Shown here: piece after piece, positions 1 to 37,538 of the stretch
Position numbering within the stretch: the stretch's first letter is position 1
Layout of the letters: every line of letters starts with the position of its first letter
Source of the DNA: an uncultured Eubacteriales bacterium
Lineage (GTDB): Bacteria; Bacillota; Clostridia; Lachnospirales; CAG-274
DNA: 37,538 bases
Assembly: GCA_949293325.1 (NCBI GenBank)
Contig: CASFCZ010000042.1
Span: 1-37,538, forward strand
Direction: 5' to 3'
Notes under the pieces: generated by a model
What the model was told of the DNA's origin: nothing
The model's input: the letters and a program-made list of their open reading frames with translations, nothing else
Database searches by the model: none
Program-made: the position numbers and the translations under genes

Positions 1-129
1 GGAAGTAATTTTATGAAACCGGCAGATACAGCAGACAACAGAGCATCAATAAGACAGGAAAACTGCCTCCTCTGCGGCAGATGTATGGAGGTATGCCCTG
101 TGGGAGCTGTGGAAAGGAATATAACATGA
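1..129 (+). CDS. C-terminal end of a 4Fe-4S ferredoxin-type protein (5' truncated)
   Basis: The reading frame is open from the first base of the window to a TGA at 127-129, so this is probably the tail of a longer protein. The visible part contains one 4Fe-4S motif, CLLCGRCMEVCP (C-x2-C-x2-C-x3-C-P), close to the C-terminus, as in clostridial oxidoreductases that carry a terminal ferredoxin domain. A methionine at 13-15 preceded by GGAAG could also start a 38-residue protein, but such a minimal ferredoxin would be unusual. The stop overlaps the next gene's start (ATGA at 126-129), so the two are translationally coupled and this protein probably belongs to the macrodomain-sirtuin operon. The enzyme class cannot be decided from what is visible. 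Confidence 0.6.
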   Translation, partial: GSNFMKPADTADNRASIRQENCLLCGRCMEVCPVGAVERNIT

Positions 130-893
130 CACAGACAGAGAGAAGATTATACCTTATAAACTACCTGATAAATGAAGACAGTAATCACCGGAATGTGGAA
201 ATACCCAATGATACTGTATTACAAAAGCGACTTTTGCGTTCGCTGATGAATATAAGGGAAGCCAAACCTGTTTCACAGGAATTTATCAATATACAGGATA
301 AATATTTACAGGCTGATATTGGGGAGGTGGTATCCCTTGCCAGCCTGACACCTGTTGAAAGGGGAATATACCTTTGGCAGGGGGATATAACAAAGCTTAA
401 GGCAGATGCCATAGTAAATGCTGCCAACTCCTCTCTTTTAGGCTGTTTTATACCCTGCCACGGCTGTATCGACAATGCCATACATTCGGCGGCAGGCGTA
501 CAGCTGAGGCTTGAGTGTGCCGAAATTATGAAGGCACAGGGACATTCCGAGGCAACAGGGACAGCCAAAATAACCTCTGCATACAACCTGCCCTGTTCCC
601 ATGTAATTCACACAGTGGGGCCTGTTGTTGGAGCAAGGCTTACAGACAAGGATTGCCGGCTCCTTGCCGACTGTTACAGATCCTGCCTCAGGCTGGCTAC
701 AGACTATGGTTTAAAAAGTATTGCCTTCTGCTGTATATCAACTGGGGAGTTTCACTTTCCCAATGACAGAGGGGCAGAAATAGCAGTGGACACGGTAAGG
801 AACTTCAGAAGGGAAAATACCGATTCACCGGAGGTGATATTCAATGTTTTCAAAGATATTGACAGGGAAATATACTCAAAACTTCTTGGATAA
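126..893 (+). CDS. Macrodomain protein-ADP-ribose hydrolase, sirtuin-linked Zn-type
   Basis: 255 residues. The core has the macrodomain signature GDITKLKADAIVNAANSSLL (about residues 86-105), which binds ADP-ribose, and a later HTVGP strand. Immediately after the NAANS motif is a Cys/His-rich loop (C107, C111, H112, C114, H120; 'GCFIPCHGCIDNAIH'). Macrodomains genetically linked to class M sirtuins in streptococci and staphylococci have a comparable loop that holds an active-site zinc ion and remove ADP-ribose from protein side chains. The start at 126 is preferred over the upstream in-frame methionine at 81 because AAAGGA precedes it and it gives an ATGA overlap with the previous stop. Its end overlaps the sirtuin gene by 50 bases. 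Expected role: the eraser opposite the sirtuin writer. Confidence 0.88.
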   Translation: MTQTERRLYLINYLINEDSNHRNVEIPNDTVLQKRLLRSLMNIREAKPVSQEFINIQDKYLQADIGEVVSLASLTPVERGIYLWQGDITKLKADAIVNAANSSLLGCFIPCHGCIDNAIHSAAGVQLRLECAEIMKAQGHSEATGTAKITSAYNLPCSHVIHTVGPVVGARLTDKDCRLLADCYRSCLRLATDYGLKSIAFCCISTGEFHFPNDRGAEIAVDTVRNFRRENTDSPEVIFNVFKDIDREIYSKLLG

Positions 894-1722
894 AGCAGCT
901 TTACTTGCTGAGAAGATAAAGACCTCAGATGCCATTGTAATAGGTGCAGGGGCAGGTATGTCCACATCGGCAGGACTTGTTTATAACGGAGATAGGTTTT
1001 ACAAAAATTTCGGGGACTTTATTGAAAGGTACGGCTTTGAAGATATGTATCAAGGGGGCTTTTATCCCTTTGACAGTCTTGAGGAACACTGGGGCTACTG
1101 GAGCAGATATATATACATTAACCGATATAACAGGGATGTGGGACAGCCCTACAGGGATTTGCTGGAAATAGTCAAAGACAGGGACTACTTTGTCATTACA
1201 ACCAATGTGGATCACTGCTTTCAGGATTCGGGTTTTGACAGTAATAGGCTTTTTTATACCCAGGGTGACTACGGACTGTGGCAGTGCTCCAGACCCTGTC
1301 ATAAAAAGACCTACAATAATGAAGATACTGTAAGGGCAATGATAGGGGAACAGAAAAACAGGCTTATACCATCGGAACTGATACCCTATTGTCCCGTATG
1401 CGGTGCACCTATGACAATGAATCTCCGTGCAGATAATACCTTTGTGGAGGATGAGGGCTGGCACAGGGCAGCGGACAGATACTCTGCCTTCCTGTACAGC
1501 CACAGGGGAATGAAGATATTATATCTTGAGCTTGGAGTAGGGGGAAACACCCCTGGCATAATAAAATATCCCTTCTGGCAGATGACCTGCCATGAGCCTG
1601 AATCCACCTACTGCTGTATAAATTACGGAGAGGCCTGTGCCCCTGAGGATATCAGGGACAGGTCCCTGTGCGTAAATCAAGATATCGGAGAGGTGCTGAA
1701 ACAGGTTAAAAAGGAGTTATAA
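844..1722 (+). CDS. Class M sirtuin (SirTM-like), probable protein ADP-ribosyltransferase
   Basis: 292 residues. The Rossmann NAD-binding motif GAGAGMSTSAG lies at residues 34-44, TTNVD at 119-123, and a four-Cys zinc site is formed by C148, C152, C183 and C186. Where ordinary sirtuin deacylases have catalytic His-Gly, this protein has Gln-Gly (Q140 in FYTQGDYG), consistent with class M sirtuins, which act as ADP-ribosyltransferases rather than deacylases. The start at 844 has an excellent ribosome binding site, GGAGGTGAT, inside the end of the macrodomain gene, so the two proteins are coupled. In known operons the target is a lipoylated GcvH-like carrier with a lipoate ligase nearby; neither is in this window, but upstream genes are cut off. 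The deacylase alternative is less likely given Q140. Confidence 0.88.
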   Translation: MFSKILTGKYTQNFLDKAALLAEKIKTSDAIVIGAGAGMSTSAGLVYNGDRFYKNFGDFIERYGFEDMYQGGFYPFDSLEEHWGYWSRYIYINRYNRDVGQPYRDLLEIVKDRDYFVITTNVDHCFQDSGFDSNRLFYTQGDYGLWQCSRPCHKKTYNNEDTVRAMIGEQKNRLIPSELIPYCPVCGAPMTMNLRADNTFVEDEGWHRAADRYSAFLYSHRGMKILYLELGVGGNTPGIIKYPFWQMTCHEPESTYCCINYGEACAPEDIRDRSLCVNQDIGEVLKQVKKEL

Positions 1723-1790
1723 AAGTTTATCCCTCCATACACTGTCATTTACAGAAAATCATTGCATTTCATTACTAACCTTATATATAA

Positions 1791-1830
1791 AAAATGACCG
1801 ACAGGACATCCCGTCGGTCATTACTGTTTT
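1791..1830. terminator. Bidirectional terminator between sirtuin and rnfB
   Basis: A perfect 9-bp inverted repeat, ATGACCGAC at 1794-1802 and GTCGGTCAT at 1813-1821, with a T-rich tract on the + side (TTACTGTTTTT) and an AT-rich tract on the - side. It lies between the convergent sirtuin and rnfB stops and probably ends both transcripts. Confidence 0.8.
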
Positions 1831-1832
1831 TA

Positions 1833-2630
1833 TCAATGATTTCCACTTATTGCCTTAGTAGGACACTTTTCTGTACATACACCACACTGGGTACACTTGG
1901 AGTAATCCACCTTAGCAAGGAAGTTATCAACCTTAACAGCCTCACTTGGACAGTTTTTCTCACAAAGCTTACAGCCTATGCAGGCATTTGCACAATTATC
2001 CTTAGCAGCCTTAGGCATATCATGGGATGAGCAGGCAACTCTGACCTTACTGTCATATGGCACCAGCTCAATAAGATTTTTAGGACAGGCCTTGATACAG
2101 GCACCACAGGCAACACACTTTTCCTTATCCACTACAGCTACACCATTTACAATATGTATAGCATCAAAGGCACATGCCTTTACACAGTTGCCATCACCAA
2201 GACAGCCATAGGAGCAAAGCTTTTTGCCACCTGCAAGGGCATTTTCAAGTCCGCAGTTAGGTGCTCCGAAGTACACATATTTATCCTTAGCCGCTTCACA
2301 GTTACCGTTACACATAACAAAGGCGGTCTTTTTAACACTTGCTTCAGTCTTGACACCCATTACACCTGCTACCTTTTCCGCAACGGCAGCACCACCTACT
2401 GGACAGCCGTTTACGGGAGCAGTACCCTCAACTATGGCAGAGGCAAGGGCATCACAGCCGGCAAAGCCACAGCCGCCGCAGTTTGCGCCGGGGAGGCACT
2501 CACGTACAAGGGAAACCCTCTCATCCTGCTCCACCTTGAATTTAATACCTGCAAAGCCCAGAACCGCACCGAATATAACAGCCAGAACACCAAGAACTAT
2601 AACAGGCAGTAAAATACTCATAATTTCCAT
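1833..2630 (-). CDS. rnfB: Rnf complex subunit B, Fe-S electron-input subunit
   Basis: 265 residues, last gene of rnfCDGEAB. An N-terminal hydrophobic anchor (about 5-28) is followed by a CGGCGFAGC cluster motif and then several ferredoxin-type clusters, including CVACGACIKACP, CIGCKLCEKNCP and CTQCGVCTEKCP at the C-terminus. RnfB is the cytoplasmic-side subunit thought to accept electrons from reduced ferredoxin and pass them into the membrane complex. The start at 2630 is supported by AGGAGG upstream. Only 15 bases separate it from rnfA. The length and cluster number fit clostridial RnfB, which carries more clusters than the proteobacterial form. Confidence 0.96.
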   Translation of the reverse strand: MEIMSILLPVIVLGVLAVIFGAVLGFAGIKFKVEQDERVSLVRECLPGANCGGCGFAGCDALASAIVEGTAPVNGCPVGGAAVAEKVAGVMGVKTEASVKKTAFVMCNGNCEAAKDKYVYFGAPNCGLENALAGGKKLCSYGCLGDGNCVKACAFDAIHIVNGVAVVDKEKCVACGACIKACPKNLIELVPYDSKVRVACSSHDMPKAAKDNCANACIGCKLCEKNCPSEAVKVDNFLAKVDYSKCTQCGVCTEKCPTKAISGNH

Positions 2631-2645
2631 CGTTTACCCTCCTTT

Positions 2646-3218
2646 TTATAACATTCCCGAAAAGCCCAGGAAAGCTATGGACATAAGTCCTGCACTGATA
2701 AGGGCGATAGGGAAGCCTGTAAGGCACTTGGGGATAGGTGCATCTGCCAGTCTTTCTCTTATACCTGCAAAGAGGATAATAGCCATGGCAAAGCCCACGG
2801 AAGCACCAATACCGTTTACAAGGGACTCAAGGAAGTTATAGCCATTGTCCATATTAAGTACTGCAACACCCAGTACCGCGCAGTTTGTGGTTATAAGAGG
2901 AAGATATACACCCAGTGCCTGATAAAGGGAAGGTGAAGACTTCTTTATAAACATCTCAACAAACTGCACAAGTGAAGCGATGATGAGTATAAAGGCTATA
3001 TTATAAAGGTATTCCAGTCCCAATGTTACAAGTACAAACTCATAAACCACCCATGTGGCAGCAGAGGAAAGGGTAATAACGAAAATAACCGCAACACCCA
3101 TTCCTACAGCAGTATCCAGCTTTTTGGAAACACCAAGGAAAGGACAGATACCCATAAATTTTGAAAAGATGAAATTGTTGACGAAGATAGCCGCCAGCAA
3201 AATTGTAAATAAATTCAT
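2646..3218 (-). CDS. rnfA: Rnf complex membrane subunit A
   Basis: 190 residues, almost entirely hydrophobic with about six predicted membrane segments. It belongs to the RnfA/RnfE (NqrE/NqrD) pair of inverted-topology membrane proteins which together hold a 2Fe-2S centre at the membrane interior in structures of the family. Conserved family features include FSKFMGICPFLGVS near the N-terminus and TNCAVLGVA in the middle, each with a cysteine placed for the shared cluster. AAGGAGG lies just upstream of the ATG. It sits 12 bases after rnfE and is translated as part of the same operon. Confidence 0.96.
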   Translation of the reverse strand: MNLFTILLAAIFVNNFIFSKFMGICPFLGVSKKLDTAVGMGVAVIFVITLSSAATWVVYEFVLVTLGLEYLYNIAFILIIASLVQFVEMFIKKSSPSLYQALGVYLPLITTNCAVLGVAVLNMDNGYNFLESLVNGIGASVGFAMAIILFAGIRERLADAPIPKCLTGFPIALISAGLMSIAFLGFSGML

Positions 3219-3230
3219 AACCTGACCTCC

Positions 3231-3833
3231 TTATTTGTCTTTCTTTCCCCTGTTACGCAGTGCATTAAATACTACGATAAGGAAAGCAAGGGTGAAAAAT
3301 GCACCCGGTGGCAGTATCATAAGGATAGTCTTTGGGAATGCCTCAGGAAGGAGGGTAATACCCATAACAGAGCCTGAACCAAGGATTTCACGTATAGCAC
3401 CTATAACAGCAAGGGCAATGGTAAAGCCAAGACCCATACCAATACCGTCGAAGACAGATGCTACCACGCCGTTTTTACATGCAAATGCCTCGGCACGGGC
3501 AAGAATAAGACAGTTTACAACTATAAGTGGTATGTACACACCCAGAGATGCGTTAAGGTCAGGCAGATAAGCCTGAAGAAGCATCTGTATAATTGTAACG
3601 AAACTTGCAATTACCACTACAAAGCATGGTATACGTACCTGATCCGGCACTATCTTACGGATAAGTGAAATAACCAGATTTGAACAGGTAAGAACTGCCA
3701 GTGTGGAAAGTCCCATACCGATACCGTTTTCCATACTGGTGGTAACCGCAAGGGTAGGACACATACCTATTACCTGTATAAAGGTAGGGTTTTCATCTAT
3801 AATACCGTTTTTTAATACTTTAAGTACGTTCAT
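3231..3833 (-). CDS. rnfE: Rnf complex membrane subunit E
   Basis: 200 residues with about six membrane segments, homologous to RnfA but in opposite topology. The family motifs with cluster-binding cysteines are visible: VIGMCPTLAVT near the N-terminus and VVNCLILARAEAFA in the middle. The gene begins one base after the rnfG stop (TGAAATG), with GGAGGGG inside the end of rnfG as ribosome binding site, so translation is tightly coupled. The C-terminus is a short basic cytoplasmic tail (RNRGKKDK). Confidence 0.96.
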   Translation of the reverse strand: MNVLKVLKNGIIDENPTFIQVIGMCPTLAVTTSMENGIGMGLSTLAVLTCSNLVISLIRKIVPDQVRIPCFVVVIASFVTIIQMLLQAYLPDLNASLGVYIPLIVVNCLILARAEAFACKNGVVASVFDGIGMGLGFTIALAVIGAIREILGSGSVMGITLLPEAFPKTILMILPPGAFFTLAFLIVVFNALRNRGKKDK

Positions 3834-3834
3834 T

Positions 3835-4398
3835 TCAAGCCCCTCCCTTCAGATTATTGTCGTTAAAGTAATTGCTTACTGTGTTTACAGCCTCAGTAAC
3901 GGCAGTTGAAGTAATGGTAGCACCTGTAAGTGCCTGTATGTCACTGTCACCTGCTGTACCGCTCTTTATAACGGTAAGCTCTCCGCTCTTGCCTGTAAAC
4001 TGCTCATAGAAGTATGGCTGAGCCGCATTTGCACCAAGACCGGGAGTTTCGTTTGAACAGTCAACTATGGATACGCCTGTGATAACACCGTCCATATCAA
4101 TACCAACCATCAGCTTAAGGCCGGAGCTATAACCTGTGGTGGTAACTGAAAATGCGTATCCAACTGTATTGCCACCCTCATCAAGGCCCGGGGTGTAATC
4201 GGTAATAATGCTGTCTGTTACAGTCTGTTCCTCGCCCCAATCGGAACAATCAAGAACAGCCTGCATATTAGTTGCCTTTGCCTCAGCTTCGGCAACTGCA
4301 ATAGGTTCGGTTGTTATTGCATTTACAAAGCCCAGAAGGGCTGCTGCAACTGCCGCAATTACAAAAAGGACAACTGCAGGTCTGACTATATCACGCAT
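3835..4398 (-). CDS. rnfG: Rnf complex subunit G, covalent-FMN flavoprotein
   Basis: 187 residues with one N-terminal membrane helix (about 8-28) and an extracytoplasmic FMN-binding domain. The flavinylation motif is LTGATITS (157-164); by family precedent FMN is bound by a phosphoester bond to the threonine of T-G-A-T (T161). The segment ETPGLGANA before it is also typical of RnfG/NqrC. Flavinylation normally needs ApbE, which is not encoded in this window. The start overlaps the rnfD stop region, with GGAGGTGAAG as ribosome binding site. Confidence 0.95.
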   Translation of the reverse strand: MRDIVRPAVVLFVIAAVAAALLGFVNAITTEPIAVAEAEAKATNMQAVLDCSDWGEEQTVTDSIITDYTPGLDEGGNTVGYAFSVTTTGYSSGLKLMVGIDMDGVITGVSIVDCSNETPGLGANAAQPYFYEQFTGKSGELTVIKSGTAGDSDIQALTGATITSTAVTEAVNTVSNYFNDNNLKGGA

Positions 4399-4399
4399 T

Positions 4400-5425
4400 T
4401 TACTTCACCTCCCCTTTCTTCTTTACAGGCTTGACATAACCGAAGGTTTTCTGCCTGCAAAATCTGTCAATAAGAGGTACAAACAGATTCATAATAAGTA
4501 TTGAATAGGAAACACCCTCAGGGTAGCCGCCCTTAATACGTATAATTGCAGCTAAGAAACCGCAGCCTATGGCAAAGATTATTTTGCCCTTGTTTGTCAT
4601 AGGTGTGGTGGTATAATCTGTTGCCATAAAGAAGGCACCAAGCATAAGACCACCGCAAAGAAGCTCGTATACGGGAACCCTGTGGAAGGAATCTCCACCT
4701 ATTGCATTTATAATAACAGTTGCAATAAATACGGTAGCTATGTAGAATACCGGAATATGCCATGAAATAACCTTACGGGCAAGGAGATAAAGGCCTCCCA
4801 GTATAAGTGCAGCCGCACAGGTCTCACCAAGGCAGCCACCTACATTACCGATAAAGGCATTAAGGTAGTCCTGGGAAGTAGGGACAATAGCCTCTGTAGT
4901 CTGCTTTATCTGCTGAAGTGGTGTAGCAGAGGAAAGTGCATCTATATTGGTAAGTATTCCCTTAACCCCAAAGCGGGTTTCAGGATATGTCATCATCTCA
5001 TTAGGATAGGATGCCATAAGGAATGCCCTTCCTGCAAGGGCAGGGTTTACAAAGTTAAAGCCAATACCGCCAAAAAGCTGTTTTGCCAGTATAATAGCCA
5101 CAAATGAGCCTACAACAGGCACCCACCAGGGGGCAGAAGCAGGCAGGTTCATAGCCAGTAAAAGGCCTGTTACCGCCGCAGAAAGATCTCCTATGGTGGA
5201 AGGCTTTTTAGCCAGCTTGCAGTAAATTGCCTCAAAAAATACGCTGGAGGCAACAGATATAACTATAAGCAGTGCTGCTGTAGGTCCGAAAAGGGCTATA
5301 CCCATAACTGCCGCAGGCAAAAGTGCAATAATAACATCACGCATTATGCTTTGGGTAGTCACCTTGGAACGGATATGTGGTGTGGCAGACACTGTCAACT
5401 TTGGTAATTTGTTTAAGTCCATCAT
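4400..5425 (-). CDS. rnfD: Rnf complex subunit D, membrane flavoprotein
   Basis: 341 residues with around eight to nine membrane segments. A second covalent FMN site is visible as SSATPL with T168 as expected attachment residue (the family consensus is S-G/S-A-T). Conserved stretches such as GGIGFNFVNPALAGRAF (119-135) and ATDYTTTPMT are characteristic of RnfD/NqrB, which forms the ion path. Two adjacent ATG codons are possible starts; AGGAGG lies four bases before the first. Nine bases separate it from the rnfC stop. Confidence 0.96.
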   Translation of the reverse strand: MMDLNKLPKLTVSATPHIRSKVTTQSIMRDVIIALLPAAVMGIALFGPTAALLIVISVASSVFFEAIYCKLAKKPSTIGDLSAAVTGLLLAMNLPASAPWWVPVVGSFVAIILAKQLFGGIGFNFVNPALAGRAFLMASYPNEMMTYPETRFGVKGILTNIDALSSATPLQQIKQTTEAIVPTSQDYLNAFIGNVGGCLGETCAAALILGGLYLLARKVISWHIPVFYIATVFIATVIINAIGGDSFHRVPVYELLCGGLMLGAFFMATDYTTTPMTNKGKIIFAIGCGFLAAIIRIKGGYPEGVSYSILIMNLFVPLIDRFCRQKTFGYVKPVKKKGEVK

Positions 5426-5434
5426 CTGACCTCC

Positions 5435-6763
5435 TTACTTGTTTCTGCTGAAGGCAATGGCTTCACGCTTGCCTACCCTCAGGGTTTGTGCTATATGTCG
5501 CTTTGCAGGACATGCATATGAACATGAGCCGCATTCGATACAATCAAGACCGTTATGCTTGATAAAGGCATCATAATCCTTTTTATTTGCATCACTGACA
5601 ATTTCAGGAGGCTGTAAGCCCATTGGACAGGCATCTATACACTTACCGCAGCGAATACATGCACTTGCGGGAGGTATGGTTGCAAACTCCTCTGTAAAGG
5701 CAAGAATAGCCGATGAGGTCTTAACAAGTGGTACATGCAGATCAAAAAGGGCTGTACCCATCATCGGTCCACCTGCTATTACCTTTGCAGGTGTTTCCTT
5801 AAATCCTCCTATCTGTTCAATAAGCCATGCCACATCAGTACCCAGCCTTGTCTGGAAGTTACCGGGATGCTTGATAGCGTCACCTGATACGGTAACTGTA
5901 CAGTGCATAAGAGGTCTGTCCTTTGCAACTGCCCTTTCAATGGCAAGTACGGTATTAACATTGTCAACTATACAGCCTACGGCAGCAGGGAGAGCACCTG
6001 AAGGCACTTCACGCTTGGTAACTGCATATATAAGGTGTTTTTCAGAACCCTGTGGATACTTACACTTAAGTGCCACCACCTCAATATTAGGCTTGGAGGC
6101 AACTGCCTTATTCATTGCCTCTATGGCATCTGGCTTATTTACCTCAATGGCAATATAACCCTTTGAACCGGGATGCAGGCGCATAATTATTTCAAGACCT
6201 GTTACTATACGCTCGGTCTTTTCAAGCATAAGCCTATGGTCTGTAGTAATGTAAGGCTCACACTCCGCCGCATTGATAATGATAGAGTCTATCTTGTTTT
6301 CTGGTGGTGGATTTAACTTAACGTGGGTTGGGAAACCGGCACCGCCGAGACCTACAACACCTGCGTTTTTGATTTTTTCAAGTACCTTTTCCTTAGAAAA
6401 GCTGGTGTAGTCCGTATCAGTACCAAGACCTTCGATCTCCTCATACAGACCGTCATTTTCAATGACTATGGAGTTTACTTTGGCTCCGCTGATTGTAAGG
6501 CGTGGCTCTATAGCCTTGACAGTACCTGATACTGAAGCAAATATAGGCGCACTTACAAAGCCCCCTGCTTCTGCAATCTTCTGACCCAGCAGTACCCTGT
6601 CACCCTTGGCAACTATGGCAGTTGCAGGTGCACCGATATGCTGACTCAGAGGAAAGACCAGCTCGGCTCCCTGTGGCGGCATAAGGATCTGGATAGGCTT
6701 AGTATTTGAATAAGCCTTACCATCAGGGGGATGTACTCCTCGCTTGAAGCTATGAAGATTCAT
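5435..6763 (-). CDS. rnfC: Rnf complex subunit C, NADH/FMN-binding
   Basis: 442 residues, the promoter-proximal gene. After an N-terminal barrel domain it carries GLGGAGFPTHVK (Gly-rich NADH/FMN-binding loop, about 137-148), then INAAECEPY, and two C-terminal 4Fe-4S motifs, CIRCGKCIDACP and CIECGSCSYACP. RnfC is the peripheral subunit that exchanges electrons with NAD+/NADH. Its length matches the compact clostridial RnfC, without the long Ala/Lys-rich tail of Escherichia coli RsxC. AAAGGAGG is 7-8 bases before the ATG. The complex couples ferredoxin oxidation to Na+ or H+ export; which ion cannot be told from the sequence. Confidence 0.96.
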   Translation of the reverse strand: MNLHSFKRGVHPPDGKAYSNTKPIQILMPPQGAELVFPLSQHIGAPATAIVAKGDRVLLGQKIAEAGGFVSAPIFASVSGTVKAIEPRLTISGAKVNSIVIENDGLYEEIEGLGTDTDYTSFSKEKVLEKIKNAGVVGLGGAGFPTHVKLNPPPENKIDSIIINAAECEPYITTDHRLMLEKTERIVTGLEIIMRLHPGSKGYIAIEVNKPDAIEAMNKAVASKPNIEVVALKCKYPQGSEKHLIYAVTKREVPSGALPAAVGCIVDNVNTVLAIERAVAKDRPLMHCTVTVSGDAIKHPGNFQTRLGTDVAWLIEQIGGFKETPAKVIAGGPMMGTALFDLHVPLVKTSSAILAFTEEFATIPPASACIRCGKCIDACPMGLQPPEIVSDANKKDYDAFIKHNGLDCIECGSCSYACPAKRHIAQTLRVGKREAIAFSRNK

Positions 6764-6877
6764 TAAAAATGCCTCCTTTGTTATAGATTAATAAGGGCAA
6801 ACTCCTTGTACATATTTAAACAAAACGTTTGAAAAGCAAAGATATTTTTGTAATTAATGCCCTTCTCCTTAACATAT

Positions 6878-6906
6878 ATAATACAATAATCAGCGGTAAA
6901 TTACAA
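6878..6906 (-). promoter_or_regulatory. Promoter of the rnf operon
   Basis: On the minus strand TTGTAA (6901-6906) and TATTAT (6878-6883) are separated by exactly 17 bases. The predicted 5' leader is about 105 bases. It holds a palindrome AAACGTTT (6823-6830) resembling a catabolite-type (cre/LacI-family) operator, and complementary AAGGGCA/TGCCCTT arms near 6792 and 6864 that could close the leader into one long hairpin. The rest of the 6764-7055 gap is AT-rich and contains no other convincing site. Confidence 0.7.
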
Positions 6907-7055
6907 GTGTCGATATTGGATTTATGAAGAAATTATTAACAATTACCATATTAAGATTTCTTAATGAGAAACATATGACAAAATAAAACACAGGAGCAGT
7001 GGGTATAGTTTTTTTTCATTATGGAAAAAATACCCTTAAAAGGAGTGATGGTTAT

Positions 7056-8654
7056 ATGATGTATGCAATAGCACTTTTACAGATAATAATGGCCGTGGTA
7101 ATGATAATCTACTTTTCCTCTGCCCTGAAGGACAGGCATTCAAAGGAGAAAAACGTAAGGCTTGGCTCATACGGAGAGGCATCACATATAGCGGCTCTGA
7201 GAAAAATAAGCCTTACAAGACCACTTACGGAGACCCTTCGCCCCACCACCCCCGATGAGATAGTGGGACAGGAAAGAGGACTTACCGCCCTGAAAAATGC
7301 CCTCTGCGGACCCAACCCCCAGCACGTGATAATATACGGTCCTCCCGGAGTTGGAAAGACTGCCGCCGCAAGGGTAGCAATGGAACTGGCAAAAGCATCC
7401 CCAGGCACGCCCTTTAAGGCTGATGCTCCCTTTATTGAGGCTGATGCCACAATAATGCAGTTTGACGAACGTGCCATTGCGGATCCCCTTTTAGGTTCCG
7501 TACACGACCCTATATATCAGGGTGCAGGCGCATTCGGTTCCCTTGGCATACCCCGTCCAAAGGAGGGAGCAGTCACAAAAGCACATGGCGGAGTACTGTT
7601 CCTTGACGAAATAGGGGGGCTTAGCTCCTATCACCTTAACAGACTGTTAAAGGTGCTGGAGGAGGGAAAGGTACACTTCTACAGCTCATATTATTCCGAA
7701 AAAAACAAGGATATACCTCCCTATATACATGATATATTCAAAAACGGTATGCCTGCAGATTTCAGACTGATAGGTGCCACCACCCGAAGCCCTGAGGAGC
7801 TGCCTCCTGCCCTCAGAAGCAGGTGCAGGGAGATTTTTTTTGACGAGCTTAAAGCCGATGATGCTACACTCATAGCTGAAAACAGCTGTCAGAGGCTTGG
7901 TGCGGAATATGACAGTACCGTTCCTGAACTTGTGGGAAAATACTGTACCAACGGACGTGACAGTGTCAATATTATACAGAACGCCTGGTCGGCAGTCGCC
8001 GCCGAAGGGCGAAAAAGGATAACCATGGCAGATATAAGGAATGCCCTAAATGAGGGCAGATTTGTAAAAAGACATGACGTAAGGCTAAGCAGTAAGGCAC
8101 GGGTAGGAATAGTAAAGGGACTTGCCGTACGTGGCAGTCAGGGAGCTGTCATAACCATTGAGGCTGTAGCTGTATATGGGGGCAGCGGACTTAGCGTAAG
8201 GGGCATAGCCCTTGAGGAGGAGGTAAAAGGAGGAGCATCTCACCTTAAACGTAAAGGCAGTGCCCTTGAAAGTGCCGAAAATGTCCTTGAAGTGCTGGAA
8301 CAGCTGACAAGCTTTCGAAAATCCGACTACCACATCAGCATCAACTTTCCGGAAAGCCATATACTTGACGGTCCCTCAGCAGGAGCGGCAATGCTCCTTG
8401 CAGTTTATTCGGCAGTATACAATATACCCGTAAAGGGAGATATTGCCCTTACGGGAGAAATAGGACTTAAAGGGGATATACGGCCTGTGGGGGGAGTAGG
8501 TCAGAAGGTAGCCGCCGCCCTTGAAGCAGGTGCAGTAAGGGTATATATTCCCCTGGGGAATGCCGATGACACAAATGACAAAAGGGCTGTTACAATAAGC
8601 AGGGCAGAGGAAGTAATAAACCTGGCTGAAGTTTCAGAAGAATATTCTGCCTGA
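7056..8654 (+). CDS. lonB: Membrane-anchored ATP-dependent protease LonB
   Basis: 532 residues. Residues 3-22 are an N-terminal membrane helix. An AAA+ domain follows with Walker A GPPGVGKT (95-102) and Walker B LFLDE (D184, E185). The C-terminal Lon protease domain has catalytic Ser441 (DGPSAGAA) and Lys484 (GVGQK), 43 residues apart as in other Lon proteases. The long N-terminal substrate-binding domain of LonA is absent, which with the membrane anchor identifies LonB; in Bacillus LonB is active in the forespore. An upstream GTG at 6999 extends the frame, but AGGAGTGAT directly before the ATG pair at 7056/7059 makes that start far more likely. It is divergent from rnf and followed by a terminator. 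Confidence 0.9.
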   Translation: MMYAIALLQIIMAVVMIIYFSSALKDRHSKEKNVRLGSYGEASHIAALRKISLTRPLTETLRPTTPDEIVGQERGLTALKNALCGPNPQHVIIYGPPGVGKTAAARVAMELAKASPGTPFKADAPFIEADATIMQFDERAIADPLLGSVHDPIYQGAGAFGSLGIPRPKEGAVTKAHGGVLFLDEIGGLSSYHLNRLLKVLEEGKVHFYSSYYSEKNKDIPPYIHDIFKNGMPADFRLIGATTRSPEELPPALRSRCREIFFDELKADDATLIAENSCQRLGAEYDSTVPELVGKYCTNGRDSVNIIQNAWSAVAAEGRKRITMADIRNALNEGRFVKRHDVRLSSKARVGIVKGLAVRGSQGAVITIEAVAVYGGSGLSVRGIALEEEVKGGASHLKRKGSALESAENVLEVLEQLTSFRKSDYHISINFPESHILDGPSAGAAMLLAVYSAVYNIPVKGDIALTGEIGLKGDIRPVGGVGQKVAAALEAGAVRVYIPLGNADDTNDKRAVTISRAEEVINLAEVSEEYSA

Positions 8655-8699
8655 AACTGTTAATATGTATTCAATAAATATCCTTCCTAAAATTTAAGA

Positions 8700-8731
8700 A
8701 AGTGCCTGAAAATCATAGGCACTCTTTTTTT
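8700..8731 (+). terminator. Terminator of lonB
   Basis: AGTGCCT (8701-8707) pairs with AGGCACT (8717-8723), followed by CTTTTTTT. A classic intrinsic terminator about 45 bases after the lonB stop. Confidence 0.88.
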
Positions 8732-8758
8732 ATTACCCTATAATGATGTTATCTGACT

Positions 8759-9442
8759 TTAATCCAATTCCCTTACAGCAAGGCAGAACACATATACCTC
8801 CTTAGCCCCTGCCCTTTTCAAAACCCTGGTACACTCGTCAACTGTACTGCCTGTGGTAAATATATCATCAATCAGCAATATGGTTTTGCCTCTGACATCT
8901 TCTGTGGAGCGAAAGGCACCCCTTACATTTAACATTCGCTGAGTTTTTGTTAAACCACTCTGGGCTTTTGTATGCTTTACTCTTTGAAGAACATCCCCCA
9001 ATATCTCATCTCTTTCCGCCGCATATATTTCAGCCAGCAGGCGGGCCTGATTAAAGCCCCTGTGACGTAGCCTTGAGCTATGAACTGGCACCGGCACTAC
9101 ATAATCCACATAGGGTATTTCAATATAATCTGCATATATTGCCATTGCCCTGCCAAAGTACCTTGCATAGCTACCCCTTCTGCCATATTTGAAACGATGA
9201 ATGGCACTGCGGACCTCATCCTTGTAAAGATAAAGGGCATATCCCCCTTCAAAGGTATGTTTAGCTGAACTGCATTGTCTGCACAGGCCATGATAACGTA
9301 CAGGTCTGCCACACTTCAGGCACACATTACCACTTATTTCCTCAATATTTTCAGCACACTTTTCACATATATAATCTTTGTTGCCAAAGGGCAGAATATC
9401 TCTGCAAAATATACATCTGGAGGGGAATATAAGCTCCTCCAT
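8759..9442 (-). CDS. comF: ComF family phosphoribosyltransferase-like protein
   Basis: 227 residues. The N-terminal third holds zinc-ribbon cysteines (CIFC at 10-13, CEKC, CLKCG, CRQC) and the C-terminal part is a type I phosphoribosyltransferase fold with the PRPP-binding loop ILLIDDIFTTGST (about 189-201). These are the hallmarks of ComFC, a late-competence protein needed for DNA uptake in Bacillus and Haemophilus. No ComFA helicase or other competence gene is adjacent, so a competence role is by homology only. The start codon is weakly supported: no strong Shine-Dalgarno is seen within 12 bases. It is a single-gene unit with a palindromic upstream region. Confidence 0.85.
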   Translation of the reverse strand: MEELIFPSRCIFCRDILPFGNKDYICEKCAENIEEISGNVCLKCGRPVRYHGLCRQCSSAKHTFEGGYALYLYKDEVRSAIHRFKYGRRGSYARYFGRAMAIYADYIEIPYVDYVVPVPVHSSRLRHRGFNQARLLAEIYAAERDEILGDVLQRVKHTKAQSGLTKTQRMLNVRGAFRSTEDVRGKTILLIDDIFTTGSTVDECTRVLKRAGAKEVYVFCLAVRELD

Positions 9443-9483
9443 AGTTCTTATTAAACCGATGATATTATCGCCCCCTTCGAAAA

Positions 9484-9525
9484 TTGTCGAATTATAATGC
9501 TATAATAGCATATTTTTGTCGAATT
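9484..9525 (-). promoter_or_regulatory. Operator-like palindrome flanked by direct repeats upstream of comF
   Basis: A perfect palindrome ATGCTATAATAGCAT (9497-9511, 7-bp arms) sits between two identical copies of TTGTCGAATT (9484-9493 and 9516-9525) in the same orientation, 32 bases apart. On the minus strand the sequence offers several TATAAT/TATTAT -10 candidates, but no -35 with standard 16-18 base spacing is clear. The arrangement suggests a regulator binding over the comF promoter; the regulator is unknown. Confidence 0.4.
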
Positions 9526-9560
9526 TTCCACAATAAAAAGGGGCTGTCTATTTACAAAAA

Positions 9561-9590
9561 AGGGGTATGCGATTATTTCGCATACCCTTA
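9561..9590 (-). terminator. Terminator of the GGGtGRT operon
   Basis: GGGTATGCGA (9563-9572) pairs perfectly with TCGCATACCC (9578-9587); on the minus strand it is followed by a run of T's (9555-9561 region). It lies about 35 bases after the stop of the GGGtGRT gene. Confidence 0.88.
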
Positions 9591-9620
9591 ATTTTTAAGT
9601 AAATTATTTTATTAATTTTA

Positions 9621-10631
9621 TCAGAACTTACCGTTCTTAGCAGCTTCCTCAACAGCAACTGCAACAGCAACAGTAGCACCAACCATTGGGTTATTACCCA
9701 TACCCATGAAGCCCATCATTTCAACATGAGCAGGTACGGAGGAGGAGCCTGCAAACTGTGCATCGGAGTGCATACGTCCCATAGTATCTGTCATACCATA
9801 GGAAGCAGGACCTGCTGCCATATTATCAGGATGAAGAGTACGACCTGTACCGCCGCCTGAAGCAACTGAGAAATACTTCTTACCCTGCTCAACACATTCC
9901 TTCTTATATGTGCCTGCAACAGGATGCTGGAATCTTGTTGGGTTAGTAGAGTTACCTGTGATTGAAACATCAACGCCGTTAAGGTGCATGATAGCAACAC
10001 CCTCACGTACATCGTCTGCGCCATAGCACTCAACAGCAGCTCTTTCACCGTTTGAATAAGCAATCTTCTGAACTATATCAAGCTTACCTGTAAAGTAATC
10101 AAACTTAGTCTGAACATAGGTAAAGCCGTTAATTCTTGAAATAATCTGTGCTGCATCCTTACCAAGACCGTTAAGGATAACCTTAAGAGGAGTTTTACGT
10201 GCCTTATTTGCGTTTTTAGCAATACCGATAGCACCTTCAGCAGCAGCAAAGGACTCATGACCTGCAAGGAAAGCAAAGCACTTTGTATCCTCGCTAAGAA
10301 GCATAGCAGCAAGATTACCGTGACCTAAACCAACCTTTCTGTCCTCTGCAACAGAACCTGGGATACAGAAAGCCTGTAAACCGATACCGATAGCAGCAGC
10401 TGCCTCCTGAGCTGTCTTACAGCCCTTCTTAATAGCAATGGCAGCACCTACTGTATAAGCCCATGCAGCATTTTCAAAGGCAATAGGCTGTACACTTTTA
10501 CAAATATCATAAGCAGCAACGCCTGCAGCCTTACAGATGTCGGCACACTCCTCAACTGACTTGATGCCATACTCGGCAAGCACACCGTTGATCTTATCAA
10601 TTCTTCTTTCGTAACTTTCAAATAATGCCAT
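9621..10631 (-). CDS. GGGtGRT family protein (function unknown)
   Basis: 336 residues. It carries the eponymous GGGTGRT motif (ASGGGTGRTLHPDN) in the C-terminal third, and Gly/Ala-rich surroundings such as GMGNNPMVGATVAVAVAV. This is a conserved family of anaerobic bacteria named only for that motif; no reaction is established. The gene is 17 bases downstream of a NifU-type scaffold gene, an arrangement that implies a role in Fe-S cluster handling or a cofactor-dependent enzyme matured by that scaffold. An in-frame TTG nine bases upstream lies one base from AGGAGG and is too close; the ATG at 10631 has a better ten-base gap. Codon use is highly regular, suggesting strong expression. Confidence 0.88.
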   Translation of the reverse strand: MALFESYERRIDKINGVLAEYGIKSVEECADICKAAGVAAYDICKSVQPIAFENAAWAYTVGAAIAIKKGCKTAQEAAAAIGIGLQAFCIPGSVAEDRKVGLGHGNLAAMLLSEDTKCFAFLAGHESFAAAEGAIGIAKNANKARKTPLKVILNGLGKDAAQIISRINGFTYVQTKFDYFTGKLDIVQKIAYSNGERAAVECYGADDVREGVAIMHLNGVDVSITGNSTNPTRFQHPVAGTYKKECVEQGKKYFSVASGGGTGRTLHPDNMAAGPASYGMTDTMGRMHSDAQFAGSSSVPAHVEMMGFMGMGNNPMVGATVAVAVAVEEAAKNGKF

Positions 10632-10648
10632 TTCAGTCAATCCTCCTT

Positions 10649-11341
10649 TTATTCTTTTCTTGGGTCGATGTACTTAGCAGCCTCATCAAAACGACCGTAC
10701 TTGCCCTTAGCCTTTTCCATAGCATCAGCAGGTGAGTCGCCCTTCTTGATGAAGTCCATCATCTTGCCCAGGTGGATAAACTCATAGCCGATAATCTGAT
10801 CCTTATCATCAAGGGCAGTTCTTGTAACATAGCCCTCAGCCATCTCAAGGTATCTTGGGCCCTTTTCCTTAGTGGCAAACATAGTACCAACCTGACTTCT
10901 TAAGCCCTTACCAAGGTCCTCAAGGCTTGCACCGATAGGCAGACCACCTTCAGAGAAAGCAGTCTGAGTTCTACCATAAACGATCTGGAGGAACAGCTCT
11001 CTCATAGCTACGTTAATAGCGTCACAAACAAGGTCGGTATTAAGTGCCTCAAGCAGAGTCTTACCGATAAGGATCTCGGAAGCCATAGCAGCAGAGTGGG
11101 TCATACCACTGCAACCGATAGTCTCAACAAGGGCCTCCTCAATGATACCGTCCTTAACATTAAGGGTCAGCTTACAGGCACCCTGCTGTGGAGCACACCA
11201 GCCAACACCGTGTGTGAGGCCTGAAATATCCTTGATTTCCTTAGCCTGTACCCACTTACCCTCTTCAGGAATAGGTGCAGGACCATGATAAGCCCCTTTA
11301 GCAACAGGACACATATTTGTTACTTCTGCCGAATAAATCAT
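10649..11341 (-). CDS. NifU/IscU-like Fe-S cluster scaffold protein, partner of GGGtGRT
   Basis: 230 residues. The region around 47-90 resembles the NifU N-terminal/IscU fold, with cysteines at C56 (PQQGACKLTLNVKDG), C77 (ETIGCSGMTHS) and C106 in positions like the three cluster ligands of IscU; C11 and C49 are extra. Unlike IscU (about 130 residues), it has a C-terminal extension of roughly 100 residues with no recognised domain. No iscS/sufS cysteine desulfurase is nearby, so this is probably not the main housekeeping scaffold. The start at 11341 is chosen because AAAGGAG precedes it; the frame extends 15 codons upstream without such a site. It is the first gene of the two-gene operon behind a terminator-containing leader. 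Confidence 0.85.
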   Translation of the reverse strand: MIYSAEVTNMCPVAKGAYHGPAPIPEEGKWVQAKEIKDISGLTHGVGWCAPQQGACKLTLNVKDGIIEEALVETIGCSGMTHSAAMASEILIGKTLLEALNTDLVCDAINVAMRELFLQIVYGRTQTAFSEGGLPIGASLEDLGKGLRSQVGTMFATKEKGPRYLEMAEGYVTRTALDDKDQIIGYEFIHLGKMMDFIKKGDSPADAMEKAKGKYGRFDEAAKYIDPRKE

Positions 11342-11418
11342 ATCGAATTCTCCTTTACTGTAGTATGTACGCAGGTGAGCCTGCATGTCTGAAAGATACG
11401 AGGAAAGTCCTGACCTTT

Positions 11419-11450
11419 AAAAAACGATAATCCCCAGGCAGGATTATCGT
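11419..11450 (-). terminator. Internal terminator/attenuator in the leader of the NifU-like gene
   Basis: On the minus strand ACGATAATCC (11441-11450) and GGATTATCGT (11424-11433) form a perfect 10-bp stem with a 7-base loop, followed directly by TTTTTT. It lies between the promoter at 11500-11528 and the start codon at 11341, about 45 bases into the transcript, so it would stop most transcripts unless relieved. Confidence 0.78.
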
Positions 11451-11499
11451 CTTGTAATTGTAATTTATAGGATAGACATTCCCTCCCATTCTTAATGAG

Positions 11500-11528
11500 A
11501 TTTTACCATAAAAGCCCCTTAGTGTCAA
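11500..11528 (-). promoter_or_regulatory. Promoter of the NifU-like/GGGtGRT operon
   Basis: Minus strand TTGACA (11523-11528), 17-base spacer, TAAAAT (11500-11505). It is near-consensus for the housekeeping sigma factor. The resulting leader is about 150 bases long and contains the terminator at 11419-11450 and a further small hairpin (GCAGG/CCTGC, near 11370). Confidence 0.82.
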
Positions 11529-11592
11529 CATTTTTCTACCCCCGCCGACAGGGAGAAAAAGCCGCAAAATATATGTATTTCACCATAAAAAA

Positions 11593-11626
11593 CAAAAAAA
11601 AGCCGCTTCGCAAGCGGAAGCAGCTT
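11593..11626 (-). terminator. Terminator of the rpsU-yqeY transcript
   Basis: On the minus strand CCGCTT and AAGCGG arms (within 11603-11616), extended by flanking AGC/GCT pairing, are followed by a run of eight T's (11593-11600). It lies 11 bases after the yqeY stop. Confidence 0.85.
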
Positions 11627-11636
11627 ATTTATTAAA

Positions 11637-12086
11637 TTATAATGCCTGAAGTGCCTCTCTTACAAGAGTGCTTACAAGCTTGTTATCCGCACGACCCTTT
11701 GTTTTGGCAGTTACGGCACCCATAACCTTACCCATATCCTTAGGTGAGGCAGCACCTGTATCCTTAAGGGCTGCGGCTATAATATCCTTAAGCTCCGCCT
11801 CGGAGAGCTGCTCCGGAAGATAAGCCTTAAGAATAGCTATTTTTTTCTCAGCTTCCTGAACAAGGTCGTCCCTGCCACCCTTTTCAAAGTCAGGGATAAC
11901 ATCACGGAGTTTTTTAATCTCCTTAGCGATTACCTCAGAAACGACACCGTCGTCAGCATCAATCTTCTTGTCCTTTTCTATTTGAAGAACCCCTGCACGA
12001 ACCATCTGGACAATTTCCTTTTTAATGGTATCCTTGTCCTTCATAGCCTGCTTAAGGTCTGCAAAAAGCTGGTCCTTTAAAGACAT
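11637..12086 (-). CDS. yqeY: GatB/YqeY domain-containing protein
   Basis: 149 residues, the usual YqeY length. It begins MSLKDQLFADLKQAMKDKD and contains the family features AKEIKKLRDVIPDFEKGGRDD and LKAYLPEQLSE followed by a helical tail domain related to the GatB C-terminus (tRNA-dependent amidotransferase). The exact role is not established. It directly follows rpsU (26-base gap), the standard Firmicutes arrangement, and shares the rpsU promoter. Confidence 0.93.
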   Translation of the reverse strand: MSLKDQLFADLKQAMKDKDTIKKEIVQMVRAGVLQIEKDKKIDADDGVVSEVIAKEIKKLRDVIPDFEKGGRDDLVQEAEKKIAILKAYLPEQLSEAELKDIIAAALKDTGAASPKDMGKVMGAVTAKTKGRADNKLVSTLVREALQAL

Positions 12087-12112
12087 AACATCATATCCTT
12101 TTTTAAAACGAA

Positions 12113-12289
12113 TTAATTATACTTACGTTTTCTGGCAGCTTCGGACTTCTTCTTACGCTTTACGCTTGGCTTATCGTAATGCTCTCTCTTACGAACCTCG
12201 CCCATAATACCTGCTTTAGCGCAGTTTCTCTTAAAGCGGCGAAGTGCACTGTCAAGAGATTCATTTTCTTTTACTCTAACCTCAGACAC
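12113..12289 (-). CDS. rpsU: Small ribosomal subunit protein bS21
   Basis: 58 residues, very basic, starting at a GTG codon: [20 protein letters not shown] and a C-terminal [15 protein letters not shown] tail typical of bS21. The open frame continues 34 codons upstream to an ATG at 12391, but that extension is unlike S21 and the GTG at 12289 has a very strong ribosome binding site (GGAGGGAGGG, 12296-12305) six bases away. bS21 sits near the anti-Shine-Dalgarno end of 16S rRNA and helps initiation. The unusually strong site and the complementary C-rich leader suggest autogenous control. Confidence 0.95.
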
Positions 12290-12295
12290 GAATTT

Positions 12296-12437
12296 CCCTC
12301 CCTCCGGTTTACCTTTTAACGTGCACACCCTAGCTTGTGGGATGCGCCGACACCGGCTGTCTGATGAATAATTAAGCTGTATCGTGCACACCCGTCTGGA
12401 GGGGGATTTATTTGTTTAACAACAAATAAAACAGCAC
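12296..12437 (-). promoter_or_regulatory. Structured 5' leader of rpsU
   Basis: The roughly 140-base leader starts with a 10-bp AT hairpin (arms 12407-12416 and 12421-12430, loop 12417-12420). Two identical, self-complementary copies of CGTGCACACCC (12320-12330 and 12383-12393) lie 63 bases apart; their GTGCAC cores can pair with each other, reinforced by AGCTT/AAGCT inside, enclosing small GC hairpins. A CCCCCTCC tract (minus strand, 12398-12405) is complementary to the rpsU Shine-Dalgarno GGAGGG at 12296-12305. This is a candidate switch for ribosome access; the mechanism is inferred. Confidence 0.55.
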
Positions 12438-12445
12438 ACTATATG

Positions 12446-12474
12446 ATTATACACAATAAAATTAAAAACGTCAA
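12446..12474 (-). promoter_or_regulatory. Promoter of rpsU-yqeY
   Basis: Minus strand TTGACG (12469-12474), 17-base spacer, TATAAT (12446-12451). Near-consensus and strong. It lies in the 226-base gap after the flippase gene, where no GC-rich terminator for the flippase is visible, so some read-through into rpsU is possible. Confidence 0.85.
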
Positions 12475-12515
12475 CTAGCTAACATAAATTTTTTGAAAAA
12501 ATTGTATAATTTCCT

Positions 12516-14135
12516 TTACATAAGACCGTATCTTTCAAGGAAGGCAACCAATCTGCCTCCCATAGGCAATACGCGCAAATCCTCCCTTGCAAAGCCCTTA
12601 ATAAGGACCATGGCAATAAAATAAACAATAATGGCAAAGCAAATAACAATTACCGTTGCCACTGTATTATTAGGGATAAGCATATACAAAAACTTATAGC
12701 CGAATATGCACACAAGTGCCATAAATACTGATGCTATTGAAGGCTTTACAAGCATACCCACATAGTCTGGTTTTACCTCTGTTGCCTTAACAAGGGCACG
12801 GAAATTAAGAAGTGAAGCAAAGAGATAACATACCGTTGTACTTATTACCGCACCGATAATATTTATATCCGGTATGGCAATAAGGAAGTAGTTTACCGGT
12901 ATCTTTGCTATTGAACCTATAAGGGCATTAAGGGCAGGTGCCTTAACCTTGCCTATACCCTGAAGTACACCCGTTGAAATCTGGCTCAGAGCGAGGAGAA
13001 TAATGCTGAGGGCTCCTGCCTTAAGGAGAGAACCTCCCGCAGGATAGTTTGGGAAAAGCATATAAAGTATCTGATCTCCCAGTGCTCCCAGACCTACTGC
13101 CGCAGGGATTGAAACTATCATTGTGACCCTGAGGGTTGTATCCACCTTTGTCTTTACCGCCTCCGTATCCTTAAGGACCATACTTGTGGCAATAGTAGGT
13201 ATTGCCGCAGTAGCAAGGGAGGTGGAAATAACAACAGGCAGGGTAGTAAGAGTAACATACTTACCTGTCAGCAGACCGTAAAGGGCATCTATCTCCTCAG
13301 AAGTATAGATACCTGTTGCCTCCAGCCTTGAATTTACCATAACCATATCAATAAGGTTTGTCATACTGAATATTGCCGTACCTGTAATTACGGGAATGGC
13401 AATCCTAAACAAATCCGAAGCTATCTCACGGAAACTTTGGAGGGGATAATCCCTTTTATCCTCACTATAGCTTTGATTAATGGATTTGGCATTAAGGACA
13501 TATATTATAATAATAGTAATAAGTCCTGCAAGGGCGCCTATGCCTGTACCGGCTGTACCACCTGCGGCGCCGAATTCAACGCCCTTACCCATAACATTCA
13601 TTAGCAGCCATGCAAAGTACACACTTAAAACGGCATTAAATATCTGCTCTACTATCTGAGAGAGAGCCGTAGGCACCGTTGTACCTCTGCCCTGGAAGTA
13701 GCCCCTGTACACAGACATAATTGAGCAGACAAAAACCGTAGGAGCAAGGGTAATTATACAGTAGTAGCTACGCTCACTCCTTATCCATGAACAGAACTGC
13801 TCTGCAAAGGCAAGCATAAGCAAAGTACATATAAGACCAAGTGTACCTGCCACTATCATGGAAACCCTGAAGGTTCTCCTTGCATTTGTATACTGACCTA
13901 AGGCTATCCTTTCAGCCACCATTTTGGAAATAGCCACAGGCAGTCCTGCGGAACTCATTACAAGAAAGAAGTTATAGAGATAGTAACCGGCGGAGTATAT
14001 TCCGTTACCCTCATCCCCTATCATATTGGTAAGGGGCAGTCTGTATAAAAAGCCTATTACACGAACAAGCAGACCTGCACAGGCAAGTATAGCTGCCTGC
14101 TTAATAAAGGACGAACCCTTGTTTTTCCTTGCCAT
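12516..14135 (-). CDS. SpoVB/MurJ-like polysaccharide or lipid flippase (MOP superfamily)
   Basis: 539 residues with about 14 membrane segments. It starts with a short basic cytoplasmic stretch (MARKNKGSSFIKQAAIL), then a first helix followed by RLPLTNMIGDEGNGIYSAGY, which is characteristic of the SpoVB/YkvU/MurJ branch of oligosaccharide-lipid flippases. The likely substrate is a lipid-linked cell-wall or spore-cortex precursor; the sequence cannot separate SpoVB from Amj/MurJ-type vegetative roles. AAAAAGGAGGGG precedes the ATG. It lies 20 bases downstream of typA, so they are probably cotranscribed. Confidence 0.85.
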   Translation of the reverse strand: MARKNKGSSFIKQAAILACAGLLVRVIGFLYRLPLTNMIGDEGNGIYSAGYYLYNFFLVMSSAGLPVAISKMVAERIALGQYTNARRTFRVSMIVAGTLGLICTLLMLAFAEQFCSWIRSERSYYCIITLAPTVFVCSIMSVYRGYFQGRGTTVPTALSQIVEQIFNAVLSVYFAWLLMNVMGKGVEFGAAGGTAGTGIGALAGLITIIIIYVLNAKSINQSYSEDKRDYPLQSFREIASDLFRIAIPVITGTAIFSMTNLIDMVMVNSRLEATGIYTSEEIDALYGLLTGKYVTLTTLPVVISTSLATAAIPTIATSMVLKDTEAVKTKVDTTLRVTMIVSIPAAVGLGALGDQILYMLFPNYPAGGSLLKAGALSIILLALSQISTGVLQGIGKVKAPALNALIGSIAKIPVNYFLIAIPDINIIGAVISTTVCYLFASLLNFRALVKATEVKPDYVGMLVKPSIASVFMALVCIFGYKFLYMLIPNNTVATVIVICFAIIVYFIAMVLIKGFAREDLRVLPMGGRLVAFLERYGLM

Positions 14136-14155
14136 ATCGCCCCTCCTTTTTTAAA

Positions 14156-15985
14156 TCAGCACCTTGCAGCCTTCCTTCTTGCTACGGGGTCAAGGAGCTT
14201 TTTCCTTATTCTGAGGCTTTCGGGAGTTACTTCCACCAGCTCATCATCTGAAATAAAGTCAATGCACTGCTCAAGACTCATTACCGTATAAGGTGTGAGC
14301 TTAAGTGCATCATCTGAACCAGAAGCTCTTGTGTTGGTAAGCTGCTTTTTCTTGCAGACATTAACCTCCATATCACCGCTTCTGGCGTTACGGCCTACTA
14401 CCATACCGCCGTATACCTTTGTACCCGGTCCTATAAAGAGCTCGCCTCTTTCCTGAGCGTTAAACAGACCGTAGGTAACAGCCTCACCGGTTTCAAAGGC
14501 AACAAGACTACCCTGATTACGGCTTTGAATTTCGCCCTTGTATGGCTCATAACCATTAAATATGGTATTAATTATTCCGTTACCCCTTGTATCAGTAAGG
14601 AACTCGTTTCTGTATCCTATAAGCCCCCTTGCGGGAATATTGAATTCAATCCTTGTATAACCTGACTGGGATGGCTGCATATTAACCATCTCACCCTTCC
14701 TGGAGCCAAGCTTTTCAATGACACTGCCTACATATTCCTCAGGTACATCTATGGTAGCAAGCTCCATAGGCTCACATCTCTTACCGTCAATATCCTTGTA
14801 AAGAACCTCTGGACGGGATACCTGGAACTCATAACCCTCACGGCGCATTGTTTCAATAAGGATGGAAAGGTGCAGCTCACCTCTGCCGCTTACCTTAAAT
14901 GCCTCGGCAACATCAGTATCCTCAACCCTGAGGCTTACATCGGTATTAAGCTCCCTCATTAATCTGTCACGAAGGTGTCTTGAAGTAACGAACTTACCCT
15001 CCTGACCTGCAAATGGACTGTCATTTACTGAGAAGGTCATTGAAAGGGTAGGCTCACTTATCTTATTAACCTCGATAGGTACAGGATTTACAGGGTCAGC
15101 AATGGTATCGCCTATGTGTATCTCAGGCATACCGCTGACAGCAACAATGTCACCCATTGATGCCTCCTTGACCTCTATTCTTTCAAGTCCCTCATACTCA
15201 TAGAGCTTTGTAACCCTTGTTTTAACACACTTTTCAGGGTTGTGAATATTAACAATGGCAATCTCGTCATTTACCTTTATTTTTCCGTTTTCAATCTTAC
15301 CTATACCGATACGTCCCACATACTCGTTATAGTCAATGGTAGTAACAAGCATCTGAAGGTCTGCATCAGGATCACCCTCGGGAGCAGGTATATGCTCAAT
15401 TATTGTATCAAAAAGGGCTTTCATATCTGTGGCATTAAGTGCCTCCTCAGGTGTAAGTGCCGCCTTGCCCAGCTTAGCAGATGCAAATACAAAGGGGCTG
15501 TCAAGCTGCTCATCAGTTGCATCAAGCTCCATAAAAAGCTCAAGTATCTCATCAACCACCTCATTTGGTCTTGCCTCGGGACGGTCAATCTTATTTACAC
15601 ATACAACAACGGGAAGTCCCAGTGAAAGGGCATTCCTCAATACAAACTTGGTCTGTGGCATGGCACCCTCATAGGCATCTACCACAAGTACAACGCCGTT
15701 TACCATCTTAAGTACACGTTCTACCTCGCCGCCAAAGTCAGCATGACCCGGTGTATCTACAATATTTATCTTAATGTCGTCATAGTATACGGCGGTATTC
15801 TTTGAAAGGATTGTAATACCCCTTTCACGCTCAATGTCACCTGAGTCCATTACACGTTCACGGATAACCTGATTGGAACGGAAAGTACCGCTTTGCTTTA
15901 ACAGCTCATCCACCAGTGTAGTCTTACCATGGTCAACGTGGGCAATGATAGCTATGTTTCTTATGTCCTCTCTCTTGGTTTTCAT
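14156..15985 (-). CDS. typA: Translational GTPase TypA/BipA
   Basis: 609 residues, the normal length. GTPase motifs are G1 AHVDHGKTT (15-23), G2 region RGITI, G3 DTPGHADF and G4 NKID, followed by EF-G-like domains and the TypA-specific C-terminal region with KVYGGMVVGRNARSGDMEVN. TypA binds the ribosome and assists 50S assembly, especially under cold or stress. The ATG at 15985 has a GAGTGAG sequence just upstream. The gene heads a transcript that continues into the flippase gene. Confidence 0.97.
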   Translation of the reverse strand: MKTKREDIRNIAIIAHVDHGKTTLVDELLKQSGTFRSNQVIRERVMDSGDIERERGITILSKNTAVYYDDIKINIVDTPGHADFGGEVERVLKMVNGVVLVVDAYEGAMPQTKFVLRNALSLGLPVVVCVNKIDRPEARPNEVVDEILELFMELDATDEQLDSPFVFASAKLGKAALTPEEALNATDMKALFDTIIEHIPAPEGDPDADLQMLVTTIDYNEYVGRIGIGKIENGKIKVNDEIAIVNIHNPEKCVKTRVTKLYEYEGLERIEVKEASMGDIVAVSGMPEIHIGDTIADPVNPVPIEVNKISEPTLSMTFSVNDSPFAGQEGKFVTSRHLRDRLMRELNTDVSLRVEDTDVAEAFKVSGRGELHLSILIETMRREGYEFQVSRPEVLYKDIDGKRCEPMELATIDVPEEYVGSVIEKLGSRKGEMVNMQPSQSGYTRIEFNIPARGLIGYRNEFLTDTRGNGIINTIFNGYEPYKGEIQSRNQGSLVAFETGEAVTYGLFNAQERGELFIGPGTKVYGGMVVGRNARSGDMEVNVCKKKQLTNTRASGSDDALKLTPYTVMSLEQCIDFISDDELVEVTPESLRIRKKLLDPVARRKAARC

Positions 15986-16057
15986 ATTATTCTCACTCTT
16001 TCAAATAGATTTACCTGCCATACACAGGCCCAAAAAAACAAAATTTGCGTTCTTATC

Positions 16058-16087
16058 ATTTTAACACAATTTAAGGCTTAATATCAA
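16058..16087 (-). promoter_or_regulatory. Promoter of typA
   Basis: Minus strand TTGATA (16082-16087), 18-base spacer, TAAAAT (16058-16063), about 70 bases upstream of the typA start. No other element is seen in the 15986-16152 gap. Confidence 0.65.
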
Positions 16088-16152
16088 GAAAATATATTAA
16101 CAATTTTTAATTCAAAAGCTCTTATTCTGTTGTCAAATCCCACAAAACAAAT

Positions 16153-16182
16153 AAAAAAGGGAGCCGACTTACCGACTCCCCC
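16153..16182 (-). terminator. Terminator of the pst-phoU operon
   Basis: GGGAGCCG (16159-16166) pairs with CGACTCCC (16173-16180), with one G-U pair, and on the minus strand is followed by TTTTTT. It lies about 20 bases after the phoU stop. Confidence 0.88.
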
Positions 16183-16201
16183 ATAAGGGAAATTAAAGAA
16201 A

Positions 16202-16864
16202 TTACAAAATACGTTTATTCTGATACTCACCTGTCATACCGAACTCAACCCACTCACAGATATTGACAGCGTGGTCGCCTATACGCTCAAAATACTTGGC
16301 TATCATAATAAAGTTGACACCCAGATCCATATAGTCATCCCCACGTTTGAGTATCTCCACTACCTCGCTCTTTGTCCTGTCAAAGAGGTCATCCATAATG
16401 TCGTCCTCCTCGGTTACGGACTTTACAAGGCTGAGATCCTGATTTACAAAGGCTGCAACTGCATTGTGTACCATTTCAACGGCAACCTTTGCCATGGCAG
16501 GAATATGCTCCACCATTTCAAATATATCTTCACCTTTCATGGTAAGGACAATCTCGGCAATATCCGCCGCATGGTCACCTATACGCTCAATATCCGTTAC
16601 CATCTTAAGGGCTGTGGATACGCTTCTTAAGTCGCGGGCAACAGGCTGCTGTCTGAGGATAAGGGAAAGGCATTTTGCCTCTATCTGCTTTTCTGCATCG
16701 TTAATATCCCTGTCCCCTGCAATGATGGCATTTGCAAGCTTTTCATCCTTATTTTTAAAGGCTGTAATTGCATTTTCAATGGCATGCTCTGCCATTGCAC
16801 TCATCTTAATCATTTCAAGGTTTAAAAGTTCAAGATCGCTTTCAAAGCTCTGTCTGGCACTCAT
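16202..16864 (-). CDS. phoU: Phosphate signalling regulator PhoU
   Basis: 220 residues, all-helical, with the duplicated PhoU domain: each half carries a metal-binding E/D-x-x-x-D-type helix (RIGDHAADI in the first half, RIGDHAVNI in the second). PhoU mediates between the Pst transporter and the PhoR-type sensor and prevents excessive phosphate uptake. It is the last gene of pstSCAB-phoU, 17 bases after pstB, with GGAGGTAGAGTGA as ribosome binding region. No phoP/phoR two-component pair is in this window. Confidence 0.96.
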   Translation of the reverse strand: MSARQSFESDLELLNLEMIKMSAMAEHAIENAITAFKNKDEKLANAIIAGDRDINDAEKQIEAKCLSLILRQQPVARDLRSVSTALKMVTDIERIGDHAADIAEIVLTMKGEDIFEMVEHIPAMAKVAVEMVHNAVAAFVNQDLSLVKSVTEEDDIMDDLFDRTKSEVVEILKRGDDYMDLGVNFIMIAKYFERIGDHAVNICEWVEFGMTGEYQNKRIL

Positions 16865-16881
16865 TCACTCTACCTCCAATA

Positions 16882-17637
16882 TCAGCCGAAGCGGCCTGTA
16901 ATATAGTCCTCTGTACGCTTATCTGTAGGATGTGTAAACAGATCATCCGTCTTACCAAACTCCACCATTTCACCGATAAGGAAAAATGCGGTATTGTCGG
17001 ATATACGTGTGGCCTGCTGCATATTGTGTGTAACAATGGCAACGGTGTAATCCTTCTTAAGCTCTGCCATAAGCTCCTCTATCTTAAGGGTGGATATAGG
17101 GTCAAGGGCTGAGGTAGGCTCATCCATCAGAAGAACCTCCGGCTTAACTGCAAGGGCCCTTGCAATACAAAGCCTCTGCTGCTGTCCACCTGAAAGACCC
17201 AAAGCGGACTTTTTGAGTCTGTCCTTTACCTCATCAAAAATAGCTGCACCCCTGAGGCTGGTTTCAACGATCTCGTCCAGCTTTGCCTTGGACTTGATGC
17301 CGTGAATACGTGGTCCATAGGCTATATTATCATATATGCTCATTGGGAACGGATTAGGCTGCTGGAACACCATACCTATCTTTTTCCTGAGGAGGGTTGT
17401 ATCTACACCCTTGCTGTATATATTTTCTCCGTCAAGGGTTATTTCTCCCTCTATCCTTACATTTTCAACAAGGTCATTCATACGGTTAAGGGTTTTTAAA
17501 AAGGTTGACTTACCACAGCCTGAAGGTCCGATAAAGGCTGTAATCTCTTTTTCGGGGATCTCCATACTTACGTCCTTAAGGGCATGGTTTTCGCCATAGT
17601 AAAGATTAAGGTTTTTTATACTCATTTTAGAACTCAT
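16882..17637 (-). CDS. pstB: Phosphate ABC transporter ATP-binding protein PstB
   Basis: 251 residues. Walker [10 protein letters not shown] (36-44), signature LSGGQQQR, Walker B VLLMDEP and an H-loop VTHNMQQA are all intact. The family-specific segment [17 protein letters not shown] follows Walker A. It energises the PstC-PstA channel in the cytoplasm. The ATG is supported by the spacing in the operon (34 bases after pstA). A second methionine four codons later is a possible alternative start. Confidence 0.97.
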
Positions 17638-17671
17638 AAATCTATTCTCCCATCAAATAATAAACTCGCCT

Positions 17672-18526
17672 TCAGTTTTTGCTTAATTTACCTGCCATAA
17701 ACTTTGCAAGTGCATTGATACCAAGTACGATAACAAGAAGCACAAGGGCAATACCGAAGGCATTTGTATAGTCGGCCTTTGCCATACTCAGGTAAAGCTG
17801 GATTGTAAGAGTACCACCTGAGGTAAATATATGTGAAAATAGGGTCTTTGGCAGAAGATAAGCACTGCCCGCTGTAAAAATAAGGGCGGCAGACTCACCT
17901 ACTATACGACCTATACTCAGGATAACACCGGTAAGTATACCGGGCATTGCACTTGGCAGAATAATTGTCCTTATCATATACCACTTAGTTGCCCCTATAC
18001 CCAGAGCACCGCTTCTGTAACTTTCCGGTACAGCCTTCAGGGCCTCCTGAGTGGTACGGATAATGGTAGGAAGAACCATTATAGTCAAGGTAAGTGAACC
18101 ACAGAGTATTGAGAAACCAAGCTTAAGGGAAGTTCCGAAGAACACCATACCGAAAAGACCGTATATAATAGAAGGAATACCTGCAAGGGTTTCCGTTGTA
18201 AACTCAATAAGTCTTACAATCTTACCACGCTTTGCATACTCTGTAAGATACACCGCCGAACCTATACCGATAGGAGTGGCTATTATCAGTGTAATAACTA
18301 TAATGTAAAGAGTATTGACTATATTACCCAGAATACCGAAGGTACCCTTAAGAGAGGACTGAACGGTACTTAAAAACTGCCAGCTTATACTGCCTACGCC
18401 TCTGAAAGCCACATAACCGATAATACCCACCAGAATGGCAACGGAGATAAAGGCAGATAAAAACACAAGTCCGAGAAGAATATTATCCGAAGGGCGAACC
18501 TTTTTTTTACAAATACTATCAGTCAT
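17672..18526 (-). CDS. pstA: Phosphate ABC transporter permease PstA
   Basis: 284 residues from the chosen ATG, with six membrane segments and the permease coupling-loop region EALKAVPESYRSGALGIGAT. The frame also offers a GTG at 18538, but that codon abuts GGAGG directly, so the ATG at 18526, 12 bases away, is preferred; it overlaps the pstC stop by eight bases (ATGACTGA), implying translational coupling. PstA pairs with PstC to form the inner-membrane channel for inorganic phosphate. Confidence 0.95.
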   Translation of the reverse strand: MTDSICKKKVRPSDNILLGLVFLSAFISVAILVGIIGYVAFRGVGSISWQFLSTVQSSLKGTFGILGNIVNTLYIIVITLIIATPIGIGSAVYLTEYAKRGKIVRLIEFTTETLAGIPSIIYGLFGMVFFGTSLKLGFSILCGSLTLTIMVLPTIIRTTQEALKAVPESYRSGALGIGATKWYMIRTIILPSAMPGILTGVILSIGRIVGESAALIFTAGSAYLLPKTLFSHIFTSGGTLTIQLYLSMAKADYTNAFGIALVLLVIVLGINALAKFMAGKLSKN

Positions 18527-19511
18527 TGTCAGCACCACCCTCCAGAAGTTTATTGATAATAATATTAATAATCATAATAAACACAAACAGTACAAGGCCT
18601 ATGGTAAAAAGCGCCTGTCTGTGAAGACCCGATGAATAGGACATTTCCGAAACAATACCTGTAGTAAGGAATCTTACTGAGTTAAATGGCAGTGGAGCAT
18701 TAACGGCATTACCTGCAACAAGGAGGATTGCCATTGCCTCACCGATGGCACGTCCCACACCCAGGACTATGGCAGTAATAACACCTGACCTTGCAGCAGG
18801 AAGGGTTACCCTGAAAATAGTCTGTACAGGTGTAGCACCCAGTGCAAGGGATGCCTGACGCATTGATACAGGCACTGCCTTAAGGGAAGTAAGGGATACA
18901 TTGATAACTGTAGGCAGTATCATAACCGCAAGTACCAGTACTGCAGCGGCCATATTGGCACCACCTGTAAACTGATGGGTCTCAGAACCCTTAAAAATGG
19001 CAAGCTCCAGCTTATACATAAGAGGATTAATCATCAAAAGACCCATAAGTCCGTATACAACTGATGGAATACCTGCAAGAAGTTCCACAGCAGGTTTTAC
19101 CACTGCTGCAACGGGCTTGCTTGCCACCTCTGAAATAAAGACTGCCGTCAGCACCGCAACAGGTACGCCTATGAGAATGGCAAAGGCTGTACCAATAATA
19201 GATGTAAGCACTATGTAAGCTATACCAAAGGAAGGGGTTGCGGCTGTAGGTGCCCATACAGGATTAAAAAGCATATCAACTATGCCCACCTCCATAAGGG
19301 CAGGTGCACCTGAAAGTATCATATAGGCACTTATAGCAAGGACTGCCGCAACTGCCACAAAGGCACAGACAATAAAGATTATTTCCATAATAAACTCAGT
19401 TATATTTTTTGCCCTGTTGCCGCCTTTAATAGAAAAGCTCATTTTTTTCTCTCCCTCGGCATAATTGTTTGCAACGGAACGCCTTGCCGTTACCACATTA
19501 GTATTGTCCAT
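18519..19511 (-). CDS. pstC: Phosphate ABC transporter permease PstC
   Basis: 330 residues with six membrane segments and the coupling loop TSLKAVPVSMRQASLALGAT. The first 30 or so residues form a polar cytoplasmic extension longer than in many PstC proteins; AAGGAGTAATATT directly upstream nevertheless supports the ATG at 19511. An internal ATG at residue 24 (MSFSIKGGN) preceded by GGGAGAGAAAAAA is a possible second start that would remove the extension. Confidence 0.95.
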   Translation of the reverse strand: MDNTNVVTARRSVANNYAEGEKKMSFSIKGGNRAKNITEFIMEIIFIVCAFVAVAAVLAISAYMILSGAPALMEVGIVDMLFNPVWAPTAATPSFGIAYIVLTSIIGTAFAILIGVPVAVLTAVFISEVASKPVAAVVKPAVELLAGIPSVVYGLMGLLMINPLMYKLELAIFKGSETHQFTGGANMAAAVLVLAVMILPTVINVSLTSLKAVPVSMRQASLALGATPVQTIFRVTLPAARSGVITAIVLGVGRAIGEAMAILLVAGNAVNAPLPFNSVRFLTTGIVSEMSYSSGLHRQALFTIGLVLFVFIMIINIIINKLLEGGADND

Positions 19512-19532
19512 AATATTACTCCTTACTCATTT

Positions 19533-19562
19533 AAAGGCTGTTACATTCCCGTAACAGCCTTT
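19533..19562 (-). terminator. Intercistronic hairpin between pstS and pstC
   Basis: A perfect 12-bp inverted repeat (AAAGGCTGTTAC, 19533-19544; GTAACAGCCTTT, 19551-19562) with a six-base loop. The minus-strand tail after it is only TTT then AAATG, so it is probably a leaky terminator or an mRNA-stabilising stem that keeps pstS in excess over the transporter genes, a common feature of binding-protein operons. Confidence 0.7.
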
Positions 19563-19592
19563 ATCTTATATCCCGTATTTACCAGGGATTTA

Positions 19593-20504
19593 TCACTGCT
19601 TTGCTGAAATAAGACCTACCTGAGCGATTATATCCTGACCCTCATCGCTGTTGATGTAGTCAAAGAGTGCCTGTACTGCCTCGCTCTGCTGGCTTATCTC
19701 ACCCTTAGTAGCCATTACAAAAGGTCTCTGAAGTGTATAGCTGCCATCCTTTATAGTTTCCTGTGTAGGTTCAACACCATCAAGTTTAAGTGTCTTAACT
19801 GTGTCATCAATAATATCTATTGATACATAACCGATAGCGCCTGGAGTTGAAGCAACCTTAGCCATTACAGCACCTGTTGAATCAATCTCCTGTGCGTACT
19901 TGCACTGATCTTCAATACCAAGGATCTCTTCAAATGCACCTCTTGTACCGGAACTTGCTTCACGACCGATAACAACGATCTGGCTGTCTTCGCCACCAAG
20001 CTCACTCCAGTTGGTTATTGCGCCTGTATATATTTCCTTAAGCTGATCGGTAGTAACATCATCAACTGTAGTTGAAGGATTTACAACGATACCGATACCA
20101 TCAATGGCAACTACATTCTCAACAAGGCCATTTGCCTTTTCCTCATCTGTAAGGGCTCTGGAGGAGTTACCTATATCAACTGTACCATTTGTAACGGCTT
20201 CAATACCTGCACCTGAACCGGTAAACTCAACTGTAGCCTGTACACCTGGATACTTAAGCATAAAGCTTTCGTTAAGGGCGTTGGCAAACTTCTCCATGGA
20301 AGTGGAACCGTTCATTGTAATTGTACCCTCAATGTTTTCATCAGTACCTGCCTCAGCACTCTCTGAGCCCTCAGCCTCTGTAGCCTGCTCTGTGTCTGTC
20401 TGAGCCGTTGTGGTATCTGTGGTTTCTGTTGCTGCTGAACCACAGCCTGTTAAAATACTTGCTGCAATAATAGTAGATAATGCGATACTAACTAACTTCT
20501 TCAT
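19593..20504 (-). CDS. pstS: Phosphate-binding lipoprotein PstS
   Basis: 303 residues. A lipoprotein signal peptide ends at LTGC (lipobox, Cys21), followed by an acidic Thr/Glu-rich linker (about 25-58). The mature domain has phosphate-binding loops typical of PstS: GSTSMEKF, TGSGAGIEA, GNSSRAL and ASSGTRGAFEEI. It captures phosphate outside the membrane for PstCAB. It is the first gene of the operon, with AAGGAGATTATGAAAA before the ATG. Confidence 0.96.
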   Translation of the reverse strand: MKKLVSIALSTIIAASILTGCGSAATETTDTTTAQTDTEQATEAEGSESAEAGTDENIEGTITMNGSTSMEKFANALNESFMLKYPGVQATVEFTGSGAGIEAVTNGTVDIGNSSRALTDEEKANGLVENVVAIDGIGIVVNPSTTVDDVTTDQLKEIYTGAITNWSELGGEDSQIVVIGREASSGTRGAFEEILGIEDQCKYAQEIDSTGAVMAKVASTPGAIGYVSIDIIDDTVKTLKLDGVEPTQETIKDGSYTLQRPFVMATKGEISQQSEAVQALFDYINSDEGQDIIAQVGLISAKQ

Positions 20505-20548
20505 TTTTCATAATCTCCTTTTTTAAGTAAATCATCTTTACAAGGGTG

Positions 20549-20657
20549 ATTATAAGCCACACCGAAACCTGTTTCTATCATATATTCGTTTTATGTTTGT
20601 AAAATAAATGTAAAGGTAATCAGCCATATACAACAGGAATTTTACCTTTCCTTTACA
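20549..20657 (-). promoter_or_regulatory. pstS promoter region with Pho-box-like repeats
   Basis: A TATAAT -10 lies at 20549-20554 (minus strand) with no good -35, as expected for an activator-dependent promoter. Upstream are TTTACA direct repeats with exact 11-base period on the minus strand (20609-20614 and 20598-20603), matching the TT(A/T)ACA-type PhoP box of Firmicutes. A second pair, TTTACC/TTTACA, also with 11-base period but on the plus strand, lies at 20641-20657. PhoP-type activation under phosphate limitation is inferred. Confidence 0.65.
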
Positions 20658-20687
20658 TCAGACAAAGGCATTTTTTATAAAAGCACA

Positions 20688-20726
20688 AAAAAAGAGCCGT
20701 TGTAAAAAACATTTTACAACAGCCCT
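20688..20726 (-). terminator. Terminator of the ANTAR regulator gene
   Basis: On the minus strand GGCTGTTGTAAAA and TTTTACAACGGC arms form a 12-bp stem (one G-U pair) around a short TGTT-type loop, followed by CTTTTTTT. It lies about 20 bases after the stop at 20748. Confidence 0.85.
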
Positions 20727-20747
20727 TCAATATTACAGGGGAGCATT

Positions 20748-21278
20748 TTATGCCGACAATATAATTTTAGCTATATCTACAAGCTTTCTGCCTGTATCCA
20801 TACTCTTTTTCTGCATATATCTATGTGCCTGTTCCTCTGTCATTGAATACCTTTCAATAAGGGTACGTTTAGCACGAAGGATTATCTTTTCCTGCTCAGG
20901 ATCACGGGCAGTACCTATCCTTGCACAATCATCCATGGATGCAAGCATATTAAGGGAACAGACCAGGTCAATACGCTGAAGGGGAACGGCAAGCTTAAAT
21001 ATCCTGTCATTTGTACACTGTTCAAGCTGGAATCGGTTTCCGATGAGGATAATATTAATATTTTCAGGCACATCCTCCACAAAGTCAACTATGTAATCAT
21101 CATTAAAACGGTAACCACAGACTATGATACCGCTTCCATAGGAATACAGCTTCTTTTTAAGTTCTGCAAGGGAGGTGGTAACACATACCACATTCATACC
21201 GTTTGCAATGGCAATTTTAGCAACGCTGACTGCCACGTTTTTATTTGAAAAAGCAACAAATACATTGCTGTTTTTCAC
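20748..21278 (-). CDS. ANTAR-domain RNA-binding antitermination regulator downstream of glnA
   Basis: 176 residues. The last 50 or so residues form an ANTAR helix bundle (AKRTLIERYSMTEEQAHRYM, then KLVDIAKIIL), which binds RNA and prevents termination. The N-terminal half looks like a receiver fold, but where the phospho-acceptor Asp is expected at the end of the third strand the protein has GIIVCGYRF, so it is probably a pseudo-receiver not controlled by ordinary phosphorylation. The GTG at 21278 is chosen: GGAG lies nine bases before it, whereas the TTG three codons earlier is next to the site. Solventogenic clostridia have a glnA followed by such a regulator (NitR/GlnR type), so a nitrogen role is likely. 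Confidence 0.85.
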   Translation of the reverse strand: MKNSNVFVAFSNKNVAVSVAKIAIANGMNVVCVTTSLAELKKKLYSYGSGIIVCGYRFNDDYIVDFVEDVPENINIILIGNRFQLEQCTNDRIFKLAVPLQRIDLVCSLNMLASMDDCARIGTARDPEQEKIILRAKRTLIERYSMTEEQAHRYMQKKSMDTGRKLVDIAKIILSA

Positions 21279-21433
21279 AGTAATCAACTCCGTTTATATA
21301 TTTTTTTATACATACTGCAATATTCTATCAAACAGGACATAAAATATCCAGTAAACATGATTGGGAATTGTATCTATATATATAAATTTTTTTGTTATCT
21401 CCCCCTGAAAGAGCAATATTTATATATAACGGC

Positions 21434-21469
21434 AAATACCCCCACAGACAAATGTATGCAGGGGTATTT
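21434..21469 (-). terminator. Hairpin after glnA
   Basis: AAATACCCC arms (21434-21442 and 21461-21469 in inverted orientation) enclose a 17-20 base loop. The minus-strand tail is T-poor (TATTTGCCG), so termination may be incomplete and glnA transcripts may continue into the ANTAR gene. The rest of 21288-21433 is AT-rich with no clear site. Confidence 0.5.
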
Positions 21470-21504
21470 TGATTTATAAGCAGAAATATTTATAAAGCCG
21501 TTAA

Positions 21505-22836
21505 TTAATAGATAGCAAGGTATTTGTCAAGCTCCCACTGGCTTACGAACATTCTGAACTGATCCCATTCAGCCTTCTTGGAAGTAACAAAGGCATTGTA
21601 AGCATGCTCACCAAGAACAGACTTAACAAGACCGTCTTCCTCCATAGCAACAATAGCCTCATAAAGACTGCCTGGAAGATTCTTAACACCGAGAGCATCT
21701 CTCTCCTCCTGAGTTGAGTGGAAGAGGTTTACATCTACACTCTTAGGAGCAGGAAGGTTCTTCTTGATACCATCAAGACCTGCAGCAAGACAACAAGCAA
21801 GTGCAAGGTATGGATTAGTAGCAGGGTCAGGACTTCTGAGCTCAACACGAGTACCAGCACCCCTTGAAGCAGGAATTCTGATAATATCAGTTCTGTTAGA
21901 AGCAGACCATGCAATGTAGCAAGGAGCCTCATAACCTGGAACAAGACGCTTGTAAGAGTTTACAAGTGGGTTAGTAATAGCTGTAAAGCCTGCTACGTGC
22001 TCAAGAACACCTGCAATAAAGCTGTAAGCTACTGGAGAAAGCTGAAGATCATCAGATGGATCGAAGAAAGCATTCTTGCCATCCTTGAAAAGTGACATAT
22101 TAGTATGCATACCTGAACCGTTGATACCAAAGATAGGCTTTGGCATAAAGGTAGCATGTAAGCCGTACTTCTTAGCAATAGTCTTAACAACAAGCTTGAA
22201 TGTCATAACATTATCAGCTGTCTTTAAAGCGTTGGCATACTTAAAGTCAATCTCATGCTGACCCATAGCAACCTCATGGTGAGAAGCCTCGATCTCAAAG
22301 CCCATTTCCTCAAGAGTAAGACAGATTTCACGTCTTGCATTAGTACCAAGGTCAACAGGGTCAAGGTCAAAGTAACCTGCCTCATCATTAGTAACTGTAG
22401 TAGGTCTGCCTTCCTCATCAGTATGGAAAAGGAAAAACTCACACTCGTTACCTACATTAAATGTATAACCCATTTCCTCAGCGTCTTCCATAGTCTTCTT
22501 AAGGATATTTCTTGGGTCACCCATAAATCTCTCACCTGATGGAGTATATACATCGCAGAGAAGTCTTGCAACTTTACCCTGCTGTGGACGCCATGGGTAG
22601 ATAACAAAGGTATCAAGATCAGGTCTTAAGTACATATCAGACTCCTCGATACGAGCGAAGCCTTCAATAGAAGAACCATCAAACATCATACCCTCTTCAA
22701 GTACCTTTTCAAGCTGTGAAAAAGTGATTGCAACATTCTTTGGAACACCTAAAATATCAATAAACTGTAAGCGGATAAATTCAACATCCTTATCCACACA
22801 TTCCTTTAAGATCTGTTCCTTAGTGTAATTAGCCAT
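21505..22836 (-). CDS. glnA: Glutamine synthetase type I
   Basis: 443 residues, the length of Bacillus-type GSI-alpha. Family motifs are present: the N-terminal [11 protein letters not shown] and [18 protein letters not shown] (beta-grasp, substrate latch), NECEFFLF, the ATP-binding [14 protein letters not shown] and [20 protein letters not shown]. The adenylylation-loop insertion of GSI-beta is absent, so regulation is expected at expression or by feedback rather than by adenylylation. It makes glutamine from glutamate and ammonium. AAGGGGATTTTGTAAA precedes the ATG. The leader contains an early terminator hairpin and the downstream gene is an RNA-binding ANTAR protein. Confidence 0.97.
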
Positions 22837-22947
22837 TTTACAAAATCCCCTTCCATTGAGAAATAATTATTGTTTTCCGATGCCAAGCACTTGCGGCACC
22901 TGATAGCAGGACAGCTGCACACGCCTTATAAAAAAGCGTTATAAAAC

Positions 22948-22986
22948 AAAAAAGGGGCATTCAAATAACTTTGTATTTGAACACCC
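22948..22986 (-). terminator. Promoter-proximal terminator/attenuator in the glnA leader
   Basis: On the minus strand a 13-bp stem (22974-22986 with 22955-22967, two G-U pairs) closes a six-base loop CAAAGT and is followed by TTTTTTG. It begins only about ten bases after the predicted transcription start, so it could release a transcript of about 45 bases. Between it and glnA lie about 110 more bases containing CCTG/CAGG and TGCC/GGCA hairpins. Confidence 0.75.
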
Positions 22987-23001
22987 TTGCCCTATGAGAA
23001 G

Positions 23002-23030
23002 ATTATATATTCATAAAATCCAAAAGTCAA
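23002..23030 (-). promoter_or_regulatory. Promoter of glnA
   Basis: Minus strand TTGACT (23025-23030), 17-base spacer, TATAAT (23002-23007). Near-consensus. The gap 23031-23146 beyond it is AT-rich and contains only weak A/T hairpins, possibly the end of the glycosylase transcript. Confidence 0.85.
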
Positions 23031-23146
23031 TCCTTTTTTTCAAAAAAGAAGATTTTAGGCAATCTCTACCAAAAGTACTACCCTTCATTTTATTTTTTTG
23101 TTAAAAATGCAGGTAAAAATGTCAAAACATAAATATATTTACAATT

Positions 23147-24001
23147 TTACCCCTTTGTCAGGTTGCCGCTCCTTGCATAATAGAACAGATACTGCTGGGC
23201 ATATCCTGCCAGATCTCCCCATTTATCCCTTGCAAAATCACTGATTGTATTAAGGCTCTGTTCCTGACCGTCAAAGTAAAGCTCACTTACCACACGCCTT
23301 ACCCACACATCAATAGGAAATACCTCCCTGTGACCTAAAGAAAACAAAAGCACGCAATCAGCTACCTTATTGCCTACACCCTTTATCTTTTTAAGCTCCT
23401 CCCTTGCCTCATTGCAGGGCATATCCTCCAGCTTGTCAAGGCTTACTTCTCCTGACAGAAGCCTGTGAACCGCATCATATATGTACTTGTTGCGAAAACC
23501 CATCTTAAGGGCAAAAAGCTCCTCGGGAGTAACATTTTCCAGCTCCTTAAGGGTGGGAAAATTACCCTCACTGCCATATACCTCGCTCATGGAGGCAATA
23601 ATACCCTTTATCCTCGGGATATTGTTATTCTGGGAGATAATAAAAGAAAGAAGACATTCGTAGGACTCCTGATTTAACAGCCTTATGCCCCCTGCATAAT
23701 CCACGGCGGCAGACATAATACTGTCATTGCGGCTTATTTTCTCCTTAATGGCACCATAATCCCTGTCCATATCAAAGTAATGCCGCCACTTTGTTTCAAA
23801 CTCCTCAGCACCGCAGTTAAAGAGTTTAAGGCTGTTACCTGTCTGTTCCAGAGTAAGTTCCCTGCCTAGTGCCCTTATTGAATACTTAAGATCCCCCAGC
23901 TTAAAAAAGCGGAAGCACTGACCACACTCCAATATTTCTTCTATATTAAAGTCCCTTAACCCATCAACAACAAGGTCCTTGCCATCCATATAATAATTCA
24001 T
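23147..24001 (-). CDS. 8-oxoguanine DNA glycosylase (OGG1-type)
   Basis: 284 residues. The helix-hairpin-helix region IKGVGNKVADCVLLFSLGHR contains the catalytic lysine (in GNKVADC) and is followed by the catalytic aspartate in FPIDVW, matching OGG1 (GTKVADC ... VPVDVH). The N-terminal TBP-like domain with FNIEEILECGQCFRF and the LLSFIISQNNNIPRI helix also fit. It excises oxidised guanine and nicks the abasic site. The ATG at 24001 is chosen because AAGGTGG lies five bases before it; the GTG at 24010 lies inside that site. It is divergent from the DUF6062 gene. Confidence 0.9.
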   Translation of the reverse strand: MNYYMDGKDLVVDGLRDFNIEEILECGQCFRFFKLGDLKYSIRALGRELTLEQTGNSLKLFNCGAEEFETKWRHYFDMDRDYGAIKEKISRNDSIMSAAVDYAGGIRLLNQESYECLLSFIISQNNNIPRIKGIIASMSEVYGSEGNFPTLKELENVTPEELFALKMGFRNKYIYDAVHRLLSGEVSLDKLEDMPCNEAREELKKIKGVGNKVADCVLLFSLGHREVFPIDVWVRRVVSELYFDGQEQSLNTISDFARDKWGDLAGYAQQYLFYYARSGNLTKG

Positions 24002-24067
24002 AATTACCACCTTAACACCTTAAAATATTTATGATATAATGGTTAAAACCAAACCAAAGGAGATGAT

Positions 24068-24796
24068 GTGTCCATGAAGGAAAAAATATATACCATACCC
24101 GTAAACGAAGCCTTTGACGAGGGAGGGGAGTGCCCCTTCTGCAATATGTACCGCAGGCTTGAGCAGGAAAGCGTTGATTATATGCTGGGGCCTGCCTATA
24201 TGGAGGATGATATACGTATGGAAACCAATAAAAAGGGCTTTTGCAGCCGTCACTATACCCTTATGTATAATCAGCAGAACCGTCTGGGCCTTGCCCTTAT
24301 GCTCCATACCCATTTACAGACAACAGGCAGAAAGTTGAATGAACTGGCAGCAAAGCGTAAGCCAATTAAAAAATCCCTCTTTTCCAGACCGGACAAAGAT
24401 GAAATATCTGCGTATATAAATGAAATAACCTCCTCCTGCTATATCTGTGACAGGATAGAGAACACCTTTGAAAGATATGTGGATACCTTCTTTTATATGT
24501 GGACAAAGATGCCTGAAATACAGGAAAAGGTTAAAAACTCCAAAGGTTTTTGTCTTAAGCACTTTTCACTGCTCCTTACCGAGGGTGCCCAAAAGCTGTC
24601 CTCAGCTGAGTATGAAAAGCTTGTGGATATAATTTTACCTCTTGAACAGGAAAATATCAAGCGAATAACCGACGAAGTTGAACATTTTACCGATAAATTC
24701 GACTATCGTCACAAGGATGAGCCCTGGGGCAACTCCCGTGACAGTGTGGAAAGGGGTATATTAAAAACTGCCTCTGAATTTGTGGAAAATAAATAA
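24068..24796 (+). CDS. DUF6062 family cysteine-motif protein (function unknown)
   Basis: 242 residues. It shows two repeats of a pattern C-x2-C followed about 50 residues later by GFC-x2-H: CPFC then GFCSRHY, and CYIC then GFCLKHF. This looks like two metal-binding (zinc or Fe-S) modules. Between them is a basic linker (NELAAKRKPIKKSLF). The family is common in Lachnospiraceae-like genomes and has no assigned function. The start may be the GTG at 24068 (GGAG five bases upstream) or the ATG at 24074 (11 bases). It is coupled, with an 18-base gap, to the next membrane protein. Confidence 0.75.
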   Translation: MSMKEKIYTIPVNEAFDEGGECPFCNMYRRLEQESVDYMLGPAYMEDDIRMETNKKGFCSRHYTLMYNQQNRLGLALMLHTHLQTTGRKLNELAAKRKPIKKSLFSRPDKDEISAYINEITSSCYICDRIENTFERYVDTFFYMWTKMPEIQEKVKNSKGFCLKHFSLLLTEGAQKLSSAEYEKLVDIILPLEQENIKRITDEVEHFTDKFDYRHKDEPWGNSRDSVERGILKTASEFVENK

Positions 24797-24814
24797 AAGA
24801 AAGGAGCTTTACAG

Positions 24815-25465
24815 ATGTCCTTTAAGGATCTTAGCTTTAAAAAGAAGCTGGAACATATATGGGAATATTATAAGCTGATAATACTTGGAGTAATATTCCT
24901 TATCTTTGTGGCAGGCACCATATTCTACTCCCTGGTAATAAATCCCAGACCCGATACCTACGTGGGTGTGGCGGTGTATGACCAGTATCTTAACCAGCAG
25001 CAGCTGGAGGGGCTGGAGGAGGAAATGGATACTGCCCTTGCACTTCCAAAGGATAAGACAGTAAGGTTTACCACCTACTACTTTGATGAAAATGACGACC
25101 TTTTCAATGTGGATATGCAGCAAAAGTTTATGACATATTTATACACGTTGGAAACACATCTTATTACTGCATACAGGGCAGCCTTTGAAAACTTTGTTTC
25201 ATCCGGCTATATTGCCCCTCTGACAGACTACTACAGTGAGGAGGAGCTTGCGGCCCTTGATGAGGATGGACGTCTTATTTACTTTACTGATCCCGAGGAT
25301 AATACGGAAAAGCCCTTTGGCATCAACCTTTATGGCTCTGCTCTCTTTGAAAAGTACAATGTGTTTGATATGTCAAGCCAGCCTGCCTATATTGGTATAT
25401 TTCCTGCCGCCGGCTTTGAAGAAGGGTCACATGCAGCAGTAGATGAAATAATTAAAAGGGAATAA
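24815..25465 (+). CDS. Small single-span membrane protein, function unknown
   Basis: 216 residues. A short basic cytoplasmic N-terminus (KDLSFKKKLEHIWEYYK) is followed by one membrane helix (about 21-42) and an acidic extracytoplasmic domain of about 170 residues. The N-terminal region KKKLEHIWEYYKL followed by a helix is typical of a group of uncharacterised Firmicutes proteins. No enzymatic motif is visible. AAAGGAGCTTTACAG precedes the ATG. It is cotranscribed with the DUF6062 gene and may share its process. Confidence 0.7.
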   Translation: MSFKDLSFKKKLEHIWEYYKLIILGVIFLIFVAGTIFYSLVINPRPDTYVGVAVYDQYLNQQQLEGLEEEMDTALALPKDKTVRFTTYYFDENDDLFNVDMQQKFMTYLYTLETHLITAYRAAFENFVSSGYIAPLTDYYSEEELAALDEDGRLIYFTDPEDNTEKPFGINLYGSALFEKYNVFDMSSQPAYIGIFPAAGFEEGSHAAVDEIIKRE

Positions 25466-25509
25466 ATTATTAATTTTTTGTGAAAATTTAACTTTTTTTT
25501 CTTTTTACG

Positions 25510-25538
25510 TTGCATTTTTTTTACCATTTATGTATAAT
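25510..25538 (+). promoter_or_regulatory. Promoter of the small RNA at 25544
   Basis: TTGCAT (25510-25515), 17-base spacer, TATAAT (25533-25538), in a T-rich intergenic stretch. It is directly followed by a non-coding but strongly structured segment. Confidence 0.75.
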
Positions 25539-25543
25539 ATTGT

Positions 25544-25688
25544 TTGGAGTTGTTTATACAGCTCTCAACCCCAAACCCCATGTATGCGGTTACGCATGGA
25601 CAGGCCCTCCCCCAAAACTGTCATCCCCCTTTAATACCGCATACATAGCCAAACCTAAGGCACGTTCGATCGTTGAACGTGCCTTTTG
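25544..25688 (+). ncRNA. Candidate C-rich small RNA with three-way-junction fold
   Basis: About 145 bases from the predicted start to the terminator. GTTTGG (25542-25547) pairs with CCAAAC (25649-25654) and closes the molecule. Inside is a 7-bp hairpin GAGTTGT-TTAT-ACAGCTC (25547-25564), then a perfect 10-bp stem ATGTATGCGG (25580-25589) with CCGCATACAT (25637-25646), enclosing an ACAG/CTGT hairpin. Predicted single-stranded parts are C-rich: ACCCCAAACCCC, CCCTCCCCC and ATCCCCC. Such C-tracts in Gram-positive small RNAs pair with Shine-Dalgarno sequences. An 11-bp stem (25657-25667 with 25675-25685) plus TTTT ends it. No coding sequence with a ribosome binding site is seen. The family is not recognised; 6S-like or other known RNAs did not match. 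Confidence 0.62.
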
Positions 25689-25742
25689 GCGTTTATAAAC
25701 AGCAATCAGGTTATATATCAGTTCCATCAGCTTTGTAATAAT

Positions 25743-25778
25743 AAAAAAGCCTGCTGTCGGCAAAACAGCAAGCTTTTA
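25743..25778 (-). terminator. Terminator of secA-prfB
   Basis: AAAGCCTGCTGT and ACAGCAAGCTTT arms (one G-U pair) around a seven-base loop; on the minus strand the tail is TTTTTT. It lies about 40 bases after the prfB stop. Confidence 0.85.
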
Positions 25779-25814
25779 ATATTTTTAAGACAATATCAGT
25801 CCATAACTATTTTA

Positions 25815-26940
25815 TCACTTATTTTCCTCCTCACTGCCGATAATCCATTTAAGATACGCATTGATAAAGGCATCAAGATCACCGTCCATTACAGGCTGAA
25901 CATTGGCAGTTTCACAACCTGTCCTGTGGTCCTTAATCATATTGTATGGGTGGAATACGTAGGAGCGTATCTGGCTGCCCCAGCTTATATCCTTTACATC
26001 GCCTCTGATACCCTCAAGGAGTTCACCCTGTTCCTTCAGCTTAAGCTCATAGAGCTTAGCCTTAAGCATCTTCATACAGGTTTCTCTGTTCTGGAGCTGA
26101 CTTCTTTCAGTCTGACAGGATACCACTATACCCGTTGGGTGATGAATAAGTCTTACGGCGGAGGAAGTTTTGTTAATATGCTGACCACCTGCACCGCTGG
26201 AACGGAACACCTGCATTTCAATATCATCAGGGTTAATATCCACCTCAATAGTATCATCCAGCTCAGGCATTACATCACAGCTTGCAAAGGAGGTGTGACG
26301 TCTTCCGCTTGAGTCAAAGGGTGATATACGCACAAGGCGATGAATACCTTTCTCCGACTTAAGATAACCGAAGGCATTTTCTCCCTTCACCATAAAGGTA
26401 ACGGACTTTATACCTGCCTCGTCACCCTCAAGGTAGTCAAGAAGCTCAAACTGGAAGCCCTCTCTGTCCACCCATTTGCTGTACATACGGTAAAGCATGG
26501 ATACCCAGTCGCATGCCTCTGTACCACCTGCACCTGAATGAAGGGTAACGATTGCATTATTTTTATCATAGGGACCGGTAAGGAGGGTAGAAATACGAAG
26601 GTGCTCGTACTTTTCAAGGAAGTCATCCTTCATCTCCTTTACCTCGGGAACAACGGAGTCATCGTCCATTTCATTTCCCATTTCAATAAGGGTCATAATG
26701 TCATCAAACTGGGTACAGAGATTATCATAACCCTCTATCTTATTTTTAAGCTGTTTTGTCTGCTGGAGAACACCCTGGGCAGACTCCATATCATTCCAGA
26801 AATCGGGATCGCCTGCTATTTCTTCAAGCTCCTTCACCTTTTCACGTGCCTCTGCAACGTTAAAGTGAGTCCCCCATTTCCTCTAAATTTTTATGATAGC
26901 CCGAAAGCTCGGTCTTGATCTGATCAAGTTCAAAAACCAT
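25815..26940 (-). CDS. prfB: Peptide chain release factor 2 with programmed +1 frameshift at UAA
   Basis: About 374 residues after frameshifting. The first frame starts at 26940 (MVFELDQIKTELSGYHKNLE) and runs 26 codons to an in-frame TAA at 26860-26862. A +1 slip on CTT (26863-26865) continues as NVAEAREKVKELEEIAGDPD to the stop at 25815. Upstream of the slip site is an internal Shine-Dalgarno-like GGGGG (26871-26875), five bases before CTT. RF2 hallmarks are SPF (anticodon-like, in RISPFDSSGRR) and GGQ (GAGGQHINK). RF2 reads UGA and UAA. Normally the frameshift stop is UGA, read only by RF2; here it is UAA. It follows secA, a common order. Confidence 0.92.
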
Positions 26941-26978
26941 TTAATTCACATCCTTTTTATTAATAATTGGATTATATA

Positions 26979-29561
26979 TTACTTATCATTTTTTCCGCAG
27001 CAATTTTTATATTTAAGTCCGCTGCCGCATGGGCAAGGATCATTCCTGCCAACCTTAGGCTCCTTACGGGTCTTAGGTGTTGAAGCGGCAGAATCGTCCT
27101 TGTTGGTAGCTGTAGGCTTGGCAACCTGCTCTCTTTCAGGTGGTGCTGCCTGGAAGCGGATATTAAAGAGTGCCTTAATAGTATCCAGCTGGATATTTTT
27201 ATTAAGCTCATCAAACATATCATAGGAGATAAATTTATACTCAACGATAGGATCTCTCTGACCATAGGCACGGAGCTGAATACCCTGCCTCATCTGATCC
27301 ATATCGTCAATATGATCCATCCACTTACTGTCTACAACTCTGAGAAGAATAACACGCTCAAGCTCACGCATATTTTCAGAGCCGAACTCTGCCTCCTTGG
27401 CTTCGTAGCGTGCACTTGCCTCCTGGGCAATTCTTTCAACAAGATCTGCCTTGCCAAGCTTGTCCTTTTCCTCATCGGTAAGGCTGAGGCAGTCAAGTCT
27501 GCCGCCAAACTCAAGGGCAAGGGCCTCAGTAAGACCTATAAGATCCCAATCGTCAGGATCGTTTTCATTCCTTATATATATATCAACATAGTGGGAAGCC
27601 ACTGACTTGATCATGTTAAGTATCTTATCCTTAAGGTTAGCTCCTCTGAGCACCTCAAGACGCTCTGCATAGATGATCTCCCTCTGCTCATTCATTACCT
27701 CATCATAATCAAGAAGACGCTTACGTGTGGAGAAGTTATTACCCTCCACCTTCTTCTGGGCATTCTCGATTGCCTTGGTAAGCATACTGTGTTCAATAGG
27801 CTCATCCTCAGGCAGACCAAGGGCAGCAATCATCTTACTTACCTTTTCGGAGCCGAAAAGACGCATAAGGTCATCCTCAAGGGAGATATAGAAGCGGGAT
27901 TCACCGGGGTCACCCTGACGACCTGCACGACCTCTTAACTGGTTGTCAATACGTCTTGACTCATGTCTTTCGGTACCGATTATCTTAAGACCACCAAGTT
28001 CCTTGACACCTTCACCAAGCTTAATATCGGTACCACGACCTGCCATATTGGTAGCTATGGTAATAGCACCCTTCTGACCTGCAAGGGCAACGATTTCCGC
28101 TTCCTTTTCGTGATACTTCGCATTAAGTACCTGATGCTTGATGCCTTCCTTTTTAAGCATGGAACTTAAAAGCTCGGATTTGTCAATGGTAACTGTACCC
28201 ACAAGTACAGGCTGACCTGTTTCGCAGGACTCCTTAATGCTGTTTACAACAGCACGGAACTTAGCCGCCTCTGTCTGATATACTACATCAGGAAGATCCT
28301 TTCTCTGTACAGGCACATTGGTAGGGATACAAACAACGTCCATACCATAAATGTGGCGGAACTCGCTTTCCTCTGTCTGTGCAGTACCTGTCATACCTGC
28401 CTTTTTGGCATATTTATTAAAGAAGTTCTGGAAAGTAATGGTGGCAAGGGTCTTGCTTTCGCTGTTTACCTGCACGCCTTCCTTAGCCTCAATAGCCTGA
28501 TGAAGACCGTCGGAGTAACGACGACCGGGCATCATACGGCCTGTGAACTCATCAACAATAACAATTTCTCCATCCTTAATAACATAATCCTTATCAAGGT
28601 GCATATTATAGTTAGCCTTAAGGGCATTGTTAATATGATGCTGAATGGCAAGGTTTTCAGGGTCAGCAAGGTTTTCAAGATTAAAGTATCTTTCAGCCTT
28701 CTTAACACCCTCCTGAGTAAGGGAAACAGCCTTAGCCTTTTCATCTACAACAAAGTCTCCCTCTTCCTGAATATCCTCCCTTGTAAGAGGATTAAGTGCC
28801 TCCTCCTCATTTAATATACGGCCCTGCTTAAGGGTACGTACAAAGGAATTGGCAAGCTGGTAGAGCTTGGAGGAATCCTTACCCATACCTGATATAATAA
28901 GAGGAGTACGTGCCTCGTCAATAAGCACGGAGTCAACCTCATCAATTATACAGTATGGAAGGCCCCTCTGAACCATATCCTTTTCAAAAACTACCATGTT
29001 ATCACGAAGGTAGTCAAAACCAAGCTCATTATTTGTACCGTAGGTAATATCGCAGGCATAAGCCTCCTGACGCTCGGTCTTGGTCATATCATGAAGAATA
29101 ACACCAACCTTAAGTCCAAGGAACTCATGTACCTGACCCATCCACTCTGCATCACGCTTTGCAAGGTAGTCATTAACGGTAACGATGTGTACGCCGTCAC
29201 CGGTAAGTGCGTTAAGGTATGCAGGACAGGTGGAAACAAGGGTCTTACCTTCACCTGTCTTCATCTCAGCTATACGTCCCTGATGAAGTACGATACCACC
29301 TATCAGCTGTACATCAAAGTGTCTCATGCCAAGGACACGCTTTGCAGCCTCCCTTACTGTGGCAAATGCCTCAGGAAGAAGGTCATCAAGGGTAGCTCCG
29401 TCAGCCAGCCTCTGCTTATACTCATCGGTCTTAGCACGGAGCTGTTCATCGCTAAGCGCCTGAAACTGTGGTTCAAGATCATTAATCTTCGCCACAATAG
29501 GACGGATACGCTTAACCTCCTTTTCGCTGTAGTTACCGAATATCTTTTCAAATATACCCAT
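26979..29561 (-). CDS. secA: Preprotein translocase ATPase SecA
   Basis: 860 residues. Walker [11 protein letters not shown], Walker B region [17 protein letters not shown], the helicase motif [10 protein letters not shown] and [11 protein letters not shown] (motif VI) are intact. The C-terminus ends with the SEC-C zinc site [14 protein letters not shown], preceded by a charged linker. SecA drives proteins through SecYEG. The start [10 protein letters not shown] at 29561 is the family start; upstream GAGGTGTAAAAATTA serves as ribosome binding region. It has a structured leader and is followed 38 bases later by prfB. Confidence 0.97.
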
Positions 29562-29596
29562 TAATTTTTACACCTCAAATCATAAATAAAGTAATC

Positions 29597-29640
29597 GGGA
29601 CGCCTTATGGCGGCTTTTCCCCACAAAGGAAGTCCTTTGT
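29597..29640 (-). promoter_or_regulatory. Two stable hairpins in the secA leader
   Basis: On the minus strand ACAAAGGA/TCCTTTGT (29623-29640, 8-bp stem) is followed by a nested hairpin with outer GGGA/TCCC and inner CGCC-ATAA-GGCG arms (29597-29622). No T-run follows, so it is not a terminator. It may affect stability or ribosome access of secA. No small SecM-like arrest peptide with a ribosome binding site was found. Confidence 0.5.
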
Positions 29641-29679
29641 CAATGGGTGTATATCTTTATGCAAAATACATCAATATAT

Positions 29680-29709
29680 AGTTTAGCAGAAAAGCATATA
29701 CTTATGCAA
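29680..29709 (-). promoter_or_regulatory. Promoter of secA
   Basis: Minus strand TTGCAT (29704-29709), 18-base spacer, TAAACT (29680-29685), giving a leader of about 115 bases. Confidence 0.6.
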
Positions 29710-29799
29710 GGGTTATTTGAAAAAAATAGTTACAAAAATATGAAGAATATTCCATAGGCACAGCCACCCGGTACATATCCCTTTATATACAGTACCATC

Positions 29800-30237
29800 C
29801 TATACACTCAGAGGGTGTTCCTCTTCCCTTGCATTAAGCTCCCTTGATATTATTTCCAAAGCTTTATTATGAATACGGTAACATTGCCTGAGGCTAATAA
29901 CAAAGGGCAGATGCAATGGCAGGCACTCCCAGTCCATACCCTTTATATAACGGGTTCTGAGTATGGCCTGCATATCATAGGGCATTTTACCTACTATCTC
30001 CTCTATCTCACCCTGTACCGAAATATGGTAGGCTGTATTTTTCCTTAGCTGCTCCATACGTCTTTTAAGGCTTTCAATATGTATTATCTCACAGTTGCCC
30101 TGATTTTTAAGACTGGTCTGGATCCTTTCAAGCTCATCTCCGTTTAATTTCTGGATACGGAGATTTTTGTCGCAGTTACCCCAGAGTCTGAGGAGATCCT
30201 TGATTCTCTTTTTTTCTTCCTTCTTCAAAAATATCAT
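29800..30237 (-). CDS. Phage-type ArpU/sigma region 4-like regulator
   Basis: About 145 residues, charged and helical. The C-terminal part (MPYDMQAILRTRYIKGMDWE, then LRQCYRIHNKALEIISREL) resembles the sigma-70 region 4 helix-turn-helix of phage late regulators of the ArpU/RinA/DUF1492 group, which activate packaging or transfer genes. The start is uncertain: the ATG at 30237 abuts AAAGGGG, and a TTG three codons later is better spaced. It is divergent from the XRE repressor, with an excellent promoter carrying a LexA-like box. No other phage structural genes are present, so it is a remnant or a solitary regulator. The family assignment is moderate. Confidence 0.6.
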   Translation of the reverse strand: MIFLKKEEKKRIKDLLRLWGNCDKNLRIQKLNGDELERIQTSLKNQGNCEIIHIESLKRRMEQLRKNTAYHISVQGEIEEIVGKMPYDMQAILRTRYIKGMDWECLPLHLPFVISLRQCYRIHNKALEIISRELNAREEEHPLSV

Positions 30238-30259
30238 CCCCTTTACGTTTTATGAAAAT

Positions 30260-30363
30260 ATAATAGCACATACGTTCGAATATGTCAACCGTTTTGTTAA
30301 ATATTATTTAACTTTTAATCTTTTTATTGTATTTTACCGCTAAATATGTTAAAATTATTTAAC
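30260..30363. promoter_or_regulatory. Divergent promoters with two repressor operators and a LexA-like box
   Basis: Minus promoter: TTGACA (30283-30288), 17-base spacer, TATTAT (30260-30265). Plus promoter: TTGTAT (30327-30332), 17-base spacer, TAAAAT (30350-30355). Two similar palindromes, GTTAAATATTATTTAAC (30296-30312) and GTTAAAATTATTTAAC (30348-30363), lie next to the minus -35 and over the plus -10, as expected for an autoregulated XRE repressor. Within the minus promoter spacer is CGAACGTATGTGCT (30265-30278), matching 12 of 14 positions of the Gram-positive LexA/DinR box. Confidence 0.7.
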
Positions 30364-30391
30364 AAAAAAACAAATCAAAAGGGGATTTATT

Positions 30392-30847
30392 ATGGAAAAC
30401 AGAATAGCTGACCTGCGTAAGGAAACAGGACTAACCCAACAGGAGGTGGCAGACAAGCTTGGAGTATCCAAACCCGCCATTGCCCAGTATGAAAGCGGCA
30501 AAACCGAAAACATTAAACCCGAAAGGCTGCTGAAGCTTGCAGAGTTGTTTAATGCCTCCCCTGCATATATTATGGGATGGAGTCAGATGCGGACAGAGCC
30601 TACCGAAGAAGAAACCCAACTCCTTAAGGCATGCCGTAATCTTAACGGAAGGGGAATGGCACAGATTCAGCTACGACTATGGGAGCTGTCCCAAATATCG
30701 TACTATGTTGAAGATATAATAGAAAATAAGGAGGATGAGCTTGCACCGGTGGCAGCCCATGCAGACGGTGCTCCTCCTGATGTACTGAAAGCTGAAATTG
30801 AAAGAGTAAGCAGGCTTATTAAAAACGACAGAGGTGATGTGTGTTGA
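30392..30847 (+). CDS. XRE-family repressor (ImmR-like)
   Basis: 151 residues. A Cro/C1-type helix-turn-helix fills residues 3-60 (IADLRKETGLTQQEVADKLG, then SKPAIAQYESGKTENIKPERL), followed by a helical C-terminal part of unknown fold. Its gene overlaps the following ImmA-type peptidase. In ICEBs1 and related phages, ImmA cleaves the ImmR repressor upon SOS or cell-cell signals; the pair here is arranged the same way. AAAAGGGG precedes the ATG. It probably binds the two palindromes in its own promoter region and represses the divergent gene. Confidence 0.88.
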   Translation: MENRIADLRKETGLTQQEVADKLGVSKPAIAQYESGKTENIKPERLLKLAELFNASPAYIMGWSQMRTEPTEEETQLLKACRNLNGRGMAQIQLRLWELSQISYYVEDIIENKEDELAPVAAHADGAPPDVLKAEIERVSRLIKNDRGDVC

Positions 30848-31314
30848 AACATCTTGAGTTATTAAAAGAAGCAGAGGACAACAGCCTGAAACTGTATCGC
30901 TGTAAAATGGACAGTGCAGTAAGGGGACTATGTATAGGTAGTAACATAGTTCTTAACAGGGATATAGACAATCTGAAGGAGTTTAACTGTATTCTTGCAG
31001 AGGAGATAGGCCATTACAAAACCACCGTAGGTGACATAACCGCACCGGGAACAAACAATGCCAGGCAGGAGCTCAGGGCAAGGGCATACGCCTATGACAA
31101 ACTAATAGGTCTTGAGGGACTTATACAGGCATGGGATGCAGGCTGCCGCAGTATAAACGAGGCGGCGGAATATCTTACGGTAACGGAGGAATTTTTCAGA
31201 GCGGCACTGGAATACTATCGCAGCAAATACGGAGTGCAGACCAGCTGCAAAGACAGGATAATTACCTTTATCCCCTACCTTGATATAAGTAAGGAAAGCC
31301 AGAAATCCCTGTAA
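30841..31314 (+). CDS. ImmA/IrrE-type metallopeptidase
   Basis: 157 residues starting at GTG (or the adjacent TTG at 30844), with GAGGTGAT just upstream inside the repressor gene. The active-site helix reads LAEEIGHYKTTVGD. Compared with the usual H-E-x-x-H, the first His is replaced (A-E-E-I-G-H), the variant seen in many phage ImmA-like proteins. Whether it retains zinc-peptidase activity is uncertain. By analogy to ICEBs1 ImmA it would cut or sense the neighbouring XRE repressor. The C-terminal half resembles the helical tail of that family. Confidence 0.82.
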   Translation: MLKHLELLKEAEDNSLKLYRCKMDSAVRGLCIGSNIVLNRDIDNLKEFNCILAEEIGHYKTTVGDITAPGTNNARQELRARAYAYDKLIGLEGLIQAWDAGCRSINEAAEYLTVTEEFFRAALEYYRSKYGVQTSCKDRIITFIPYLDISKESQKSL

Positions 31315-31315
31315 T

Positions 31316-31345
31316 TTGACAATACATATAAATATGGGGTATACT
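31316..31345 (+). promoter_or_regulatory. Promoter of the lipoprotein-DUF4127 operon
   Basis: TTGACA (31316-31321), 18-base spacer, TATACT (31340-31345). It starts three bases after the ImmA-like stop, so the lipoprotein is an independent transcription unit; no terminator separates it from the repressor operon. Confidence 0.75.
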
Positions 31346-31370
31346 GTATGAAAAGGGGGTAAAGGATAAA

Positions 31371-32321
31371 ATGAAACTTTACAAAGCAGCTGTCTGGATT
31401 ATGCTGCTGGGAGCCTTGGTTACAGGCTGTAATAAAGAACAGGAACCTCCATCGGCAGAGCCACTGAAAGCAGCAGGTGCCCAGGGCATTGCTCTGACGG
31501 AAACTCTTAACAAATCCATAGATATGACAGCGGCAATAGACAGTCACAAGGGCTACGAGCCATTAACTGTAAGCCGTGCCTTTATAGACGGAGGCAGCTG
31601 TGCCCGGGTAATAGTACACAATAATACCGATACCCCAATAGTTGCCTATGACCTGGAGATACTTTACTTTGACAGCAAGGGAAATCCTCTAGGAAAATCA
31701 GAGGAATACACTGTATGGACAGGGGTAGTGGAACCACACTGTGACTATGGACTGGACAGTTATGTGGGAGGCAGCAACGGTGGCAGCTACATCAAAGGTA
31801 TAGTAAAAAAGGTTACCTTTAATGACGGCACTTCCTGGGAAAACGAAATATATGAGGCAGAAAAGGCGGTATACAATGACTTTTTCGATATAGAAAAATA
31901 CCGTCAGGACATAGAAAAAAACAGCGAAAATGTGCAAAAGGCAGCTCAGACCCCATACATACGTATAGATGACATGACCATGACAGGCAGTGACGATATA
32001 TCCTCACGTAAGGACCTTAAGCTTGTACTTACCAACACCGGGGACAAAACCCTGAAGGAAATAAAAGTAGCCGTTGCTGAATTTGACCGTGATAACAATA
32101 AGGTAGATGTAACCCCCCAGATATACATAGGTAAAAATATAAGGCTTGCCTCCTGTACAACAACGGAGCTTAAGCCCGGGGAAAGCCGCAGCTTTTCCTC
32201 CTCGGCATTTCTGGAAAGCGAGTGTTTCCGTATAAATGCCATTGTAACGGAAATTACCTTTACCGACGGTACGGTATGGAAAAATCCATATGCAATCGAC
32301 TGGCTGCTGTGGTTTATGTAA
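31371..32321 (+). CDS. Lipoprotein with two repeated beta-rich domains, function unknown
   Basis: 316 residues. The signal peptide ends in LVTGC (lipobox, Cys20). Two similar domains follow, about 50-165 and 197-310; each ends with the same type of motif (KVTFNDGTSWENEIYEAE and EITFTDGTVWKNPYAIDW) and contains an internal N-x-T-D/G-x-x-x strand (HNNTDTPIVAYDLEILYFD; TNTGDKTLKEIKVAVAEFD). This internal duplication resembles DUF5780-like extracellular domains of Firmicutes, with moderate certainty. Likely anchored on the outer face of the membrane. A 33-base gap to the next gene suggests cotranscription. Confidence 0.72.
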   Translation: MKLYKAAVWIMLLGALVTGCNKEQEPPSAEPLKAAGAQGIALTETLNKSIDMTAAIDSHKGYEPLTVSRAFIDGGSCARVIVHNNTDTPIVAYDLEILYFDSKGNPLGKSEEYTVWTGVVEPHCDYGLDSYVGGSNGGSYIKGIVKKVTFNDGTSWENEIYEAEKAVYNDFFDIEKYRQDIEKNSENVQKAAQTPYIRIDDMTMTGSDDISSRKDLKLVLTNTGDKTLKEIKVAVAEFDRDNNKVDVTPQIYIGKNIRLASCTTTELKPGESRSFSSSAFLESECFRINAIVTEITFTDGTVWKNPYAIDWLLWFM

Positions 32322-32354
32322 AAGTATTATTTTGCACCTGAAAGGAGAAACCTG

Positions 32355-34175
32355 ATGAAAATCAAGCTAATAACAGCTACCCTTATTTCAAGTCTGCTTT
32401 TAACTACAGGGGTGTATGCCTCAACGATAGTAACAGCACCCATTGACAGCAGACCCATAAGCACCGACTATCTCAATGACCTTGCTCAGCTGGGTGGAGA
32501 TAAAGCAGTATATCCAGGCAAAGATATTCTGGATATGTTTCCCGCCGACGAAAGTCTGAACCGGTTTGCCGACAGCAGTGCCGTAAGGGAAAGCATATAT
32601 GAGCTTACAGGAGAAAACAACAGGGAGGATAACACCGTTATAATAAACACCTCCAGCTACTTTACTTCAGGACTGGTAGGCAGCCGTATCGGCTCCTGTT
32701 ATGGTGATATAGATAAGGCCCTTGAGGATCTCAGACAACTTGCCACAGATTATCCTCTCCCCTACTACTATGTAAACCTCACCACTCCACGCTCCCTACC
32801 CGAAACAAGGTTTAACGATATATGGCGAAATGATGACAGCATAACAGGTATCGGGTACTACTATCTGCAACGTAACCCCAACTGTGAGGACTATGACTAT
32901 ATCAAAGCTAACTTCAGCAAAATTACACCATCCCAGCTTTTAATGGAGTACAGCTATGTATGCGGTAAGCTTGATGAGGGAGTTCCTCTCCAGTCATGGG
33001 AAAGGGATTTTTATAAAACGGTGAACAGTCGTTATATGAGTAAGGATCCATACCGCAGTTACCTTAATAATTATATAGAGCCCTTTAAAAAATCCGTAGA
33101 AATAATGAACGGTCTTATTGAACTTAAAAACGAAGGTCTTATAGACGAGATAGTAATAAGCACCGACGATTTACAGCTTCCTGCCTCCATAAGCTACTTT
33201 TTCGCACAGGATGCACCATGGGTACAAAAGCAGGGAGGTTCGGCAGTTAAGTACAGTTTTGCAAGGACCTACTTTGAAACAGGCTCCACCTCCATTATGA
33301 GAAGCCTTGACAACAGTATAGGTAAGAAAGAAAGATACCTTGCCATGGCGGGCAGGGGGAAGGAAGTTAATGTAATATACGGTACAGACGAGGTACCCCA
33401 GCTTATATATGCCCGTGACCTTGTAAGAAGAACGGGAAAGGGTACAGCAATTAACCCTGTATATAACATCAACTCTGCCGCTGTTGCCGCCTATGATGTA
33501 AACAATGCACAAAAGCTAACAAATGCAGCTATAAGCTTTACAGGCAACAACAGAGGCTACTTTGACAGGCATACGGATCTTTATATATATTCCTATTCAG
33601 CCAATTCAAAGCCATCGGATACCGTAAACAAAATGAAGGCTTCCATTGACAAGGGTAAGAATGCAGCTCTTATTGAACTTTATGACAGTAAAACCCTCAA
33701 TAACAGCAACAATGCACTGTTTAAACTCCTTACCGACGGCAGGGGTCTTAGTCTTACGGAGCTTACAGGCTACAGTGCATGGAATACCAACGGCAATGCA
33801 ATAGGTCTGGGAGTGGCTGAAGCCCAGGTGTGTGCCATAGCACAGGAAACTACCAACAGTCCCGGAACCTATGCTGCAAATAAGGTAAACGTACTGCTCC
33901 AGCACGCTCTGGAGGACGGGGTATATACAGTTCAGACAAAGAGACTTTTATCAAATGCAGGATATAAACCCACTACAGATGAACTGGAAAACAGTGACAA
34001 GCTCAGGGAGAGCCTTCTTAATAACAATGTTATATCCGAATTTGAAAACAGCACCATTGAAATAAAGGGTAAGACCTACAGGGTTAAAAATATCTCCATT
34101 GACAAATGCGGATTCCCTTGGGCACGTACCTTTGACTGTATTCTTGATATAAATACAGAGGTAGATTTAAAATAA
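32355..34175 (+). CDS. DUF4127 family secreted protein
   Basis: 606 residues. A signal peptide (about 1-22, cleaved near VYA) precedes the family's hallmark N-terminal strand TAPIDSRPISTDYL. Further conserved patches are NTSSYFTSGLVGSR, NLTTPRSLPETRF and STDDLQLP. DUF4127 proteins are found in Firmicutes and plants-associated or gut bacteria and have no known activity; the D-S-R-P motif looks like a possible active-site loop, but that is a guess. AAAGGAGAAACCTG precedes the ATG. It is the second gene of the lipoprotein operon and is followed by a strong terminator. Confidence 0.83.
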   Translation: MKIKLITATLISSLLLTTGVYASTIVTAPIDSRPISTDYLNDLAQLGGDKAVYPGKDILDMFPADESLNRFADSSAVRESIYELTGENNREDNTVIINTSSYFTSGLVGSRIGSCYGDIDKALEDLRQLATDYPLPYYYVNLTTPRSLPETRFNDIWRNDDSITGIGYYYLQRNPNCEDYDYIKANFSKITPSQLLMEYSYVCGKLDEGVPLQSWERDFYKTVNSRYMSKDPYRSYLNNYIEPFKKSVEIMNGLIELKNEGLIDEIVISTDDLQLPASISYFFAQDAPWVQKQGGSAVKYSFARTYFETGSTSIMRSLDNSIGKKERYLAMAGRGKEVNVIYGTDEVPQLIYARDLVRRTGKGTAINPVYNINSAAVAAYDVNNAQKLTNAAISFTGNNRGYFDRHTDLYIYSYSANSKPSDTVNKMKASIDKGKNAALIELYDSKTLNNSNNALFKLLTDGRGLSLTELTGYSAWNTNGNAIGLGVAEAQVCAIAQETTNSPGTYAANKVNVLLQHALEDGVYTVQTKRLLSNAGYKPTTDELENSDKLRESLLNNNVISEFENSTIEIKGKTYRVKNISIDKCGFPWARTFDCILDINTEVDLK

Positions 34176-34179
34176 CTAA

Positions 34180-34210
34180 AACAGCGTGGCAATGTCCACG
34201 CTGTTTTTTA
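34180..34210 (+). terminator. Terminator of the DUF4127 operon
   Basis: AACAGCGTGG (34180-34189) pairs perfectly with CCACGCTGTT (34196-34205), six-base loop, followed by TTTTTTA. Confidence 0.92.
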
Positions 34211-34285
34211 TTACAGTACTGTTTTATGTACGGTTTTTATAGTATAATTGTCATATATTTATAGATAAAGTAAAGGAGATATTAT

Positions 34286-35086
34286 ATGTCTGATACATTG
34301 ATACCCTTTTTCAGATTTGAGGAATTAAATAACGATATTAATAAACTTAAAGTTCAACTATCCATGCTCCTGCTGGAGCGTGACGAGCTAATATTTGTAG
34401 TATGTAAAAACATTGAATCCACATACTGTCTTAAGTTTGGCGCACTGGAATACAAGGCATACAAAGCTCAGTGTACTGCCCTTAGATTAAAAAGGAAGAT
34501 AGAGTTAGTACAAGCTAAGATTAACAGACAGGAAAAGATAGAAGTTAACCTGATAGAAAAGGTCCTGGATCAGGAATTTGCCCACTATAAGAAAAAACTC
34601 GATGAACAGATTCACAGAATGAATGATGCAATCGAACGAAGTCGCTGCAAAACCCTTACCATTGAAGAAACAAAAGAGATTAAAAGACTTTACAGAGGTA
34701 TTGTTAAAATTCTGCACCCTGATGTAAACCCAAATGCAACCGATGAACAAATGAGATTGTTTAACAATGCAGTGGAAGCTTACAAAAACGGAAATATTGA
34801 GGAACTTAGGCTTATATCTACCATGATTGCAGATAGTTATATTCCTGATGCCAATGAGGATGCAGCTACATCACTTATTAAAGAAAAAAACCGACTTGAA
34901 TCAATACTTGCAATTTTAAAAAAGGAAATAGACAAAGTAAAATCCGAATATCCCTATAATCTCAAGGATATTATAGAAAATGCCGAAAAGGAACAACAGC
35001 AAAGAGAAAAGCTACAAAACATTATACAGACCTGCGAAAATATGACACAGTTATATAATGCAAGACTCGATGAAATGCTGAGGTGA
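34286..35086 (+). CDS. Coiled-coil protein with an internal J-domain
   Basis: 266 residues. Long charged helices (about 12-120 and 195-265), probably coiled coil, flank a J-domain-like segment: IKRLYRGIVKILHPDVNPNA (132-151) with the HPD tripeptide at 144-146, then MRLFNNAVEAYKNGN as helix III. HPD is the signature with which J-proteins stimulate DnaK-type Hsp70, so this may be a DnaK co-chaperone specialised for one client. The zinc and substrate domains of DnaJ are absent. A TATAAT at about 34242 is a possible -10; AAAGGAG precedes the ATG. It is followed after four bases by a HIRAN protein, suggesting they act together. Confidence 0.75.
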   Translation: MSDTLIPFFRFEELNNDINKLKVQLSMLLLERDELIFVVCKNIESTYCLKFGALEYKAYKAQCTALRLKRKIELVQAKINRQEKIEVNLIEKVLDQEFAHYKKKLDEQIHRMNDAIERSRCKTLTIEETKEIKRLYRGIVKILHPDVNPNATDEQMRLFNNAVEAYKNGNIEELRLISTMIADSYIPDANEDAATSLIKEKNRLESILAILKKEIDKVKSEYPYNLKDIIENAEKEQQQREKLQNIIQTCENMTQLYNARLDEMLR

Positions 35087-35090
35087 TAAT

Positions 35091-35489
35091 ATGGGAGATA
35101 TAATAAACAACCAAACCGGCAATATGCTGGGACTTTTTCATGGCAAAGGCGGAGAAATTGACATACCAAAACCCTTTGAAAGAGATATATTTCTCTTTGA
35201 TACCTTTGTTGCAGGCACCTCATATATAGAGGGTATAGACGAACTTGAGCCTCTGCTTGCAATAAATGACAAATTGGATTTTTTTCGGGAGCCTGACAAC
35301 GCCTATGACCCTAATGCTATTGTAATCAGAACTTCTGACGGAGTTAAAATAGGTTATATACCAAAAAAGGATAATCCCGTATTTTCCAGGTTAATGGATG
35401 CAGGCAAATTACTTTTCGGCCGTATATCAAAAAAAGAAAAACGCGGAAATTACATATCCATCTCCATTAAGATTTATCTCCATGAATAA
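35091..35489 (+). CDS. HIRAN-domain protein
   Basis: 132 residues. The C-terminal 95 residues form a HIRAN domain: FVAGTSYIEGIDEL at the first strand, then FREPDNAYDPNAIVIRT and KIGYIPKKDNPVFSRLMDAG, the family's most conserved segments. HIRAN domains bind free 3' ends or damaged DNA in helicases such as HLTF; in bacteria they also occur alone or near prophage and helicase genes. GAGGTGATAAT at the end of the J-domain gene is its ribosome binding site. No helicase domain is attached, so it probably works through a partner protein. Confidence 0.82.
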   Translation: MGDIINNQTGNMLGLFHGKGGEIDIPKPFERDIFLFDTFVAGTSYIEGIDELEPLLAINDKLDFFREPDNAYDPNAIVIRTSDGVKIGYIPKKDNPVFSRLMDAGKLLFGRISKKEKRGNYISISIKIYLHE

Positions 35490-35494
35490 AAGTA

Positions 35495-35545
35495 GGGTGC
35501 CAATGTCCGAATAAGCACAATTGCTATAACCGGAACATGGCACCC
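35495..35545. repeat. Long imperfect hairpin after the HIRAN gene
   Basis: GGGTGCCA (35495-35502) and TGGCACCC (35538-35545) form an 8-bp GC-rich stem, extended by imperfect TGTCCG/CGGAACA and an inner AGCA/TGCT hairpin. It starts six bases after the HIRAN stop. The plus-strand tail lacks T's, whereas the minus-strand tail reads TACTTTTATT, so it is either a weak bidirectional terminator or the relic of a mobile-element end. Confidence 0.55.
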
Positions 35546-36270
35546 ACATCAACACTATACTCTTACACAGCAATGGATGGTAAGCACGATCAGCTCTTAT
35601 CAACCCACCAATAAGACTGACACGATTAATTCTTTAAACACTGTGTCGCGAGGATTTTGATAATGATCCCACACATCACCCAAACAGACATAATGGCAAA
35701 GGAGCCGTGCCAAAGTCCAAATCCCCAAAAATTAAGCCAAAACCCCATGCTATGCAAAACATCGACAACAATGTTGATATCATAATTTTAAAACATATGG
35801 TAATAAATTTCAATAATTGACAATCAATTTACAATATTTATTTTTTTTGTACACTAATTTGCTATCAATAATCATTGTGTTTCATAAACACTCTATCTGA
35901 CTAAAAATCTTCTTTTTTATCATATAATATTATTTGTTATGTACTTTTACTTTGTTGGCTTATTAAAAATGTAATTATAGAGTTTAATGATATTACCCAC
36001 TACAACAACCGCAATAATGCTTCCTTCACGTACACCGTCCAAATGTCAGCATATTATTCACAATGGATGCGGAACAGGTTACAGATGCCACAGGACATGT
36101 TTTCTGTACTGCTTTCGTTGAAAGTGCATCTTTCATTCAGGCAATAAAATGTCCAATTATAAACAGCTTGTAATTTTTAATCGTCTTTTTTCATTTAATG
36201 CATTATGTATCTTCTTTCAAAAATAGCATTATAGATATTAGCACATTTTATAAAAGTAAATATTTCCATT
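35546..36270. other. AT-rich gene-poor stretch with decayed coding fragments
   Basis: About 725 bases without a complete gene. On the minus strand a 40-residue Trp/Phe-rich membrane-like open frame lies at 35626-35748 (starts MGFWLNFWGFGLWHGSF) without a ribosome binding site, and a probable pseudogene lies at 35947-36136. The remaining sequence is 70% or more A+T by eye and holds no clear promoter or repeat. It looks like the remains of accessory DNA. Confidence 0.5.
35947..36136 (-). pseudogene. Frameshifted C-terminal remnant of a YczE/YitT-like membrane protein
   Basis: On the minus strand one frame reads DGVREGSIIAVVVVGNIIK and ends KPTK at the TAA at 35947, closely like the C-terminal GVREGT-IIAALLVG segment remembered for YczE/YyaS/YitT membrane proteins. 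Just upstream another frame (start at 36136) gives an Ala/Ser/Thr-rich stretch that stops at the junction, consistent with a frameshift. The rest of the gene is missing. Identification by memory of the family motif is tentative. Confidence 0.35.
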
Positions 36271-36321
36271 ATGCTTAAAATCTGCTATTATAACCTCGGT
36301 ACCCATTTAATAAAAATAACG

Positions 36322-36350
36322 TTGTATTTCCTATTATTATGGTGTAAAAT
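36322..36350 (+). promoter_or_regulatory. Promoter of the Rrf2 regulator
   Basis: TTGTAT (36322-36327), 17-base spacer, TAAAAT (36345-36350), about 50 bases upstream of the start codon. Autoregulation is common for Rrf2 proteins, but no clear palindrome overlaps this promoter. Confidence 0.65.
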
Positions 36351-36405
36351 AAAAATAGAATTATGCCACGGAAAAAAGTGTGCTGTACAAATCGGAGGTG
36401 CTTTA

Positions 36406-36837
36406 ATGAAAATATCCACTAAGGGCAGGTATGCCTTAAGACTGATGCTTGATCTTGCCATGCACAATACTGGGGAATACATACCCCTTAAGACCGTCAG
36501 TGAAAGACAGGAAGTATCTGTAAAATATCTGGAACAAATAATAAATACCTTAGTAAAGGCCGGCTATGTACGGGGTGTGCGTGGATCAAAGGGCGGATAT
36601 AAGCTTGCCATGGCACCTGAGGAATATACAGTGGGTATGATACTAAGACTGACAGAGGGGAGCCTTGCCCCCGTTACCTGTCTTGAAACCCCTGACAATA
36701 CCTGCCCAAGGGCACCGGAATGTATTACTCTGCCCCTTTGGAAAAGGATAGAAGCAGCTGTCAATTCAGTGGTAGATAATGTAACCCTTGCGGATTTAAT
36801 TTCTGACCATGAAAATGGCGGGGACTATGTAATTTAA
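36406..36837 (+). CDS. Rrf2 family transcriptional regulator
   Basis: 143 residues. The winged helix begins MKISTKGRYALRLMLDLA and continues VSVKYLEQIINTLVKAGYVR with GSKGGYKLA in the wing, all typical of Rrf2. Three cysteines, C-x7-C-x5-C (in CLETPDNTCPRAPEC), lie where IscR/NsrR/RsrR ligate an Fe-S cluster, so it may sense iron-sulfur status, nitric oxide or redox; cysteine-sensing CymR lacks them. The open frame extends 45 codons upstream, but CGGAGGTG before the ATG at 36406 and the family start fix the true beginning. No isc/suf/cys gene is next to it here, so its target is unknown. Confidence 0.9.
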   Translation: MKISTKGRYALRLMLDLAMHNTGEYIPLKTVSERQEVSVKYLEQIINTLVKAGYVRGVRGSKGGYKLAMAPEEYTVGMILRLTEGSLAPVTCLETPDNTCPRAPECITLPLWKRIEAAVNSVVDNVTLADLISDHENGGDYVI

Positions 36838-36873
36838 TCCGGTTTGGAAACATACACCCACAAAAAATAACAA

Positions 36874-36958
36874 AGAGCCCTACATTGATATGATTTATCC
36901 TATTGGGGACTTGGTTACCAAACCTGTCTCCTTTATATCAATGGGGCTCTCTTTTTTT
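36874..36958 (+). terminator. Long branched terminator after the Rrf2 gene
   Basis: AGAGCCC (36874-36880) pairs with GGGCTCT (36944-36950), and CATTGATAT (36883-36891) with ATATCAATG (36935-36943), separated by a two-base bulge. Inside, GGGGAC/GTCTCC and GGTT-ACCA-AACC form a further hairpin. CTTTTTTT follows. It is far longer than needed for a simple terminator and may be a structured RNA 3' end. Confidence 0.75.
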
Positions 36959-36967
36959 ACATAGAAA

Positions 36968-36995
36968 AGGAGCGTTCCCTGAAGGAAACGCTCCT
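36968..36995 (-). terminator. Terminator of the small-peptide transcript
   Basis: AGGAGCGTT (36968-36976) pairs with AACGCTCCT (36987-36995); a slightly mismatched inner TCC/GGA extends the stem. The minus-strand tail is TTTTC. It lies 12 bases after the stop of the 45-residue peptide gene. Confidence 0.8.
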
Positions 36996-37006
36996 GAATT
37001 TGTTTT

Positions 37007-37144
37007 TTAGAAATTATCAACTACATTGTAGCCCTTGCTCTGTGCAAAGTTACCGTTTGTGATTGCAATACCACCACTTGCAGTAATTACATCAGTGTTA
37101 TTAAGGGCATTGATTTCAATTTCTGGCTTTGTATAAGTTTTCAT
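37007..37144 (-). CDS. 45-residue peptide with double-glycine-like leader
   Basis: A short frame, ATG at 37144 and TAA at 37007-37009, preceded by AAGGAGGATTGAGGAAA, an excellent ribosome binding site. It begins MKTYTKPEIEINALNNTDVI and reaches SGG at residues 23-25; the remaining 20 residues are Gly/Asn-rich (IAITNGNFAQSKGYNVVDNF). Positions before the GG fit a double-glycine leader: Leu at -12, Asp at -8, Val at -7, Ala at -4. Such leaders are cut by C39 peptidase transporters that export bacteriocins and signal peptides; no such transporter is in this window. It is 19 bases downstream of a Ser/Thr-rich protein gene. Similar short proteins are widespread in Lachnospiraceae and uncharacterised. 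Confidence 0.75.
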   Translation of the reverse strand: MKTYTKPEIEINALNNTDVITASGGIAITNGNFAQSKGYNVVDNF

Positions 37145-37163
37145 TTTCCTCAATCCTCCTTAA

Positions 37164-37538
37164 TTACTGAGCTGAAACAGTCTGATCAACATAGCTTGTT
37201 GGGCTGTTTAACTGTACTTCAAATGTTCCCATAGACTCCTGTGTTGTATTAGTTGAGTCTGACTCAGATGAGCTTACATCAGCAAGAACCTCAACGGTTG
37301 TAGAAGCAGCACTGCCTGAGTTACTGGTTATTCTTACTGGGAATGTATAGTTTACATTATCAGTTGTAACATACTCTGTTACAGGAACAGCTTCACCGCC
37401 GCCAACCTTAACATAAAGTGCCTGAATCCAGTATGGTAATGCACTTGAATCAATGTTGATATTGAATGCACCGAAGCAAGCGTTTGCTTTATCTACAGTT
37501 GAAGGCACATCAACTGTATCTCCAATTGAACCATCTGC
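37164..37538 (-). CDS. Ser/Thr-rich protein, C-terminal part (5' end beyond the window)
   Basis: The minus-strand frame is open to the window edge, so only the last 124 residues are visible. They are poor in Lys/Arg and rich in Ser, Thr, Val and Asn, with beta-strand-like alternation (for example YTFPVRITSNSGSAASTTVE) and an acidic Ser/Thr run near the end, typical of secreted or surface-exposed beta-sandwich proteins. No membrane anchor or sortase motif is at the C-terminus (it ends VDQTVSAQ). No family is recognised. Its 19-base spacing to the small peptide gene suggests one transcript. Confidence 0.7.
   Translation of the reverse strand, partial: ADGSIGDTVDVPSTVDKANACFGAFNINIDSSALPYWIQALYVKVGGGEAVPVTEYVTTDNVNYTFPVRITSNSGSAASTTVEVLADVSSSESDSTNTTQESMGTFEVQLNSPTSYVDQTVSAQ

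Follow-up and report, generated by a model that had tools for sequence, protein, structure and literature searches.

The segment 25510-25688 considered here, on the + strand of the window, by which we mean the whole stretch of 37,538 nucleotides that was analysed, lies between the stop of a gene for a 216-aa protein (24815-25465, + strand) and the end of prfB (25815-26837, - strand). The 216-aa protein has no Pfam family and is 88% identical to its counterpart at the same place in G001, a genome of the same genus and a different species. The convergent prfB encodes release factor 2 (Pfam PCRF and RF-1) and is absent from this place in G001. As originally predicted, this gap of 180 bases holds no protein gene; no convincing open reading frame was found in it. 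From this gap we infer a transcript of ~145 nt without a conserved frame (25546-25690, + strand; all features of the RNA below are on this strand). Elsewhere in the window, positions 29800-31314 hold genes for a helix-turn-helix regulator and an IrrE-like protein (Peptidase_M78), and the opposite strand carries an unclassified gene of 145 aa. A prophage or integrative element probably has its edge here.

A promoter can be read from the sequence as TTGCAT and TATAAT separated by 17 nt (25510-25538). Its -10 box (25533-25538) is invariant in the G001 orthologue, and the GGAG at 25546, taken as the start of the inferred transcript, is also conserved there. The -35 hexamer is poor, matching the consensus at 3 of 6 positions; in G001, its TTGC is kept and the spacing is 16 nt. 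In addition, the promoter at 25510-25538 is absent from the list of a consensus promoter scan. The 17-spaced promoter of the original prediction is present as read, and the weak -35, the scan and the spacing in G001 count against it. No Fur box (TGATAATNATTATCA, at up to three mismatches) was found around 25510 or in the promoter of the G001 orthologue, nor any site near 25510 for the Rex-type operator TTGTGA-N6-TCACAA at the same tolerance.

The stretch 25510-25688 folds at -51.3 kcal/mol, compared with -29.7 ± 3.7 in shuffled sequences (0 of 200 as stable, z -5.82), and the transcript 25546-25690 reaches z -7.3, or z -4.7 without its terminator (0 of 300 shuffles in each case). In the predicted fold, the RNA begins with a hairpin of 8 bp and a four-base loop (P1, 25546-25565), followed by a single-stranded stretch, CR1 (CAACCCCAAACCCC(A), 25566-25580; mean unpaired probability 0.92), identical at 14/14 positions in the orthologue. 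The perfect long stem P2 (AUGUAUGCGGU/ACCGCAUACAU) pairs 25580-25590 with 25636-25646 over 11 bp, compared with the 10 bp first claimed, and encloses an internal loop and the hairpin P3 of 5 bp (25580-25646 as a whole). The P3 loop, CR2 (GCCCUCCCCCAAAA, 25604-25617; mean unpaired probability 0.99), carries CCUCC, the anti-Shine-Dalgarno core, and the 3' strand of the internal loop forms CR3 (CAUCCCCCUUUAAUA, 25622-25636; 0.79). The three-way junction of the original prediction was not recovered, as both the MFE and the centroid structures consist of a stem, an asymmetric internal loop and a hairpin.

The RNA closes with a terminator-like hairpin (25648-25690), whose 12-bp core is extended by GCCAAA/UUUGGC and which ends in a short U-tract of four U, then GG. 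Because of this U-tract, termination is probable and not certain, and the hairpin is absent from the list of a terminator scan; the strong terminator previously proposed was not confirmed. Transcripts running past it in this genome would reach the terminator hairpin of prfB (25745-25777), which scores as a terminator on the + strand too.

The C4-C5 tracts that had been placed in the loops lie at 25569, 25576, 25609 and 25625. All four are predicted to be single-stranded, and the stretches that carry them have mean unpaired probabilities of 0.79-1.0 in both species. C accounts for 27 of the 61 unpaired bases of the RNA, and G for 4. Given this composition, the count of C4+ tracts in 145 nt is not extreme (4 observed against a mean of 2.0, with 60 of 1000 dinucleotide shuffles reaching 4); it is the exposure and conservation of these tracts, rather than their number, that carry weight.

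A BLAST search of 97 relatives retrieved one orthologue, in G001 (contig CALWRD010000034.1, uncultured Clostridia bacterium E03__bin333); among the 16 matches listed, those beyond G001 have neither the layout nor the fold. The two RNAs are identical at 142/145 positions, with one inserted base, while the intergenic DNA is 73% identical upstream and 53% downstream, and the adjacent genes show 80-83% DNA identity, dS of 1.2-1.4 and 44-49% identity at four-fold degenerate sites. The binomial probability of such identity is ~3e-40 at the rate of the four-fold sites and still ~1e-8 at the rate of the more conserved of the two neighbouring genes (83% nucleotide identity). All that differs is a single base of the P1 loop, a base inserted into the internal loop and two positions of the terminator stem, which form a single compensatory pair (U-A to C-G). 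From CR1 through P2, nothing else than the insertion has changed, and the P2-P3 segment (25580-25646) is identical at 67/67 positions besides it. The unpaired C-rich stretches are thus identical, although stem pairing alone would not demand identity. Concerning compensatory changes among homologues, one terminator-stem pair was kept by a double change and the covariation signal is limited to that stem, as P1-P3 never vary between the two available sequences. The upstream gene is shared between the two genomes, the convergent downstream genes are unrelated, and the RNA is present in a single copy in this genome. We are highly confident that it is a real and strongly selected non-coding RNA.

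Its distribution appears to be very narrow. With Rfam release 15, no match was obtained in the window at gathering thresholds, and a permissive scan of 25400-25800 gave sub-threshold matches only, nearly all of them on the prfB terminator, in agreement with the original statement that the family is not recognised. Identity with 6S RNA was rejected, as the genome under study (G000) has its RF00013 match at another locus, G000:C98:6403-6589. A covariance model built from the two sequences found nothing further in 48 genomes of the family, 392 of the order and 391 of the class, under stricter filters in the large searches that could miss weak homologues. In G002, the third species of the genus, whose upstream protein is 49% identical to that of this genome, the RNA was absent genome-wide at the model threshold and, with filters off, near the orthologous upstream gene. 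No credible homologue was found with filters off at 28 further loci that carry an orthologue of the upstream gene, G002 included, the best match (E 0.065 over 98 kb) being a different hairpin. Searches of phages, plasmids and viral contigs gave no homologue either; one short stretch of a Geobacillus phage (85%) matches the AT-rich part of the promoter, not the body of the RNA. Scanning the genome collection with a two-part C-rich pattern gave 22 matches, of which only the G001 contig (L086) was taken as true and the other 21, from unrelated phyla, as chance. Half-patterns at 3 mismatches in the 48 family genomes were found in G000 and G001 only, besides a single-half match in G042, also taken as chance. 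So far, the RNA is known from two species of one genus. A separate observation concerns L064 (G027:C27, reverse complement), where a structured-looking, apparently non-coding stretch, the ATCCCCCTTGTAGTATGCGTGTAG ... GGTGGAGATCGTTCTCCACC pattern region, directly follows the 216-aa orthologue and extends into the space before the next gene; it is missing in the near relatives L065 and L066 and has no Rfam match.

Together, the strong conservation in a second species, the stable fold, the non-coding character and the absence of any Rfam match give good support to the claim of a new family of C-rich small RNA. Most likely, the family is new while its functional kind is already known, and the absent match sets it apart from the Rfam families. 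Regarding its function, we consider it probable that it is a stand-alone, trans-acting C-rich small regulatory RNA of ~145 nt. It would have a promoter of its own, be shielded by its 5' and 3' hairpins, and display three single-stranded C-rich stretches. These stretches, CR2 (the CCUCC loop), CR3 (CCCCCUUUA) and CR1 (CCCCAAACCCC), could pair with G-rich Shine-Dalgarno regions in a number of mRNAs and so keep ribosomes from binding there. Since no match to the Hfq family was found in G000-G002 (controls positive), the RNA would act without canonical Hfq.

Target prediction was performed on a sample of ~30% of each genome, which for this genome comprised 41 stretches, including the window, and 499 called genes. 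CR2 pairs with ribosome-binding sites at a mean of -9.3, compared with -8.2 ± 0.6 for shuffled CR2, and reaches -15 kcal/mol or lower in 34/499 genes against 14.9 in shuffles, an excess to be expected because CR2 carries CCUCC. In the same sample, CR1 pairs more weakly than its shuffled versions and CR3 shows no clear excess. The proposed blocking of Shine-Dalgarno sequences is plausible, precedented and accompanied by a modest excess for CR2, whereas CR1 and CR3 do not add to it; the C-rich segments match ribosome-binding sites partly through composition alone. When 117 orthologue pairs were compared, rpsU (bS21), at -19.2, ranked first among the conserved predicted partners of CR2, and its ribosome-binding site GGAGGGAGGG is identical in both species; as 2 of 30 shuffles reach its score, rpsU is only suggestive as a target. 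This purine ribosome-binding site, ahead of the rpsU start in the window (12289-12310, - strand), is of unusual length. Another conserved site, UAAAGGGGGAGGAG, lies ahead of an unclassified gene (G000:C102 and G001:C61) and is complementary to CR3 over 10 bases and to CR2 over 8. CR3 also complements, over ~13 bases, the ribosome-binding site of a gene for an LSM-domain-like protein (G000:C30), which was not retained as a target beyond candidate status, having no orthologue found in the G001 draft and being present in G002, which lacks the RNA. The protein of this gene (G000:C30:3751-4140, L218; the same gene in L206) is 130 aa long and starts with a hydrophobic N-terminal segment; its LSM-like stretch, of the LSM12 type, scores 29.2 bits against a Pfam cut-off of 29.5. 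G002 has a relative of it at 66% identity. The rpsU, UAAAGGGGGAGGAG and LSM-like genes may be regarded as candidate targets and not as findings.

Other explanations must nevertheless be weighed. It is possible, albeit unlikely, that the RNA is a structured RNA binding a protein or forming part of a ribonucleoprotein (titration, a 6S-like role or a complex part) rather than one acting by base pairing. Antisense RNAs are usually less conserved than this, and the near-complete conservation of stems and loops alike, together with the weak target statistics, would fit a protein partner; nevertheless, the C-rich, G-poor composition of the unpaired regions fits a design for mRNA pairing. Slightly less probable is that we are looking at a conserved 3' UTR and terminator of the operon formed by the DUF6062 and 216-aa genes, an mRNA tail without an independent promoter that stabilises the operon mRNA or is released by processing. 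No terminator is listed between the stop of the 216-aa gene (25465) and the RNA, both genes remain upstream in G001 and the -35 is weak, all of which agree with such a tail. However, the TATAAT is invariant and stands at the right distance ahead of the conserved GGAG start, a tail requires a hairpin only and not 67 unchanged bases including loops, and the RNA is missing at the 28 other loci of the upstream gene, G002 included.

A variant of the pairing function, which we consider improbable, is that CR2 acts as a broad mimic of the anti-Shine-Dalgarno sequence, tuning translation initiation overall rather than a small regulon, again without canonical Hfq. It is raised because the 16S rRNA tail has CCUCC as its core and because the best conserved predicted partner is the mRNA of bS21, a protein located beside the anti-Shine-Dalgarno of the ribosome. 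Still less credence can be given to a small protein gene or a cis-acting leader: the frame 25510-25698 is open, as is a short one from an ATG at 25580, but no Shine-Dalgarno precedes this ATG and the base inserted in G001 puts the sequence out of frame, so that a coding function is rejected. In each genome a different, convergent gene follows downstream, leaving no adjacent same-strand gene for a leader or riboswitch to precede. Equally remote is a recently transferred or repeated mobile element whose identity reflects recent movement and not selection: identity falls directly after the hairpin and only two genomes carry the RNA, but it is in single copy here and stands in the same place behind the same gene in G001, with flanking upstream and promoter DNA alignable at 73-83%; phages and plasmids yielded nothing credible, and viral contigs nothing at all.

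The stand-alone C-rich regulatory RNA thus remains our preferred reading, and it offers an example of a single-copy, strongly selected small RNA recognised from sequence alone. To our knowledge, few small RNAs have been charted in uncultured Clostridia. C-rich-loop silencing has been described for Bacillus and Staphylococcus, and the C-rich regions of RsaE, FsrA, RoxS and IsrR pair with mRNA, Shine-Dalgarno sequences included (PMC3053349, PMC8216469, PMC9410917). RsaE/RoxS carry an unpaired C-rich motif pairing with the Shine-Dalgarno sequences of several mRNAs (PMC3053349, PMC8216469), as is proposed here. Unlike them, the present RNA has no Rfam match even in the permissive scan, displays three C-rich stretches, is confined to two species of one Clostridia genus and has a promoter without the Rex-type operator. 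IsrR of Staphylococcus aureus has Fur boxes in its promoter (PMC9410917), whereas the present RNA has none, and the order of helices differs between the two; IsrR, found in Staphylococcus, is set apart here by its published description and its host. FsrA and CsfG of Bacillus subtilis share with our RNA the C-rich regions, used for mRNA pairing in FsrA and presumed so in CsfG (PMC8216469), but differ from it in that it has neither an Rfam match nor a Fur site; FsrA requires the Fbp helper proteins (PMC9410917). LhrC of Listeria monocytogenes, which also belongs to the literature on C-rich motifs in Gram-positive small RNAs, is multicopy (PMC4132741), in contrast to the single copy found here. 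The present RNA most likely works like RsaE/RoxS, FsrA or IsrR without being homologous to them, and the silencing of mRNAs by C-rich loops may have arisen independently in Clostridia without a recognisable Hfq.
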